DNA from: an uncultured Bacilli bacterium | GTDB lineage: Bacteria; Bacillota_I; Bacilli_A; RFN20; CAG-826 | DNA: 64,000 nt | Assembly: GCA_944376605.1 (NCBI GenBank) | Contig: CALWDE010000004.1 | Location: forward strand, 1 to 64,000 | Direction of reading: 5' to 3' | In this document: positions 1-64,000 of the stretch, piece by piece | Layout of the letters: every line of letters begins with the position of its first letter | How positions within the stretch are numbered: the stretch's first letter is position 1 | Translations under genes and position numbers: made by a program | The notes under the pieces: generated by a model | What the model was told of the DNA's origin: nothing | Databases searched by the model: none | The model's input: only the letters and a program-made list of their open reading frames with translations

Positions 1-403
1 CTACAAAGCACTCTGTTTTCGTTCCATGTCTTTCAGCGGCATATGCTTCCGCAAATGAGATAGCATTATCTGCGACAAAGTCGCGCTGATATGGTGCTAC
101 TTTTAAAGAAAGAGCGTCTTCTAATTCGTTAAAACCAACTACTTTAATTAATAAGTTATCTGTTTTAAAGCAATACGAAGTTTCAACTACAGGAATGATT
201 GGTTCAATTTCTTCTCCTTCAAATTCATCGCCAAAGCGAGATAAAAGAATCATTAATTTGTCATAACTCATTTCTGCAGAATCGTTCTCTAGGCGAGAGA
301 TCATTCCTTTACCTGAATAGCCTAAAATATTAGCCATTTCAGTTTGACTAAGATTTCGTTTTAAACGTATGGATTTAAGTTTGTTTCCTAATTTTCTAGA
401 CAT
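1..403 (-). CDS. XRE-type HTH fused to a GNAT-like acetyltransferase domain (partial, C-terminus outside window)
   Basis: The start codon is at 401-403 and the frame runs open to base 1, giving about 134 residues before the window cuts it. Residues about 5-60 form an XRE/HTH_3 DNA-binding domain (motif SQTEMANILGYSGKGMISRL). After a linker, the visible C-terminal part (PYQRDFVADNAISFAEAY) resembles the N-terminal strand and helix of polyamine/GNAT N-acetyltransferases; that part is family resemblance and is incomplete. It was too truncated to call from ORF limits alone. A TATAAT box ends six bases before the ATG, so the mRNA may be leaderless. The protein probably regulates transcription and may acetylate a small substrate. 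Confidence 0.7.
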   Translation of the reverse strand, partial: MSRKLGNKLKSIRLKRNLSQTEMANILGYSGKGMISRLENDSAEMSYDKLMILLSRFGDEFEGEEIEPIIPVVETSYCFKTDNLLIKVVGFNELEDALSLKVAPYQRDFVADNAISFAEAYAAERHGTKTECFV

Positions 404-421
404 GGTTTAATTATAGTAAAC
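404..421 (-). promoter_or_regulatory. -10 box with overlapping inverted repeat before the HTH-acetyltransferase gene
   Basis: On the minus strand, TATAAT (410-415) lies six bases before the ATG. The arms GTTTA and TAAAC flank it with a 7-base centre, so the -10 box sits inside an inverted repeat. That position would suit autoregulation by the encoded HTH protein. No good -35 box is visible. Confidence 0.45.
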
Positions 422-446
422 TTTTGTGAAAATAGTAATGTATATA

Positions 447-477
447 ACAAAAACAGTCCTGAATGTATCAGAACTGT
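447..477 (-). terminator. Intrinsic terminator after tRNA-Val
   Basis: On the minus strand a 10-bp stem with one G-U pair (arms 468-477 and 453-462, 5-base loop) is followed by a short T-run. It lies between tRNA-Val and the HTH gene and ends the tRNA transcript. Confidence 0.7.
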
Positions 478-487
478 AGTTTACATC

Positions 488-562
488 TGGTGGGTGTTGT
501 AGGTCTCGAACCTACGGCCTCTTCCGTGTGAAGGAAGCGCTCTACCCCTGAGCTAAACACCC
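488..562 (-). tRNA. tRNA-Val (anticodon CAC)
   Basis: Reading the minus strand, a complete cloverleaf is visible: acceptor arms GGGTGTT/AACACCC, D arm GCTC/GAGC, anticodon stem CTTCC/GGAAG with loop TTCACAC (anticodon CAC), T arm GTAGG/CCTAC with TTCGAGA, discriminator A and an encoded CCA at 488-490. It reads GUG codons. Confidence 0.95.
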
Positions 563-572
563 AGAAACGAAG

Positions 573-594
573 AAGGACCCGTTCAGGGGTCCTT
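573..594 (-). other. Hairpin between the two tRNA genes
   Basis: Perfect 8-bp arms AAGGACCC (573-580) and GGGTCCTT (587-594) with a 6-base loop. The flanking T content is modest on both strands. It may be a tRNA processing element or a weak terminator. Confidence 0.4.
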
Positions 595-606
595 TATAGT
601 TCTTCT

Positions 607-682
607 GGTGGGCCTTAATGGGCTTGAACCATCGACCTTGCGCTTATCAAGCGCACGCTCTAACCAGCTGAGCTAAAGGCCC
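607..682 (-). tRNA. tRNA-Ile (anticodon GAT)
   Basis: Minus-strand cloverleaf with acceptor arms GGGCCTT/AAGGCCC, D arm GCTC/GAGC, anticodon stem TGCGC/GCGCA and loop TTGATAA (anticodon GAT), T arm with GGTTCAAGCC, and encoded CCA (607-609). It is cotranscribed ahead of tRNA-Val. Confidence 0.95.
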
Positions 683-712
683 ATCTCTTCACTCCAATAG
701 GAGTGCTTGAGG

Positions 713-741
713 ATATTACAACTGCTGAAGAAGAAAGACAA
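713..741 (-). promoter_or_regulatory. tRNA operon promoter
   Basis: On the minus strand, TTGTCT (736-741) and TAATAT (713-718) are separated by exactly 17 bases, about 30 bases upstream of tRNA-Ile. It fits a housekeeping sigma-70-type promoter. Confidence 0.6.
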
Positions 742-749
742 CGGGGAGT

Positions 750-2009
750 TTACATAGAAATGGTAGAAAATTGGAGTTTTTCAATTTTTTCCCACCTAGA
801 AACAATCTCTTGAACCTCTTTTAAGGCCTCTTCTTTACTCATTTCATCTTTTAAATAAGAATGAATTAGTTTCCCTATGCTTCTCGCGTCATCTTTTGTG
901 CATCCTCTAGAAGTTACTGCCGCAAAGCCGATACGTAATCCAGAAGCGTCTTTTGGCTTCTTTGTATCACCATGAATCATATTTTTATTCGTAGTAATAC
1001 CAATCTCTTCTAATTTTGTTTGTGCCTCTCTTCCTGTAAGGGAATAACTAGCAAAAACATTAAGTAAGAAAAGATGATTTTCTGTATCAGAAACATTCGC
1101 GCCTAACTCTTCTAACGCATCTCTACACGCTTTCGTATTGGATAAAACACGCTTCATATAAGAAATAAAATCTAGATGGAGATCTTCCCCAAATGCAATT
1201 GCTTTTGCCGCAATAACGTGTTCTAAAGGACCACCTTGGGAATACGGAAACACTGCAGAATTAAGACTTTTTGCAAGATTTTCATCACGGGAGAGAATTA
1301 ATCCACCTCTTGGCCCTCTTAATGTTTTATGCGTGGTAGAAGTTACAACATCCGCATATAAGCAGGGATTCTCACATAAACCTGCCGCAACAATCCCTGC
1401 AATATGCGCCATATCTACCATGAAAAAAGCCTTTCTTTCATGAGAAGAGTTATAAGCATCTACAATCTCTCTTAATTTAGAGAAAGAGATTTCATAAGGA
1501 TAAGCGCTATAACCAGAAAGAAGAAGATCAGGTTCTTCTTCCTCCATTCTTTTGGCAATTAAATCGTAATCTAAGCGCCCATCCTCTCCTAAGGGATAAA
1601 AGACAGCCTCATATAAGTCACTAGAAAAAGAAACGGGAGAACCATGCGTTAAATGTCCCCCATCATTGAGAGTTAAAGATAAAATCTTTGCCCTTCCTCT
1701 TCCTTTGAGTAAGGCATGATAAGCGGCAAAATTTGCCTGAGAACCAGAATGAGGTTGAACATTCGCATAAGGAACATGAAATAATTTTTTCGCTCTATCT
1801 ATCGCGAGAAGTTCAACTGCGTCAATATTCTCACATCCCCCATAATAACGGTGTGCTGGATAGCCTTCCGCGTATTTGCAGGTAAAGATAGAACCCTGCG
1901 CTTCCCGAACAGAAATAGAGGGGTAATTTTCACTCGCAATAAGCTCAATTCCTTCGTTTTGTCTCTCTAATTCTTTATCCACATAAAAAGCAACTTCTTT
2001 ATCTAGCAT
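750..2009 (-). CDS. glyA: Serine hydroxymethyltransferase
   Basis: This cytosolic PLP enzyme interconverts serine and glycine while loading one-carbon units onto tetrahydrofolate. The 419-aa length is normal for the bacterial enzyme. The N-terminal ELIASENYPS motif, YAEGYPAHRYYGG segment and the PLP-lysine motif TSTTHKTLRGPRGG (Lys about 228) are all present. The start has a strong ribosome binding site (GGGAGG). A TATACT box just upstream (2033-2038) overlaps the end of the preceding membrane-protein gene, so glyA probably has its own promoter. Confidence 0.97.
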   Translation of the reverse strand: MLDKEVAFYVDKELERQNEGIELIASENYPSISVREAQGSIFTCKYAEGYPAHRYYGGCENIDAVELLAIDRAKKLFHVPYANVQPHSGSQANFAAYHALLKGRGRAKILSLTLNDGGHLTHGSPVSFSSDLYEAVFYPLGEDGRLDYDLIAKRMEEEEPDLLLSGYSAYPYEISFSKLREIVDAYNSSHERKAFFMVDMAHIAGIVAAGLCENPCLYADVVTSTTHKTLRGPRGGLILSRDENLAKSLNSAVFPYSQGGPLEHVIAAKAIAFGEDLHLDFISYMKRVLSNTKACRDALEELGANVSDTENHLFLLNVFASYSLTGREAQTKLEEIGITTNKNMIHGDTKKPKDASGLRIGFAAVTSRGCTKDDARSIGKLIHSYLKDEMSKEEALKEVQEIVSRWEKIEKLQFSTISM

Positions 2010-2039
2010 CAGACTTACCTCCCTAAGAGAAAAGTATAA

Positions 2040-2675
2040 TCACCTTTCCTTTTTTGAAGAAGAGAGAAAGTAGTCCTTCCAGCTGTTAATTTCTCCGCGT
2101 TTCTTTCGATAAGAATAGTCTTGCATCTTTCCAATAATTCTCATTTCAAAAAGACTAATAGAACAAGCATAAAGAAGACTAGTAAACACAAAATAAGAAT
2201 CCGGGATAAAATAATAAGAAAGAAAGCTAAGCAGACAGAGAAACGCATTAAAGGATAGAGCAATAATAATTTTCCGTTTCCCTTCACCTTGCTTCCATAA
2301 AAAATAGGATGAAAGAAAGACAATCAGCAATCCTGCCATTAAATCAGTAGCCATGAAAGCAGGATGAAAATTCTGATTTTGCATTAAATAGGGCCATTCT
2401 AAGCAGACAGATAGGAAGAAAATAGACGCTACAAGATTAAGATAAGCAGAAGTGCGATATGAAACAAAAGAAACAAAATCTTGTGAGTGATGATAACTTA
2501 GGTTAAAGATCACCTGGATTCCAGTATCAGCAAAGAAAATCACTAAGGTAGAACAAATCATGTAGATATAGGAAAAAGCAGGATCAAAGGAGCTAGACTC
2601 CCCAATCTGCCAAGTAGGAATAGAAAGAACACAAATATCCATAAAAAGGAAGACAAAATGAATGGTAAGTGCCAA
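2040..2675 (-). CDS. Unknown polytopic membrane protein (211 aa)
   Basis: I do not recognise the family. The sequence contains about six hydrophobic segments and a basic C-terminal tail (SYRKKRGE), typical of an integral membrane protein. The reading frame starts with TTG directly after the stop of the upstream membrane-protein gene at 2676, so the two are translationally coupled. A second possible start is an ATG at 2640-2642; neither has a clear ribosome binding site. The pair may act together, but no function can be read. Confidence 0.7.
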   Translation of the reverse strand: MALTIHFVFLFMDICVLSIPTWQIGESSSFDPAFSYIYMICSTLVIFFADTGIQVIFNLSYHHSQDFVSFVSYRTSAYLNLVASIFFLSVCLEWPYLMQNQNFHPAFMATDLMAGLLIVFLSSYFLWKQGEGKRKIIIALSFNAFLCLLSFLSYYFIPDSYFVFTSLLYACSISLFEMRIIGKMQDYSYRKKRGEINSWKDYFLSSSKKER

Positions 2676-3686
2676 CTATGACTGTTTTGAAGAGAAGCCC
2701 AAAAAGAGGGCTATTCCAATGAAAATTAAAGCAATGGAAGCATAAATAGAAGATAGAAAAGAATCTAGAAAATTAGGCCCATCTGGAAAGAATGCGGGAT
2801 AGCTACAAAAACTTAAGAAAAGACAAAACAGAACAGAGCGAGAAATAGAGAAGAGATAAAAAACGCTTCTTTTACAAATAGTAGAAGATTTTATTTCTAA
2901 TTCATCAACGGGATACTCTTCTAGATTTAGAGCAAAAAGAAGAATTAGAAGCAAAACGCCATATGGTCCAGAAAATAAAGATGCAATTTGAAAGTTTTCA
3001 AAGTAAGAAGAACTAGAACTACCAACAGGATTTTGTGTCGTAGCGCTTAGCATTATCAAGGAAGAAAATACTAAAAATAAGAAAAATAAAGTGATTTTTA
3101 CAGGGATTTTTGTTTTGTTTTTAAAAGCAAGATAAGTGCATAAAAGAATAGATATAACAAGCAATATGACTGTAAAATAATAACTTATTTCACCATATTC
3201 TCCGTTTAAGGGATAAAACAAACTAAGAAGAAAAGATAGTAAAAACGAAAGAGTAGAAATAATGCCTAGTGCAAGCTCTTTTCTTTGAAGAGGAATAACA
3301 TATTCTTGAAAGTAACTTGCCTTATCCGTTTTAAAAACCAAAAAACTAATTAAGAGAGATACAAGAAAGACAAACTCAAGAAGAGGTAAGATCACCTCAT
3401 TCTCTTTAAAAGATAATGCAGCAAATAAATACGTTGCTAAAAATAAGAGAAGTCCAATTAGGTAAGGAACGGAAACTCTTAAATTCTTGCGAATGAATAG
3501 ATATGTTGCAACGCCCACAAGAAGCCCATAAACGCAGAAGAAGATAAAGAGAAATGTTGTCAAAAAGTAGCCATAAGAAAGAAGCGGCACAACAGCGCAC
3601 AACGAAGAAATTACTAACGACATCAGGGAAAAATAGAAAAGGTTACGATATCGCTTTCGAGTAATAGTGATATATGTCTCCTTCAC
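2676..3686 (-). CDS. Unknown polytopic membrane protein (336 aa)
   Basis: Begins with GTG preceded by AGGAGA at a good distance. After a basic N-terminus (TITRKRYRN) about nine or ten hydrophobic helices run to the end, with short polar loops and one longer serine-rich outside loop near residue 220. No motif known to me is present. It abuts the next membrane-protein gene and both precede glyA, with no obvious metabolic link. Confidence 0.75.
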   Translation of the reverse strand: MKETYITITRKRYRNLFYFSLMSLVISSLCAVVPLLSYGYFLTTFLFIFFCVYGLLVGVATYLFIRKNLRVSVPYLIGLLLFLATYLFAALSFKENEVILPLLEFVFLVSLLISFLVFKTDKASYFQEYVIPLQRKELALGIISTLSFLLSFLLSLFYPLNGEYGEISYYFTVILLVISILLCTYLAFKNKTKIPVKITLFFLFLVFSSLIMLSATTQNPVGSSSSSYFENFQIASLFSGPYGVLLLILLFALNLEEYPVDELEIKSSTICKRSVFYLFSISRSVLFCLFLSFCSYPAFFPDGPNFLDSFLSSIYASIALIFIGIALFLGFSSKQS

Positions 3687-3813
3687 ACTTCTCTCCTATC
3701 AAGAATAATTATTAAAGTTATTCTCTAACTTAAGAAAAACACAAAGTGCAAAAATGTCAAAAGCTAATTAAGGCAGTCTGGCTACATAAAAAAGCAAATG
3801 TAATCTTTCATGA

Positions 3814-3843
3814 CAACAAAAAACCCGGAATAAATCCGGGCTT
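3814..3843 (-). terminator. Intrinsic terminator of the rplM-rpsI operon
   Basis: On the minus strand the stem CCCGGA/TCCGGG with a 5-base loop is followed by six T residues, directly after the rpsI stop. Confidence 0.9.
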
Positions 3844-3859
3844 TTGAAGTTTGCACTGA

Positions 3860-4252
3860 TTAACGCTTGCTGAATTGAGGAGCACGACGTGCGGCTTTGA
3901 GACCGTACTTCTTTCTCTCTTTTACACGAGCATCGCGGGTGAGCATTCCAGCAACCTTGAGAGCCTTGCGGTCCTCATTGGCTTCTAAAAGAGCACGCGC
4001 AATGCCGAGGCGAATCGCTTCGGCTTGGCCAGTAAAGCCACCGCCATAAACTTCCGCTTCTACATCGTATTTTGTGTCAACACCAAGAACGGTGAGAGGT
4101 TGTTTGAGGTTTTGGACAAGAGTTTCGTAAGGCATATACTTCGAAACATCTTTCCCGTTTACTTCAATCTTCCCAGAACCAATGGTGAGATAGACACGAG
4201 CAATCGCCTTTTTACGACGACCAGTTCCGTAATACTTATTCACGTTTGCCAT
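3860..4252 (-). CDS. rpsI: 30S ribosomal protein S9
   Basis: The 130-aa protein has the S9 hallmarks: N-terminal [14 protein letters not shown], central [21 protein letters not shown] and the basic C-terminal tail ending APQFSKR, which reaches the P-site tRNA in the 30S subunit. An AGGAG ribosome binding site precedes the ATG. It follows rplM by 13 bases in the conserved L13-S9 operon and is followed by an intrinsic terminator. Confidence 0.98.
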
Positions 4253-4265
4253 GTTCTTTTCTCTC

Positions 4266-4703
4266 CTACTTGCTCAAATCAAGAACAACAGGTTGTTGCG
4301 CTGCATGTTCATGTTCGCTTCCTGCATAGACGTGGAGTTTCTTGAGCATCTTGCGTCCTAAAGGTCCTTTAGGAAGCATGCCCCATACGGCACGCTCAAC
4401 CATTTCCACTGGATATTCACGAAGCATGGTTCCGCTCGTTCTTGTACGAAGACCGCCGTTATAACCAGAGACGTTGTAATAATTCTTTTTGTGTTCTGCA
4501 TCACCAGTAAGTTTCACTTGTGAAGCATTAATCACAATGACGTAGTCCCCAAGATCTTGGTTGGGGGTATAAATTGGCTTAGTCTTGCCCATTAAGATTT
4601 GTGCAATCTTACTTGCAAGGCGGCCAAGAGGGATGCCTGTTGCATCCACGAGGTACCAGGCGCGAGTAATTTCCGCGGGTTTTCCCATGGTGGTTTGATC
4701 CAT
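4266..4703 (-). CDS. rplM: 50S ribosomal protein L13
   Basis: L13 is an early-assembling 50S protein. Recognisable motifs are the N-terminal [26 protein letters not shown], and [18 protein letters not shown]. The frame is open further upstream, but the start is set at 4703 because AGGAAAGG lies seven bases before that ATG and the resulting N-terminus ([20 protein letters not shown]) matches the family; this gives 145 aa. It heads the operon with rpsI and has a long leader. Confidence 0.95.
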
Positions 4704-4826
4704 AGCTTTTTCCTTTCCTGAGTCGCTCAATCGGACTTCTTTCTTGAGAATTAAACTTTTACCGGGGTTTACTTCTTTTAAAGCAGTGCCGTGGCGTATT
4801 ATCTTCTCTCAAAAACTTGATTTCAA
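4704..4826 (-). promoter_or_regulatory. rplM promoter and about 90-nt leader (possible L13 autoregulatory leader)
   Basis: TTGAAA (4821-4826), a 17-base spacer and GATAAT (4798-4803) form a near-ideal promoter. The transcript would carry about 90 bases of leader before the L13 start codon. L13 in Firmicutes is known to use a leader RNA for feedback control; the leader length and position fit that, but I could not confirm the conserved fold by eye. Confidence 0.6.
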
Positions 4827-4845
4827 CAGCATTTATTCAAAACGT

Positions 4846-4900
4846 AAATAGAAAGGAAGCTGCTTTCTCTTTTCATATATGAAAAGCAGCCTCCTTTTTG
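4846..4900 (-). terminator. Long-stem intrinsic terminator after yebC
   Basis: The arms 4881-4897 and 4852-4869 form a stem of about 17 bp with two G-U pairs on the minus strand, followed by a T-rich tail. It separates yebC from the rplM promoter. The stretch 4906-4997 shows nothing else. Confidence 0.75.
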
Positions 4901-4997
4901 GTCTCTAATGGATGATGTTAACGAAAACTTTATGTTCCTGCTTCACGCAAAAACAAAGTTCTAGTTATGAATTAACTGAAAGAAAGAAATCTCAAAA

Positions 4998-5708
4998 TTA
5001 GAGATTATCAACATTATGGTAGACGTTTTGAACGTCTTCGTTTTCATTGAGCTCGCTCAGCATTGCAGAAAATTTCTTTTTGTCTTCTTCGTCTAATGAA
5101 ACGTAGTCATTAGGAACAAAGGTAACTTCTGCGCTTTCAAATTCTTCAATACCAAGCTGCTTCAACGCTTCTTTGGCTTTTTCTAAATCCCCTGGTGCGG
5201 CTTGAATTTCGTATACCCCGTCTTCATAGTCACAAGATTGAATATCCACATCTGCCATAATGAGGGCTTCTTCAATCTTTTCCATATCCTCTTCTTTACC
5301 CTTAAAGTCGATAACAGAAAGATAAGTGAAGTTATATAAAACTGTTCCCATCTTTCCCCCTTTTCTAGTAACGATTGTACGTACACTAGTAAGAGCGCGG
5401 TTTACGTTGTCAGTTAAAGTATCCACGATTAAATAGCTTCCACCTGGGCAAAGGAACTCATAACGTCCTTCAATATAAGCATCTGCAGAGCCGCCTTTTG
5501 CTTTTTCAATTGCTCTTTCAATTACGTCTCTTGGGCAAGTTTTCCGATACTTTTCAATTGCAGAGCGTAAAGCTAAATTGCTATCAGGATCAGGAATTCC
5601 TGATTTTGCTGCAGCATAAATCTCTTTACTTGCACGCATATAAATAGCGCTTTTTGCTTTAGCAGTTGCTGCCATTGCCGCAGCACGTACTTCAAAATGT
5701 CTTCCCAT
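4998..5708 (-). CDS. yebC: YebC/TACO1-family protein
   Basis: The 236-aa product has the family N-terminus (MGRHFEVRAAAMAATAKAKS, a divergent form of the usual GRSKW start), the motif NLALRSAIEKYRK and the middle YEFLCPGGSYLIVDTLTDN. Members are described as transcriptional regulators or as translation factors that relieve ribosome stalling at polyproline. It has its own TATAAT box (5731-5736) and ribosome binding site AAGAGG, and ends at a strong terminator, so it is probably monocistronic. Confidence 0.93.
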   Translation of the reverse strand: MGRHFEVRAAAMAATAKAKSAIYMRASKEIYAAAKSGIPDPDSNLALRSAIEKYRKTCPRDVIERAIEKAKGGSADAYIEGRYEFLCPGGSYLIVDTLTDNVNRALTSVRTIVTRKGGKMGTVLYNFTYLSVIDFKGKEEDMEKIEEALIMADVDIQSCDYEDGVYEIQAAPGDLEKAKEALKQLGIEEFESAEVTFVPNDYVSLDEEDKKKFSAMLSELNENEDVQNVYHNVDNL

Positions 5709-5728
5709 AGTAAGTCCTCTTAACTTTT

Positions 5729-5738
5729 GAATTATAGC
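5729..5738 (-). promoter_or_regulatory. -10 box of yebC
   Basis: TATAAT (5731-5736, minus strand) lies between the end of the PHP phosphatase gene and yebC, with an AAGAGG ribosome binding site further downstream. No good -35 box is seen. Confidence 0.45.
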
Positions 5739-5749
5739 GCGTTCCTATC

Positions 5750-6559
5750 TTAACGCGGTAGTTTTAGCCTTGTTTCTATTGGAACATTGTTCTCATCTGC
5801 AATCTTTTTCATGTAAGAAAATGGCCCATAGTAAAGGTCTATAGGAGAGTGAGCGTCAGGCCCAATAAAAGCGGACATTCCCATTTTTCCCGCAATTTCC
5901 CAAAATTTCTGATTGGGATAAGAAACATGAGATAAATCTTTCTCAGGACTCCAACCCCCAAGGCGAGATCGCCCCATATTAATTTCGACAGGAATTCCTA
6001 ATTCTTTCGCTTTGGAAAGCAGAGTCACTGCAGCCTCCTCGCAGCGAGAAGACCACTCCTCCTCCCAGCACATAAATAAATCAGAATGCGCAAAATAAGA
6101 ATAAAGCCCACTTTCTAAAGCATGAACGCAGTCCATCACATAACGTCTTGTCGCTTCCCCTTTCGTAGGTAAATTTCCATAGTAGCAAAGATGTTTTCCA
6201 TCGCGAAAATAATGCTGACCAAGAATGAGGTAATCAAAATGTTTTTCTTGGAAAAGAAAGCGGTAATACTCTGCAAGGGAAGGGTCATATTCTGCTTCAA
6301 ATCCTAAATAGATATGAATTTGATCTTGATACTTTTTTCTTAAAGAAAGAATAGAAGAAACATAATCATCAAGAAGAGAATAACTGCCTCTTGTCCCTCG
6401 CTGCTCTATGTTAGGAAGCATGGCATGGTCTGTGAATCCTAACTCTTGGTAACCGTTTTCTACTGCAGCAAGAACGTATTCTTCATCTTCTCCATAGGCA
6501 TGCCCGCAACGCTTTGTATGGGTGTGATAACAGCATGTAGGAAGAAATTTTTCATTCAT
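5750..6559 (-). CDS. PHP-domain histidinol-phosphatase family protein
   Basis: The N-terminal metal motif YHTHTKRCGHA, LGFTDHA and the later EAEYDP, ILGQHYF, FAHSDLFMCW, EINMGRSR and GPDAHSP strings are the PHP-domain histidines and acidic residues that bind a trinuclear metal centre. The family includes HisK/HisJ histidinol phosphatase, but no histidine genes are nearby, so the substrate is uncertain. The start at 6559 is preferred over 6568 because GAGG then lies nine bases upstream. It overlaps the truA end by eight bases, as the last gene of that operon; 269 aa. Confidence 0.85.
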   Translation of the reverse strand: MNEKFLPTCCYHTHTKRCGHAYGEDEEYVLAAVENGYQELGFTDHAMLPNIEQRGTRGSYSLLDDYVSSILSLRKKYQDQIHIYLGFEAEYDPSLAEYYRFLFQEKHFDYLILGQHYFRDGKHLCYYGNLPTKGEATRRYVMDCVHALESGLYSYFAHSDLFMCWEEEWSSRCEEAAVTLLSKAKELGIPVEINMGRSRLGGWSPEKDLSHVSYPNQKFWEIAGKMGMSAFIGPDAHSPIDLYYGPFSYMKKIADENNVPIETRLKLPR

Positions 6560-7289
6560 AAATAACATCCTCTAAAGTTAACCCTCTACTCGGCGCGACA
6601 AATTTTGTCACCTTTCTGGTAGGAGAAGTGAGCAAATCTAAAAGGAAATTTTCCTCTTTTCTTTGATAGGCAACCTCGAGAGCAACTCCCATCATCATTC
6701 TTACTTGCCGCCGCATGAAGCCGTTCCCAACAAAAATAGCTTCGTATTCGTTTTCACTTATCTCTTTTAAAGAACACTTCTTAATATCGCGGCAAAAACC
6801 ATCTAAATCTTCGCTTTTTGAATTGAAATTTTGAAAATTATGCTTTCCTAAATAAAGCGATAAGGCATGAGAAAGAGAAGAAAAAGAAAAGCCTTCTTTT
6901 GGAAAAAAAGCAACTGTTGGGGAAAGAGGATCTTTTTCTCCAAGACGAAAACGATAAACATACACTTTTTGATAAGCACTATGTCTGGCATCAAAGCTAT
7001 CAGGAACATAGTGAAGAGAGGAAACCGCTATGTCATCCGGAAGTAGTTTATTCCATGCTTCTTCAATTTTATGAGGGTCTACCTCGTGATGAATTAAAAA
7101 GGTAATTGCCTGCTTTTTGGCATGCACTCCTTTGTCAGTTCTGCCAGCAGCTTTCAGAGAAAAACCATCTGGAAATAATATTTGTAATGTCTTTTCTAAA
7201 ACACCTTGGATGGTGTTCTCATCATTTTTTTGTTTCTGAAAACCATGATAATACGTGCCTAAATAAGACACCCATGCAAATAGTTTCAT
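6552..7289 (-). CDS. truA: tRNA pseudouridine synthase A
   Basis: TruA converts uridines 38-40 of the tRNA anticodon arm to pseudouridine. The catalytic motif AAGRTDKGVHA with the active aspartate is present near residue 55, with YHGFQKQ near the N-terminus and the C-terminal FMRRQVRMMMG. The start at 7289 gives the ATGA overlap with ecfT and the family N-terminus MKLFAWVSYLGT; 245 aa. In this and many Firmicutes it follows ecfT. Confidence 0.96.
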   Translation of the reverse strand: MKLFAWVSYLGTYYHGFQKQKNDENTIQGVLEKTLQILFPDGFSLKAAGRTDKGVHAKKQAITFLIHHEVDPHKIEEAWNKLLPDDIAVSSLHYVPDSFDARHSAYQKVYVYRFRLGEKDPLSPTVAFFPKEGFSFSSLSHALSLYLGKHNFQNFNSKSEDLDGFCRDIKKCSLKEISENEYEAIFVGNGFMRRQVRMMMGVALEVAYQRKEENFLLDLLTSPTRKVTKFVAPSRGLTLEDVIYE

Positions 7290-8149
7290 CGCACAGTCAC
7301 TCCAAACCAAGTGAGGAAAGGATCAAAAGAGGTAACCGACATTGTGATACATAAAGCGCAAAATGCAGCGCACAAAAGTAAAGCAATTAAATCCCCCCAG
7401 TGGAAGGTAAGTTTACGGTAACGCGTTCTTTTGCTTCTTGGATCATAACCTCTTCCCTCCATGGCATCTCCTAATTCATCACTTCTTACTAAAGAAGAAA
7501 CCACTAAGGGTACCACTAAAGAGATTAACGCCCTTGCACGAACTGTTAATTTCCCTCTTTTGAAATCTACTCCACGCGAAGATTGAGCTTTCATAATTCT
7601 TTGGACATCTTCCAAAATAGTAGGAATAAACCGTAGAGCCAGCGATAACACCATCGCCCACGCTGCAGTATTCACACCAAGAAAATGAATGGGAGATAAA
7701 TACCATTCAATACCAGCAGTTAAATCGAGAGGTTTGGTGGAAGCTGTAAGAATTAAAGAGAGAGCTACCATTAACATCAATCGCACTAAAATCTTTAAAG
7801 CATCAAGAATGGATGCCCAATAAATCGGGTAATCATAAATAAAGAATGCTACCCAGTCTAAATTGTCACTTCTTGGAGTAATTGCATATATCAGCAACAA
7901 GAAAATCAACATGAACCATAATGATTTCAGCGATTTTAGAAGGGAGAGAAAAGACATCCTTGTCATGGCAAATAAGACGAGGACAAGAAGAAGGGATAAA
8001 CCAGTCATTAAGAAAGTGGTCGAATAATTCGCGTAGCCAAGAAACACAGAGACCACTAATAAAACCAAACACACAAGTTTTGTTCTTGGGTCTAATAAGT
8101 GAATAGGAGAACGGTAAGGGACATAACGTCCCATGGTTATAGAACTCAT
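7286..8149 (-). CDS. ecfT: Energy-coupling factor transporter transmembrane protein EcfT
   Basis: EcfT is the membrane scaffold that couples the two EcfA ATPases to vitamin-binding S proteins. The N-terminus YRSPIHLLDPRTKLVCL, several transmembrane helices, and the C-terminal coupling motifs SSRGVD and EARG-like DAMEGRGYDP are visible. It overlaps ecfA2 by one base and truA by four. The S-component FolT is encoded at 11359-12141. Confidence 0.96.
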   Translation of the reverse strand: MSSITMGRYVPYRSPIHLLDPRTKLVCLVLLVVSVFLGYANYSTTFLMTGLSLLLVLVLFAMTRMSFLSLLKSLKSLWFMLIFLLLIYAITPRSDNLDWVAFFIYDYPIYWASILDALKILVRLMLMVALSLILTASTKPLDLTAGIEWYLSPIHFLGVNTAAWAMVLSLALRFIPTILEDVQRIMKAQSSRGVDFKRGKLTVRARALISLVVPLVVSSLVRSDELGDAMEGRGYDPRSKRTRYRKLTFHWGDLIALLLCAAFCALCITMSVTSFDPFLTWFGVTVR

Positions 8150-9012
8150 TACTTTTTCTCCTTTCTTAAAGCTTTACATAATGCCTCTGCCAAAGAAGAA
8201 ACATCATGTAACCCTTCTAAAGAGAGAGGAATACCCTTTTCAATTGCCTTCTTTGCAAAGCGATAAACTTTAGGAGTATCAAGGGAATACTCTTCTAAAG
8301 AAAGAGAGAAAAGCTCTTCTGGAGTGCACACCTTCTTAATCTCCCCTTCTTCCATCACTACAACTTGGTCAGCGTGCTTAAGCACTAAATCCATGTCATG
8401 TGTCACTAAGATGAGGGTGGTGCCATCCTTTTTAATTTCTTCAAAAAGGGCCATCGTTTCTTCCGCGCTTGCCGGATCTAATCCAGAAGTTGGTTCATCG
8501 AGCACTAAAATCGAAGGTTTTGTTGCCAAAATCCCTGCAATAGCCACCTTTCTTTTCTCTCCACCAGATAACTGGAAGGGGCTTCTTTTATCAAAAGACT
8601 CGTCAAGACCTACTCTTCTTAAAGCTTCGTGAGCAGCTTGAAGTGCCTCCTCTTTTTTCATCCCAAAATTTCTTGGTCCAAAGGCAACATCTTTTTCTAC
8701 GGTATCTTCGAATAATTGATATTCAGGAAACTGAAAAACCATTCCCACTTTTTTTCGTAAAGAAAATAAGTCTTTGCTTCTCTCTTTTTTGTTTGCGGAA
8801 TTTATAAAATCTCCAATGATTACTTTGCCTTCTGTGGGATTTAAAAGAGCGTTCATCTGCTGAATAAGGGTGCTCTTCCCAGAACCTGTTTTGCCAACAA
8901 TCGCACTTGTTTTACCCTCTTCCAAAAGCAAATCTACCCCTTTTAAGGCGTCGTGAGCAAAGGGCGATTTTTTCTCATAGGTATAACTTACTTTTTCGAA
9001 CTGTATTGGCAT
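8149..9012 (-). CDS. ecfA2: Energy-coupling factor ATPase EcfA2
   Basis: ABC ATPase with Walker A GKTGSGKSTL, Q-loop FQFPEYQLFEDTV, signature LSGGEKRKVAIAG, Walker B ILVLDEPTSGLD and H-loop THDMD. The C-terminal extension is typical of EcfA2. It pairs with EcfA1 on the cytoplasmic side of EcfT; 287 aa. It overlaps ecfA1 by 25 bases and ecfT by one. Confidence 0.96.
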   Translation of the reverse strand: MPIQFEKVSYTYEKKSPFAHDALKGVDLLLEEGKTSAIVGKTGSGKSTLIQQMNALLNPTEGKVIIGDFINSANKKERSKDLFSLRKKVGMVFQFPEYQLFEDTVEKDVAFGPRNFGMKKEEALQAAHEALRRVGLDESFDKRSPFQLSGGEKRKVAIAGILATKPSILVLDEPTSGLDPASAEETMALFEEIKKDGTTLILVTHDMDLVLKHADQVVVMEEGEIKKVCTPEELFSLSLEEYSLDTPKVYRFAKKAIEKGIPLSLEGLHDVSSLAEALCKALRKEKK

Positions 9013-9833
9013 AACTCCTCCAATAAAGTGTCTTCCTCAAGTGAGGAAGAAAGAGAAATCCCTCTCGCTTTTAACGCTTTACCAAGTTCATAGGCAAAAG
9101 GGGCATCTAAATTTGCTTCTTCTAATTCTTTTTCGTGTGAAAAAACTTCTTCCCCTGTTCCTTCTAAAATGATTTTTCCTTTGGATAAAACCAAAACGTA
9201 ATCTGCCATAGCAGCCTCTTCCACATCATGGGTAATAGAAAGGATAGTGAGATCTGGATTTTCTTTTTTTCTTTCCTTCACTAAAGAAAGAATTTCTCTT
9301 TTTCCTTTAGGATCAAGCATCGAGGTTGCCTCATCAAGAAGAAGTAAAGAAGGCGATAAAGCTAAAACACCTGCTAAAGCCACTCTTTGTTTTTGCCCTC
9401 CTGATAAATTTTCAGGCGCTTGATCTAAATACTCTTCCATTCCAACTTCTTTGGCAGACTTTTCAATAATTTCGTCCATTTTAGAAGGGTCAATGGCACG
9501 ATTTTCTAAACCAAAAGCAATATCATCACGAACAGAAGAACCTACAAATTGATTATCAGGGTTTTGAAAGACAATTCCAATTAAGCCGCGGATTTTACTA
9601 CTATTTTCTACATCATAAGACATATTAAAAATCCGCAAAAGACTATTCGGTTCAATCTCTGTATATAGTCCTGCAAGAATTCTCGCCAAAGTACTTTTCC
9701 CAGAACCGTTATGACCAATTAAGGCAACATAATCGCCTTTCTTAATGGAAAAAGAAATATCATCTAAGACTTTTGGACCATTTTCTTTGTAAGAAAAAGA
9801 AAGGTGTTCTACTTCTACTGCTAATTCATCCAT
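8988..9833 (-). CDS. ecfA1: Energy-coupling factor ATPase EcfA1
   Basis: ABC ATPase with Walker A GHNGSGKST, Q-loop VFQNPDNQFVG, signature LSGGQKQRVALAG, Walker B LLLLDEATSMLDP and H-loop THDVEEA. The frame is open upstream to 9875, but the start at 9833 overlaps the dCMP deaminase stop as TAATG and has GGAG upstream, giving 281 aa. It is the first ATPase gene of the ECF module. Confidence 0.95.
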   Translation of the reverse strand: MDELAVEVEHLSFSYKENGPKVLDDISFSIKKGDYVALIGHNGSGKSTLARILAGLYTEIEPNSLLRIFNMSYDVENSSKIRGLIGIVFQNPDNQFVGSSVRDDIAFGLENRAIDPSKMDEIIEKSAKEVGMEEYLDQAPENLSGGQKQRVALAGVLALSPSLLLLDEATSMLDPKGKREILSLVKERKKENPDLTILSITHDVEEAAMADYVLVLSKGKIILEGTGEEVFSHEKELEEANLDAPFAYELGKALKARGISLSSSLEEDTLLEELCQYSSKK

Positions 9834-10315
9834 TAATAGGAAATCTCCGGAATTCTTCCCTGATATGCGCGGCATTTCACGCCAGCAAGTTCTAGTAACT
9901 TACGGGAAGCTTGATATATGGTATCACTAGAATGTTTATCCGATAAAAACACTACTTCTTTAATTCCTACTTGAATCATCGCTTTCGCACATTCATTGCA
10001 GGGAAATAAAGTCACATAAATCGTGCAATTATTTAATGCGCTGCCATTTCTCGTATTTAAAATTGCATTAAATTCTGCATGGCAGACATATAGATATTTG
10101 CTATCTAACCCTTCTCCATGCCCCCAAGGTAAATCTTCATCTTTAATATGACGGGGCATTCCGTTATAGCCAATAGAAACTACTTTGTGATTATCATCAA
10201 CAATACACGCTCCTACTTGCGTAGAAGGATCTTTGCTTCTTAGGGCGCTTAACATGGCAATCCCCATGAAATATTCGTCCCAATTAATATTATCTAAACG
10301 CATGGATTCACTCAT
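9833..10315 (-). CDS. dCMP deaminase (ComEB-type)
   Basis: Zinc-dependent deaminase supplying dUMP for thymidylate synthesis. The zinc and catalytic motif CHAEFNAILN and PCNECAKAMIQ are present, with DPSTQVGACIV near the N-terminus. An open frame reaches 10369, but that ATG lies inside the terminator hairpin of the preceding gene, so the start is set at 10315 (160 aa), where TATCAT sits nine bases upstream; 10303 is the alternative. Confidence 0.93.
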   Translation of the reverse strand: MSESMRLDNINWDEYFMGIAMLSALRSKDPSTQVGACIVDDNHKVVSIGYNGMPRHIKDEDLPWGHGEGLDSKYLYVCHAEFNAILNTRNGSALNNCTIYVTLFPCNECAKAMIQVGIKEVVFLSDKHSSDTIYQASRKLLELAGVKCRAYQGRIPEISY

Positions 10316-10354
10316 AACATGCCCATGATACAAATAGAGAGGAAGAAGATAAAC

Positions 10355-10376
10355 TAAAAAATGCCCCATAGGGGCA
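10355..10376 (-). terminator. Intrinsic terminator after the 48-aa gene
   Basis: On the minus strand the stem TGCCCC/GGGGCA with a 3-base loop is followed by six T residues. It ends the small-gene transcript and shows that the dCMP deaminase start must be downstream. Confidence 0.85.
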
Positions 10377-10397
10377 ATTCTTTTCTAAATCGCGTTT

Positions 10398-10544
10398 TTA
10401 AGAATGAGAAGAACTCATGGCATCGATGGTGGCTTCAATTGCTTCTCTTTCTTGATGAGATCCAGAAGCTAAAGCATATTCCATGTCGAGAGCGTAATCC
10501 TCTTCGCTTCTTTTTTTGAAAAAATCCAACTTAAGGTCGTTCAT
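10398..10544 (-). CDS. Small unknown protein (48 aa)
   Basis: A short gene between the OmpR-type regulator and dCMP deaminase. A GAGG ribosome binding site lies five bases before the ATG (10542-10544) and an intrinsic terminator follows the TAA, so it is a self-contained transcription unit. The protein is acidic and hydrophilic with no membrane segment; it starts MNDLKLDFFKKRSEED and has a helical middle. A tentative promoter, TTGTCT and CATACT spaced 16, lies upstream. Function unknown. Confidence 0.65.
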   Translation of the reverse strand: MNDLKLDFFKKRSEEDYALDMEYALASGSHQEREAIEATIDAMSSSHS

Positions 10545-10649
10545 ACTGCCCTCGCTTTCCTAGTTAAGTATGAAGGGAAGAGAAAAGTAGACAAGTAGGT
10601 CAAGTGTGACAGTGTAAGAGAAAAAGAGAAAACTCCCCAAAAAGGCAAA

Positions 10650-10679
10650 GAAAAAGACCTAGAGATTTTTTTCTCTAGG
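10650..10679 (-). terminator. Intrinsic terminator of the OmpR-type regulator gene
   Basis: Arms CCTAGAGA/TCTCTAGG (10672-10679 and 10658-10665) are followed on the minus strand by TCTTTTTC. Confidence 0.85.
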
Positions 10680-10689
10680 CCAAACTTCC

Positions 10690-11046
10690 TTAGAAGCGGG
10701 AGAGCATGACTAGCTTGTACCCTTTTCCGTAGACGCTATCGATACGCATACCGCGGACCACTAATAACTTCTTACGAATAGAGGCAATGTGGACGTCAAT
10801 GGTTCGAGTTTGCCATTCAACACTAGTACTATCCCATACCGCAGCAAGCAAATCGTTTCGAAGAACAATATGCCCTTTTGCATCATAGAGAACTTCAATA
10901 ATTTTCCATTCAATTGGTGTAAAACGCACACTTGTCTTACGGACGGGATCTTGCACTGTTCGTGTATCCATGTTGATTTCAACAAAAGAACCATCACCGC
11001 GGAGTACTTGGCAAATTGGTCCAGGACCCAGTGCTTCGAACATCAT
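10690..11046 (-). CDS. Stand-alone OmpR/PhoB-type winged-helix DNA-binding protein
   Basis: The 118-aa product consists almost only of the Trans_reg_C winged helix: RFTPIEWKIIEVLYD, RNDLLAAVWD, TRTIDVHIASIRKKL and the wing motif IDSVYGKGYKL. There is no receiver domain and the short N-terminal 30 residues cannot hold one. A ribosome binding site AAAGGAG lies nine bases before the first ATG. No histidine kinase is nearby. It is probably a transcriptional regulator with an unusual input. Confidence 0.88.
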   Translation of the reverse strand: MMFEALGPGPICQVLRGDGSFVEINMDTRTVQDPVRKTSVRFTPIEWKIIEVLYDAKGHIVLRNDLLAAVWDSTSVEWQTRTIDVHIASIRKKLLVVRGMRIDSVYGKGYKLVMLSRF

Positions 11047-11336
11047 ATAAAACTTCTCCTTTCATCAAAGGCTCCTTGCATTATTCATAAATCATGGAGA
11101 TAGGAAAGAAAAATTTTAGTTATATAGAAAAATTAACAAATATAACAAAAGAAAATCCAAGATTTCTACAAAACCTCTATGATTCTTTTCGTTAATTCAG
11201 TAAGGAAAAAAGCACATTTTTTAGGATTATTTCCCATTTTTTTATTCAAAATATACAAAAAGAGACAAATGTACCCATAGAGCACCACATTTAGGAAATG
11301 CAATTGTTTAATAAATATTTTTTTATTCATTGTCAA
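11047..11336. other. AT-rich intergenic region upstream of the OmpR-type regulator
   Basis: About 290 bases without a coding frame. On the minus strand a TTGTTA/TATAAC pair spaced 18 (within about 11110-11145) is a possible promoter for the regulator, leaving a leader of about 60-70 bases. No other structured element was seen. Confidence 0.4.
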
Positions 11337-11357
11337 AGATTGTTAAGCAAACAATCT
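11337..11357 (-). terminator. Hairpin at the end of the folT operon
   Basis: Perfect 8-bp arms AGATTGTT/AACAATCT with a 5-base loop directly after the folT stop. The following T-tract is weak (TTTG), so termination is likely but not certain. Confidence 0.6.
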
Positions 11358-11358
11358 A

Positions 11359-12141
11359 CTATTGATGAAAGTGTGAAAACATATTTTCTTGTATAGATAA
11401 AAACAAATCTGTAAGGAAAATCATAATTAAGAAATTAATTGGTGATCCAATAAGCTGCATTAAATAATAAGTTTGAAACAGCACTACATTGCCCGATGTT
11501 GCTATCGTGCTGTAATAGGCATAAAAGGCGAGCGATTTTAAAACATCCATGATAACAACTTGGCAGAAAAAACAAATAAATGCTGTTTCGTAGGGTTTTT
11601 GCGCCGTTATTTTCCTTTTTTCCAAATTTTTATTGCGCTTATAAAGATAAAAAATAACTCCTACATCTAAAAGAAAAGTAATAATCAAAAAGATAGGGGC
11701 TAGATAAGAGAAAGCATCACCAAGAGGAGATAAAGCGTCCGTGCCATAATAGACTCCAATTTGTACCGCTAATAAAACTACCATTTCTATCAATAAAGAA
11801 ATGGGAGAAGAAAATAATTTAGGGAAGCGCTTTGTAAACTTTTCTAAGCACCATGGAAGTGTTCCCAGTAAAGCGTAAACAAAGGAAAGATAAAAATTGT
11901 AATCTCCCCCAGAAGGAAAAATGAAAGCAGGAAGAAGATCCCCTAAAACACCAACTAAAGCGCCATAAATTGGCCCTATAAATAAAGAAGAGAACACCAC
12001 AAGAGCGGGAGTAGGAGAGAAACGCAAAAGGGGAAATAAATTCATAGGAACAGCTTTGGCGATACAGGTAAACACCACCGCTAAAGCAATAAGCATAGCC
12101 CCAAAAGCCATTTTCCGAACTGGCGACATAGTAATCTTCAT
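11359..12141 (-). CDS. folT: Folate ECF transporter S component (FolT)
   Basis: A 260-aa integral membrane protein of about six helices with the ECF S-component layout: MRKMAFGAMLIALAV-like start, then RFSPTPALVVFSSLFIGPIYGALVGVLGD, the stretch that characterises FolT-type binders. It overlaps folC by four bases. The shared EcfA1A2T module is encoded 1.5 kb away, so this is a group II ECF system that captures folates for FolC to polyglutamylate. Confidence 0.9.
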   Translation of the reverse strand: MKITMSPVRKMAFGAMLIALAVVFTCIAKAVPMNLFPLLRFSPTPALVVFSSLFIGPIYGALVGVLGDLLPAFIFPSGGDYNFYLSFVYALLGTLPWCLEKFTKRFPKLFSSPISLLIEMVVLLAVQIGVYYGTDALSPLGDAFSYLAPIFLIITFLLDVGVIFYLYKRNKNLEKRKITAQKPYETAFICFFCQVVIMDVLKSLAFYAYYSTIATSGNVVLFQTYYLMQLIGSPINFLIMIFLTDLFLSIQENMFSHFHQ

Positions 12142-13361
12142 TTTTTACTCACCTCTTCTTCCATCATCCAGGCAAAAGCCAAAGAACCTGTAATCACAAT
12201 TAGAGAAGAATTTCCTTTTTCTAGTTTCTCTAATGCGTCCTTAGGATTATCAATAAACTCATAAGGAAAGGAAACATAATCTTCACGCTTCCTTGCTCTT
12301 TTATTCGAAAAGGTTGTACATATAATTTTTGCTGCAATCTCTTCTAAAAGAGGGAATTCCTTTTCGATTTTTTTATCTTTTAAAGAAGCAAATAAGACAG
12401 AAACGCGTTTCCCTTTTGTATATTCTTTAATAGATGAAACAAGAGAAGAGATTGCTTCTTCATTATGCGCCCCATCAAAAAGATATCTTCCCTCTAAGTG
12501 AAATCTAGCAGGAAGAGGAGAAACCATTAAGCCGTTTCTAACTGCACTCTCCCTTACGGGAAAGCGGTTTTGTAGAAGCTCCACCGCTTTGATAGCTAAA
12601 GCGGCATCCATTGCTAAAGAACGCGCTGGAGAAGCAATCATATATCTTTTATCTTGATTATTGAGAGAAAAGGATGAGTAAACCCCTTCTATCGCAAAAT
12701 CGGTGATAGAAGAGGGGAAATGAAGCGAGCACGGCAAAAACGAGGCAACTTCTTCACAAGCCTTTTTTGCCTCTTCATCCATTTGTCCAATTAATGCAGG
12801 CACATTAGGACGAAAGATCCCGCTTTTTTGGAAAGCAATGCTGCGAGAGTCTTTTCCTAAAAAGGAAGTATGCTCTAAAGAAACAGAAGAAATGAGAGAT
12901 AACACAGGAGCAGAAGAGGGAATATTTGTTGCGTCAATTTTCCCGCCCATCCCGCATTCAATAATCGCAATATCCGGTTTCTTTTCATTAAAATAACTCA
13001 CCATAATTGCGGTGCTAATTTCAAAAGAACTTAAATGATATTTTTGAAAAAGCGCAAAGTAAGAATCAAAAATCCTTGCAAATTCTTCTTCTTTTATATG
13101 TTTTTGTTCAAAAAGTATCCCTTCTTTTGCCTCATGTAACCAAGGGGATAAATAGGAAGCAACCGAATAACCAGCTTCTTTATAAATTGCAGCAAGATAA
13201 CGCGCTGTGCTCCCCTTGCCATTACTCCCAGCAATATGAATATAAGGAAAATGAATGGATAAGCCGCTCTCCTTTAAAAAAGCATCGTAATGGTCGCGTT
13301 CATAACGCGCCATAGTGAAATCATTTTCTTTAAGATAAGAAAGAATATCGGGATAAGTCAT
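12138..13361 (-). CDS. folC: Folylpolyglutamate synthase / dihydrofolate synthase
   Basis: Mur-ligase-like ATP-dependent enzyme that adds glutamate to folates and keeps them in the cell. The P-loop motif IAGSNGKGSTARYL (about 43-56), the SPWLHEAKEGI folate segment, ECGMGGKIDATN and the C-terminal FDGAHNEEAI motif are visible; 407 aa. Its overlap with folT and smpB shows tight cotranscription; with the FolT transporter it forms a salvage unit. Confidence 0.95.
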   Translation of the reverse strand: MTYPDILSYLKENDFTMARYERDHYDAFLKESGLSIHFPYIHIAGSNGKGSTARYLAAIYKEAGYSVASYLSPWLHEAKEGILFEQKHIKEEEFARIFDSYFALFQKYHLSSFEISTAIMVSYFNEKKPDIAIIECGMGGKIDATNIPSSAPVLSLISSVSLEHTSFLGKDSRSIAFQKSGIFRPNVPALIGQMDEEAKKACEEVASFLPCSLHFPSSITDFAIEGVYSSFSLNNQDKRYMIASPARSLAMDAALAIKAVELLQNRFPVRESAVRNGLMVSPLPARFHLEGRYLFDGAHNEEAISSLVSSIKEYTKGKRVSVLFASLKDKKIEKEFPLLEEIAAKIICTTFSNKRARKREDYVSFPYEFIDNPKDALEKLEKGNSSLIVITGSLAFAWMMEEEVSKK

Positions 13362-13831
13362 TAATTGCCCCCAAAACGATGTCCAGAACGTTCTAGCTCC
13401 CTTTGCAAATCTCTTTGTTTTAAACTCTCCCTCTTATCATATGTTTTCTTACCTTTTGCAATTACAATCTCGACTTTAGCAAAGCCGTGTTGCAAAAAGA
13501 TTTTTGTAGGAACACAGGTATATCCGCCTTGCTTCAAACTACTAGCAATTTTGGCAATTTCTCTTTTTTGTAAAAGAAGTTTGCGGTCTCTTAAATGGTC
13601 CACATTAAAGATATTTCCTTCTTTATAGGGAGCAATGTGCATGTTGGCAATAAATGCTTCCTCATCTTTTACATAAATATAAGCATCGGAAAGAGAAGCA
13701 TCTCTTCTTCTTAAGCTTTTAATTTCCGTTCCTTTTAGCACTAGGCCCGCTACAAAAGTATCAAAGAAGAAATACTCGTGTCTCGCGGCACGATTTTCTA
13801 AGAGTAACCCACTTTCCTTCTTTTTTGCCAT
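13361..13831 (-). CDS. smpB: SsrA-binding protein SmpB
   Basis: SmpB binds tmRNA and delivers it to stalled ribosomes. The motifs NRAARHEYFFFDTFVAGLVLKGTE (split here: NRAARHEYFF, GLVLKGTEIKSLR), INMHIAPYKEGN-like ANMHIAPY and the basic tail KGKKTYDKRESLKQRD are present; 156 aa. The ssrA gene itself is not in the window. It overlaps folC by one base. Confidence 0.96.
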   Translation of the reverse strand: MAKKKESGLLLENRAARHEYFFFDTFVAGLVLKGTEIKSLRRRDASLSDAYIYVKDEEAFIANMHIAPYKEGNIFNVDHLRDRKLLLQKREIAKIASSLKQGGYTCVPTKIFLQHGFAKVEIVIAKGKKTYDKRESLKQRDLQRELERSGHRFGGN

Positions 13832-13839
13832 GAAGGAGA

Positions 13840-15399
13840 TTATACGCGAGAGATAGTAATAGACGCACTCTTTCCTTTGTCTAAATCACGAATTCCGTTT
13901 ATTTGAATTTGATAAGGGAAACTTTCTCCACTATGGAGTAATCCCTTCTCGCCTAAATAAGAAGGAGAGAAAATATTCTTACCTTCTTCTGGATAAAATA
14001 AATCATTATTGTCCGCGTAATAGATATTCGCACCATCTTGCTGATTTAAATGATTCTTTTGATCCGCCTCAACGAGTTCTAATAAAGAATAAGCATCTTC
14101 TTTGCTGTTTCTAGGATCATTATCCGCACCTACTGCATAGAAATAAGGCTCTAATGTTAAATCGTCGTTTGTGATTCCAAATACATAATTGTCTTTTAAG
14201 ATTAAATTTCCGCTTCTTCTTGCCTCAACAATTCGAGCGTCAACATGTGTAATACGGATTCCTGGCAAAGAATAATAAAGAGGGTACTGACCTAAATAAC
14301 GCTTTTCTGCGTCAAGTGAACTTAAGTTATCAAGTGATAAAAGTTCTATCATAATGCCTTCTGAAAAAGGAGATATCTCCCCTGAATCTGGAAGGAGAAA
14401 AATGCTCTCCCCATAGGAAGTATCTTTTAATTCCACAGTAAAAGAGTCTTCCTCTTGGTAAACAAGGTAAGGAGAAGACCAGCCTAAAGCATATTTGGTC
14501 CAAGCATGATGGTCCCCTAGTCCAAGATCCATCATATCAAGCCCTCCTAGAGGCATACGATACTTATATCTCTCATTACGGTAGGTATCATCAAAAGAGG
14601 CGCTATTGTAGTAATCGGGAAGACCAAATAAATGACCTGTTTCATGAATTAAAGTATGCGTGTCTGCCCCAAGAGAAGAACGTTCTAAAAAAGAATAAGA
14701 ACACCAGATGTAATCCATCCCAACAGGGGAAGAAAAATTCGCATTCGCACCATAGTCGTAATAGGTATACGCCCAAAACTCATTTGCCTCTTCTGCATTT
14801 AATCCTTCTGCTACATAGTCATGTTCTTCATATGTTGGAGCGCTATAAACTAGATACACGGCATCTAAATACCCATCTTGATTTTGATCAAAATCGGTTA
14901 AAGAGAGAGAAGAAGACAAAGAGGAAACCACCTCTCTTAATAAACGAACTGTTTTACGAGAATGGTTACTTGTTCCTTTCATAAACTCAGAAGCAGTAAC
15001 ATTCATTTCTATTTTGTCTGTAATCACAAAATCTAAAGATAAGGCTCCATAAGAAGAAAGGGAGTAATAATCCTGCACCGAATAAAAATATGGATTTGGG
15101 CCCAGAAAGGCAGTTTCTAGCTTTTCCTGATAGTCACTAGGAAAAAGAAAATCAGAAAACTCTACAGGCACCACTAAAGCTTTTTGATTTCCTCTTGCAG
15201 ATAAAGCAGGGGTGAATTCGCCCTCATCATAGGCGTTTAAAGCGTCATAAGTTAAAGAAGGAGAAGGCGCTTTTTCTAATTCTTTTGTTGCAGGAAGATA
15301 ACCTTTTTCCCACTCCGAAAAAGAGAAAGTATGACAAGAAGATAACGAAAAAGAGAAGAGAACAAGTAAGAAAAAAGCGAATAGTTTCTTCTTCACCAT
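13840..15399 (-). CDS. M6-family zinc metalloprotease lipoprotein
   Basis: The N-terminus has a hydrophobic signal and a lipobox ending LSSC (Cys 22), so the protein is anchored outside the membrane. The zinc motif HETGH (252-256) within IHETGHLFGLPDYY and the later GLDMMDLG fit M6 / immune-inhibitor-A-like peptidases. An EF-hand-like loop DFDQNQDGYLD (169-179) may bind calcium. It is 519 aa, eight bases ahead of smpB, and has TATAAT six bases before its ATG (15406-15411), so its mRNA may be leaderless. The substrate is unknown. Confidence 0.87.
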   Translation of the reverse strand: MVKKKLFAFFLLVLFSFSLSSCHTFSFSEWEKGYLPATKELEKAPSPSLTYDALNAYDEGEFTPALSARGNQKALVVPVEFSDFLFPSDYQEKLETAFLGPNPYFYSVQDYYSLSSYGALSLDFVITDKIEMNVTASEFMKGTSNHSRKTVRLLREVVSSLSSSLSLTDFDQNQDGYLDAVYLVYSAPTYEEHDYVAEGLNAEEANEFWAYTYYDYGANANFSSPVGMDYIWCSYSFLERSSLGADTHTLIHETGHLFGLPDYYNSASFDDTYRNERYKYRMPLGGLDMMDLGLGDHHAWTKYALGWSSPYLVYQEEDSFTVELKDTSYGESIFLLPDSGEISPFSEGIMIELLSLDNLSSLDAEKRYLGQYPLYYSLPGIRITHVDARIVEARRSGNLILKDNYVFGITNDDLTLEPYFYAVGADNDPRNSKEDAYSLLELVEADQKNHLNQQDGANIYYADNNDLFYPEEGKNIFSPSYLGEKGLLHSGESFPYQIQINGIRDLDKGKSASITISRV

Positions 15400-15417
15400 G
15401 CCTTGATTATATAAGCA

Positions 15418-16089
15418 TTAAACAAGGACGTAGAAATAAAGACTGATAAACATAAGAAGAGTGCCAAGCAAAACAAATAAATGCCATATCGTATGCCACC
15501 ACTTACTACGCTTATTTCCAAGTCCATATAAGAGGGCACCAATCGTATAAGAAACTCCGCCCATTAAAAGTAAAAAAGTAGCAGGATACCAGCCAATAGA
15601 AACAATAAGAGGATAAAAAGAAATAATTGCAGTCCATCCCATCCCTAAATAAATAGCCATGCAAATTTTGCGGAATTTATGAATATCTAAGCTGTTCAAT
15701 ATTGCTCCAGAAATGCCAAGAAAGGTCACAATTGCCCAAATAGACCATCCCCATTCTGGAAAGGAAGGACGCATCCCAGATAAACAGTAAGGTGTATAAG
15801 TACCCCATATCAAAAGAAACACCATGTTATGGTCTAAAATACGAAATACTTTTTTTACTTTTCCTTCCCTTAAACCGTGATAAATCGAAGAAACAGCATA
15901 AAGAATAAAAATCGAAACGACAAAGATAGAGGATGTAACAATGTTCCATATATTCCCTTGTCTAATACACTGAGCAAGAAGAAAAGGACCGCCTATAAGG
16001 GCAAAAAGTACCCCTAATGCGTGAGTAATACAGTTCCACATTTCTTGTTTTCTTGTATAGGAAGGAAGGACAACATCATCAATACACAT
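15418..16089 (-). CDS. PAQR / hemolysin III family membrane protein
   Basis: Seven predicted transmembrane helices in 223 aa with the family motifs ITHALGVLFALIG, YAVSSIYHGL, ILDHNMVFLLIWGTYTPYCL and the C-terminal WWHTIWHLFVLLG; the His and Asp residues form the putative metal site. Function in bacteria is not firmly settled (membrane fluidity or lipid hydrolase activity has been proposed). A promoter TTGCAA, 16-base spacer, TAGAAT ends six bases before the ATG, so the message is predicted to be leaderless. Confidence 0.93.
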   Translation of the reverse strand: MCIDDVVLPSYTRKQEMWNCITHALGVLFALIGGPFLLAQCIRQGNIWNIVTSSIFVVSIFILYAVSSIYHGLREGKVKKVFRILDHNMVFLLIWGTYTPYCLSGMRPSFPEWGWSIWAIVTFLGISGAILNSLDIHKFRKICMAIYLGMGWTAIISFYPLIVSIGWYPATFLLLMGGVSYTIGALLYGLGNKRSKWWHTIWHLFVLLGTLLMFISLYFYVLV

Positions 16090-16093
16090 ACCT

Positions 16094-16123
16094 AGATTCT
16101 AGCACTCATAGTGTGCTTTGCAA
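16094..16123 (-). promoter_or_regulatory. Leaderless promoter of the PAQR gene
   Basis: TTGCAA and TAGAAT (16096-16101) spaced 16 with an extended TGC before the -10; the ATG begins six bases after the -10 box. Confidence 0.6.
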
Positions 16124-16157
16124 TGTTATCTTGTTTCATTTACTAGATTATATGTTT

Positions 16158-16185
16158 TTGAACAAAATCAAGATGTGATTAAACT
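16158..16185 (+). promoter_or_regulatory. Promoter of the CDF transporter gene
   Basis: TTGAAC (16158-16163), 16-base spacer, TAAACT (16180-16185), with the ATG eight bases further on. No ribosome binding site separates them. Confidence 0.5.
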
Positions 16186-16193
16186 ATGTCCAT

Positions 16194-17387
16194 ATGATTA
16201 CCTTATTAAGACGTCTATTTATTCCGAACTATCAAAATACGGAATCCCCGAAAGTAAGAGAAGCGCATGGCAAGCTTGTCTCTATTATGGGGATTATTAC
16301 CAATCTCATATTGATTATCTTAAAGATTACTGCTGCAGTTTTAGTATTTACCCAAAGCGGTGTTCTTTCTGCCGCTCTTCTTGCGGATGCCATTAATAAC
16401 GTCTCAGACGTTACCACTTCTTTTGTATCTCTTTTTTCCTTCAAACTTGCTGGTAAGCCTGCTGATAAAGATCATCCTTATGGTCATGAGAGAATTGAAT
16501 ACATTGCTGGACTTGTTATTTCGGTCATTGTTTTAATGCTTGGCGCGACATTATTACAAGAATCCATTACCAAAGTCATTGCAGGAGATTTAGCAAGTTA
16601 TGACTTATTCACCATCATTATCTTAGCAGTCTCCATACTTCTAAAAATTGTGCAAGGTTTCTTCTATAGAGGTTTTGCAAAAGTCATTCACTCGGAATCT
16701 TTAAAAGCCTCCGCGTTAGATTCTTGGAGCGATTCCATTTCCACAACCTGCATCTTAATCTCGGGTGTTTTGTCTTATACCTTAGGATGGAATTTTTTAG
16801 ATGGATATATGGGTATTCTTGCTTCTTTATTCCTAATTGTTTCTGGTATTAAGATGCTTAAAGAAACTGCCGCACCTTTAATGGGCACTCCGATTCAAAA
16901 AGAATTTTTAGATGAAATTGTAGAAGAAGCAAAAAGAGACCCAAGAATCTTAGGCATTCATGATTTACTTCTTCATGACTATGGTCCCACAAAGCGTTTT
17001 GTATCTTTTCATGCAGAGATCGACTCTAAGATGAATATCTTGGACGCCCACGAAATGATTGATGATTTAGAAGAAGATTTAAAAAAGAAATATAACTTAA
17101 ATGTTTCTATTCATATGGATCCAGTTCTTGTCGGAGATAAAGAAACAGATGATTTGAGGGATGAAATATCAAAAATCCTTGCAGAACTTGATTCTTCTCT
17201 CCAAATTCACGATTTTCGTATTGTTTCATCGAAAGGACACACGAATATTATTTTTGATTTGGTTCTTCCTTTTGATTCCCCCTTATCTGAAACAAAAATC
17301 CTCAAGACTTTAGAGGATAAATTCGCTAATAGAAAAAAGCGTTATATCTTTAAAGTTACTTTTGATCGTCCCTATATTGCAGAATAA
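16194..17387 (+). CDS. Cation diffusion facilitator family transporter
   Basis: CDF proteins export divalent metals such as zinc, iron or manganese in exchange for protons. Metal-site motifs are LADAINNVSDVTTS, DHPYGHERIEYIAG and, in helix V, SALDSWSDSISTT; six helices are followed by a cytoplasmic domain. The second domain (about 200-397) is longer than usual: after the normal C-terminal fold an extra ferredoxin-like repeat appears to be present. The DxxxD pattern (D in helix II, D in helix V) leaves the metal undecided between Mn and Fe/Zn. Confidence 0.92.
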   Translation: MITLLRRLFIPNYQNTESPKVREAHGKLVSIMGIITNLILIILKITAAVLVFTQSGVLSAALLADAINNVSDVTTSFVSLFSFKLAGKPADKDHPYGHERIEYIAGLVISVIVLMLGATLLQESITKVIAGDLASYDLFTIIILAVSILLKIVQGFFYRGFAKVIHSESLKASALDSWSDSISTTCILISGVLSYTLGWNFLDGYMGILASLFLIVSGIKMLKETAAPLMGTPIQKEFLDEIVEEAKRDPRILGIHDLLLHDYGPTKRFVSFHAEIDSKMNILDAHEMIDDLEEDLKKKYNLNVSIHMDPVLVGDKETDDLRDEISKILAELDSSLQIHDFRIVSSKGHTNIIFDLVLPFDSPLSETKILKTLEDKFANRKKRYIFKVTFDRPYIAE

Positions 17388-17391
17388 AAAA

Positions 17392-17432
17392 GACTACTCT
17401 TCTTTCATGACAAAAAGGAGTAGCCTTCTTTC
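17392..17432 (+). terminator. Weak hairpin terminator after the CDF gene
   Basis: Arms CTACTC (17394-17399) and GAGTAG (17418-17423) followed by CCTTCTTTC. Stem is short and the T-tract is interrupted. Confidence 0.4.
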
Positions 17433-17466
17433 AAAATAAGTAAGTAAGAATAAATAGCTTTATCTT

Positions 17467-17667
17467 TTAAAAACCAAAAAGTCCCCCATTATCTCCATCG
17501 TAGACAATTTGTATTGTAATAGTCGCGTCTCTTTTGGCTTCAGGAACAATATTTCTTAAACGAAACGACATCGTTCTATTTCCACAATTATCCCCAACTC
17601 TTCCAATTTCAAAAGGAAGATAAGCATATCGTTTGTTATGGTACATAATAATAATTTCATCATCCAT
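17467..17667 (-). CDS. Small unknown protein (66 aa) at the distal end of the CRISPR array
   Basis: An open frame extends to 17700, but GGAGG (17677-17681) lies nine bases before the ATG at 17665-17667, which fixes the start. The protein begins MDDEIIIMYHNKRYAYLPFE and ends in a glycine-rich DGDNGGLFGF tail; mixed charge, probably beta-rich, no membrane segment. No family is recognised. It is on the same strand as the CRISPR array and cas genes and starts 80 bases beyond the last degenerate repeat, so it could be reached by array readthrough. Any CRISPR role is speculation. Confidence 0.6.
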   Translation of the reverse strand: MDDEIIIMYHNKRYAYLPFEIGRVGDNCGNRTMSFRLRNIVPEAKRDATITIQIVYDGDNGGLFGF

Positions 17668-17746
17668 ACTAGATAACCTCCAAAATGAGTTATAAGGCAA
17701 ATGTCTTTTTTCTCGTTAAAAACGATAATCGATAACCTAGTTGCTA

Positions 17747-19895
17747 GCAAATTAGTGACCCGATTTTGCATTACTCCCAAACTTTTAATAAGGCAGACTG
17801 ACACCGAAAGGTGTTAGGAAGTGACCCGATTTTGCATTACTCCCAAACTGCCATGACGTCAGAAAAGACGAGGAGCCCGTTAGGAAGTGACCCGATTTTG
17901 CATTACTCCCAAACGAGGTCTTTATCGTGGAAAATGTATATTTTGTTAGGAAGTGACCCGATTTTGCATTACTCCCAAACTTCATAGAAGATTGTAACGC
18001 TAATGACAGCGTTAGGAAGTGACCCGATTTTGCATTACTCCCAAACAGCAAGACTGCTCTATATCACTCTTACAAGGTTAGGAAGTGACCCGATTTTGCA
18101 TTACTCCCAAACTATCGTTGTTAATCATTTGGATTTTTATATGTTAGGAAGTGACCCGATTTTGCATTACTCCCAAACTTAAGCCTGTTTATATGTCTTT
18201 GGAAACCGGTTAGGAAGTGACCCGATTTTGCATTACTCCCAAACTTTGATTGTTTCTTTCTTGTCAAAATATACGTTAGGAAGTGACCCGATTTTGCATT
18301 ACTCCCAAACTGCGCGTGTTCTCGTAATAGAGTAAGAAATGTTAGGAAGTGACCCGATTTTGCATTACTCCCAAACAATATCTTGGTGGTAAGCGTGTTC
18401 CTATTAGTTAGGAAGTGACCCGATTTTGCATTACTCCCAAACAAGTACGCCCTATTTTAATATGATAATAATGTTAGGAAGTGACCCGATTTTGCATTAC
18501 TCCCAAACAACGCTCATCGTAGCAATAGCGGCGTTGGCGTTAGGAAGTGACCCGATTTTGCATTACTCCCAAACAAAATCATAAAGAGTTGGCGAGTATC
18601 CGCTGTTAGGAAGTGACCCGATTTTGCATTACTCCCAAACTTGTTAAATGAGAGAACCAAGAACTGGCGAGTTAGGAAGTGACCCGATTTTGCATTACTC
18701 CCAAACCCAACTTAATAAGGCTCGAACTTGGTCTTTGTTAGGAAGTGACCCGATTTTGCATTACTCCCAAACCTCTTGTTGGTATTTCTGGAGAACCTTC
18801 TTGTTAGGAAGTGACCCGATTTTGCATTACTCCCAAACAATTCCAGAACTTCACGCATATATGGATGATGTTAGGAAGTGACCCGATTTTGCATTACTCC
18901 CAAACATGAATCCGCCGGGCTCCTTTGCCTTGCAGGTTAGGAAGTGACCCGATTTTGCATTACTCCCAAACGACGACCTTGAACCTGTTGCCGGAATCGG
19001 CGTTAGGAAGTGACCCGATTTTGCATTACTCCCAAACACCTCACTTTCAGCGAGTTCGCGACCTTCCGTTAGGAAGTGACCCGATTTTGCATTACTCCCA
19101 AACCTGGTGATGGTGCTCCTGAGTTCCTTCTTGGTTAGGAAGTGACCCGATTTTGCATTACTCCCAAACGTTTTCTTCGTTTTTTGTGTAGACAATAAGG
19201 TTAGGAAGTGACCCGATTTTGCATTACTCCCAAACTCAAGAACCGAGCACATCAAATTAGAATAAGTTAGGAAGTGACCCGATTTTGCATTACTCCCAAA
19301 CCATAAAACGATGTTTATCGGTGTAGATTTGGTTAGGAAGTGACCCGATTTTGCATTACTCCCAAACGCTGGAACGTTGATACTTCAAAACTAAGAAGTT
19401 AGGAAGTGACCCGATTTTGCATTACTCCCAAACTCAGTATTTCAACACATCTGGATTTATCTGGTTAGGAAGTGACCCGATTTTGCATTACTCCCAAACA
19501 GAGTCTTCTCTCTGAATGTAATAAGCATTGTTAGGAAGTGACCCGATTTTGCATTACTCCCAAACGTCTGCTGCATGATCGTGAGCGCCTCCCTTGTTAG
19601 GAAGTGACCCGATTTTGCATTACTCCCAAACTAGTTTATAAGTATGGTTCAGTGCTTTTGTGTTAGGAAGTGACCCGATTTTGCATTACTCCCAAACGGT
19701 TGTTCATGGCTAGCGGGGCTCCTTATAGTTAGGAAGTGACCCGATTTTGCATTACTCCCAAACATAGCCAAACACTCTAGCATTATCAGTAGCGTTAGGA
19801 AGTGACCCGATTTTGCATTACTCCCAAACAATCAAACTTAAATTCGTTTGTGTATGTTTGTTAGGAAGTGACCCGATTTTGCATTACTCCCAAAC
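17747..19895 (-). CRISPR. Type II-A CRISPR array: 33 repeats of 36 bp, 32 spacers
   Basis: The plus strand shows a 36-base repeat beginning GTTAGGAAGTGACCCG and ending ATTACTCCCAAAC, repeating every 66 bases; in transcript sense it begins GTTTGGGAGTAATGC. Thirty-two copies are identical; the copy at 17747-17782 has five mismatches at one end, marking the oldest, leader-distal repeat. Thirty-one spacers are 30 nt and one (18839-18869) is 31 nt; all are different. Transcription is minus strand, from the csn2 side. Open frames running through the array are repeats translated by chance. Confidence 0.98.
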
Positions 19896-19987
19896 CTAAT
19901 TTAGCTGAGAAAATGCAATTTTTCGGTGTTACGAGCACCTAGAGCCACAAATATTTTAACTTTTCGTAAGTAAACAAAAAACACGTT
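19896..19987 (-). promoter_or_regulatory. CRISPR leader
   Basis: The 92 bases between the csn2 stop and the first repeat are AT-rich. A TAAAAT -10 candidate preceded by a T-rich -35 region lies mid-leader. This is the usual type II-A leader position, where promoter and spacer-integration signals sit. Confidence 0.65.
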
Positions 19988-20650
19988 TTAGTAAATTTCG
20001 CATAGGTCTTTATCAATTACAAAACGTTTTACTCCATTATGTTTCATGTCGTGATGATCGATATCAATTAAACATAACCCAATATAACCTAGTTCTTGTT
20101 TTAATATCACAATTTCCTCTTCTTCTAGATAAGCAAACAAGTCGTATGTAATAGCAAGTTTTAAATCCATAGCTTCTCGCCAAGCACGAAGATAAGAAAT
20201 TAAGCTCATTAAAAAGGAGCTCTCATCATAATCAAATTTAAAATCAAAGTGGCCAAGTAACTGCGTCAAACTGATTTGGTCATTAAAGGTAACTTGCCCC
20301 TCAAAATCAGAAGCAAATTCCTCCAATAACTCTGCAATAGCTTGATTAATTTTGTCAAATTTTTCTCTTCTTTCTGGAGTAAGAGCAGTGCGATCAATCT
20401 TTTTATATATTGCTGTAAGGATTTTCTTAGAATTCGGATCCAGATTTAATAAATCTCTTGTTACAACAAGATGCTTTTTAAGTGCTTTTTCCTTGCCATC
20501 TTCAAAAAGAGAGAAACTATTCTCTTCTCCGTAATCTAAAGCGTCAGAAAATCCTTTATATAGTTTTCTATTTTCAATAATTAGAGAGGCAATATCCCCT
20601 GGTTCTAAATCAATAGGAAATTGAAAGAAAGTCGAACGAAAACGAATCAT
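19988..20650 (-). CDS. csn2: CRISPR-associated protein Csn2
   Basis: Csn2 forms a ring around DNA ends and works with Cas1-Cas2-Cas9 in spacer acquisition; its presence defines subtype II-A. The 220-aa length and the pattern of an N-terminal beta region (SIIIEN-like ASLIIENRKLYKGF) followed by long helices and a C-terminal hydrophobic IVILKQELGYIGLCLIDI strand fit the family. It overlaps cas2 by four bases and is last before the array. Confidence 0.88.
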   Translation of the reverse strand: MIRFRSTFFQFPIDLEPGDIASLIIENRKLYKGFSDALDYGEENSFSLFEDGKEKALKKHLVVTRDLLNLDPNSKKILTAIYKKIDRTALTPERREKFDKINQAIAELLEEFASDFEGQVTFNDQISLTQLLGHFDFKFDYDESSFLMSLISYLRAWREAMDLKLAITYDLFAYLEEEEIVILKQELGYIGLCLIDIDHHDMKHNGVKRFVIDKDLCEIY

Positions 20651-20970
20651 ATAGTAACAATCCTTTCATCAGTTGTAAGAACATCTGTATCGGGCGAACC
20701 AAGAAGATAAGCCATATCTGCAAATTGCTTTTCAGTTACTTTTAAAACGGAAACCATTCCATCGTCTGGCATAATTTCGCGAACTTGTTTAATTGAGCTT
20801 TGCGCCGCTCGATCATCCATATTAAGTTTGACATAAACAGAAAACTGAAGACGATAAAAACCTTGCTTTTTTAAACCTTTGACAAACTTTGTGTATTTCT
20901 TTTTCTCACTATCTGTCGTAACGGGTAAATCAAAAAACAAAATTAACCTCATGCATCTAAGGGAGTTCAT
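20647..20970 (-). CDS. cas2: CRISPR-associated endoribonuclease/integrase subunit Cas2
   Basis: Small 107-aa protein with the Cas2 ferredoxin-like start MRLILFFDLP (conserved Asp) and GLKKQGFYRLQFSVYVKL. It bridges Cas1 dimers in the spacer integrase. The start at 20970 overlaps cas1 by 14 bases; a GGAGG-like site lies 13 bases upstream. An internal ATG at 20952 is the alternative start. Confidence 0.94.
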   Translation of the reverse strand: MNSLRCMRLILFFDLPVTTDSEKKKYTKFVKGLKKQGFYRLQFSVYVKLNMDDRAAQSSIKQVREIMPDDGMVSVLKVTEKQFADMAYLLGSPDTDVLTTDERIVTI

Positions 20971-21829
20971 AATTGACGAACTTCACCTCCTCCACTTTGT
21001 TTTGCTTTAAAGCAATGAGGCAAGACTGAACATAGTTATGGATTGCATTATCTAAAAACATGCAGGAGCCATCAAAAACTACTTTATTAGAAAGCATGGA
21101 AATATAAGTTTCTTTAAAGTTTTCTGTATTCACCTTTTCTCCTAGCACATAAGAATCAACATAAGGTCTTAATGGTTCAATCAAATCGCAAGATAAGTTA
21201 AAGCGATTTGTAGCCCCAATATGATGAATGCCAAGTTCCGTTAAATATCCAAAAGATTTTATTTCTCGAGAAATCGCTGAGAGCAAAATGCTATAACCAT
21301 AGTTGAGATAGATATTAGTTTGAACATCGTGATCAGAACGTTGAAAATTCGAACCAAAACAAGAAGAAAAATACACTCTTGCAGCGTGACCTTCTTGATT
21401 TTCTTTATCGCCCGGCGAAACTATACTTTCTAACTTTCTTAAGGAATCTGCTCCCTCTTTATGATAAAAGTTCAAGTTTCTTGCTTGATTCTTAATCTTT
21501 TCTTTAATAATTCTTTGCCAAAGAAGTCCCTTTGTGGACAACATCCACCCCATCTGTGTTTTGATCTTGTTATAGGCATCGTGGGTGCCTTGATACGCTA
21601 ATAACTCACCTTGAGGATTTGATTTTACATCACAAAAAATCACAGGAATCTTAGCTTCCATAAGGCGCGATAAAAGCGCTGCGGTCATTGAAACGCCAAC
21701 ATTTTGAATAATAAGTAAGGACACTTCATCTATATTAATCCGCGTTTCGTTGTCTCCGCGGCAAACAAGATAATTCATCGAGTATTCAAGTTTGCAGCGG
21801 TTTTTAATGACAACAGTGCGGAAAGCCAT
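20957..21829 (-). CDS. cas1: CRISPR-associated endonuclease Cas1
   Basis: The integrase that inserts spacers. The 290-aa protein carries the type II-A Cas1 pattern, with metal ligands expected at Glu 147 (QEGHAARVYF), His 203 (GIHHIGATNRF) and the Asp/Glu of DLIEPLRPYVDS (215-218). Its start lies two bases after the cas9 stop, and its end overlaps cas2, showing one operon. Confidence 0.95.
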   Translation of the reverse strand: MAFRTVVIKNRCKLEYSMNYLVCRGDNETRINIDEVSLLIIQNVGVSMTAALLSRLMEAKIPVIFCDVKSNPQGELLAYQGTHDAYNKIKTQMGWMLSTKGLLWQRIIKEKIKNQARNLNFYHKEGADSLRKLESIVSPGDKENQEGHAARVYFSSCFGSNFQRSDHDVQTNIYLNYGYSILLSAISREIKSFGYLTELGIHHIGATNRFNLSCDLIEPLRPYVDSYVLGEKVNTENFKETYISMLSNKVVFDGSCMFLDNAIHNYVQSCLIALKQNKVEEVKFVNYELP

Positions 21830-21831
21830 TT

Positions 21832-24800
21832 TTACTCTTCTTTATTTTCCCAAACTACTTTTTCAAAGAAACCAGTTACTGATTGGTGTATTAATTTGAT
21901 TTTAGGAGGAAGGATATTAGAAATATATTTTTCCATTTTTTTACTCTTTTCATCTAGAAAATAAAGATTAAAAGTATTGGCAAGTCGCGGTGCTGCAGCA
22001 TCAACTATAGATTTCATTATTAAACACTTGCTTATAATGTTCATTGAAATGAATTGATCACGATTTTCTTTTAGTATTCGACCAGCTTTGGCAGGCGCAA
22101 AATCTTTAGAAATATCGCTAAATAATTGGCTGCCCAGTTTGTCTTTGTATAGGTCATAAAGATGAACTAAATCGTCGTTTGAAATTGAGATTTCTTTTGT
22201 TCTTTCTTTATAACCCCCGGCAACAATGATCTTATTTTCATTCCAACTGGAAAATGCAAAACTTTTGTTAAGACATTTTTTTAATGTCTCCGTATCGGTA
22301 ACCTCGCTCTTACCACCATTTACACGTTTTGCTTCTTTGAATATTCGCGATAAACCGCGCAACATGCGATATTCATATTTATTAAAATATAATTGGTTTA
22401 AAGACTGAGCATATGTGCTTTGTGTTTTGGACCCGGAGATTTTAACTCTACCTACTCCCATCTCAAAAACCGACTGAAGTTTAACCACATCAACTTCAAC
22501 TTTTATAAAAGTAGTTTTATTTATGGAACAATAAGCGCGAGCTGCTTTTTCAATCTCCCCATGAGACTTATTAGGAGCATCCATAGTTCGAATCGGTATT
22601 AACTTCGAGCGAACTTCACCTTTTTTAGTTTTTTCTTTAATAATAGAAAAGAGACCGACTTTTAAAGAGCTATATCCTCCGTATTTAGGAGATGGTAAAT
22701 TCTCCTTTATTGGAAATATTTTGCTTCCGTCTTGCTTAACTTCACTTCGAGGAAGCAAACCTACTTTTTCGAATAACGAGGTATCACAATATGGCCGAAC
22801 TGTTACCAATACAGTTCCCTGTCTTTCATACATCTGCTTTTCGATTTTTGCCAACGACTCAGCATAATTCCAAGCGATAAACCCATCTTTGTCACACACA
22901 GGATCTTTATGCTCTCCAAGACGTTTAGGCAAGTCGTTAAACACACGGATAAAGACGTTTGTTTTCTTTTTTTCCTGTGTTTCAGAATCGGAAGACGTTT
23001 TGGCATCATTCACATCTTCCTCATAAGCTTCATTTACTCTTCTTTTGATTATTTCGATTCTCTCCGGGAAATACGCCCACATTGTTCTGCCGACAATAAT
23101 ATTTAAATATGCATCATAAGCATGGTGTAAATCGTTGGCTTCCCTGCACTTTAAAAGATCAAAATGTTCGCGGAATTCTGACACCAATTCTGCTTTAGAA
23201 TAGCGAACAAATGGTTCACTACCATCCTTTCTCTTCTCAAATGTTTTAATTAGGTTAATTGTGCCTATAACAGCCTGATTTGTTGTAGTTAATTGGCGAT
23301 TAACAAAACCAACTTTTTCGTCATCTGATAATGGTTTAGTTCTTGTGAGTTTTGCATATTTAACATCGGAAAGTAAATGAATATCTTTTAAGTATTTGTA
23401 GAATGTACGTGCTTCTGAACTCAACACATGTTGAGGAATTGGATATTCAGCAAATTTCTTTTGATTGGCATCATGTAAAACTAAAACACGATTCTCAAGA
23501 CTATCATCCTTCAACAAAGACTGCGGAATAATATGGTCTATCTCGCAATAATGTTCATCGTAGCATAAACGACCAAAATCTATTTTTTCTAAAGTGTACA
23601 TGCAGCGACCAAGTTGCATAAAGTAAAGATAAATTTTGTCGCTTCTCACTTTTGCCCCAAGCTTATCTTTTTCTTCTATGAGTTTGTTATTTGAGTTATC
23701 AAAATATGATTTATATTCTTGATTACTTTTTAACTTTTCCTTTTCACTTTCTGCTTTTTCATAAAAACCTTCTAATATCTCATAACGAGTCTTTGATTTT
23801 TTCCCTTTCGTATTTGGATTAGAAGATTGCCTAGTGCATTCCACATAATATTCATCAATAGGGGCGCGTAATATTTGCTGAACTTCTTCAATAATCTTAT
23901 AAGCTTGATAAATTGGTCTTTTCACTAAGGGAGATACATATAGTTCATCAATAAACGATCTTACTTTGGTATCCTTATCTCCGCTCGTTTCTCCTAAAGC
24001 TTCTTCTCTAATTCTGTCTAGTTCTTTGATAAAGCCATAGTCTTTATTATTCAATACTGCCATCATTGTTTGACCAGTATATTTCATGATATCAAGCAAA
24101 CTGCACTGTGCAGCTTCGCCATACTCATTGATTTTTATATAAGAGTTTTCTGTCTTAAGATTAAGAAATTCTGCAGATAAGTTCCCAAATTTTTTGAAAG
24201 ATTGGTTGGCAATATCCTTGCTTCGGCTTTCATCAAAACCATAAGATTTAAGTCGTTTAATCAAAGTAGATTTGTCTTCAAAAATGGCTAGATCTCTTAA
24301 AACATTCTCAACAAGGTCTTTTTTCCCTGCCTTAATTTCGTTTTTAAAATAAGCCCAAGGCTTCATGAACGGAATGTCTTTATTATCAATTTCTTTATTA
24401 CTGGAGTAAGTGATTTTGTGCCCTTTCCCAATTTCATGGTCCAAGAAATCTTGCAAATTTGTTTTCCCTTCTTTAAAGAAGTATTCAATGATTTGTTTTC
24501 TACCAATCTCACCTAGTCCATTGCTTGGCTCTTTATCCCAAGGAATTGGATTGCCATCGATAACACACCCGTTTAACCAGTTTACGGTTACGTATTCCGT
24601 ATAGAGAAGAGAATAGCGCGGTAAAGTGTTTGCTCCATAATAATAAGAACACTTCCCTGTCATTCTCCGAATGAATTTTTCTTCGCTTTTTGCATAATCA
24701 ATTTGGTCTTCCATGCTCCAAGGATAAATTGGTTCATTTGCAGGAGTATTAATTACAGCCCACACATTTTTCTCTTGATTATGCTTTTGTTTTAATGGGC

Positions 24801-26328
24801 CGATAAAATATGGAATTTTCCATGTTAAAATGGAACAAATTTTGTTTACTGTTTTGCCATCTTCCCTTGTATAAGAATCATCTAAAAATGGGTAATATGG
24901 CGCTTGGTTTTTAATAATATCTTCCAATTCAAATAAATGAAACTGATATGGAAATACACCATTTAAATGGGAGTTTTGCTTTGGTAAAAAGTCTTCTGCA
25001 TCTAATTTATCGCAAAAATGAGTTTTGATTTCTTCATTCTTCTCATAAGAAACTGGATTTCCTTCAGTATCAACTTCTTTGAAATAATTACTAAAGACCT
25101 GTTTCTTTAGGAAATCGGTGAAATCTTTATACTTACATCTTTTTACTGATTTCCCCCTATCTGACGCAATATAAGACGCATAGTTAGCTATCTGCTTATC
25201 ACCTGTGTCATGAAACACCTGATCGTATAAAGATGGCTTTTCTCCTTCAACAGAATGAGACTTTACCCATTGCTTTAACCATTTTAAATCTTGCTTATGT
25301 GTCTCGTAACGGTTCACCATAGCTTCACTTAAAGAAGTAGCATTTCCAAGTAAACGATTAGTTGTTTCAAAATCTCGTATTTTCTTTGCCGCTAGTATAA
25401 GTAGATAACCTTTCGAATCTGTGCCTGCAATTTCTGCAATTTTCGGCAAAACACTATCAACAAGGGCTTCGCTATCAAGTTCTACATTTATTTCCTCATC
25501 GGGAAGGTTTATTTCAGATTCGTCTAAGTAATTAAATATCTTTATAGCGTCAACTTTGTTGGAGCCAGCAAGGAGAGGATAAAAAACATCTTTTAAATAA
25601 CTTGTTTTAACCCCAAATAGTTTCTCAAATTCACCTTTTAAATAATTTATTTTTCCGTTCTTTTTTGTGATTTCTATAAATTTGCTGATATTATCCTCGT
25701 TCGTAAAGCAATCAAGGTTTACTTCTTCCCCTAGGTTTTGATGAATATCCTCTAAACATTTTTTTGCAACTTGAAACTGAGCTTTGATTTCAGTTTGATC
25801 ACTAATGGATTTTAAATTATCGTGCAAAAAGTTTCCGCGATATTTGATTAGAAAATGGCACGCTAAATATATGAGACGAATATCCGCTTTTTCCGTCGTT
25901 TTCATTAAATGGAGAATTAAATGGTGAATTGTGGGATATTCCTTATGAAACTGAGAGTCACTATACCCTCCAATACCCGCAAACAAGGCATCATGCTGTG
26001 CGATAGAGTATTCATCTTTGAGAAGTAAATCTTTTTCTTCTTTTTGGTAAAAAGAATTATTGAGACGAATAAAAAACTTAGGATCCACCTTATTCATTTC
26101 TCTCGCAAATAAGCGCTGAAGCAAATCAATTCTCCTCGCCCTTCTTGCTAATCTACGTCGAGCAGCTCTATGTTGTCTTCTTTCTGCTTTTGCTTCTGCC
26201 TGTTCAAAAAGACGCGAACCGATTAGGTATTTATTTGATACTTTAACAACGTCATTATTTTCATCGGTTACACACCAACCGACAGAATCGGTACCAATGT
26301 CTAAACCCATCAGATATTTATTAGCCAT
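21832..26328 (-). CDS. cas9: Large type II-A Cas9 endonuclease (1498 aa)
   Basis: RNA-guided DNA nuclease. RuvC-I MGLDIGTDSVGW (Asp 10), arginine-rich bridge helix (about 46-75), RuvC-II YYVECTRQSSN (Glu 830), HNH motif CEIDHIIPQSLLKDDSLENR (Asp 931, His 932, Asn 946) and RuvC-III LHHAYDAYLN (His 1069, Asp 1072) are all intact, so both strands should be cut. The C-terminal IHQSVTGFFE matches the end of SpCas9, but the PAM-reading Arg-x-Arg is replaced in my alignment by Met-Glu-Lys. At 1498 aa it is about 130 residues longer than SpCas9, with the extra length mainly in the REC lobe and around 1100-1130. AGGAG lies seven bases before the ATG. Confidence 0.97.
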   Translation of the reverse strand: MANKYLMGLDIGTDSVGWCVTDENNDVVKVSNKYLIGSRLFEQAEAKAERRQHRAARRRLARRARRIDLLQRLFAREMNKVDPKFFIRLNNSFYQKEEKDLLLKDEYSIAQHDALFAGIGGYSDSQFHKEYPTIHHLILHLMKTTEKADIRLIYLACHFLIKYRGNFLHDNLKSISDQTEIKAQFQVAKKCLEDIHQNLGEEVNLDCFTNEDNISKFIEITKKNGKINYLKGEFEKLFGVKTSYLKDVFYPLLAGSNKVDAIKIFNYLDESEINLPDEEINVELDSEALVDSVLPKIAEIAGTDSKGYLLILAAKKIRDFETTNRLLGNATSLSEAMVNRYETHKQDLKWLKQWVKSHSVEGEKPSLYDQVFHDTGDKQIANYASYIASDRGKSVKRCKYKDFTDFLKKQVFSNYFKEVDTEGNPVSYEKNEEIKTHFCDKLDAEDFLPKQNSHLNGVFPYQFHLFELEDIIKNQAPYYPFLDDSYTREDGKTVNKICSILTWKIPYFIGPLKQKHNQEKNVWAVINTPANEPIYPWSMEDQIDYAKSEEKFIRRMTGKCSYYYGANTLPRYSLLYTEYVTVNWLNGCVIDGNPIPWDKEPSNGLGEIGRKQIIEYFFKEGKTNLQDFLDHEIGKGHKITYSSNKEIDNKDIPFMKPWAYFKNEIKAGKKDLVENVLRDLAIFEDKSTLIKRLKSYGFDESRSKDIANQSFKKFGNLSAEFLNLKTENSYIKINEYGEAAQCSLLDIMKYTGQTMMAVLNNKDYGFIKELDRIREEALGETSGDKDTKVRSFIDELYVSPLVKRPIYQAYKIIEEVQQILRAPIDEYYVECTRQSSNPNTKGKKSKTRYEILEGFYEKAESEKEKLKSNQEYKSYFDNSNNKLIEEKDKLGAKVRSDKIYLYFMQLGRCMYTLEKIDFGRLCYDEHYCEIDHIIPQSLLKDDSLENRVLVLHDANQKKFAEYPIPQHVLSSEARTFYKYLKDIHLLSDVKYAKLTRTKPLSDDEKVGFVNRQLTTTNQAVIGTINLIKTFEKRKDGSEPFVRYSKAELVSEFREHFDLLKCREANDLHHAYDAYLNIIVGRTMWAYFPERIEIIKRRVNEAYEEDVNDAKTSSDSETQEKKKTNVFIRVFNDLPKRLGEHKDPVCDKDGFIAWNYAESLAKIEKQMYERQGTVLVTVRPYCDTSLFEKVGLLPRSEVKQDGSKIFPIKENLPSPKYGGYSSLKVGLFSIIKEKTKKGEVRSKLIPIRTMDAPNKSHGEIEKAARAYCSINKTTFIKVEVDVVKLQSVFEMGVGRVKISGSKTQSTYAQSLNQLYFNKYEYRMLRGLSRIFKEAKRVNGGKSEVTDTETLKKCLNKSFAFSSWNENKIIVAGGYKERTKEISISNDDLVHLYDLYKDKLGSQLFSDISKDFAPAKAGRILKENRDQFISMNIISKCLIMKSIVDAAAPRLANTFNLYFLDEKSKKMEKYISNILPPKIKLIHQSVTGFFEKVVWENKEE

Positions 26329-26334
26329 TTGTAT

Positions 26335-26361
26335 TCTCCTTCAAAAAGCATATACTAATCG
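26335..26361 (+). promoter_or_regulatory. tracrRNA promoter overlapping the cas9 ribosome binding site
   Basis: On the plus strand TATACT (26351-26356) with a weak TTGTAT about 16 bases upstream (26330-26335). It reads away from cas9, overlapping the cas9 leader and ribosome binding site on the other strand. Confidence 0.5.
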
Positions 26362-26476
26362 TGCAAGGTGACCCAACTTTGCATTACGAGTCCAAATAAG
26401 GTCTTCTCTTCGAGATTACCGAACTCATAGTCCTAATGTAGGAAAGTAAGACGCTCCTTGCGGAGCGTTTTTCTTT
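26362..26476 (+). ncRNA. tracrRNA
   Basis: Bases 26366-26396 are an anti-repeat: they can pair with the transcript-sense repeat as a 6-bp lower stem (GUUUGG with CCAAAU), a bulge of GA against GAGU, a 10-bp upper stem (GUAAUGCAAA with UUUGCAUUAC) and a further 9-bp block. This is the same 2/4 bulge geometry as S. pyogenes. Downstream are a nexus-like hairpin (GGU...UCUC-UUC-GAGA...ACC), a small hairpin (UCCUA/UAGGA) and the terminator stem ACGCUCC/GGAGCGU with five U. It is divergent from cas9. Confidence 0.9.
26451..26476 (+). terminator. Intrinsic terminator of the tracrRNA
   Basis: Stem ACGCTCC/GGAGCGT with a 4-base loop followed by TTTTTCTTT. The next 180 bases (26477-26655) hold nothing I can support. 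Confidence 0.9.
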
Positions 26477-26655
26477 GGTTCTCCTCACTTATTTTTCACT
26501 ACAAAATTATACCAAAGCGCTACTTTTATGAAAGCGATTACATACACAATTTTAGCATTTATAAAAGTCTTACTTTACCTAAGAATCTTCTTCATCTTCA
26601 GACGATATGTAGTGTGAAATACCAAAATCTAAAAAATGAATGGTCTTTTGCAAAG

Positions 26656-27243
26656 TTATTCAACTTCTTTATGTTCTTGTAACTTATTTTTTAATAAATT
26701 TAAAAGGAAATATACTTCTGAATTTAAAGGTCTTTCCACACCTTCTGGATAAAACATTAAGGTGGTAGGAACCTTATCTAGACAAATAATGGTTAAAAGG
26801 AAGGAAGCAATATCATCACTCCAAAACGTTTTCCCAATTAAAAGAGCCATTAAAAAGAAAAAACTATGATCGATACCGCCTCGAAAGAAAAAGATAAAAG
26901 TAAGAAAGCAATACACAAGACTTCTCGGTAAATCATCTCTTTGCATGAGAGATAAGAAATCTTTTCTTTCTTCTTCTCTTAGAGTGAAAAAGGTACAGTG
27001 CTCGATATCTAGAATGTGTTCTTCTAGTGTTTTCTCTTTGATAAGATGCGGCACCCCTATCTTTGCGATAGACTGCTCTCTTTCACTATCTAGATAAAAA
27101 TCTCCCGCCTTTTCTAAGTAATGAAAGAACGCATTCGTAGGAAGAGAGTAAGAAGAGATAAGCGCATCTACTTCTTTTCCTAATGTAAGGAGTTCTTTTC
27201 TTAAGGAAAGAGAGAAACGCGATGCAAAATGAAGGGAATCCAT
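26656..27243 (-). CDS. Unknown protein (195 aa)
   Basis: I do not recognise the family. The N-terminal half is hydrophilic and helical; the stretch around residues 105-160 (LVYCFLTFIFFF, FFFLMALLIG, FLLTIICLD) is hydrophobic and may be membrane-associated. The start is set at 27243 rather than 27267 because TATAAT lies exactly six bases before that ATG, as for other leaderless starts here. It is divergent from the desulfoferrodoxin gene. Confidence 0.6.
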   Translation of the reverse strand: MDSLHFASRFSLSLRKELLTLGKEVDALISSYSLPTNAFFHYLEKAGDFYLDSEREQSIAKIGVPHLIKEKTLEEHILDIEHCTFFTLREEERKDFLSLMQRDDLPRSLVYCFLTFIFFFRGGIDHSFFFLMALLIGKTFWSDDIASFLLTIICLDKVPTTLMFYPEGVERPLNSEVYFLLNLLKNKLQEHKEVE

Positions 27244-27272
27244 ATTTCTATTATAAAAAGAATGCATCTTTC

Positions 27273-27301
27273 TTGAGAGGCATTATTTCCTGTCCTATAG
27301 T
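27273..27301 (+). promoter_or_regulatory. Promoter of the desulfoferrodoxin gene
   Basis: TTGAGA (27273-27278), a 17-base spacer and TATAGT (27296-27301), followed by a leader with AAAGGAG before the ATG at 27327. Confidence 0.7.
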
Positions 27302-27326
27302 GAAGATAGAAAAGGAGAAGTCTCTT

Positions 27327-27695
27327 ATGAAAATTTATAAATGTCTACATTGTGGGAACATTGTTCTAGTTTTACATGACGGCAAGGTAAATCCAGTTTC
27401 CTGCGGAGAAAAAATGGTGGAGCTAGTTCCTGGCGCTACCGATGCTGCTTTAGAAAAACATGTTCCAGTCGTGGAAAGAGTTTGTGAACACGCCGTTATG
27501 GTAAAAGTTGGTTCTGTTGCGCATCCTATGAGCGAAGAACACTACATTGAATGGATTGCTGTTGAAAGTGAAGGAGAGGTAAAAATCCATTACTTGAACC
27601 CGGGAGAAGCTCCTGAAGCTAAATTCCACCATGTTACGCACGGCACTGCCTATGCCTACTGCAATCTCCATGGGCTTTGGAAAGCAGAGTTCTAA
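27327..27695 (+). CDS. Desulfoferrodoxin / superoxide reductase with an altered N-terminal iron site
   Basis: Reduces superoxide to peroxide without making oxygen, an anaerobe's defence. The start is fixed by AAAGGAG and the family N-terminus MKIYKCLHCGN; 122 aa. The catalytic centre ligands are present: His 45, His 66, His 72, Cys 112 and His 115. The desulforedoxin-like N-terminal site normally has four cysteines, the last two adjacent; here Cys 6, Cys 9 and Cys 26 remain but position 25 is Ser. The structural iron site is therefore probably altered. A terminator follows. Confidence 0.9.
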   Translation: MKIYKCLHCGNIVLVLHDGKVNPVSCGEKMVELVPGATDAALEKHVPVVERVCEHAVMVKVGSVAHPMSEEHYIEWIAVESEGEVKIHYLNPGEAPEAKFHHVTHGTAYAYCNLHGLWKAEF

Positions 27696-27718
27696 TTCTT
27701 TTCTTCTTGCTTCATTCG

Positions 27719-27742
27719 CCTTCTGAAAAGAAGGCTTTTTTA
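27719..27742 (+). terminator. Intrinsic terminator after desulfoferrodoxin
   Basis: Stem GCCTTCT/AGAAGGC with a GAAA loop and six T residues. It rules out the upstream start for the following lipase gene. Confidence 0.9.
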
Positions 27743-27770
27743 TTGCAAAGAAATAAAAATACATTACATT
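27743..27770 (+). promoter_or_regulatory. Promoter of the patatin-like lipase gene
   Basis: TTGCAA (27743-27748), 16-base spacer, TACATT (27765-27770), then eight bases to the ATG. Confidence 0.55.
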
Positions 27771-27778
27771 GTAGGAGT

Positions 27779-29041
27779 ATGGAAAAAGGTTTAGTGCTAT
27801 GTGGAGGAGGCTCTTTAGGAGCCTATGAAGCCGGTGCTTATCAGTATTTATTAGAGAAAAATTATTCTTTTTCCATTATGACAGGCACTTCCATTGGGGC
27901 ATTAAACGCTGCAATGTATGCTGCGAATGATTTTGAAGAAAATTTAGAGATTTGGAAAAACATCACCATTAAATCCGTATTGCAAAACGGGGTGGATTTA
28001 AATCCTGCTTCTTTAAAAGGATTCTCCCGCGAAACAAGAAAAGAACTTATCAATTATGCGCAAGATTATCTTTGGTATGGTGGAGGAGACGTTACACCTT
28101 TAGAAGAGTTAATCTCTACGCATTTTCATCCACAAAAATTAAAAGATTCTGGTGTGCGGGTAGGCATAGTTACGGTGCGTTTTCCTTCTTTTGAAGAAGT
28201 AGACATTCTTTTAAATGAAGTCGAAAACGACATGATGAAAGAATATCTGATTGCCTCCGCCGCCTGTTACCCTGTTTTACCTATCAAATGGATCCACGGA
28301 AAAGCTTACTTAGATGGAGGTTATCGTAATAATCTGCCCATTGATTATGCTTTACGTTTAGGCGCAGAAGAAATTGTCGCAATCGAATTACATGGTTGGC
28401 CTAAAACTCCTCAGCATCCAGAACTGCGCGATTTGCCTTTCGTAACCTTAATTACTCCTTCAAGAAAAACAGGTTCTTTCTTTGATTTTACGCGAAACAT
28501 CGTGGATGAAAGCATCACGCTTGGCTATCTAGACGCAAAGAAAGCATTAAAAGATTCTTATGGTTTTTCATATACTTTTAAGAAAACAAAAAACTTAGAT
28601 TCTTTCGCGAGAGATTTAACAAAAATGTTACTTTACCGCGGGCATATTTATGATTATCACAGGTTACAAGAAGTACTAACCTATCAAGGAGTAACTCCTT
28701 TTAGTGAACTAGATGTTTTCTTACGCACGGCAGAGATGGCAGGAGATTGGCTTAATGTGCCTTATCTAGAAGAATACGATATCCGCTTCTATTTAAAATT
28801 ATGCGTTAAAAAGATGATGGAACACGCCAAGACTTTAAAGACCTATGATTTCTTTAAAATTAGTAAAAACAAAATGCGTCTATTGCCAAAATATCGCCTA
28901 GATTTCCTTTCTTGCCTCTATCACGAAGCAAAAGAAGGTTCCCACCTCTCTACTTATGAAAGACTCACTGCAAACTCTCCTGAATGTGCTTCCTTTATTG
29001 CCTTAGCTTTGCTTCTAAAAGAGAGAAACTTGTTATCATAG
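27779..29041 (+). CDS. Patatin-like phospholipase
   Basis: Ser-Asp dyad lipid hydrolase. Motifs are the oxyanion GGGSLG (9-14), nucleophile elbow GTSIG (Ser 38) and DGG (Asp 179). The frame is open from 27677, but a terminator for the previous gene lies at 27719-27742, so the start is placed at 27779 (420 aa). The C-terminal 200 residues have no family match that I know. Cytosolic, with no signal peptide. Confidence 0.9.
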   Translation: MEKGLVLCGGGSLGAYEAGAYQYLLEKNYSFSIMTGTSIGALNAAMYAANDFEENLEIWKNITIKSVLQNGVDLNPASLKGFSRETRKELINYAQDYLWYGGGDVTPLEELISTHFHPQKLKDSGVRVGIVTVRFPSFEEVDILLNEVENDMMKEYLIASAACYPVLPIKWIHGKAYLDGGYRNNLPIDYALRLGAEEIVAIELHGWPKTPQHPELRDLPFVTLITPSRKTGSFFDFTRNIVDESITLGYLDAKKALKDSYGFSYTFKKTKNLDSFARDLTKMLLYRGHIYDYHRLQEVLTYQGVTPFSELDVFLRTAEMAGDWLNVPYLEEYDIRFYLKLCVKKMMEHAKTLKTYDFFKISKNKMRLLPKYRLDFLSCLYHEAKEGSHLSTYERLTANSPECASFIALALLLKERNLLS

Positions 29042-29106
29042 TTCAAAAATCAGAGAAGTATAAAAACATCGATAATATCTAGTTTTTTTAATTTACTTCT
29101 AAGGAA

Positions 29107-29146
29107 AGTTCTAAGATGAGTTCTATGTGCTTAGAACTATTTTCTT
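29107..29146 (+). terminator. Hairpin terminator after the patatin gene
   Basis: Perfect 9-bp arms AGTTCTAAG/CTTAGAACT with a 14-base loop followed by ATTTTCTTT. Confidence 0.55.
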
Positions 29147-29204
29147 TAAGTCTATTTAAGAAGAAGATCTAGGACTATAAATCAAACAATAAAGATCATG
29201 AAAC

Positions 29205-29235
29205 TATAAAAAAGTCTCCCTGAGAAGGGAGACTC
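29205..29235 (-). terminator. Intrinsic terminator of gpmA
   Basis: On the minus strand, arms AGTCTCCC/GGGAGACT with a 6-base loop followed by TTTTTTATAG. Confidence 0.9.
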
Positions 29236-29253
29236 ATGCATTTACTTAAGAAA

Positions 29254-29961
29254 TTAGAGATAGTATTTATTTAATACTTCTAAAGTAGATTCATCTAGTT
29301 CGTAGACGAGTGGCTTTCCTGTTGGAATTTCTACCCCAACAATTTCATCTGCGGTGAGATGTTCTAATTCCATAACAAGGGCACGAAGGCTATTGCCGTG
29401 GGCAGCAATAAGAACTTTCTTGCCTGCTTTAATCGCTGGTGCGATTTCTTCATCAAAATAAGGTTTTACTCTCTTGGCAGTATCCACAAGGCATTCAGTT
29501 AAAGGCAAGTCTTCTTCCTTCATCTCCCCTGTTTTGACAAGATTTTGATAGGTTTCTTGATTACCAGGCCAACGAGGATCTTCTTTTGTTAAAGCAGGAG
29601 GTTGCACATTCGCAGAGCGGCGCCAAATATGGACTTGTTCATCTCCCCACTTAACTGCGCTTTCAGCCTTATTTAATCCCTGTAAGGCACCATAATGACG
29701 TTCGTTTAGTCTCCAAGAATAATGTTTTTCAATGTTAGATTCTCCAAGCTCTTCTAACACATAATCCATTGTCTTGTTTGCTCTTTTTAAAACAGAAGTA
29801 AACGCTAAATCAAAATGATAACCATCTTTCTTTAAAGTTTTTCCTGCTTCTTTTGCCTCTTCCACCCCTTTGGGAGAAAGATCAACATCCGTCCAACCAG
29901 TGAACTTATTTTCCAAATTCCACATCGATTGACCATGACGGATTAACACTAACTTCACCAT
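29254..29961 (-). CDS. gpmA: 2,3-bisphosphoglycerate-dependent phosphoglycerate mutase
   Basis: Glycolytic interconversion of 3- and 2-phosphoglycerate. The motif [18 protein letters not shown] (catalytic His 9), [17 protein letters not shown] and [11 protein letters not shown] are complete; 235 aa. It has its own TATAAT box (30001-30006), a leader with TAGGAGAG, and a strong terminator, so it is transcribed alone. Confidence 0.97.
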
Positions 29962-30017
29962 TTTCTGTATCTCTCCTATCTGTTGCCGCTAGGCAAGTGA
30001 ATTATACCGAGGAATCA

Positions 30018-31127
30018 TCATTTTGTTTGAGAAAGTAACAATTTTGCATCATCTAAGGCAAGGCGAATGACATCGTCCATATCTAAATAACGATAAATGC
30101 CAAGTCTCCCTCCAAGGAAAATACCTTCTTTCTCTGCTTCCTTCTTATAGCGTTCCGCTAAAAGAGAGTTTTCTTCATCTTTCAAAGGATATAAAGCTTC
30201 TTTTCCCTTAGTCCAGTTAGAACTATATTCCCGTGTAATAATTGTTTTCGAAGAGTGATCTTTTAAGAAATGTTTGTGTTCCACAATTCTTGTGTATTTG
30301 GCAGTATCATCCGTGTAATTGACTACTGCCATACCCTGATAATCTTCTTGATCTAATACTACTTTTTCAAAACGAAGAGTCCGCCAGCCAAGCGCGCCAT
30401 AACGATAGGAAAATAAAGCATCTAAAGGACCAGAATAAATTATTTTCCCTGCAATTCCTCTCCATTTTTCTTGATTTTTTAGGAAATCTTCCTGGAAGAG
30501 AACTTCACTTCCTTCTAAAAGAGCTTCCGCTAAAGCGTCATATCCCTTTATAGGTAATCCTTGGTAAGCATCATTAAAATAATTGCTGTCATAAGTAAAA
30601 CGCAAAGGTAATCTCTTAATGATAGAGGCATCAAGTTCTTTGCAAGGCTTTTCCCACTGCTTCTCTGTATAGTGCTTTACAAGACGTTCATATAAGGTGG
30701 GGCCAATATGAGATAAGCACCATCCCTCTACATTACTTTGATTAATGTTTTGATAGGGTGCGCATTCTTCTTCTAATTTCTTTTTCGCATCCTCTTCCGT
30801 CACTACTTCTGGCCAAATTTCATGGTAAGTATTCATATTAAAAGGCATCGAATATAGTTTCCCATGATAACAAGCTTTCGGAGAATTGATATAAGGAGTA
30901 AAAGGCGTTAAGGAAGTGACAAGATTCCATACCTCCTCATCACTTGTGTGAAAGATATGTGCGCCATGTGTATGGACAAAAATGCCTTCTTCTTTTTCTT
31001 GGTGGCAAATACCCGCGACATGATTTTCTTTTTCTATAACAAGAACCTTTTTCCCTGCTTTTGTTAAAGCGTGCGCGATAGTGGAGCCATATAGCCCTGC
31101 TCCAACAACAAGATAATCAATAGCCAT
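30018..31127 (-). CDS. glf: UDP-galactopyranose mutase
   Basis: Flavoenzyme making UDP-galactofuranose. The FAD motif DYLVVGAGLYGSTIAHAL at the N-terminus and family segments GAHIFHTSDEEVW and WEKPCKELDASIIKRLPLR are visible. The start at 31127 has GGAGG ten bases upstream and gives the family N-terminus, 369 aa; the longer frame to 31178 lies within the epimerase gene. It is third in the operon ugd, 4-epimerase, glf. Confidence 0.95.
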   Translation of the reverse strand: MAIDYLVVGAGLYGSTIAHALTKAGKKVLVIEKENHVAGICHQEKEEGIFVHTHGAHIFHTSDEEVWNLVTSLTPFTPYINSPKACYHGKLYSMPFNMNTYHEIWPEVVTEEDAKKKLEEECAPYQNINQSNVEGWCLSHIGPTLYERLVKHYTEKQWEKPCKELDASIIKRLPLRFTYDSNYFNDAYQGLPIKGYDALAEALLEGSEVLFQEDFLKNQEKWRGIAGKIIYSGPLDALFSYRYGALGWRTLRFEKVVLDQEDYQGMAVVNYTDDTAKYTRIVEHKHFLKDHSSKTIITREYSSNWTKGKEALYPLKDEENSLLAERYKKEAEKEGIFLGGRLGIYRYLDMDDVIRLALDDAKLLLSQTK

Positions 31128-32109
31128 GATGTGAATTCCTCCAAGATAAATACCATGTAGCAAAGCGTGAAAGACCATCTTTTAAAGAAGTAGATGGAGA
31201 ATAATGAAACTCTTTCATGGTGTCTTCTTGATCACTATATGTGCGTACTACATCCCCCATCTGCATAGGTGCGTATTGAATGATAGCCTTCTCCCCTAGC
31301 ACCTCTTCTAAAGTAGAAACAAACTCAAATAAGGGGACGGGGTGATGATTACCAAGATTATAAACGTGATGTTTTACGTGATTCTCATCCTCTTTGGCAG
31401 GAGTGTTCATCATGTGTAATAGTCCATCTACAATATCGCCTACATAAGTAAAATCACGTTCCATTTTGCCATTATTAAATAAAGTAATTGGCTCGTGGTT
31501 CATCATCTTTTTCGCAAAAGAGAAATAGGCCATATCCGGTCTTCCCCATTCCCCATATACTGTGAAAAACCTCACTCCACGCGCAGGAATTTGGTAAAGA
31601 TGGGAATATGCATAGGCAAGAAGTTCATTGCTCTTTTTTGTTGCCGCATATAAAGAAACAGGAGAGTCCGTCTTGTCTTTTACAGAATAGGGAACTTTTT
31701 GATTACTTCCATAAACGCTAGAAGAGGAAGCATAAAGTAACTGTTCTACAGGATAATGCCTACAACACTCTAAGATGGAATAAAAGCCAAGAAGATTCGA
31801 GGTAATGTAATCATCAGGATGAGTGATGGAATATCTCACTCCCGCCTGCGCGGCAAGATGAATCACAATGTCCGGTCTTTCTTTTTCAAAAAGAGAAAAC
31901 ATTTTCTCTTTCTCTTCTATCCCAAAATGCTCACTACGATAAAGAGAGCTTTGAAGTAAGATTGCTTCTCTTTCTTTTTTAAGCGTTACATCATAATAAG
32001 AATTGAGATTATCTACCCCAATCACTTCATAATTACCTTCTTTTAAAAGAGCATGGCAGAGGTGAAAACCTATAAAACCCGCCGCACCAGTCACTAATAT
32101 CTTCTTCAT
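31117..32109 (-). CDS. NAD-dependent UDP-glucuronate 4-epimerase
   Basis: Extended SDR with GAAGFIGFHLCHALL, VIGVDNLNSYYDVTLKKER (typical of UDP-GlcA epimerases), SSSSVYGSNQKVP and catalytic YAATK. It interconverts UDP-glucuronate and UDP-galacturonate. Directly downstream of ugd, which makes its substrate; 330 aa. It overlaps glf by 11 bases. Confidence 0.88.
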   Translation of the reverse strand: MKKILVTGAAGFIGFHLCHALLKEGNYEVIGVDNLNSYYDVTLKKEREAILLQSSLYRSEHFGIEEKEKMFSLFEKERPDIVIHLAAQAGVRYSITHPDDYITSNLLGFYSILECCRHYPVEQLLYASSSSVYGSNQKVPYSVKDKTDSPVSLYAATKKSNELLAYAYSHLYQIPARGVRFFTVYGEWGRPDMAYFSFAKKMMNHEPITLFNNGKMERDFTYVGDIVDGLLHMMNTPAKEDENHVKHHVYNLGNHHPVPLFEFVSTLEEVLGEKAIIQYAPMQMGDVVRTYSDQEDTMKEFHYSPSTSLKDGLSRFATWYLSWRNSHHGY

Positions 32110-32115
32110 ATAAAA

Positions 32116-33354
32116 TTAGTCTCTCCGATATAAATCTCTTGTGTATACCTTGTCTTCAAAAGGCAAGAGTTTACTGTCCATTCGGTTTGCTAAGATTACG
32201 GTAGAGTCTTTAATAAAAGCATCAAAGTCTCGATAAACTTTAGAACCAAAGAAGTCATCCTCTTTTAAAAGAGGTTCATACACGATGACTTGTACTCCCT
32301 TAGCCTTGATTCTTTTCATCACACCTTGAATAGAGGAGCTGCGGAAATTATCTGAACCCGATTTCATTGTCAGACGGTATACCCCAATCACCACTTGTTT
32401 TCCGGGGATACCGTTTTCTCCTACAGAGTGGTCTTCCCCATAAAATCCCGCCTTATCTAGCACTCTTTCGGCAATAAAGTCTTTTCTAGTACGATTAGAC
32501 TCTACTAAAGCAGAAATTAAGGTTTCTGGAACATTTGCAAAATTCGCCTTCAACTGTTTTGTATCTTTAGGCAAACAGTAACCACCATAACCAAAACTTG
32601 GATTGTTATAGAAGTTACCAATACGTGGATCTGCAGATACTCCTTCAATAATAGAAGAAGCATGTAGCCCTCTCACTTCCGCAAAAGTGTCTAATTCATT
32701 AAAGAAAGCAACACGTAAAGCTAAATAAGTGTTAGCAAAAAGCTTTACACATTCTGCCTCTTTGCTTGTCATAAAAAGAACGCGGGGATTGTTATTTGCT
32801 CCTTCTTTTAACAAAGCGGCAAACCTTTCTCCTGCTTCTTTCAAAAATGGATTCGAAAAATCTCCTCCGACAATTATTCTCGAAGGAGAAAGATTATCTT
32901 CTAAAGCGTGAGACTCTCTTAAAAATTCTGGAGAGAACAAGAAGCAATCTTCGTGAAATAAAGTTTTTAAACTGTCCGTGTAACCATAAGGAATGGTGGA
33001 CTTAATGACAAAAGGAACCTTTCTTCCTTTTAACTGTTTTAATCCTGTCTCAATCGCGCTTTCAACCTTTGAAGTATCAAAATAATTCTTATGCGCGTCA
33101 TAATCGGTTGGAGCGGCAATAATGACAAGCTCGGTATCTTCATAGGCCATTTTAGGATCTAAAGTAACTTCAAGATGAAGTCCTCCTTCCTCTAGTGCCT
33201 TTTGAATCCCTTCTTCATGAATGGGAGAAATATTCTTCTTTAATTGTTCTACTTTCTTTGGATTTACTTCTAATCCTTTTACTTGATGCTTCTTTGCTAA
33301 AAGCACAGCAAGAGAGAGTCCAACATAACCAAGACCGACAACTGTAATATTCAT
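32116..33354 (-). CDS. ugd: UDP-glucose 6-dehydrogenase
   Basis: Oxidises UDP-glucose to UDP-glucuronate. NAD motif [40 protein letters not shown], catalytic cysteine in [14 protein letters not shown] (Cys 260) and the C-terminal NYAP-like end; 412 aa. It starts the uronic acid part of the polysaccharide locus and is divergent from licD. Confidence 0.95.
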
Positions 33355-33372
33355 AACGAAAAGATTTTATCA

Positions 33373-33415
33373 CGAAGAGAAGTATTCTTCGCTTTTCCTC
33401 GTTATAATCTTTCTT
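33373..33415 (+). promoter_or_regulatory. Divergent promoter region between ugd and licD with an inverted repeat
   Basis: TATAAT (33403-33408) lies seven bases before the licD ATG. The inverted repeat CGAAGA/TCTTCG (33373-33391) sits where an operator could act on both divergent genes. Confidence 0.45.
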
Positions 33416-34249
33416 ATGTTAAGTGAAAAAGAATATCAAGATCTTCATCTAGGCTTATTTATGGAACTGATGGAGGTGCTTCGCGTCTGCAAGGAATCTA
33501 AATTAACCTTTTATCTAGGAGGAGAAACTCTTCTTGGCGCCTATTTATTACAAGACTTTTTGCCCTTTTCTTATAAAGCAGAAATCTTAATGCCCCGAGA
33601 AGATTTTGAAGTATTTCGGATTTTAGTTTCTACTGGCAACATGCTTTCAAGACTATATGAATTAGAAGACGTTACAACAGATCCTCATTATCCAGAAGGT
33701 TATTTCCGAATTCGCACAAGGTTCACAGAAATTGATTTACCACGTCTTACCGCGCAAGGCCTTAAAGAAAAAGGCATCTTTGTCGAAGTAAGACCTTTAG
33801 ATCTCTCTTTCACAAGTGAGATGACTAAATTAGTGCGTTACGCAAAAAAGGTCGACAAAAATAATGAAAGAGTTGACCTAAAATCCGCTCCTATTTCTTT
33901 ACAGAAAGAAATTGCAGGTCCATTCACTCGTCTTATAAATCATTGCTATAAAAGGGAAAGCTTACTCAAAAAGAGGAAAAAGTTAGAAGCATGGCCTAGC
34001 AAAAAGAGGAAAGAACTACCCTATTATTTAGATTTATATTCTCCCTATTTATTCCGCGATTCCATTTATCCTGTTGCAGCCTTCGAAGGTGAAAGAACGC
34101 TATCTCTAAGAGGGTGGCAGTTCCCTGTACCTTCTAACGTTGAGCTCTATTTACGAACCGTGTTTGGAGACTACCGCAATAGAGATTACCAATCTGAACC
34201 AGATCCTTCATTATCCCCTACAAAAGTCCAGGCAAATTTGCACTTTTAA
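33416..34249 (+). CDS. LicD-family protein
   Basis: The 277-aa product has the LicD layout: FYLGGETLLGAYLLQDFLPF near residue 30, then the acidic metal region ILMPREDFEVF and a C-terminal YLRTVFGDYRNRDY, where typical members have GDY. LicD proteins attach phosphocholine or phosphosugars to surface glycans. It begins a plus-strand cassette, with its own -10 box at near-zero leader. Confidence 0.85.
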   Translation: MLSEKEYQDLHLGLFMELMEVLRVCKESKLTFYLGGETLLGAYLLQDFLPFSYKAEILMPREDFEVFRILVSTGNMLSRLYELEDVTTDPHYPEGYFRIRTRFTEIDLPRLTAQGLKEKGIFVEVRPLDLSFTSEMTKLVRYAKKVDKNNERVDLKSAPISLQKEIAGPFTRLINHCYKRESLLKKRKKLEAWPSKKRKELPYYLDLYSPYLFRDSIYPVAAFEGERTLSLRGWQFPVPSNVELYLRTVFGDYRNRDYQSEPDPSLSPTKVQANLHF

Positions 34250-34250
34250 T

Positions 34251-35394
34251 ATGATTTTAGACAGATATTTGGTCAAATTTTTAAAAGTTACACATTAAAT
34301 ACGTTGTGGTTTCGTCTTGTTAATTTACGGAAACCTATAATTGTTGACTGCAATGATAAATCTGCTGCTGAAGCTATAAAAGATATACAAAAAACTACCC
34401 TTCTTATAAAAGAAAACCTCTCGATATCATTGCTTCTCATAAAAATTCTTTTTCTCCAGAATTTGTTGTTCACTTTATTGTTCCTTTCTATAACTCAGCT
34501 CGATATTTAGAAGAATGTATTAATTCAATTCTAAAGGTCAGACATTCTTTCTTTTTATCGCTTATAGACGATGGATCGGCAGACAACACTTGGGAGATTC
34601 TTCAAAAATTTGCTTTGCTATATCCAGGGAAAATTGAAATTCTTCAGCAAAACAACAAAGGTGCCGCTGCAGCGAGAAATTTGGCTTTAAATCATATTCA
34701 GGGAAAATACTTATTCTTTGTCGATTCAGATGATTACATCGATTCAAACGGAGTAGATAAAATGATTGATGTCGCATTAAAAAGTTATTACGACATTATT
34801 CAAGGTGGATTTTTAAGAAAATTCTCCTCCCCCCCCTCGCGTTATAAAACTTTAACAATCCGTACTGGCACTTTGCAAAGAAACGATTTGTTAGGTTTTA
34901 CTTGGGGAAAACTCATCAATTCGATTCTTTTCCTTCACTATCAATTCCCCACTGGCTATGCTTTTGAAGATACCTTAATGGGCGACATAATCTACCCTCA
35001 AGCAAAAAAGATTTATGGTTTAAATACCATTTGTTACATTTATCGAATTCATAAGCAACAAATTACAAAGCAATATCACAAACAATTAAAATTAGATGCT
35101 CTCGATCAAATCTTTTTACCAATAGAATTTAACAAGATTCGTTTGTCCCTCGGCTTTGTAAATGACAATTTGTACTTTGAGCGAGCATTAAGAATGGGGT
35201 ATTTAAATTACTCCAGACTTATTTGTTTTGACAATAAGACCAAGCAAAATGCGTTTTGTATTTATGCTAACTTCTTACGAACAAATTTTTCGAAAGGAGA
35301 CTTTCAAACTAAGGACAAGAAATTAAACATACTTTATAAAGCGTGCGAAGCAGGAAATTATTCTATGTATAAATCTGCTATTAAGTATTTGTAA
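34251..35394 (+). pseudogene. Family 2 glycosyltransferase disrupted by frameshifts
   Basis: Translation from an ATG at 34251, right after licD, gives MILDRYLVKFLK then shifts. Adding one A at the A-run 34283-34286 joins it to a second frame (LWFRLVNLRKPIIVDC...), and adding one A at the six-A run 34389-34394 joins that to the main frame with the GT-A motifs VVHFIVPFYNSARYLEECI, IDDGSADNT and VDSDDYIDSNGVDKM. In that main frame no start codon occurs before a TTG at 34615. The intact C-terminal 259 residues keep the DxD-type segment but lack the nucleotide-binding beginning. Inactive, or phase variable. Confidence 0.75.
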
Positions 35395-35505
35395 ATTTAT
35401 GTACTTTTTGCAAAGTAAATCACTAATTAATTCGCTTAATTAAAACAATCTGTCATTTATCTCTCGCAATTATTCTTGATTTTACTAAAATCAAGCGGAT
35501 TTAGT

Positions 35506-37023
35506 ATGGATAAGAAACGTGGTGCAATCAATCTCATTACAAGCATTGTGCTGAGAGTAATTAGCGTTATTCTAAATTTCTTTGCATTACGCGCTCTTGT
35601 TCACATGATGGGTGTGGACTATCAAGGTTTAAATACTTTGTTTAATAGCATCTTAGGTGTTTTAACTATTTTTGAAGTAGGGTTTGCAGGAGCTGTAGGG
35701 TTTTGTCTTTATGGGCCAATATTAGAAGGCGACAAAAACAAGATTGCTGCATACTATCATTATTTAAAGAAAATCTATTTTATTATCGCAATTATTATTC
35801 TTTTGACTGGCTCTCTCACGGCAATACTTTTACCATATCTTGCCAACGGGCTCACAATTACTTGGGACATCTATTTAGCATATTTCTCCTACTTACTTGG
35901 ATCAGCAGGTCTTTATTTCTTTAGCTACAAAGGCGTTTTGCTAAATGCCTATAAAGAAAATTACAAAAAAGATATAGCCTCTACTTCAGCTTCTGTCATA
36001 CAGCACATACTTCAAATTGTTTTTGCGTATTTGTACCCTAGTTTCTTACTTTTTTCCTCCTTTTCGTTAGTTAATCTGGTACTTCAATTTTTACTTGTAA
36101 CTATTTTCTGTCAAAAATATAAGAATATATTCAAACTATCTGGTGATTTAAGCCCGGAGAATAAAAAGGAAGTATTCCGATTAGTTCGTGGGAGTTTATA
36201 CCACCGAATTACAGGTATCGTTTCTAACTCTCTCGATACCATAATCATTTCTTCCTTAATATCGGTAACGGCGCTAGGTAATTATGCAAACTACAACACA
36301 ATTGCAAACGCAATTGTCACGGTATTAGGCGCAGGAATTGCTTCAACAGTTTCTGTTTTAGGACATGCATATAAATCTAATAACATCGATATTTTTAAAC
36401 GATATTACAACATTTTAATGGCTGGAGGCTTAATTCTAGTTTCGTTTATTTTTTGTGGATATTTGGCCGCTTCCACTCCGTTTGTAAATTTATTTTATGG
36501 GAGCAAATATATTGAAACATGGCCGCTCATACTCGCCGTCTCGTGCGCTGGTTTTGTACACTTATATGCTTACATACCTGCCGCATTTCGCGATAGTACA
36601 GGTTTATTTAAACAAGACGCAATAGTTCCAATCGCTTCTCTCGTTATTCAAATAATTCTCAAGTTTTCCTTAGTGTGGAGCTTTGCTATTTTAGGCGTTG
36701 TTTGGGGCAATATTGTTGGCTATGCCTTTATAACAATACCTGGAACTTGTTATTACCTATATCGAAACATCTTTCATAAAAAATTAGATAAGGATTTTTT
36801 GTTTGGAATTGCTTGCCCACTTATTTTCTTAGGAGAAGCAGCCTTAACTTTGCTATCCACGAGCTATATCCATTATGAAAATCAATATATTCAATTTATC
36901 GTAAATGGCTTTGTTGGTGTGGGTATCGCTTTTGTATGTTCCACAATATGCGCTTTATCAATAAAAGACTTCCGTAGCTTCACAAAAATAAAAATAAAAC
37001 ACCTATTTAGGAGAAACGCCTAG
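35506..37023 (+). CDS. Polysaccharide flippase (Wzx/MOP family)
   Basis: A polytopic membrane protein of about 505 aa with 12-14 helices. The N-terminus RGAINLITSIVLRVISVILNFFALRALV and following GLNTLFNSILGVLTIFEVGFAGAVGF match Gram-positive lipid-linked oligosaccharide flippases. A TTG at 35476 is an alternative start. It overlaps the convergent glycosyltransferase gene by 21 bases at its 3' end. Confidence 0.88.
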   Translation: MDKKRGAINLITSIVLRVISVILNFFALRALVHMMGVDYQGLNTLFNSILGVLTIFEVGFAGAVGFCLYGPILEGDKNKIAAYYHYLKKIYFIIAIIILLTGSLTAILLPYLANGLTITWDIYLAYFSYLLGSAGLYFFSYKGVLLNAYKENYKKDIASTSASVIQHILQIVFAYLYPSFLLFSSFSLVNLVLQFLLVTIFCQKYKNIFKLSGDLSPENKKEVFRLVRGSLYHRITGIVSNSLDTIIISSLISVTALGNYANYNTIANAIVTVLGAGIASTVSVLGHAYKSNNIDIFKRYYNILMAGGLILVSFIFCGYLAASTPFVNLFYGSKYIETWPLILAVSCAGFVHLYAYIPAAFRDSTGLFKQDAIVPIASLVIQIILKFSLVWSFAILGVVWGNIVGYAFITIPGTCYYLYRNIFHKKLDKDFLFGIACPLIFLGEAALTLLSTSYIHYENQYIQFIVNGFVGVGIAFVCSTICALSIKDFRSFTKIKIKHLFRRNA

Positions 37024-38121
37024 TAAATTAAGAAACATACATAAACTATCATCAATCGAATAACCTTTTTCTTTTAAAACTGCAACACATCTTTGGGACA
37101 AAACATCTCTATTTTCTTTGTTTAAGAGTTGCGCTTCAGAACGCGTAATCCAAGAATCTATTTCTAAAGGAGAAAAAGCAACGCAATCAGTTAATTTGCA
37201 ATCTGGAGAAACCAAATCTGATACAACAGAGGATAAAGCAGAAGCTTGTGATTCAATAATCACATTAGGCATTCCTTCGTAAAAAGAAGGTAACCACAAA
37301 AGGTCAAGACACGAATAAATATCTGAAACATCGTTTCGTTTACCTAAAAAGAAAATATTTTTGTCCAATTTATTCTCCTTAACCCACTGTTCGCATTTTT
37401 CCTTTAAAAAGCCTACACCCGCAAAAATCATTGCAGAATTTGGATGCTTTTTATGAAATTGTTTGAAAACCTTTAAGGAGAAGAATGGATTTTTTTGTTC
37501 TTCTAATCGCCCAATCGCACCAATTAGAATAATATTCTCATCTATATTCAATTGCTGTCTGATTGTTTTGCGTACTTCCTCTTTATATGAATATTGCTTA
37601 AGAGGAATTCCGTTATTAAGCAAAAATACTTTTCCTTTGTTAAAAGAGGATTTGCCAAACATATAAATTGCCGCTTCTTTGCTCGGCGCTATTTTTACAT
37701 TAGCAGTCCATCGCAAAATGGGGCGATATAAATAATGAAGTAAATGTCCTAAATGCGATGAAGCAGAAGAACTATTGGTGGAGCGGAATATAAGCGTCTT
37801 AGCGCCACCTGCTTTGGCTGCTAAAAGATCAAGACCAGACAAAGAACTTTGCGAAGCTCTAAAGACATGAGTATAACCATTTTCTTTTACTATTTTTTTA
37901 ATCGCGAAAAAAGATTTGAATGGATTCTTAGTTTTTAGTGGAGCATGAAAAATATGGCCTCCGTTTTGGACTATCTCTTCATCATATACACCATCTGAAA
38001 ATGTTAAAAAATCCATTTGTATGTCTCTTTGCTTATTGGTTCTAAATAGTTTCATTAAAAAGGTTTCAGAACCACCCATATTCATGCCGCCAACAATACA
38101 AAGTAATTTTATTTTTCCCAT
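37003..38121 (-). CDS. Family 4 glycosyltransferase
   Basis: GT-B fold: N-terminal GGMNMGGSETFLMKLF and C-terminal IGAIGRLEEQKNPF, EGMPNVIIESQASAL typical of GT4 retaining enzymes. The start is 38121 (372 aa) or 38133; both overlap the end of the C5-epimerase-like gene. It uses a nucleotide sugar to extend the repeat unit; sugar not predictable. Confidence 0.9.
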   Translation of the reverse strand: MGKIKLLCIVGGMNMGGSETFLMKLFRTNKQRDIQMDFLTFSDGVYDEEIVQNGGHIFHAPLKTKNPFKSFFAIKKIVKENGYTHVFRASQSSLSGLDLLAAKAGGAKTLIFRSTNSSSASSHLGHLLHYLYRPILRWTANVKIAPSKEAAIYMFGKSSFNKGKVFLLNNGIPLKQYSYKEEVRKTIRQQLNIDENIILIGAIGRLEEQKNPFFSLKVFKQFHKKHPNSAMIFAGVGFLKEKCEQWVKENKLDKNIFFLGKRNDVSDIYSCLDLLWLPSFYEGMPNVIIESQASALSSVVSDLVSPDCKLTDCVAFSPLEIDSWITRSEAQLLNKENRDVLSQRCVAVLKEKGYSIDDSLCMFLNLLGVSPK

Positions 38122-39017
38122 ATTTTTTGCCATGCTTTCTTCACAAAACTTCGTACTCTATTCCAACGTGACTTTTGATATTTAGCGAATTGGTCTGCTT
38201 TTTCTTTAAAGGCTACGTCTTCTGTTAAATCCGCCATAACATTCAACAAAGCTATATGAAGTCTATGGTAAAAGGGACTAGCAATTGCCCCACTTTCGCT
38301 ATACATACTCCAATAACCGCAATCCATTTCTCTCAACTTATCTGCTAAATAGGAAGAGGACTGGCGAAAAGCATCAAGATATTTTTCTTCACCAAATGCT
38401 AAATAGCCATCATATAAACCAAATAGTGCAAAAATCCAACCATTATATACAACCGGTTTGTCCATGAATTCTAAAAGGAGAAACTTCTTGGGGTTAGAAG
38501 AATCTTTTTGGATAAGCGCAGAATGATTAAGCATTGCATCCAAAGCTTTTTTGGCGGAATCTAAATATATATCTTCCTTTGTTATTTGATAAACTCGAAG
38601 CAAAAAGGAGGCTCCCTCTCCTTGAGCCATGGCTCCATATGGGAAGCCTGGATATAAATAACTAAAAGCATCCCACAAGCCGTTTTCTTCTTGATGTTCA
38701 ATCGCCCATTTTCCAAAGGTGATTACTTTATTTTTCATTAAGTCTTCGTCTTGATGAGAAAGATAAAGGTCATAAGCACCTAGACCATATTGAAAGATAG
38801 CGACAGGAAAATAAAAGCTGCCGTTCTCTACTTTTTCTGGGAAAGGAACTATCTCGTTATAGTGTTCTTGATTAAGAAGAACCTTCTCAGTTAAATCGTT
38901 ATAGTAACCAGCAATAGTTGACTTAGAATAAAATTTTCCTTCATTTTGATGGACATGAAGAATGCTTTTGCCTCGTAACATACTCCACCATTTTTTTATA
39001 TTGAACCAACTAATCAT
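38109..39017 (-). CDS. D-glucuronyl C5-epimerase C-terminal domain protein
   Basis: The 302-aa protein has the alpha/alpha-toroid C5-epimerase signature: YPGFPYGAMAQGEGASFLLRVYQ, VVYNGWIFALFGLYDGYLAFGE and GYWSMYSESGAIASPFYHRLHIALL. In animals this domain turns glucuronate into iduronate in heparan. In bacteria it occurs in polysaccharide clusters, substrate mostly unknown. UDP-uronate genes nearby support a uronic acid in this polymer. Confidence 0.85.
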   Translation of the reverse strand: MISWFNIKKWWSMLRGKSILHVHQNEGKFYSKSTIAGYYNDLTEKVLLNQEHYNEIVPFPEKVENGSFYFPVAIFQYGLGAYDLYLSHQDEDLMKNKVITFGKWAIEHQEENGLWDAFSYLYPGFPYGAMAQGEGASFLLRVYQITKEDIYLDSAKKALDAMLNHSALIQKDSSNPKKFLLLEFMDKPVVYNGWIFALFGLYDGYLAFGEEKYLDAFRQSSSYLADKLREMDCGYWSMYSESGAIASPFYHRLHIALLNVMADLTEDVAFKEKADQFAKYQKSRWNRVRSFVKKAWQKIWEK

Positions 39018-39019
39018 AA

Positions 39020-40333
39020 TTAAATTATTTTATTTTGTCTTTCTGCCGACCAAGTCGAAGGAACAAAAACACCCTCCCAAGTAATAAACAATTTTAAATG
39101 TTTATTGTTTACCAAAGAAATCTTTACACAATGTGATGAATCATTTTCTAGTTCCGCACTCAACAAAATAACCAAAATAAAATAACTGGCTTTGTTAGTA
39201 ATAAACATGCTGAAAAAAGAACCAAATAAAATACAAGTAATAGAAAATAAGATTGCTAAAACCGCAGAACTATCTTTCCATCTACTATGAAAGCATGGTG
39301 AAAGATAAGCGTAATAAAGTGGAATAGTTCCAATTAATCCAACTGAAACAAGCGATTCAATTAAAGCGGCATGAGAGTATGTTCCATAATTGGTTAATTG
39401 AGAAAAGGCAGTAAAACCATAACCAAAAAACAAATTATTAAGCCATAACGAAAAACCATCGAGAATCATGCTGAATCTTTGAATGCCAGAATAGTCATGA
39501 TCGCCAGAACCAAAGCCTAGAAAAGTTGTAATCAAAGATGATAACCGTGTCCGAATCGCTGCAAAAGGAGGAAGTTGCAAAATAAGAATTCCTAAAACTA
39601 AACATCCTAAAACTAATAAGGTAGAGATAAAAAGACGCTTCTTCCCGAAATACAAAAATATCGCCACTAAAACAGATGCGAGAGCCATAATCAACGACAA
39701 ACGCGACCCTGTTAATAAAATAAGAACAAGGAAAATAAGAACAGGAATAAGTAAAAGATGAGCCCATCCTTTATGTTTAATTACTAAATATAAGGAAACA
39801 ACAACTCCTAGAGCTAAATACATTCCAACAGTATTAACATTTTCAAATTCCGAACCGATACGTATATCTGAAAAGGACAAAATATCTTCGTGATAAACAA
39901 AACACAAAACTAGTGAAAAAAGGATTTGGCCAAATACATAAAGCCAGCACATCATCGCACTTTTTTTAAAATTATAAGAGTAGTTTGAAGCAACACAAAG
40001 TAAGGCGGAGAATAACAAAACAGTTTGCAACATGCCCGACCATCCTACTTGAATTAGAGAAGCAATTAACCCGTAAACACAAGCAAAAATTAATGCAATC
40101 AATGTCTTATTGATAAGAATTTTTCCTTTTAAAACAATATATATGGCAGCAAATACACAAAATAAACCTGTTAAGCCAATTAAAATATAGTTGTAAGGAT
40201 TTGTACCAAGTAAAGGAAAAAACAAAAGAATTAAGGCATACAATACATCAGAACCACACTCTAAGAAAAAACTTAATTTATCACCCAAAAATAACTCTTT
40301 ATAGTGAAGGAAAACGTTTTTGATACCGTTCAT
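39020..40333 (-). CDS. O-antigen polymerase/ligase-like membrane protein (Wzy type)
   Basis: About eleven hydrophobic helices with a longer polar loop near residues 260-320 (SSLITTFLGFGSGDHDYSG...), then GYGFTAFSQLTNYGTYSHAAL, the Wzy_C-like pattern with an active Arg/His loop. It would join repeat units outside the membrane. 437 aa; two bases before the C5-epimerase-like gene. Confidence 0.78.
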   Translation of the reverse strand: MNGIKNVFLHYKELFLGDKLSFFLECGSDVLYALILLFFPLLGTNPYNYILIGLTGLFCVFAAIYIVLKGKILINKTLIALIFACVYGLIASLIQVGWSGMLQTVLLFSALLCVASNYSYNFKKSAMMCWLYVFGQILFSLVLCFVYHEDILSFSDIRIGSEFENVNTVGMYLALGVVVSLYLVIKHKGWAHLLLIPVLIFLVLILLTGSRLSLIMALASVLVAIFLYFGKKRLFISTLLVLGCLVLGILILQLPPFAAIRTRLSSLITTFLGFGSGDHDYSGIQRFSMILDGFSLWLNNLFFGYGFTAFSQLTNYGTYSHAALIESLVSVGLIGTIPLYYAYLSPCFHSRWKDSSAVLAILFSITCILFGSFFSMFITNKASYFILVILLSAELENDSSHCVKISLVNNKHLKLFITWEGVFVPSTWSAERQNKII

Positions 40334-40334
40334 C

Positions 40335-41567
40335 TTATTTTCCCTCCTTTGTTGTAGTGGTAGAAATAACCGCTAAATAAACAAAAATTAAAATTATAGA
40401 AATCAAGAAAAAGAGAGAACTATTTGTTAAAAAGAACGGGGTAAGGAAAGCGTTGTTGCCACAGATCCCCCAAAAAATCGTGTACACAAAAAACGCAGAA
40501 ATAGTTAGATCCATATAGCAAAATGGAAAGATATTTTTCTTCTCTTTAAATCTTTGATATAGAACAACTAAAAGAGATGGTATATAACAACACAAAGAAA
40601 GAATAGTCCCTACTTCATTACTTAGAGGGTATGTTATTGGTTCAGGAGAATAATAGGAGAGTATCTCGTCAACACGATCTTTTGAAATTTCATTATCTAA
40701 CACATTATTTTGAACAATAGTAAAAGCATAATTACCATCACCAAATCTATTCATTTGTGACTGCAAATATGACATTGTGGTGTAGATAGATGTTCCATAG
40801 TCGAAATTGTAAGAAAAACCATAAAAGGAAGGGAGATTTGTATAACACAAAACAAAGGGAGCGATAATTTCATCCATGTAATGATAAAAATCATTGTCAG
40901 AACAAAGAACATTTGCAATTTTCCAACGAACTACCTCTTGTGTTCCATTTGGAGATGTATAAGTAACTAAAAGCTCCTCACCAAGCAAATCTTCATAAGT
41001 TTGATAGAAACCATTGCTGTTTGTAATGAGCGTATCTGCATCATCTTGGCGAATATAGCAGAAATTGTTAAAGCCAGTATAGGAAGTGTTTGCATCAGGA
41101 AACATTAGCTTAAATTCAAAAACATCATGTATCGTTTCTCCATTCGGATTTAAATGATTTGAAAAAACGCCAGAAATTAAAAGGGTGCGCCGCTCATTAT
41201 TAAAACTTGAAAAAGAATAGTTCCAAGGATTATTAGCATCGTAAATTACTCGTGCGTTATATCCACTATTAGTGTTCTTATAAACTGTGTCTGCGTTGGC
41301 TTGAGAAAAAGTATCTGTTAGTAGAGCGCGATTCGCGTCTTCATTTACATATGTATAGCTAACATTCAAAATCTTATTACTTGTGCTTTCTAATGCAGTT
41401 TCATTAACAAGACTAGAAAGAGTTTCTAAATATGCATTGGGAGTAATAGAAGGAATTAAAAAACAAGAAATTAATGCAAGATTTAAAAGGATAATAAAAA
41501 GCCAAGAGGTAAAAGCGGAGTAGTGCTTTTTAGCGTTTTCAAGAAAATTATTTAGAAGAATTTTCAT
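40335..41567 (-). CDS. Membrane protein with MacB/FtsX-like topology, function unknown
   Basis: One transmembrane helix near residues 20-42, a large extracytoplasmic domain to about 305, then three helices. That is the layout of MacB/FtsX permeases, but no ATPase gene adjoins it and no motif is recognised. The domain contains short patches such as RTLLISGVFSN and EELLVTYTSPNG. It overlaps capF by four bases. It could be an anchored sensor or an assembly factor. Confidence 0.65.
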   Translation of the reverse strand: MKILLNNFLENAKKHYSAFTSWLFIILLNLALISCFLIPSITPNAYLETLSSLVNETALESTSNKILNVSYTYVNEDANRALLTDTFSQANADTVYKNTNSGYNARVIYDANNPWNYSFSSFNNERRTLLISGVFSNHLNPNGETIHDVFEFKLMFPDANTSYTGFNNFCYIRQDDADTLITNSNGFYQTYEDLLGEELLVTYTSPNGTQEVVRWKIANVLCSDNDFYHYMDEIIAPFVLCYTNLPSFYGFSYNFDYGTSIYTTMSYLQSQMNRFGDGNYAFTIVQNNVLDNEISKDRVDEILSYYSPEPITYPLSNEVGTILSLCCYIPSLLVVLYQRFKEKKNIFPFCYMDLTISAFFVYTIFWGICGNNAFLTPFFLTNSSLFFLISIILIFVYLAVISTTTTKEGK

Positions 41568-42691
41568 TGTTTACCTAGGTCCTTTTTATAAGTATCGTTT
41601 ATTTCTCCAGGCACATAAAGGTCTGATGACCAAATAAGCATAGGCGTCTCTACATTATTTGTGGAAGTGAAAATATGATTATAGAAGGGGGGAATATCTA
41701 TATAGGTACCCTCTGGTGCTTCTTGCTTAAAACCATTTGCACCCGTAAAAACGTTAGTTAGGATTACCTGTATTCCTGGCTTAAGAAAAATAAATCTTTC
41801 AACTTTTGAGTGATGGTAATGATCTCCTTTAATTTGATATGGCATGATTGTGTTTAAAGAAAACTGGGAATTGTCATGAAAACCGCCTTTGACCAACTCA
41901 GCAAAACTCCCCCTAATATCTTGATGTTTTATTAAAGAACAAAATTGATAGGTCCCTTTCGCATATAAGTAAGTTGCATAAAGTTTTTTCAAAAAAGTGC
42001 CCGGTAAGGGTGAATGCGAAAAAAGCGTCATTGTATCACTATTATTTTTAGATAAATCGACCATTAATCGATAAAGTTCAATTAACGGAACAGATGTTAT
42101 TAAACGATCAATATCATCTTGTTTTAAAAGAGTACCTCTTAGAAAAGCGTCCACAATAATTCCTGCAATATCAGAAACATAAAGAAAAGGAACTAATACA
42201 TTTTCTGATTCAGGGTATAAATGAATTTCTTCTGTTTTTTTATTAATAGCACAATAAAGCCAAGTGGCAACAACACTATTTGAAAAAGGTAAACATTCAG
42301 GGCCAAAAACATTTGATAAACGCACATAAAATATATTTGGTTCACAAAGAGAATCTATATATTTTTCAGCTAATCTCTTCGATTCGCCATAAGGTGTGTT
42401 TTTTTCAGCAGAAATGGAAGAAAGATAAAGATATGGGATGTGCCAATTACGCGCCAAATTCACATAGAACTTCGTTTGGTCATAATTAATTTTATAAAAG
42501 TTTTGTAAATCAAAAGAGCGGTTAATTCCGTGTGCATCAATAATAAAAGAAGCATCAGCAAAGGCAGATTCAATATCAGTCTTTGAAGAATTTTTTTCAA
42601 TTAAACTATATGGAACATTCGCTTCAGACAAACACAGACAAATGTGTTTCCCTATAAAACCTGCTCCGCCAATTACTAATACTTTTTTCAA
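41564..42691 (-). CDS. capF: CapF-type UDP-sugar reductase with C-terminal cupin
   Basis: N-terminal SDR reductase (VIGGAGFIGKHICLCL; YGESKRLAEKY catalytic) and C-terminal cupin (HQDIRGSFAELVKGGFHDN, GDHYHHSKVERFIFL). This two-domain order is that of CapF/WbjC, second enzyme of UDP-N-acetyl-L-fucosamine synthesis: 3-epimerisation by the cupin then 4-keto reduction by the SDR. It overlaps capE by four bases; 375 aa. Confidence 0.93.
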   Translation of the reverse strand: MKKVLVIGGAGFIGKHICLCLSEANVPYSLIEKNSSKTDIESAFADASFIIDAHGINRSFDLQNFYKINYDQTKFYVNLARNWHIPYLYLSSISAEKNTPYGESKRLAEKYIDSLCEPNIFYVRLSNVFGPECLPFSNSVVATWLYCAINKKTEEIHLYPESENVLVPFLYVSDIAGIIVDAFLRGTLLKQDDIDRLITSVPLIELYRLMVDLSKNNSDTMTLFSHSPLPGTFLKKLYATYLYAKGTYQFCSLIKHQDIRGSFAELVKGGFHDNSQFSLNTIMPYQIKGDHYHHSKVERFIFLKPGIQVILTNVFTGANGFKQEAPEGTYIDIPPFYNHIFTSTNNVETPMLIWSSDLYVPGEINDTYKKDLGKQ

Positions 42692-43722
42692 TTCACTAAC
42701 TCCAGTTTAAGTAACAAATCACGAACCTCAGAAACTGATAACTGTTTCGTGCTTTCAGAAGTATAGGCTGGTAAGGAGTGGTAAGAAGTATCATCGGTAA
42801 GAGTTTCTTTATAGTCTAATGAACGAAGATCAGGAACAATCCGATAGAAATCTCCTTCATCAATTGCACGAGGCATCTCTTCACTTGTGACTAAAGTCTC
42901 GTAAAGTTTTTCGCTATGTCTTGTTCCAATATAACGGATACCAAAATTTTCTGAAAAGCAAGAAAGTACAGCATCTGCTAAAGTTTGAATAGAGCAAGCA
43001 GGCGCTTTCATTACAAACAATTCACCCTGTTTCCCGTTTATAAAGGAGTGTAAAACTAATTTAACTGCATCTTGCAAACTCATCATAAACCGCGTCATTT
43101 TTGGATTAGTGATGGTAATTGGATTTTTGTTTTTTATTTGCTGAATAAAAAGCGGAATCACAGAACCGCGAGAACACATAACATTACCAAATCTAGTTAA
43201 GCAAAATTGAGTGGAAGATTTTTCGCCCAAAGCAACAGCTTTAGAAATAACTGCCTTTTCCATGAGCGCTTTTGTCATACCCATCGTCGAGACAGGATAA
43301 GCAGCTTTATCTGTTGAAAGAAAAACTGCCTTTTTTACTCCGCCTTCAAGGCAGGCGTTCATCACGTTTATGTTTCCTAAAATATTTGTTTTAATCGCTT
43401 CTAGAGGGAAAAACTCACAAGAAGGAATTTGTTTTAGAGCAGCAGCAGCAAAACAATAATCAACTCCAATAAAACAACCCTTAATAGCATCATAATCACG
43501 AATATCGCCAATAAAAAATTTAAGCCTATCATCGTGATATTTTTTTCGCATGTCGTCCTGCTTCTTTTCGTCGCGGGAGACAATTCGAATTTCTTTTGGA
43601 CTTAAAGGTAAAAGAATATCTACCATAGCATTGCCAAAAGACCCTGTGCCACCCGTAATTAAAATAACCTTATCGCGCAGAATTTCTTGCTCTATGTTTG
43701 TAACAATAGAATTAATGTTCAT
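42688..43722 (-). CDS. capE: CapE-type UDP-GlcNAc 4,6-dehydratase (5-inverting)
   Basis: SDR with ITGGTGSFGNAM, FAAAALKQIPSCEFFPLEAIKTN and STMGMTKALMEK (Met-x3-Lys, Lys 151) characteristic of CapE/FlaA1-like dehydratases; 344 aa. First step to UDP-N-acetyl-L-fucosamine. TAGAAT with extended TGC ends six bases before the ATG (43729-43734), so the message may be leaderless. Confidence 0.93.
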   Translation of the reverse strand: MNINSIVTNIEQEILRDKVILITGGTGSFGNAMVDILLPLSPKEIRIVSRDEKKQDDMRKKYHDDRLKFFIGDIRDYDAIKGCFIGVDYCFAAAALKQIPSCEFFPLEAIKTNILGNINVMNACLEGGVKKAVFLSTDKAAYPVSTMGMTKALMEKAVISKAVALGEKSSTQFCLTRFGNVMCSRGSVIPLFIQQIKNKNPITITNPKMTRFMMSLQDAVKLVLHSFINGKQGELFVMKAPACSIQTLADAVLSCFSENFGIRYIGTRHSEKLYETLVTSEEMPRAIDEGDFYRIVPDLRSLDYKETLTDDTSYHSLPAYTSESTKQLSVSEVRDLLLKLELVN

Positions 43723-43793
43723 GCTTTTATTCTAGCAGGAATGCCATAAACCTACATTAGAGACGGGAAACACTTTTACAAAAATATTGCTAT

Positions 43794-43806
43794 CATAATT
43801 AAGTGG
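43794..43806 (+). promoter_or_regulatory. -10 box close before the plus-strand glycosyltransferase cassette
   Basis: CATAAT (43794-43799) lies seven bases before the ATG at 43807, with an overlapping extended TGCTATCAT alternative. Together with the capE promoter it forms a divergent pair. Confidence 0.4.
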
Positions 43807-44856
43807 ATGGCAAATAAAACAAAATGGAAAATTTCAATCTTTGGATGTGTTGGGCTTAACCATTCTGACATCTCTGGAGGGCAAGAAGTAAAAACTAGAG
43901 CTTTTTATGAACATTTTTGTCAGAAAATAGGTTCTGAAAACGTCGGTGTATTTGATACAAAAAATTGGAAAAAACACTTTATTTTAAACTTATTTAGAGC
44001 AATAAAACTTATCCGTGAATCGGAAAAATTAGTAATGTTGCCTGCTCATAAAGGTTTATTTGTTTTTACAGTTCTATTTCGGCTATTTAAGCGAAAAAAC
44101 TCTTTATTAATCTATTTAGTAATTGGTGGATGGCTACCAAACATGGTAAAAAAGCACCATTTATTAAAAAGACTTCTGCTTCAATTTGATTTTATTTTCG
44201 TAGAAACGCACAAAATGGAGAATCAATTAAAAAAACTAGGTTTTTGCAATACACACTATTTGCCCAACACTAAACATTTTAAAAGCCTTTCTATTTCTGC
44301 CGTACGGAGACCTGATTTCCCCTTACAAGTGTGCACTTTTTCTCGTGTTATTCCTGAAAAAGGGATTGAAGAAGCTATTAAAATCGTACAAAAAGCAAAT
44401 GAAGATGCTGGTACAAAGCGTTTTAATCTTACTATTTTTGGAAATGTCCCAACAAACCAGCAAGAATGGTTTAATTCCTTGAGAAACAAATATAGTAATT
44501 ATTTTACTTATGGCGGACTAATTGATACAAACAATACACAGGATGTATTAACAAAATTTGACATATTGCTTTTATTAACGAAATTTAAGACTGAAGGCTT
44601 TCCTGGCACAATTCTCGACGCATATGCCTCAGGATTATTATTAATTACTTCAGATTTGGAGCAAATGAGAGAAATTGTTAATAAAGACAACGGATTTCTT
44701 GTTGATCCTAAAAACGAGAGCGAAGTGGTTCACATTCTGCAGAACCTCACGATTGATCAGATTGTTCGCTATAAAGCGACAAATTTAAAAGAGATAGAAA
44801 AATATTCCTCTGAAAAAATATTTCAAAAATTTGATTTGCTGTGCAATATAAACTAG
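43807..44856 (+). CDS. Family 4 glycosyltransferase
   Basis: 349 aa with N-terminal GLNHSDISGGQEVKTRAF, the donor-side CTFSRVIPEKGIEEAIKIV and the acidic EGFPGTILDAYASGLLLITSD. Sugar specificity unknown. It starts the second plus-strand cassette, with a family 2 glycosyltransferase 15 bases after it. Confidence 0.88.
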   Translation: MANKTKWKISIFGCVGLNHSDISGGQEVKTRAFYEHFCQKIGSENVGVFDTKNWKKHFILNLFRAIKLIRESEKLVMLPAHKGLFVFTVLFRLFKRKNSLLIYLVIGGWLPNMVKKHHLLKRLLLQFDFIFVETHKMENQLKKLGFCNTHYLPNTKHFKSLSISAVRRPDFPLQVCTFSRVIPEKGIEEAIKIVQKANEDAGTKRFNLTIFGNVPTNQQEWFNSLRNKYSNYFTYGGLIDTNNTQDVLTKFDILLLLTKFKTEGFPGTILDAYASGLLLITSDLEQMREIVNKDNGFLVDPKNESEVVHILQNLTIDQIVRYKATNLKEIEKYSSEKIFQKFDLLCNIN

Positions 44857-44871
44857 AAAGAAGAATTTTAA

Positions 44872-45642
44872 ATGGAAAAACCACTTGTGTCCGTCATTAT
44901 GCCAAACTGGAATGGCGAAAAGTTTATCATTGATTCTATTCAATCTGTTTTAAATCAAACCTATCAAAATTTTGAATTGCTCATAATTGATGATTGTTCC
45001 AGCGATTCCTCTCCAAAGATGATTCAAGAATTAGAAAAAACTGATAGCAGAATTCGTTATTTTTCTACCTCTCATAACGTTGGTCCAGCAGGTGCGCGTA
45101 ATTTAGGAATTCAAAATTCAAAAGGCGAATACATAGCTTTTCTAGACGGCGATGATTTATGGCTTGATGATAAGTTAGAAAAACAAATCACATTTATGAG
45201 TCAAAATCATTACGATTTTACGTATACGGAATACAAAACCATTGCAGAAGATGGTACACCAACTGGAAAGACAATTACTGGGCCTAGCATGATAACAAGG
45301 AGAAAAATGTTGCGTTATTGTTATCTAGGATGTCTAACTGTTATCTATAAGAAATCGATTTTTCCAAATCTTGAAATACCAACAGACTTAAGATCTAGAA
45401 ATGATTACGCAATGTGGATTCAACTATCACAAAAAGCAAATTGTTATCTTTTAAAAACTCCTCTTGCTCTTTATCGAATTCGAGAAGGATCTACATCTCA
45501 TTCTGGACTTGTTAAACTTATAAAAAGCCAATACAAAATGTGGCGCTATTCTGGATATGGAAAAATAAGAGCAATGTATCATGTCTTATGTAATATGTTT
45601 TTCGGAACACTCAAAAAAGTTGTTTATAAAAAGAAAAATTAA
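44872..45642 (+). CDS. Family 2 glycosyltransferase
   Basis: GT-A fold with VSVIMPNWNGEKFIIDSIQSVL, NFELLIIDDCSSD and IAFLDGDDLWLDDK (DxD motif); 256 aa. A weak ribosome binding site precedes the ATG. It overlaps the convergent capG end by four bases. Confidence 0.92.
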   Translation: MEKPLVSVIMPNWNGEKFIIDSIQSVLNQTYQNFELLIIDDCSSDSSPKMIQELEKTDSRIRYFSTSHNVGPAGARNLGIQNSKGEYIAFLDGDDLWLDDKLEKQITFMSQNHYDFTYTEYKTIAEDGTPTGKTITGPSMITRRKMLRYCYLGCLTVIYKKSIFPNLEIPTDLRSRNDYAMWIQLSQKANCYLLKTPLALYRIREGSTSHSGLVKLIKSQYKMWRYSGYGKIRAMYHVLCNMFFGTLKKVVYKKKN

Positions 45643-46745
45643 ATGTTCGTATAATCCCAAGTTTTAATTATTTTGGTTATACGCTTAGAAAAATCATTAA
45701 CATCGTAGTCAGGAACAGCAATTTTCCCTGCAATTCTTCCCTCTTTTGCGCGTTTTCTTGCAATTGGGATAGCTTTTAATATCGCTTCTTTCTCGATTCC
45801 GGGTATTGATATCGCATGTGCGATTACACCCTCTTGTCTTTCCGTGCTTGTTCGGATGAGCAAGGCAGGAAAGTGACAGATTGTGCTTTCCTCCGTCAAA
45901 GAGCCTGAATCGCTTAAGACAACATAAGCATTCCGTTGAAGTTTTCCATATTCAAAAAATCCAAATGGCTTACTTTCCTGAATATAGGAAGATAAATGGA
46001 TACCCGCCTTTTCTAATCTTTTTCGTGTTCTCGGATGACAAGAGAAAATAACAGGCATTTTGAGCTCTTCTGCAATTTCATTAAGAGATGTAAATAACGT
46101 TTTCATCTTCTCTTCATTGTCGACATTCTCTTCACGGTGTGCAGAAAAGACGAGATATCCATCTCTCTTTAAGTGCAATTTTTCTAAGATATTAGAAGAC
46201 TCAATTTCTTTCTCATGCGCCATTAAAACTTCTTTCATAGGAGAACCAGTTTTAATAATTCTTCTTTCTGGTAAGCCTTCTCTTAAAAGATTGCTTTTAG
46301 CAAACTCGCTATAAGGAAGATTGATATCAGCGATATGATCTACAATTACACGGTTTGTCATTTCTGCGACATTCCAGTCCCAGCACCGATTCCCTGCCTC
46401 CATATGAAAGATAGGACATTTTAAACGCTTTGCAGATATCGCCGATAAGGCACTATTCGTGTCACCTAAGATACACACACAGTCTGGTTTTTCTTTTTGA
46501 ATGATTTCATAAGACTTCGCTAAGATGTTCCCCATCGTTTCGCCTAAATCTTTTCCAACCGTGTTTAAGAAAAAGTCCGGCCTTCTTAAACCAAGCTCTT
46601 CAAAAAAGATTTCATTTAATTCGTAATCATAATTTTGACCGGTATGAACAAGAATATGTTCAAATTCTTGATCAAACTTTTTGATGACTTCTGATAAACG
46701 AATAATTTCCGGCCTTGTGCCAAGAATGGTCATTACTTTTTTCAT
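45639..46745 (-). CDS. capG: UDP-N-acetylglucosamine 2-epimerase family, CapG-like
   Basis: The start VMTILGTRPEIIRLSEVI and HTGQNYDYELNEIFFEELGLRRPD are those of WecB/CapG epimerases; HMEAGNRCWDWNVAEMTNRVIVDH is diagnostic for the L-FucNAc branch. It would convert UDP-N-acetyl-6-deoxy-talose to UDP-L-FucNAc, completing the CapE-CapF path encoded 2-3 kb away; 368 aa. It overlaps the pseudo-ABC gene by four bases. Confidence 0.9.
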   Translation of the reverse strand: MKKVMTILGTRPEIIRLSEVIKKFDQEFEHILVHTGQNYDYELNEIFFEELGLRRPDFFLNTVGKDLGETMGNILAKSYEIIQKEKPDCVCILGDTNSALSAISAKRLKCPIFHMEAGNRCWDWNVAEMTNRVIVDHIADINLPYSEFAKSNLLREGLPERRIIKTGSPMKEVLMAHEKEIESSNILEKLHLKRDGYLVFSAHREENVDNEEKMKTLFTSLNEIAEELKMPVIFSCHPRTRKRLEKAGIHLSSYIQESKPFGFFEYGKLQRNAYVVLSDSGSLTEESTICHFPALLIRTSTERQEGVIAHAISIPGIEKEAILKAIPIARKRAKEGRIAGKIAVPDYDVNDFSKRITKIIKTWDYTNI

Positions 46746-47734
46746 AAAGAGGACTTTCTTTTCTTCGTCTTGATTATAAAAGAGGAGAAGGAAGACAAGA
46801 AGAAACTCAAGAAAATTATAAGGAAACCAGTAAAAGTGATTCCGTTTCTTGCAAAAGATAGTAAATCGCTTAAGCCAGGGATATAAGGAATGAGAAAGCT
46901 AGCAGCAAAACAAAGAAGACTAGAGATAGATCCTGTCGCTCCCGAGATAAAAGATAAATACATTAAGCTTTGTTCTTTGGCGTCTTTTTCCCATAACTTT
47001 TTCTGCACAGAATAAGTGGAGTCAGCAAAAATAAAGGAAAGAAATAGTCCAATCACAAAGCAAATCACAACGGGAACAACATTAGGATTAGTGCTTAAAG
47101 AATAAAACGCATAAGAAAAGATAAAGGCGCTAACAAGCATGAAGATGAACTGAAAAATAAATTCGCCTTTTTCGTTTTGTAATGTCTGCTTGAGCAAGTA
47201 GATATCGTTTTTACTTCCTCTATGCACCTTTTTGCTAGATATTCTTAATGGAGAAGCAAGATTTCTTATCACAAGAGGCTTTCTCTCTTTTGTAAGGTAG
47301 GCCTGCATGATTAAGGGCAAAATTTCTTTTGCTCCTTCTTCGTTTTTATCGAAGAAATAGTAGAGAGTTTGCTCGTCAAGCAAAGTAAATAAAGAAGATA
47401 TTTTTTCCTTAAAAGATAAAGAAGATAAAGCGTCACATCTTTGAAATAAAGAGGAAAGATTTTTATTCTTTTCAAGCAAAGCATATATTCTTCCTCCCTC
47501 TTTAAAAGTAAAAGAAGCGAGCATAAATTGGGAGGGATCTAATTCTGCTAAAGAAAGAGACTTCTCTCCTATTTTCAAAGTGCCTTCTTTTGCTTTTGAA
47601 AAATGGAAAGTTAATAAACGATAAAGGTCTTTATCTTCATAAGAAATATACTGAATGCCAGAAGAAAAAGAGTAAGAAATTGAGGCGTTTTCTTTTTCTA
47701 AAATTACATTCTCAAAAACAATGTTTTTTAGCAT
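46742..47734 (-). CDS. Degenerate ABC-ATPase-like domain fused to a membrane region
   Basis: The first about 165 residues follow the course of an ABC ATPase (FENVILEKENASISYSF, GTLKIGEKSLSLAELD, KPLVIRN) but the Walker A lysine-serine is missing: the position reads ISYEDKDLYRLLTF. No LSGGQ or DE pair remains. Residues about 195-325 form four helices. So it cannot hydrolyse ATP in the normal way and may have a structural role. It lies between a Wzy-like gene and capG in an overlapping operon. Confidence 0.6.
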   Translation of the reverse strand: MLKNIVFENVILEKENASISYSFSSGIQYISYEDKDLYRLLTFHFSKAKEGTLKIGEKSLSLAELDPSQFMLASFTFKEGGRIYALLEKNKNLSSLFQRCDALSSLSFKEKISSLFTLLDEQTLYYFFDKNEEGAKEILPLIMQAYLTKERKPLVIRNLASPLRISSKKVHRGSKNDIYLLKQTLQNEKGEFIFQFIFMLVSAFIFSYAFYSLSTNPNVVPVVICFVIGLFLSFIFADSTYSVQKKLWEKDAKEQSLMYLSFISGATGSISSLLCFAASFLIPYIPGLSDLLSFARNGITFTGFLIIFLSFFLSSFSSFIIKTKKRKSSL

Positions 47735-49794
47735 CTTTTACGCCTCTTCCCGTACCGGTAAATGAGATACTTTCTCTCGGTCTTTGCTTCTCTTCTAGTA
47801 GAGATAGAAGAAATTCTTCTCTCTAAAGGTAAAGATATAGCAGTAAAAGGAGAATAACTGCTAGAGAAGCAGTCCACCATAAAATATAGAGAAATAGCAA
47901 AGATTACCATCATGGTTAAAGGATAATCAGTGATGTTATTACCTAAATATTCATAAAGAGGAGGAACAAATAGCAGCACAATATAAGGAAGAACATAACA
48001 GAAAATAGCGCGCAATATATCTTTTGGATCAATAAAGTAAGGGCCAGAAACAAGGAGAACTAAAATAAGAGGAACAAAGGACAAGATGAAAGCGCCAGCG
48101 CCTCCAATATAAAAAGGCATTAAGAAAGTGATAAGCGCTTGGACTGCAAAAAACAAAATGCCAAGAAGCCCTCTCCAAACCCGGAGTTCTCTCCATAAAT
48201 GCAGCGATAAAGCTAACGTAAAGGGAACTAATATCGTGCCTGTCATTATGGTAGTAATAAACCAAGGATCCGTGCTTGTAAGACTCACAATGTCGATGCT
48301 TCGATAAAAAATAATATACAGAATAGATAACAAAGGATATAACACCGCATAACTGCCTAAAAACACTCGCGATACTTCTCTTTTGGGAAAAATGGTTTGG
48401 TATTCCATAACATTTCTCTGAGTGTCGTAAAGAGGTTTTTCTTCAGCCTCTAAAGTAAGAAGAGGTAAAGCAATCATAAGGTCCATAATGATGGATGTAA
48501 TATTCGGATTTAAGAAACTTGAGGCCTCAAAGAAAGCTCTTGTTAAATAACCAAAATAGGCAAATAGAAGAGGAATTCCGTATGGGCTTCTCCTCTTTAA
48601 CGCTCTACAAATGAGGGCAAAGAAGAAAATCCAAATAAAGAGAGACAAAGCTAGAGAAAGGATTCCGCCTCTTGCCAAATCTTCTACAAAGGCATTATCA
48701 AGAGGCAAAAAGCCCCCATGATAGGCATAAATCGCATTTTTCCAGTTGGCAAAACCAAAACCTAATAACATGGACAATTTCGTAGAAGAAATTGCTTCCC
48801 AAGCAATTTTGAAACAGTTAAGCCTCGAAGAAGTACTGCCCTCCGTACTAGAAAATAACTGAGTAAATCTTTCTAAGATTAAAGTGGAGTAGCGGTCTAA
48901 TGCTTCAATGCCGTAGCCGTCTAAAAAGGGCGAGGCAATAACAAAACCAATAATACCTAACCCAAGAAGGAAAAAGACTAAGCTGCGGAACGGATGTGCT
49001 TTGATGGAACGGAAAGAATTCCAAAAGAAACAGCCAACAAAAACAATGCTCGTAGCAAGAAGCGAACTCTTACTCATAATGAAGAATTCCACAACAAGCA
49101 TTGCCAGGGCTAAAATCCATCTCCACCATTTTGGACGCTTTGCTTCTAAAAACATCAAAGAAGCAACACCCATAAAAACTGTAAACCCAAAGGCGTTTCT
49201 ATTGAGATAGAAACTATGAGGAATAATTGCTTTCTCCCCTATTTGCAAGAAAGAAGCGTAAGAATCAAATTCTGCAATTAAGGAATAGATAATTGCGATA
49301 AGAGAATAAAGAACAATTAAAGATGCAACGATATGAAAAAAGGATGTACCTTTAACCATTTTTGGAACATAAGCAAAAAGAAAATATAGCCCAATCCCAA
49401 CATAAACGGATAAAGCGGTATAACGAATCTTCCCTTCTAAATCTAATGTAAACACGGTTTGACCATCTTTTAAGGGTCCTTCCACAACCCAAAGAGGCAG
49501 AATAGATAGGACCATAAAAAGAAAGGAAACAGTAAGCCAAAACCAAGAAGTTCGAATTCCAAACCTCTTCTTTCCCACTACATAAATAGCTAGCAAAAGA
49601 GGAAGGTAAGCAATAAGCGTTAATAGTGTCGCTGCGGTAGGATAAAGCCGATCAGGGCTACCAAAATCCATAAATAAATTTTCTTCGCCGTAAAGCACTA
49701 AAGAGGCTAAAAGAAAAACAATCAAAACAAAACTAAGCAAGTAAGGTACTTGTCGAACTGCGCCGGTTTTCCATTTTGCTGTTAGGGTATTCAT
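47728..49794 (-). CDS. Large O-antigen ligase/polymerase-like membrane protein
   Basis: About fourteen hydrophobic helices in 688 aa. The segment RLNCFKIAWEAISSTKLSML, GFGFANWKNAIYAYHGG and DNAFVEDLARGGIL is the Wzy_C/WaaL pattern with catalytic Arg and an outside loop. The C-terminal 250 residues add further helices not usual in this family. The frame is open to 49908, but the ATG at 49794 gives a normal hydrophilic-hydrophobic start. Confidence 0.75.
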   Translation of the reverse strand: MNTLTAKWKTGAVRQVPYLLSFVLIVFLLASLVLYGEENLFMDFGSPDRLYPTAATLLTLIAYLPLLLAIYVVGKKRFGIRTSWFWLTVSFLFMVLSILPLWVVEGPLKDGQTVFTLDLEGKIRYTALSVYVGIGLYFLFAYVPKMVKGTSFFHIVASLIVLYSLIAIIYSLIAEFDSYASFLQIGEKAIIPHSFYLNRNAFGFTVFMGVASLMFLEAKRPKWWRWILALAMLVVEFFIMSKSSLLATSIVFVGCFFWNSFRSIKAHPFRSLVFFLLGLGIIGFVIASPFLDGYGIEALDRYSTLILERFTQLFSSTEGSTSSRLNCFKIAWEAISSTKLSMLLGFGFANWKNAIYAYHGGFLPLDNAFVEDLARGGILSLALSLFIWIFFFALICRALKRRSPYGIPLLFAYFGYLTRAFFEASSFLNPNITSIIMDLMIALPLLTLEAEEKPLYDTQRNVMEYQTIFPKREVSRVFLGSYAVLYPLLSILYIIFYRSIDIVSLTSTDPWFITTIMTGTILVPFTLALSLHLWRELRVWRGLLGILFFAVQALITFLMPFYIGGAGAFILSFVPLILVLLVSGPYFIDPKDILRAIFCYVLPYIVLLFVPPLYEYLGNNITDYPLTMMVIFAISLYFMVDCFSSSYSPFTAISLPLERRISSISTRREAKTERKYLIYRYGKRRKRC

Positions 49795-50011
49795 AAATAA
49801 CAAAGTTATTTTACAACAGAAACATAAGAACAAAGACAGTCGGTTGTTGTGATTTGTTTTAACATTTAAAAATTGTTGGTTAATTTGTATTATTGCATAC
49901 ATTATCAAAGCAAATATGCCTAAATTGTAGGGTTTTCAGATAACCATAACTTTTCAGTATAAATTTTGGCATTAGAAATGGATTAATAACTTAAAAACAT
50001 AATCTAAAGTA
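49795..50011. other. AT-rich intergenic region
   Basis: About 217 bases with no coding frame. Minus-strand TTGTTC and AATAAC/TAAAAT near 49800-49830 could start the Wzy-like operon. No hairpin terminator for the DUF362 operon could be found. Confidence 0.35.
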
Positions 50012-51517
50012 TTAACAATTCTTTTCAGTCTTTGTAAAACATTCTTCCCAACCTTTTGCGGGCTTAAAATCAAAAAAGGAGAAATTGCGGAAAGCTTGAT
50101 AGGAATGAAAGGTTTTATTTTGAACATTATGGAAAATTGCAAAATCATATCCTTCATCAAAGAAAGGTTTTTTATATACCGAAGCATAAGAACGTTTAAT
50201 AAAGTTCAATTTACTAGGTATAGCTCCCATAAGATGTGCAGCAGTGCAGTCTAAAGATAGTGAACTTTGTGAAGCTAAAATAAAACCAACTTGTTTATCA
50301 AAAGGATGAAGTGGCCCATCCCCTTCTCCAGCAATGACCATATCTGCAATCGTAAAAATTTTTCTTTGTTTTTTATTAGAAAGAACACCCCCGCTTTTGT
50401 TGGCGTAGCCGATAATATAATTCAAATCACAAATCGTCCGACTTATGGTGTCATTACCATGCCAACTTCCCTCATATGTTTTATCTTTGTTAAATCCTAA
50501 TTTTTCTGGAATTAATGTGCATTTTGCAGCAAAAGTCCAAAATTTAAACAAGTATTTCGAACTATTTTTCTTATCCAAAAAATAACTTCGCAAAGCCTTA
50601 AAAATAGAAGGTCGATTATAAGAATCTCCAGTAACACGCTGATTTTTGGAACCATTGCAATGATGAGGGAGATATTCTTTTCTCGATGCTATTCCTACAA
50701 TATTTTTTAATGCACAAGTAATTCCTGCTTTGCGATGTGTTTTTGGCTTTGGCAAATTAATAATTACATCTGCTTCTAAGATATCTCGCGCAATACAATA
50801 TTCATGTCTTCCAACGCAATGGTGTTTTTGAAGCTCATTAGGATTGTAATTAGTAATTCTAAGGCGGCGATTTTCTTTTTCTGTTAAATCACAAAACAAA
50901 CTTTTGTCCGCGAGGTCAACCACTACTCCACCACTATTAACAACCTTTTGAGAAAGATGGCCATTTTTGTCACTTTGACTAATCAGGTCACGAAAATCTT
51001 TTAATTCTAAATGTAGTGTTGATGGTATTTCTTTTTGATAAAAGTCTATTAACTCAAGATATCGAGACTTTCTTATAAGGTCTTCAAAATTACAAGTTTG
51101 TATAGGAGCATCTCCAACAATAATTGAACCTTTTTCTTGTAACGCCAAAATGACATAATCCAAAACGACAGCAAGCACAGAAGGGTGAGTTATTAAAGAT
51201 AACAATGTTTTATTTTTATCATTCGGTGAATTTTCATGATTAACTAAATTTGGTTTTATTACCACTTTATTACCGGGTGAAATAAGGTCACCAAGAGGAT
51301 TCCATTTTTCTGTTCCAAAATGCTTCTTGTCTAAGCCCAAGAGATAGAAGCAATTCCTAACCGCATCAAAAACATCGTTGTCTTTATCAGAAACATAAAT
51401 ACTTGATTTTATCCTTTGATTTTCAAATTCCGGATATAACTTTGAAGGACCATAAGGAAATTCAGGATAACAAATCTTATTCAACTGCCAAAGAGCGACA
51501 TCTTCTTTTTCTAACAT
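50012..51517 (-). CDS. DUF362 domain protein
   Basis: 501 aa. The DUF362 motif is VVIKPNLVNHENSPNDKNKTLLSLITHPSVLAVV, followed by IIVGDAPIQTC, NLPKPKTHRKAGITCALKNIVGI and MGAIPSKLNFI; the cysteine/aspartate set fits the family. Its biochemical role is unknown; members occur in surface glycan clusters. It follows the TupA-like gene by two bases. Confidence 0.85.
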   Translation of the reverse strand: MLEKEDVALWQLNKICYPEFPYGPSKLYPEFENQRIKSSIYVSDKDNDVFDAVRNCFYLLGLDKKHFGTEKWNPLGDLISPGNKVVIKPNLVNHENSPNDKNKTLLSLITHPSVLAVVLDYVILALQEKGSIIVGDAPIQTCNFEDLIRKSRYLELIDFYQKEIPSTLHLELKDFRDLISQSDKNGHLSQKVVNSGGVVVDLADKSLFCDLTEKENRRLRITNYNPNELQKHHCVGRHEYCIARDILEADVIINLPKPKTHRKAGITCALKNIVGIASRKEYLPHHCNGSKNQRVTGDSYNRPSIFKALRSYFLDKKNSSKYLFKFWTFAAKCTLIPEKLGFNKDKTYEGSWHGNDTISRTICDLNYIIGYANKSGGVLSNKKQRKIFTIADMVIAGEGDGPLHPFDKQVGFILASQSSLSLDCTAAHLMGAIPSKLNFIKRSYASVYKKPFFDEGYDFAIFHNVQNKTFHSYQAFRNFSFFDFKPAKGWEECFTKTEKNC

Positions 51518-51519
51518 TT

Positions 51520-52464
51520 TTATTTGACAACCTCGTGCAATATTAGTCTTGAACCCAATTCAAAATCTATCTTCTTTTTAGAGAAGGTCCCAGTACCGGA
51601 AGTAGGAAAGAAAGTTAATTCACTAATAAAAAATCCTTCTTTCGCTAACATAAAATCAACTCGCACAAATAAAAAATGAGCGCTAATTTTTTCTGCAACC
51701 TCTTTCATCGAATTAAAACAGGAAATAGAAAGAAGTCTTTCTTTTTTCTTTTTGCTATTGCCAAGACAAACGTGTTCTACCTTTAAAGCGTTTCCGTTTT
51801 GATCAAAGCAGTCAATTCTTTCATCTACCGACCTGTTGCTAATAACATACCCCCAAAGTAGCTGGTGATTACTCATCATAAACTTGTAGTCATAAACATC
51901 TTTTTCTTTCTCTAAGGGATGAAGAACTTTTTCAGCAATGATTCTCGGTTTTATGTTCTCATATACCCATTCAAAGTTGTTGTGCCTTGCTTCGTAATTA
52001 CTTTTTAAGGATGCATCTAATTTTTGAAAAACTTCTTGGAAGTTTGTTTTCCCTTTCTTACAAACAAAAACAGACCCACAATCATGCGTTGCCTTTAATA
52101 CAAACTCATCTGGCAAGGCATCTAAATTAATCTCGGAGGAAGAAGAGTAAACACCATATTCTGGAACTACATACTCCCCTAATCCAATTTCCTCTAAAAA
52201 CTTTTTGCATTCATGCTTATCCGCTACTTTTTCCCATAATGGGTTTCGATAAAAGAATTTTAAATAGGATATCTTTTCATTAAAGGAACGTGGGTGTTCT
52301 AAATCAAAGGAATACCCACATCTTAAACTTCCTATCGCGTTCATCCTTTCAATAGGAGAAAGAGAGTCATAAACGTGCTTTTTTAAATTTCTCTTATGTT
52401 TTAAGGCATTAAGAAAAGTGTGTGACTTTAATAAAAAGCGTAAATGAGAACGTTTCTTTTGCAT
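51520..52464 (-). CDS. TupA-like ATP-grasp protein
   Basis: 314 aa with the ATPgrasp_TupA pattern: FNEKISYLKFFYRNPLWEKVADKHECKKFL, GSVFVCKKG, EKVLHPLEKEKDVYDYKFMM and VRVDFMLAKEGFFISELTFFPTSG. TupA in alkaliphilic bacilli attaches amino acids to teichuronic acid. A uronic acid polymer here could be the acceptor. It overlaps the hydrolase start by one base. Confidence 0.88.
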   Translation of the reverse strand: MQKKRSHLRFLLKSHTFLNALKHKRNLKKHVYDSLSPIERMNAIGSLRCGYSFDLEHPRSFNEKISYLKFFYRNPLWEKVADKHECKKFLEEIGLGEYVVPEYGVYSSSSEINLDALPDEFVLKATHDCGSVFVCKKGKTNFQEVFQKLDASLKSNYEARHNNFEWVYENIKPRIIAEKVLHPLEKEKDVYDYKFMMSNHQLLWGYVISNRSVDERIDCFDQNGNALKVEHVCLGNSKKKKERLLSISCFNSMKEVAEKISAHFLFVRVDFMLAKEGFFISELTFFPTSGTGTFSKKKIDFELGSRLILHEVVK

Positions 52465-53369
52465 TACTTTTCTAAGAAAGAGTAGATATCTTGATAGACG
52501 TCTTTTCTTCTTTCTCCTTCGTTTAAAATTTCATGACGCATTTGAGGATAAAGGATCATTTGCACATCCTTTACTCCATATTCTAAATACATCTTTTCTA
52601 ACTTTTGCACACCTTTGCCGCATCTACCTACAGGATCATCTTCCCCTGCAACAAGTAAAATGGGTGTGTTTTTATCTAATTTTTGTAACTCTTTCTTATC
52701 CCATAAATGGGCCATAGATTTAAGAAAAACTTTCCAAAAACCATTTGTATTCCTAGCTCCGCAATAAGGGTCCTTGTTATAGGTTTCAACATTCTTCTCG
52801 TCGTAAGATAACCAGTCATTTCTATCCTTACGGTGCTTAATACTTGATTCATAAGCACCAATCGACAAGCTTTGTAAAAGATGCGAAGGTTTATTCCAGT
52901 TCCAGGAATCCACAAACATTACTGCGATAAAGTAACCCATTTTCATTAAAGCTTTTTGTGGACCATTAGAACTCATTAAAACGGCTTTATCCGCCAAAGA
53001 AGGATATTTGGTTAAAAACCTTTGTACCATAAATGAGCCCATAGAATGTCCCATGATATAGGTAGGAAGCTTTGTTGTTTCTTTTAACTGCTTGATTCTC
53101 AAAGCAAGCGCGTCCACATTATCCTCAAAAGCGCTGCCATGCCATTTTTGTAAATCTTCAACCTTTTCTACATTAAGCCCTTGTCCAACTGCATCTAAAA
53201 CAGAAACATTAATTCCTTTATTTGCTAAAAATAAAGCAAACTCTTCATAGCGAAAAGAATGCTCACACATTCCTGTCGCAATCAGTAAATTTGCACGCGG
53301 ATGAGAGGAAGCCCATTCTCTACCTTTCAGTGTTAACTCATCTCCCACTACAACTTCAAAAATTTCCAT
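52464..53369 (-). CDS. Alpha/beta hydrolase (monoacylglycerol-lipase-like)
   Basis: Nucleophile elbow GHSMGS (Ser 109), acid in VAGEDDPVGRCGKG and histidine in MRHEILNE complete the triad; 301 aa, no signal. The early HSFRYEEFALFLANKGINV motif is that of serine aminopeptidase S33/lysophospholipase families. It is between galE and the TupA-like gene. Substrate unknown. Confidence 0.88.
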   Translation of the reverse strand: MEIFEVVVGDELTLKGREWASSHPRANLLIATGMCEHSFRYEEFALFLANKGINVSVLDAVGQGLNVEKVEDLQKWHGSAFEDNVDALALRIKQLKETTKLPTYIMGHSMGSFMVQRFLTKYPSLADKAVLMSSNGPQKALMKMGYFIAVMFVDSWNWNKPSHLLQSLSIGAYESSIKHRKDRNDWLSYDEKNVETYNKDPYCGARNTNGFWKVFLKSMAHLWDKKELQKLDKNTPILLVAGEDDPVGRCGKGVQKLEKMYLEYGVKDVQMILYPQMRHEILNEGERRKDVYQDIYSFLEK

Positions 53370-53370
53370 C

Positions 53371-54387
53371 TTATTCCCCCTTTAAAACTTTTTGAGCAAA
53401 ACAGTATGCATCTTTTGCAGCATCTTCTATGCTGCGTTTTGCTTTCCAGTGTAATTCTTTTTCGGCTTTGGCAGGGTCAGCGTAAGAAACAGCAATATCA
53501 CCTGCTCTTCTAGCGCCGATTTGATAAGGAAGAGGTCTTCCAAGCACCTTTTCATAGGCCTTTATAATTTCTAAAACGCTTGTCCCTTTTCCAGTTCCTA
53601 AATTATAAAGATGGAAGCCTTCCCCTTTTATTGCTTTTAAACCTGCAACATGGCCTTCTGCTAAATCACAAACATGAAGATAGTCGCGAATACAGGTTCC
53701 ATCCGGAGTAGGGTAATCATTACCATAGACTGTAAGAGAGGGACGAATCCCTAAGGCAACTTGATTAATAATCGGGAATAAATTGTTAGGAATACCATTA
53801 GGATCCTCGCCAAGAAGACCTGAAGGATGCGCCCCGATGGGGTTAAAATAACGTAAGCAAAGAACTTGATATCCTTCTCCCTCATGAGCCTTTAAAAAGT
53901 CATGAAGAATTCTCTCATTCATCACTTTTGTTTCTCCGTAAGGATTGGTTGCCTCCATGACAGGGTTCGTCTCTTTATAGGGCAAATCTTTTGAGTCGCC
54001 ATAAACTGTAGCAGACGAAGAAAAAACAAAAGTTTTTACTTTGTATTTTTCCATCATTTTTAAAAGAGAAAGTGTACCTAAAATATTATTTTCGTAATAT
54101 TCAATGGGTTTTTGCACGGATTCTCCAACTGCTTTATAGGCTGCAAAATCTAAAATTGCTTCAAAAGGATAACTTGCAAAAATAGCATCTAAGAAAGTGG
54201 TATCTCGAATATCACCTTCATAAAAAGGAATCTTTTGCGCGCTTAACTCTTCAAGCACCGCATGGACACGAATTTTGGAATTAGAGAGGTTATCTGCAAT
54301 AACGGGATAATATCCATTTTCTATAAGAGACAACACTGTCTCTGAACCAATAAATCCAAGCCCGCCGGCAACAAAAGCGTATTTCAT
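53371..54387 (-). CDS. galE: UDP-glucose 4-epimerase
   Basis: Extended SDR: VAGGLGFIGSETVLSLIENG, SSSATVYGDSKDLPY, TNPYGETKVMNE catalytic tyrosine-lysine, and LRYFNPIGAHPSGLLGEDP; 338 aa. It makes UDP-galactose for glf and glycosyltransferases. The start is at 54387, overlapping the DUF1836 gene by four bases (ATGA); the longer frame to 54471 reads the basic tail in another frame. Confidence 0.96.
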   Translation of the reverse strand: MKYAFVAGGLGFIGSETVLSLIENGYYPVIADNLSNSKIRVHAVLEELSAQKIPFYEGDIRDTTFLDAIFASYPFEAILDFAAYKAVGESVQKPIEYYENNILGTLSLLKMMEKYKVKTFVFSSSATVYGDSKDLPYKETNPVMEATNPYGETKVMNERILHDFLKAHEGEGYQVLCLRYFNPIGAHPSGLLGEDPNGIPNNLFPIINQVALGIRPSLTVYGNDYPTPDGTCIRDYLHVCDLAEGHVAGLKAIKGEGFHLYNLGTGKGTSVLEIIKAYEKVLGRPLPYQIGARRAGDIAVSYADPAKAEKELHWKAKRSIEDAAKDAYCFAQKVLKGE

Positions 54388-55121
54388 GATACTTTCCTTT
54401 CTCCTAAACGTTTGGCTTCTTTTTCTACATTCTTTTCTTCTTCTTTTTCTTCCTCTTTTCCTGCTTTCCACAAGAAGTGATTATCCATAGAAGAGGAAGG
54501 TCCTAAAGAAGCAATCATGGCTTTTGCTAAGGTTTGATCAATCGCTGAGCGGACTGCTAGGCGGAATGCTAAAAGAGCGACTTGATAAGCCGCGTTAATA
54601 TCAGCATCTTCTTTTCCTTCTTCTTTTTCTTTTTCAAAGTGAACGCGAATATCTTCACATTTGGAGGATAAGAAGGAAACGCGTTCTTCTACTAAATCTT
54701 TTAACAAAACACGGTAAAACTCATAAATATCCGATTTACTGGTAGAAATACCGCCATCCATCTCAAAAAGCCTTCCGACTTCTGCCATAGAAAGACTTCT
54801 TTTTAAAATAGCGATCGCCATTAAATAACCAAGCTGTTCAACTCCGTATCTTTTCCCGTCTGGTTCTTTCAAAATCTTGGCCTTTACATAGTTATTCACC
54901 ATGAAAGAAGTCATTAAACCTTTGTTTTCTTCTGAAAAAGGAGCAAGGATGTGATTCACATACTCGAGCACCTGTTCCATATATAACTTAACCGTAGGTA
55001 ATTCTCGGTAAGAGGGCAATTCAAAACCTTCTAGGGAGGAGAGATATTTTTCTAACTGCTCGAGTCCCCCTAAAATCTTGTCTTCCTCTTTTTCTTTTTT
55101 CTCAACTTCTTTATTTGCCAT
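54384..55121 (-). CDS. DUF1836 domain protein
   Basis: Residues about 35-150 show the DUF1836 pattern: ELPTVKLYMEQVLEYVNHIL and MTSFMVNNYVKAKILKEPDGKRYGVEQLGYLMAIAILK, which is a MerR-like HTH arrangement, suggesting DNA binding. The C-terminus is a charged Glu/Lys-rich tail. 245 aa. It is translationally coupled to gatB upstream and galE downstream, so it is cotranscribed with both. Confidence 0.8.
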   Translation of the reverse strand: MANKEVEKKEKEEDKILGGLEQLEKYLSSLEGFELPSYRELPTVKLYMEQVLEYVNHILAPFSEENKGLMTSFMVNNYVKAKILKEPDGKRYGVEQLGYLMAIAILKRSLSMAEVGRLFEMDGGISTSKSDIYEFYRVLLKDLVEERVSFLSSKCEDIRVHFEKEKEEGKEDADINAAYQVALLAFRLAVRSAIDQTLAKAMIASLGPSSSMDNHFLWKAGKEEEKEEEKNVEKEAKRLGERKVS

Positions 55122-56550
55122 ATGTCCCCTTTAACATTGCATCTTTTAATAAAGCTGAAAGTTTAGCAGGATTCGCTTTACCTTTGGAAAGCTTCATTCC
55201 TTGCCCAACTAAGAAGCCTAACGCGCGGTCTTTCCCATTTAAGAAGGAAGTAATAGAGTCAGGATTTTTACTTAAAACTTCCTCCACAATTGAGGTAAGG
55301 AAGCTCTCATCGGATACCTGCGCAACAAGTCCAAGCTCTTCTTTCGCCTTCTCTGGTGACACCCCTTCCTCTAAACACTTATAGAGAATATTAACCGTCT
55401 GTTGATGAGAAAATCCTTTCTCTTCTTGATAAGTCAAAATCTCTGCAAAAGTCTCTGGTTTTAAAGGAAATTCCTTCCATGACTCTTCTTTTTTATTTAA
55501 ATAAGAGTTACCTTCTCCCATCATAAAGTTTGCTAAAGTCTTTGGATATTTTGTAAAAGGCAAAACTTCTTCAAATACATGAGCCATCGCAGGATCCTGC
55601 AAAATAATTTCTGCATTTTTCTCGCTAATGCCAAAAGCGATATAACGCTCTCTTTTGCTTTCATATAATTCGGGGCAAGTCGCGATTGCTTCTTCTACAA
55701 ATTCATCACTTACACGAATCGGAGTAATGTTTGGCTCAGGGAAATATTTATAGTCCACCGCATCTGTTTTAAGACGCATTAAAACTGTTTCTCCCTTACT
55801 TTCATCATAACGTCTTGTTTCCTGACGTACTTTTTCGCCCATAAAAAGAAGTTTTGACTGTCTAGCAATCTCATAATCTAGAGCTAACTCAATATTTTTA
55901 ATGGAGTTCAAGTTCTTAATTTCTACTTTTGTGCCAAACTCTTCTTGTCCATAAGGACGAATAGAGACGTTCACATCAACACGGAGAGAACCTTCCTCCA
56001 TCTTGCCATCTGATACACCAGAATAGACAACAATATTACGGATGCCTTCTACGTATAACCTTGCCTCTTCCCCGCTTCGAATCTCTGGTAAAGAAACAAT
56101 TTCAATAAGAGGCACTCCAGCACGGTTATAGTCTAATAAAGTGCAATCAGGGAAATGAAGTTGCTTACAGGTGTCTTCCTCAAGATGAATTCGTTCAATT
56201 CCAATTTTTCTTTCTCCGTTTTTGGTGCGAATTGTTAAATAACCATTCTTACCAATGGGATGGAATTGCTGCGTAATTTGAAATCCTTTTGGAAGATCAC
56301 TATAGAAATAGTTTTTCCGGTCAAAGCGTAAAAGATGATCAATCTCCATATGTAACGCATTAGCTACACGAATCCCGTTAATCACCGCTTGTTCATTTAC
56401 TGTAGGCATTGTTCCAGGAAAGGCCATATCAAAAGGAGTCACCTCGGTGTTTGGCTCCTTTCCATAAGTAACAGGAGAAGCGCTAAACATCTTACTTTTT
56501 GTGCGCATCTCCACATGGATTTCTAAGCCAATTACTGCTTCAAAATTCAT
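55111..56550 (-). CDS. gatB: Asp-tRNA(Asn)/Glu-tRNA(Gln) amidotransferase subunit B
   Basis: GatB phosphorylates and binds the misacylated tRNA. Motifs are GLEIHVEMRTKSKMFSASPV, PVTYGKEPNTEVTPFDMAFPGTMPTVN, RFDRKNYFYSDLPKGFQITQ and RVDVNVSIRPYGQEEFGTKVEIKNLNS (each seen in part), and the C-terminal tail domain; 479 aa. Overlaps gatA by four bases. Confidence 0.97.
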   Translation of the reverse strand: MNFEAVIGLEIHVEMRTKSKMFSASPVTYGKEPNTEVTPFDMAFPGTMPTVNEQAVINGIRVANALHMEIDHLLRFDRKNYFYSDLPKGFQITQQFHPIGKNGYLTIRTKNGERKIGIERIHLEEDTCKQLHFPDCTLLDYNRAGVPLIEIVSLPEIRSGEEARLYVEGIRNIVVYSGVSDGKMEEGSLRVDVNVSIRPYGQEEFGTKVEIKNLNSIKNIELALDYEIARQSKLLFMGEKVRQETRRYDESKGETVLMRLKTDAVDYKYFPEPNITPIRVSDEFVEEAIATCPELYESKRERYIAFGISEKNAEIILQDPAMAHVFEEVLPFTKYPKTLANFMMGEGNSYLNKKEESWKEFPLKPETFAEILTYQEEKGFSHQQTVNILYKCLEEGVSPEKAKEELGLVAQVSDESFLTSIVEEVLSKNPDSITSFLNGKDRALGFLVGQGMKLSKGKANPAKLSALLKDAMLKGTYGK

Positions 56551-58016
56551 AATAGTCCCTCCTTCTTGTTTCTAACGGAAAGATTACTAAGTCCTGTAAT
56601 CTTTTCCCCTAAAGAAGAAATGGCGAATAAAGCTTTTTCCTCAAAAGCGCGTCCTGTGAAATTAATTCCAAGCGGCAAATCATTTTCAAAGCCAAGCGGA
56701 AGAGTAAGCGAAGGAAGACCGGCAAAATTCGCTAACGCTAAATGGTTATCGGCAATAAGATAACTATCGCTTAAGCGGTCAGAAGATTCCGTAAATTTAG
56801 GTGCCACTGTTGGAGCGGCAGGAGTCAAAATCCAGTCCACTTCCTTTAAGATTTCATTCACTCTATTCACAATGATTCTTCGATTTTTTTGCGCCCTTAA
56901 AAAGAGTTTTTCTTGGTTTTCTTTCATAAGGCAATAAGACCCGATAACAAAGCGACGTTTAATTAATTCCGAAAAACCTTTTGTCCTCGCTTTACTCATA
57001 ACTTCTTGATAGCTTCTTCCCTCATAATAAGGACCAAACTTAATGCCGTCTAAATTTGCATCATTGGAAGTTGCTTCTGCACAAGAAATAACAAAATAAG
57101 TCGCATAGATAGAGCGCAATAATTCTTCCCCAAAAGTGAAGGGTATTACCTCAATTCCTTCTCTTTTTAATTTCTCAATAAATGCTTCAAGCAAAGCTTC
57201 TTCTCTGCTGCCTTTTAAAGTTACATTTAAGTCTGTTAAAACGCCAACTTTCTTTCCCTTTAAAGAAAAGGAAGCATAGGAAGAGTAGTTTTCTGCCTCT
57301 TTACTGGAAGAGGTGGAATCTCTCTCATCTCTCCCTGCTAAAGCTTCTAACAAAATGGCAGAATCATCCACGCAGTGAGTGAAATAACCTACCGCATCTA
57401 AAGAAGGTGCAAAAGGGAAAAGGCCATATCGACTAATTCTGCCCCAGGTCGGTTTAATTCCGACTAAACCAGCATAAGCAGCAGGTTTTCTAACCGAGTC
57501 ACCTGTATCAGAACCAAGCGCAAAAGGAACAATTCCATCACTGACCACTGCCGCAGATCCGCAGGAAGAACCACCAATCATTCTTTCATGTGTTTTGTCC
57601 CACGGATTATAGGTTTTACCTTTATGACCAGTTGTGCCAGTTCCGCCCATTGCCAGCTCATCTAAAGTTGTCTTTCCTAAAAGAATGGCTTTCTTTTCTT
57701 TTAATTTCTCAATGACAGTAGCATCAAAAACGGGAACATATCCGTTTAAGACATTAGAAGAAGCGGTCGTTTCAATTCCCTTTGTGGAAAAATTATCTTT
57801 CGCAAAGAAAGGGATTCCCCACAAAAGGTTATCGCTTTCAACTTCCTTGAGAGTAGAAGCAAATTGTAAAGCCTCTTCAAAACAAGTAGCCTCACATTCG
57901 TTCTCTTCGTTTTTTGCAGCTATTTCAATGGCTTCTTTTGTAACTTCGTAAGGAGTGGTTAAGCCTTTTAAATACGCTTCGTGGAGCGCGCGAATACTAA
58001 GTCCTGCTGTTTTCAT
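56547..58016 (-). CDS. gatA: Asp-tRNA(Asn)/Glu-tRNA(Gln) amidotransferase subunit A
   Basis: Amidase releasing ammonia from glutamine for GatB. Amidase signature GGSSCGSAAVVSDGIVPFAL with catalytic serines and the FAKDNFST lysine are intact; 489 aa. It starts where gatC ends (one-base overlap). Confidence 0.97.
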   Translation of the reverse strand: MKTAGLSIRALHEAYLKGLTTPYEVTKEAIEIAAKNEENECEATCFEEALQFASTLKEVESDNLLWGIPFFAKDNFSTKGIETTASSNVLNGYVPVFDATVIEKLKEKKAILLGKTTLDELAMGGTGTTGHKGKTYNPWDKTHERMIGGSSCGSAAVVSDGIVPFALGSDTGDSVRKPAAYAGLVGIKPTWGRISRYGLFPFAPSLDAVGYFTHCVDDSAILLEALAGRDERDSTSSSKEAENYSSYASFSLKGKKVGVLTDLNVTLKGSREEALLEAFIEKLKREGIEVIPFTFGEELLRSIYATYFVISCAEATSNDANLDGIKFGPYYEGRSYQEVMSKARTKGFSELIKRRFVIGSYCLMKENQEKLFLRAQKNRRIIVNRVNEILKEVDWILTPAAPTVAPKFTESSDRLSDSYLIADNHLALANFAGLPSLTLPLGFENDLPLGINFTGRAFEEKALFAISSLGEKITGLSNLSVRNKKEGLL

Positions 58017-58312
58017 TATTGCACCACCTTTGGCAGTTTTACCTGCCCGTCTTGTACATTGCCAGCATTCTTAAGCGCTTCTTCTCTTGTAAGAGGAGAG
58101 ATAGGCTCATCTTTTCTTAAATAAGTTGTTTCACAGAAAAAAGGAAAGGTCATCGGTTCATAAGAATCTACCCCTTCAATTTCTCCTAGAGCATCCATTT
58201 GACGAAGTAAGATTTGGAATTCGTCTTGAAGCGTCGTGTACTCTTCTTCTGACATATCAAAGAGTAAACGGGATGCGGCTTCTTTTAATGTTGCTTTATC
58301 TATCGTTTTCAT
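58016..58312 (-). CDS. gatC: Asp-tRNA(Asn)/Glu-tRNA(Gln) amidotransferase subunit C
   Basis: 98-aa belt protein that holds GatA to GatB. The pattern LKEAASRLLFDMSEEEYTTL and LGEIEGVDSYEPMTFPF fits GatC. The ATG is at 58312 (a TTG codon precedes it). TAAAAT lies eight bases upstream, so the gatCAB transcript has little or no leader. Confidence 0.93.
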   Translation of the reverse strand: MKTIDKATLKEAASRLLFDMSEEEYTTLQDEFQILLRQMDALGEIEGVDSYEPMTFPFFCETTYLRKDEPISPLTREEALKNAGNVQDGQVKLPKVVQ

Positions 58313-58360
58313 CAAGAGAGATTTTACAACAAACAGAGAGAAAATCCCTATAGGGATATA

Positions 58361-59908
58361 TCATTCCGCAAGAAAGAAGTCTTCCGCTAAAACAGAGTCA
58401 TAATAAAGACGAAAACCTTCATATGTTTGCCTGTCTTCTTCATAAGGCACGTAATGAGTGTTAATCGCCTCTCCAAAATAAGTCTCGGCCTTATCAACTT
58501 CTCCCACAACAAGGAAAATAGGACGGTCATCGCCTAAAAGAAATTCATTGATATTATCTTTAATTTCTGGAGAGAAAGACGCCCACCATGACTGAAAATG
58601 AGGATAAGGATTTGTTGTAGAAAAATCCTTCATCAAATAAAGGCTGGAATCAAAATTAATGACATAAACTTCACTTTCTTCATAAGCGCGGTCAGGAATT
58701 AAATTTAAATCATGACGAATGAGGCTTTCTTGACGAGAAGAAAGGCCAAACCAGCTGGAAGAGGTATCGCTTGCCCAGTACTGACACTCCGAAACAACAA
58801 AAAGAAGAAAGAAGGAAGCATATAGGCCTAATGAAACGTAACGGAAAGGTACATTTTGTTTTTTCTCAAGAGATATCACCGTATAAGAAAGTGAGAAAGA
58901 AGAGACAGAAAGAAAAGACCAAAAATAATGAGAACTACGAAGAAGGAAACCCATGAGAAAATAATAGAAAATCGAGCTAGCTACTAAGAAATAAGCTACG
59001 GAAAGATTTCCCTTTTTCTTTTGTACTAAGAAAAATAAGTACGAGATAAAAGAAAAGAGAATGCCCATTAAAATACAAAGGAAAAACCTTACCCAATCAA
59101 GTTCATCTTGGAAGCCGCTTGTCAAATACCCGGCATTAGAACTAAGAATCGCGTTCCACATGTAAGAGGAGTAACCTCCTCCAAGAGCAATAAAAGAAAA
59201 TATACTAATCGGAATAAAGAAACTGATAAGTGCAAAAATCACATTAAAAACAAGCTCTTTGATGGGTTTTTTCTCTTTTAAAAAGCAAAAGAAATAACCA
59301 AAACATAACGAAAGACCTGCTAAAGCATCTAAGGGACGCGACATGAAGGCGCAGCCCGCTTCCACACCTGCTATACCAACAGCAAGACTAATCCATAAAT
59401 TTTTCTTCTCGGTATAACCCTTCACAAAAAAGTACAAAGATAAAGTGGTCCACGGTAAAAGAAGTTCTCCTTCATGAACTCCGCCATTAAACATTAAGAT
59501 GCGCAAAAGAACGAGAGTTGCCCAGCTCATGGCGATACCAATATTTTTCGTTTGGGTGTCTTTGGCGAAGGCTTCTATCATTCTTGCCAAAAGAAAGAAG
59601 CTAACAAAATTAAGAAGCACTTCCCAAAGGAAAAGACCTGTCATCTCGCCAAGAAGATATCCAAAAGCAATTACGAAAATATGGTAAAGCCCTTTGTGAT
59701 CAAAAAAATCAATGTAGGGTGTTTTACCTTGAAGAAGCAAAGAAGCATAATAAATGAAAAAGTTACTATCGTCTACTAAAGCAGAGTTTGAGGGATATAG
59801 AAAAAGTGGAGAAGTTGCATAAGAGAAAAATAGGCAGGTGAAAAAAGCGAGAATTAGTCCAAGAAGAACCTGACTTATTGTTCTTTTATGCGATGATAAA
59901 AAGTTCAT
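58361..59908 (-). CDS. Polytopic GT-C-like membrane glycosyltransferase (putative)
   Basis: 515 aa, about eleven to thirteen helices. The first outside loop has DDSNFFIYYASLLLQGKTPYIDFFDHKGLYHIF, the acidic-pair pattern of PMT/GT-39/87-like enzymes that use lipid-phosphate sugars. The C-terminal 120 residues form a soluble outside domain. It begins three bases after the ligA stop. Role uncertain. Confidence 0.65.
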   Translation of the reverse strand: MNFLSSHKRTISQVLLGLILAFFTCLFFSYATSPLFLYPSNSALVDDSNFFIYYASLLLQGKTPYIDFFDHKGLYHIFVIAFGYLLGEMTGLFLWEVLLNFVSFFLLARMIEAFAKDTQTKNIGIAMSWATLVLLRILMFNGGVHEGELLLPWTTLSLYFFVKGYTEKKNLWISLAVGIAGVEAGCAFMSRPLDALAGLSLCFGYFFCFLKEKKPIKELVFNVIFALISFFIPISIFSFIALGGGYSSYMWNAILSSNAGYLTSGFQDELDWVRFFLCILMGILFSFISYLFFLVQKKKGNLSVAYFLVASSIFYYFLMGFLLRSSHYFWSFLSVSSFSLSYTVISLEKKQNVPFRYVSLGLYASFFLLFVVSECQYWASDTSSSWFGLSSRQESLIRHDLNLIPDRAYEESEVYVINFDSSLYLMKDFSTTNPYPHFQSWWASFSPEIKDNINEFLLGDDRPIFLVVGEVDKAETYFGEAINTHYVPYEEDRQTYEGFRLYYDSVLAEDFFLAE

Positions 59909-59911
59909 TTT

Positions 59912-64000
<4,089 letters not shown>

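Follow-up and report, generated by a model that had tools for sequence, protein, structure and literature searches.

A complete type II-A CRISPR-Cas locus with a divergent, longish Cas9 in an uncultured lineage of Bacilli

Does a Cas9 of 1498 residues mark a new kind of CRISPR system, or is it a large member of a familiar one? The question arises from a locus in the window, as we call the whole stretch of 64,000 nucleotides that was analysed, which a first-pass annotation had described as a complete type II-A CRISPR-Cas9 locus with an unusually long Cas9, possibly from a poorly studied branch. We conclude, with a probability of about 93%, that an uncultured Bacilli lineage with a small genome here carries a complete type II-A CRISPR-Cas system of adaptive immunity, equipped with a divergent Cas9. 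The host is an uncultured gut-type bacterium, and the locus is an intact, ordinary type II-A system whose Cas9 is distant and longish.

Read along the minus strand (17747–26328), the order of transcription is cas9, cas1, cas2, csn2, leader and array. The cas9 gene (21832–26328, minus strand, 1498 aa) matches TIGR01865 with 655.8 bits (cut-off 100) and its product carries the Pfam domains Cas9_REC, bridge helix, HNH_4, RuvC and PI. It is followed, also on the minus strand, by cas1 (20957–21829, 290 aa; TIGR03639, 265 bits, cut-off 120; PADLOC Cas1_II, 324 bits), cas2 (20647–20970, 107 aa; TIGR01573, 72.9 bits; PADLOC Cas2_II, 122 bits) and csn2 (19988–20650, 220 aa; TIGR01866, 131.5 bits, cut-off 35; PF09711, 61.4 bits), which encodes the short, 220-aa form of Csn2, related by phmmer to solved Csn2 chains. 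The cas genes abut or overlap, as expected of a single operon. A non-coding leader of 92 bp (19896–19987, minus strand) separates csn2 from the first perfect repeat. Beyond it lies the array (17747–19895), which has 33 repeats and 32 spacers and whose crRNA-sense strand is the minus strand. The 36-nt repeat, GTTTGGGAGTAATGCAAAATCGGGTCACTTCCTAAC, is identical in 32 of the 33 copies; only the leader-distal one (17747–17782) is degenerate, with five mismatches, which agrees with a leader adjoining csn2. All spacers are 30 nt long except one of 31 nt (31 and 1, respectively), and the orientation of the array is confirmed by tracrRNA pairing and by the side on which the PAM lies. The system is of type II, as it has a Cas9 with RuvC and HNH nuclease domains and a tracrRNA complementary to the repeat, and of subtype II-A, as csn2 adjoins cas1 and cas2, the array is co-directional with cas9-cas1-cas2-csn2 and the leader lies 3′ of csn2. 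The traits of subtype II-B, cas4 and a long II-B Cas9, are not found here, since csn2 is the fourth and last gene of the operon and the Cas9 is placed among csn2-linked Cas9s. Family models, gene order, csn2 and the anatomy of the array thus bear out both the II-A assignment and the statement that array, csn2, cas2, cas1, Cas9 and tracrRNA are all present and intact.

Where does this Cas9 belong? We compared it with 77 Cas9s from genome contigs, nearly all of them encoded beside csn2, to give a set of 78, to which a few anchors were added. Aligned with SpCas9 and these 77 relatives, the 1498-residue protein retains, as had been claimed, every catalytic residue of RuvC (D10, E830, H1069, D1072) and of HNH (D931, H932, N955). 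Its closest relatives, at 52% and 50% identity, are encoded by two uncultured MAGs, G207 (L032/CASEPN010000002.1) and G200 (L033/CALVOS010000038.1), while SpCas9 is 32% identical. In the tree of the 78 Cas9s and anchors it groups with these two, then with that of a further genome, G206, within a clade of 13 sequences (support 99), every one of which comes from an uncultured member of the Bacilli or from an unclassified bacterial MAG. At a deeper level it falls with the csn2-linked Cas9s and SpCas9 (support 95–99), the sole outgroup being Ilyobacter L167, a type II Cas9 without csn2 in its operon. Among Cas9s of solved structure, the nearest are distantly related type II-A enzymes, and neither these nor any plasmid-borne Cas9 come close to it. 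No orthologue above 70% identity was found among the genome contigs, solved structures and plasmid-borne Cas9s that were searched, and within that scope the idea of a poorly studied branch is supported.

The loci of G207 and G200 share with the window the operon order and the chromosomal site, and their Cas9s are of similar length (1489 and 1481 aa). Their Cas1 and Csn2 are ~74% and ~79% identical to those of the window, their tracrRNA is likewise divergently oriented, and in G207 the repeats begin GTTTGGGAG. Their genomes have ~60% G+C as against 38% in the window genome, and their spacers differ. The WED and PI parts of their Cas9s are only 34–47% identical to those of the window, so that their PAM probably differs as well. 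SpCas9, a type II-A enzyme of S. pyogenes (taken from plasmid pCAGO), has the same domains and catalytic residues in 1368 aa; its PAM is NGG, and the PAM-reading residues R1333 and R1335 align with Q1425 and K1434 of the window Cas9, in a region where the alignment is weak. In the native S. pyogenes system csn2 is present and the tracrRNA lies upstream of, and divergent from, cas9.

The same arrangement is seen in the window, where a tracrRNA with a putative 5′ end, an anti-repeat, stem-loops and a terminator lies upstream of cas9 on the opposite strand (26360–26474, plus strand). It had been called readable, and it is so: the anti-repeat (26365–26398, plus strand) forms 26 pairs with the repeat in RNAduplex, and a terminator-like site with 10 pairs makes up the Rho-independent hairpin (26448–26471, plus strand), one of two such sites in the region on both strands as against 0.1 expected in shuffles. 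The repeat pairs with its own anti-repeat at −33.8 kcal/mol and with the tracrRNAs of sister loci at −25.6, −25.6 and −17.4 kcal/mol, and in such cross-pairings every repeat pairs best inside its own clade. Indeed, repeat and anti-repeat covary with pairing kept across three syntenic loci (window, G207 and G206), through compensatory changes that, between window and G207, replace U-A by C-G at repeat position 10, A-U by G-C at position 12, A-U by U-A at position 16 and C-G by G-C at position 28. A gene for RNase III lies elsewhere in the same genome (G000:C8; TIGR02191, above cut-off). Adjoining the tracrRNA is a gene for a 203-aa protein without a Pfam match (26656–27267, minus strand), which has counterparts at the corresponding position in G206, G207 and G200, to which it is only ~33% identical.

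What has this array recorded? We searched 224 genomes from the family and 279 from the order with all 32 spacers, three of which match 30/30 within a single prophage of a same-genus genome, G202, in which no Cas9 match was detectable. Spacer 5 (19566–19595, minus strand) matches the DNA polymerase gene, and spacers 14 (18972–19001, minus strand) and 15 (18906–18935, minus strand) match one serine integrase gene. The region (~346000–368000 of G202:C1; L120, L121) contains genes for a large terminase and a portal protein as well, which identifies it as a prophage. As a set, the 3′ flanks of the protospacers of spacers 5, 14 and 15 are GAAGAAAACG, GAGGAAGAGG and CAGGAAGGAC: NARGAA stands directly 3′ of all three, the 5′ flanks have nothing in common, and the motif occupies ~0.5% of positions per strand in the prophage region. 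The array is thus a real memory of past encounters, and 5′-NARGAA-3′ is the likely PAM, a strong but small-sample prediction from sequence, as the motif was derived post hoc from only three sites, two of them in one gene, and only 3 of the 32 spacers are mapped. In this way the array links an uncultured host to a phage known as a prophage in a sister species. Elsewhere the searches yielded little. The spacers had no match among INPHARED phages; five of six spacers searched in IMG/VR through their 19–20-nt 3′ ends had none there; the polymerase and integrase of the prophage had only distant relatives in IMG/VR, in which no spacer matched within four mismatches; and no protospacer was found for the spacers of the sister locus in G207. 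The one IMG/VR match, of spacer 5 (L209), was dropped as chance-like, with 7 mismatches in 30 nt, no motif and a contig unrelated to the prophage. The predicted PAM is close to NNRGAA, that of St1Cas9 from the CRISPR1 locus of S. thermophilus (PMC9433092). This is a resemblance in target motif and not a sign of kinship: St1Cas9 is much shorter, and its chains of 1121–1122 aa align with the window Cas9 over only ~290 residues.

Two other accounts of what the locus does have to be weighed against a working type II-A system. Its Cas9 might represent a functional class of its own that has gained a domain or an activity, as could be suspected from its rank as second longest of the 78 type II-A Cas9s (median ~1360 aa) and from several segments that exceed the median. 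The excess is, however, divided among many places: about +15 and +13 in REC, +8 before and +17 after RuvC-II (the RuvC-II/HNH linker), +32 in the stretch from RuvC-III to WED (1072–1216) and +33 in WED/PI, and no new Pfam domain is recognised in any of these segments. For the REC part and the C-terminal part (mean pLDDT ~84), AlphaFold models match the structures of SpCas9, S. thermophilus Cas9 and FrCas9 in Foldseek; residues 1073–1172, the first hundred of the C-terminal model, are predicted with low confidence and are the only poor stretch there. The added length is thus a matter of several small expansions and not of a new domain. The enzyme is longer than the common ones and yet only mildly unusual, given that natural Cas9s range from ~1000 to 1600 aa, with modes near 1100 and 1375 (PMC7606464). 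Because a syntenic, csn2-bearing relative reaches 1558 aa (G206, the longest of the set) and the published range extends to ~1600 aa, the window Cas9 lies in the upper tail of length and is no new class; judged by its sequence, it is divergent within its kind and slightly expanded in REC, the HNH linker and WED/PI. We regard an added activity as very improbable.

The locus might also be a decaying or inactive remnant, a view to which the large share of spacers without a known target lends itself, as does a simple scan that found no strong sigma-70 promoter for the tracrRNA or the leader. It is hard to reconcile with intact frames and catalytic residues throughout, with 32 identical repeats, with the covariation of repeat and anti-repeat or with exact protospacers. 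In the sister pair G207/G200, moreover, purifying selection on cas1 and csn2 is strong (dN/dS 0.02–0.03). Decay seems to us extremely improbable.

How, then, would this ordinary type II-A system operate? Cas1, Cas2 and Csn2, together with Cas9 and the tracrRNA, would take 30-nt pieces of phage DNA that adjoin a PAM, and new spacers would go in at the leader end, 3′ of csn2. The array would be transcribed from the minus strand, the tracrRNA would pair with the repeats and the duplex would be trimmed by RNase III, after which Cas9 with its dual RNA would cut phage DNA in which the protospacer is followed by 5′-NARGAA-3′. That the locus is expressed, acquires spacers and cleaves its targets is inferred from sequence, as is the exact PAM.

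How has such a locus been kept over time? The cas operon is retained at one chromosomal site in four species, represented by G000 (the genome of the window), G206, G207 and G200, with desulfoferrodoxin, patatin and phosphoglycerate-mutase-like genes as common neighbours, and with cation-efflux and haemolysin-III-like genes on the other flank in G207. The leader/repeat junction, TTAG/GTTTGGG, is also present in G207 and G206. Among 2211 locus pairs, the strongest departures from the usual relation of Cas9 to the adaptation genes all fall in this group. Between window and G206 (L040/L207, G206:C2:138597-143276), Cas9 is 30–32% identical, as against 75% for Cas1, 85% for Cas2 and 82% for Csn2. 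Set against 82 orthologue pairs of G000 and G206 (median identity 69%), Cas1 and Csn2 stand at the 59th and 79th percentiles and Cas9 ranks last in conservation. The Cas9s of window and G207 (~50%), by contrast, stand at the 28th percentile of the genome background. Only the G206 Cas9 is thus a true outlier, either through replacement by the gene of an unsampled relative or through strong acceleration; a replacement between window and G207/G200 was rejected on the same 28th percentile. A clade of window and G206 is rejected by the Cas9 tree (p-AU 0.0001) and the adaptation-gene tree leans against it too (p-AU 0.058), so that the two trees are in no clear conflict and do not settle replacement versus acceleration.

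A second kind of change is seen between G207 and G200. Over residues 1–1185 their Cas9s are 87% identical, with a dS of 0.78 equal to that of cas1, while from the YGGY motif on (residues 1186 to the end) identity drops to ~46%, with saturation at synonymous sites. Such a pattern marks a WED/PI cassette that has been exchanged (L032/L033). The same sign appears in two other close pairs (L049/L055 and L037/L039), the median ratio in 101 pairs being ~1.1. Swapping the PI part by engineering is known to alter the PAM (PMC9433092); the exchange in G207/G200 would be a natural one. Taken together, these observations suggest, for this genus, a vertically kept II-A locus that turns over its effector and keeps its acquisition genes, with the G206 cas9 (and its matching tracrRNA and repeat) replaced or fast-diverged, the G207/G200 WED/PI swapped at YGGY, and the long Cas9 of the window as one version in the series, perhaps driven by anti-CRISPRs or PAM escape. 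We put this history forward tentatively, at somewhat less than an even chance. The high identity of Cas1, Cas2 and Csn2 to those of the window (74–85%, against 30–52% for Cas9 between the syntenic loci) could also arise if it were the adaptation genes that had moved, cas1-cas2-csn2 having spread recently among congeners, so that Cas9 only seems to evolve fast. Such a scenario bears on how the locus arose and not on its function, and it is unlikely, since Cas1 and Csn2 are unremarkable and Cas9 is at the bottom among the G000–G206 pairs, and the dS of cas1 and csn2 between G207 and G200 (0.78 and 1.18) is not below that of neighbouring genes.

The four syntenic loci offer a natural series in which the effector sequence and its PAM part change and the acquisition genes stay constant. 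The window adds a full Cas9 set that can be put to the test, with protein, tracrRNA, repeat and the predicted PAM NARGAA, from a branch in which we found no characterised member. The novelty is modest, and the added value lies in the predicted PAM, the covariation-backed tracrRNA, the phage link and the evidence for effector turnover in related loci. Another same-genus genome (G211:C30, L205) has a Cas9 matched only in two separate pieces, possibly a broken cas9. Within the window, a gene at 13840–15399 (minus strand) encodes a 519-aa, secreted-looking protein that has no Pfam match. It begins in the manner of a lipoprotein and contains HETGH, a motif typical of zinc metalloproteases.
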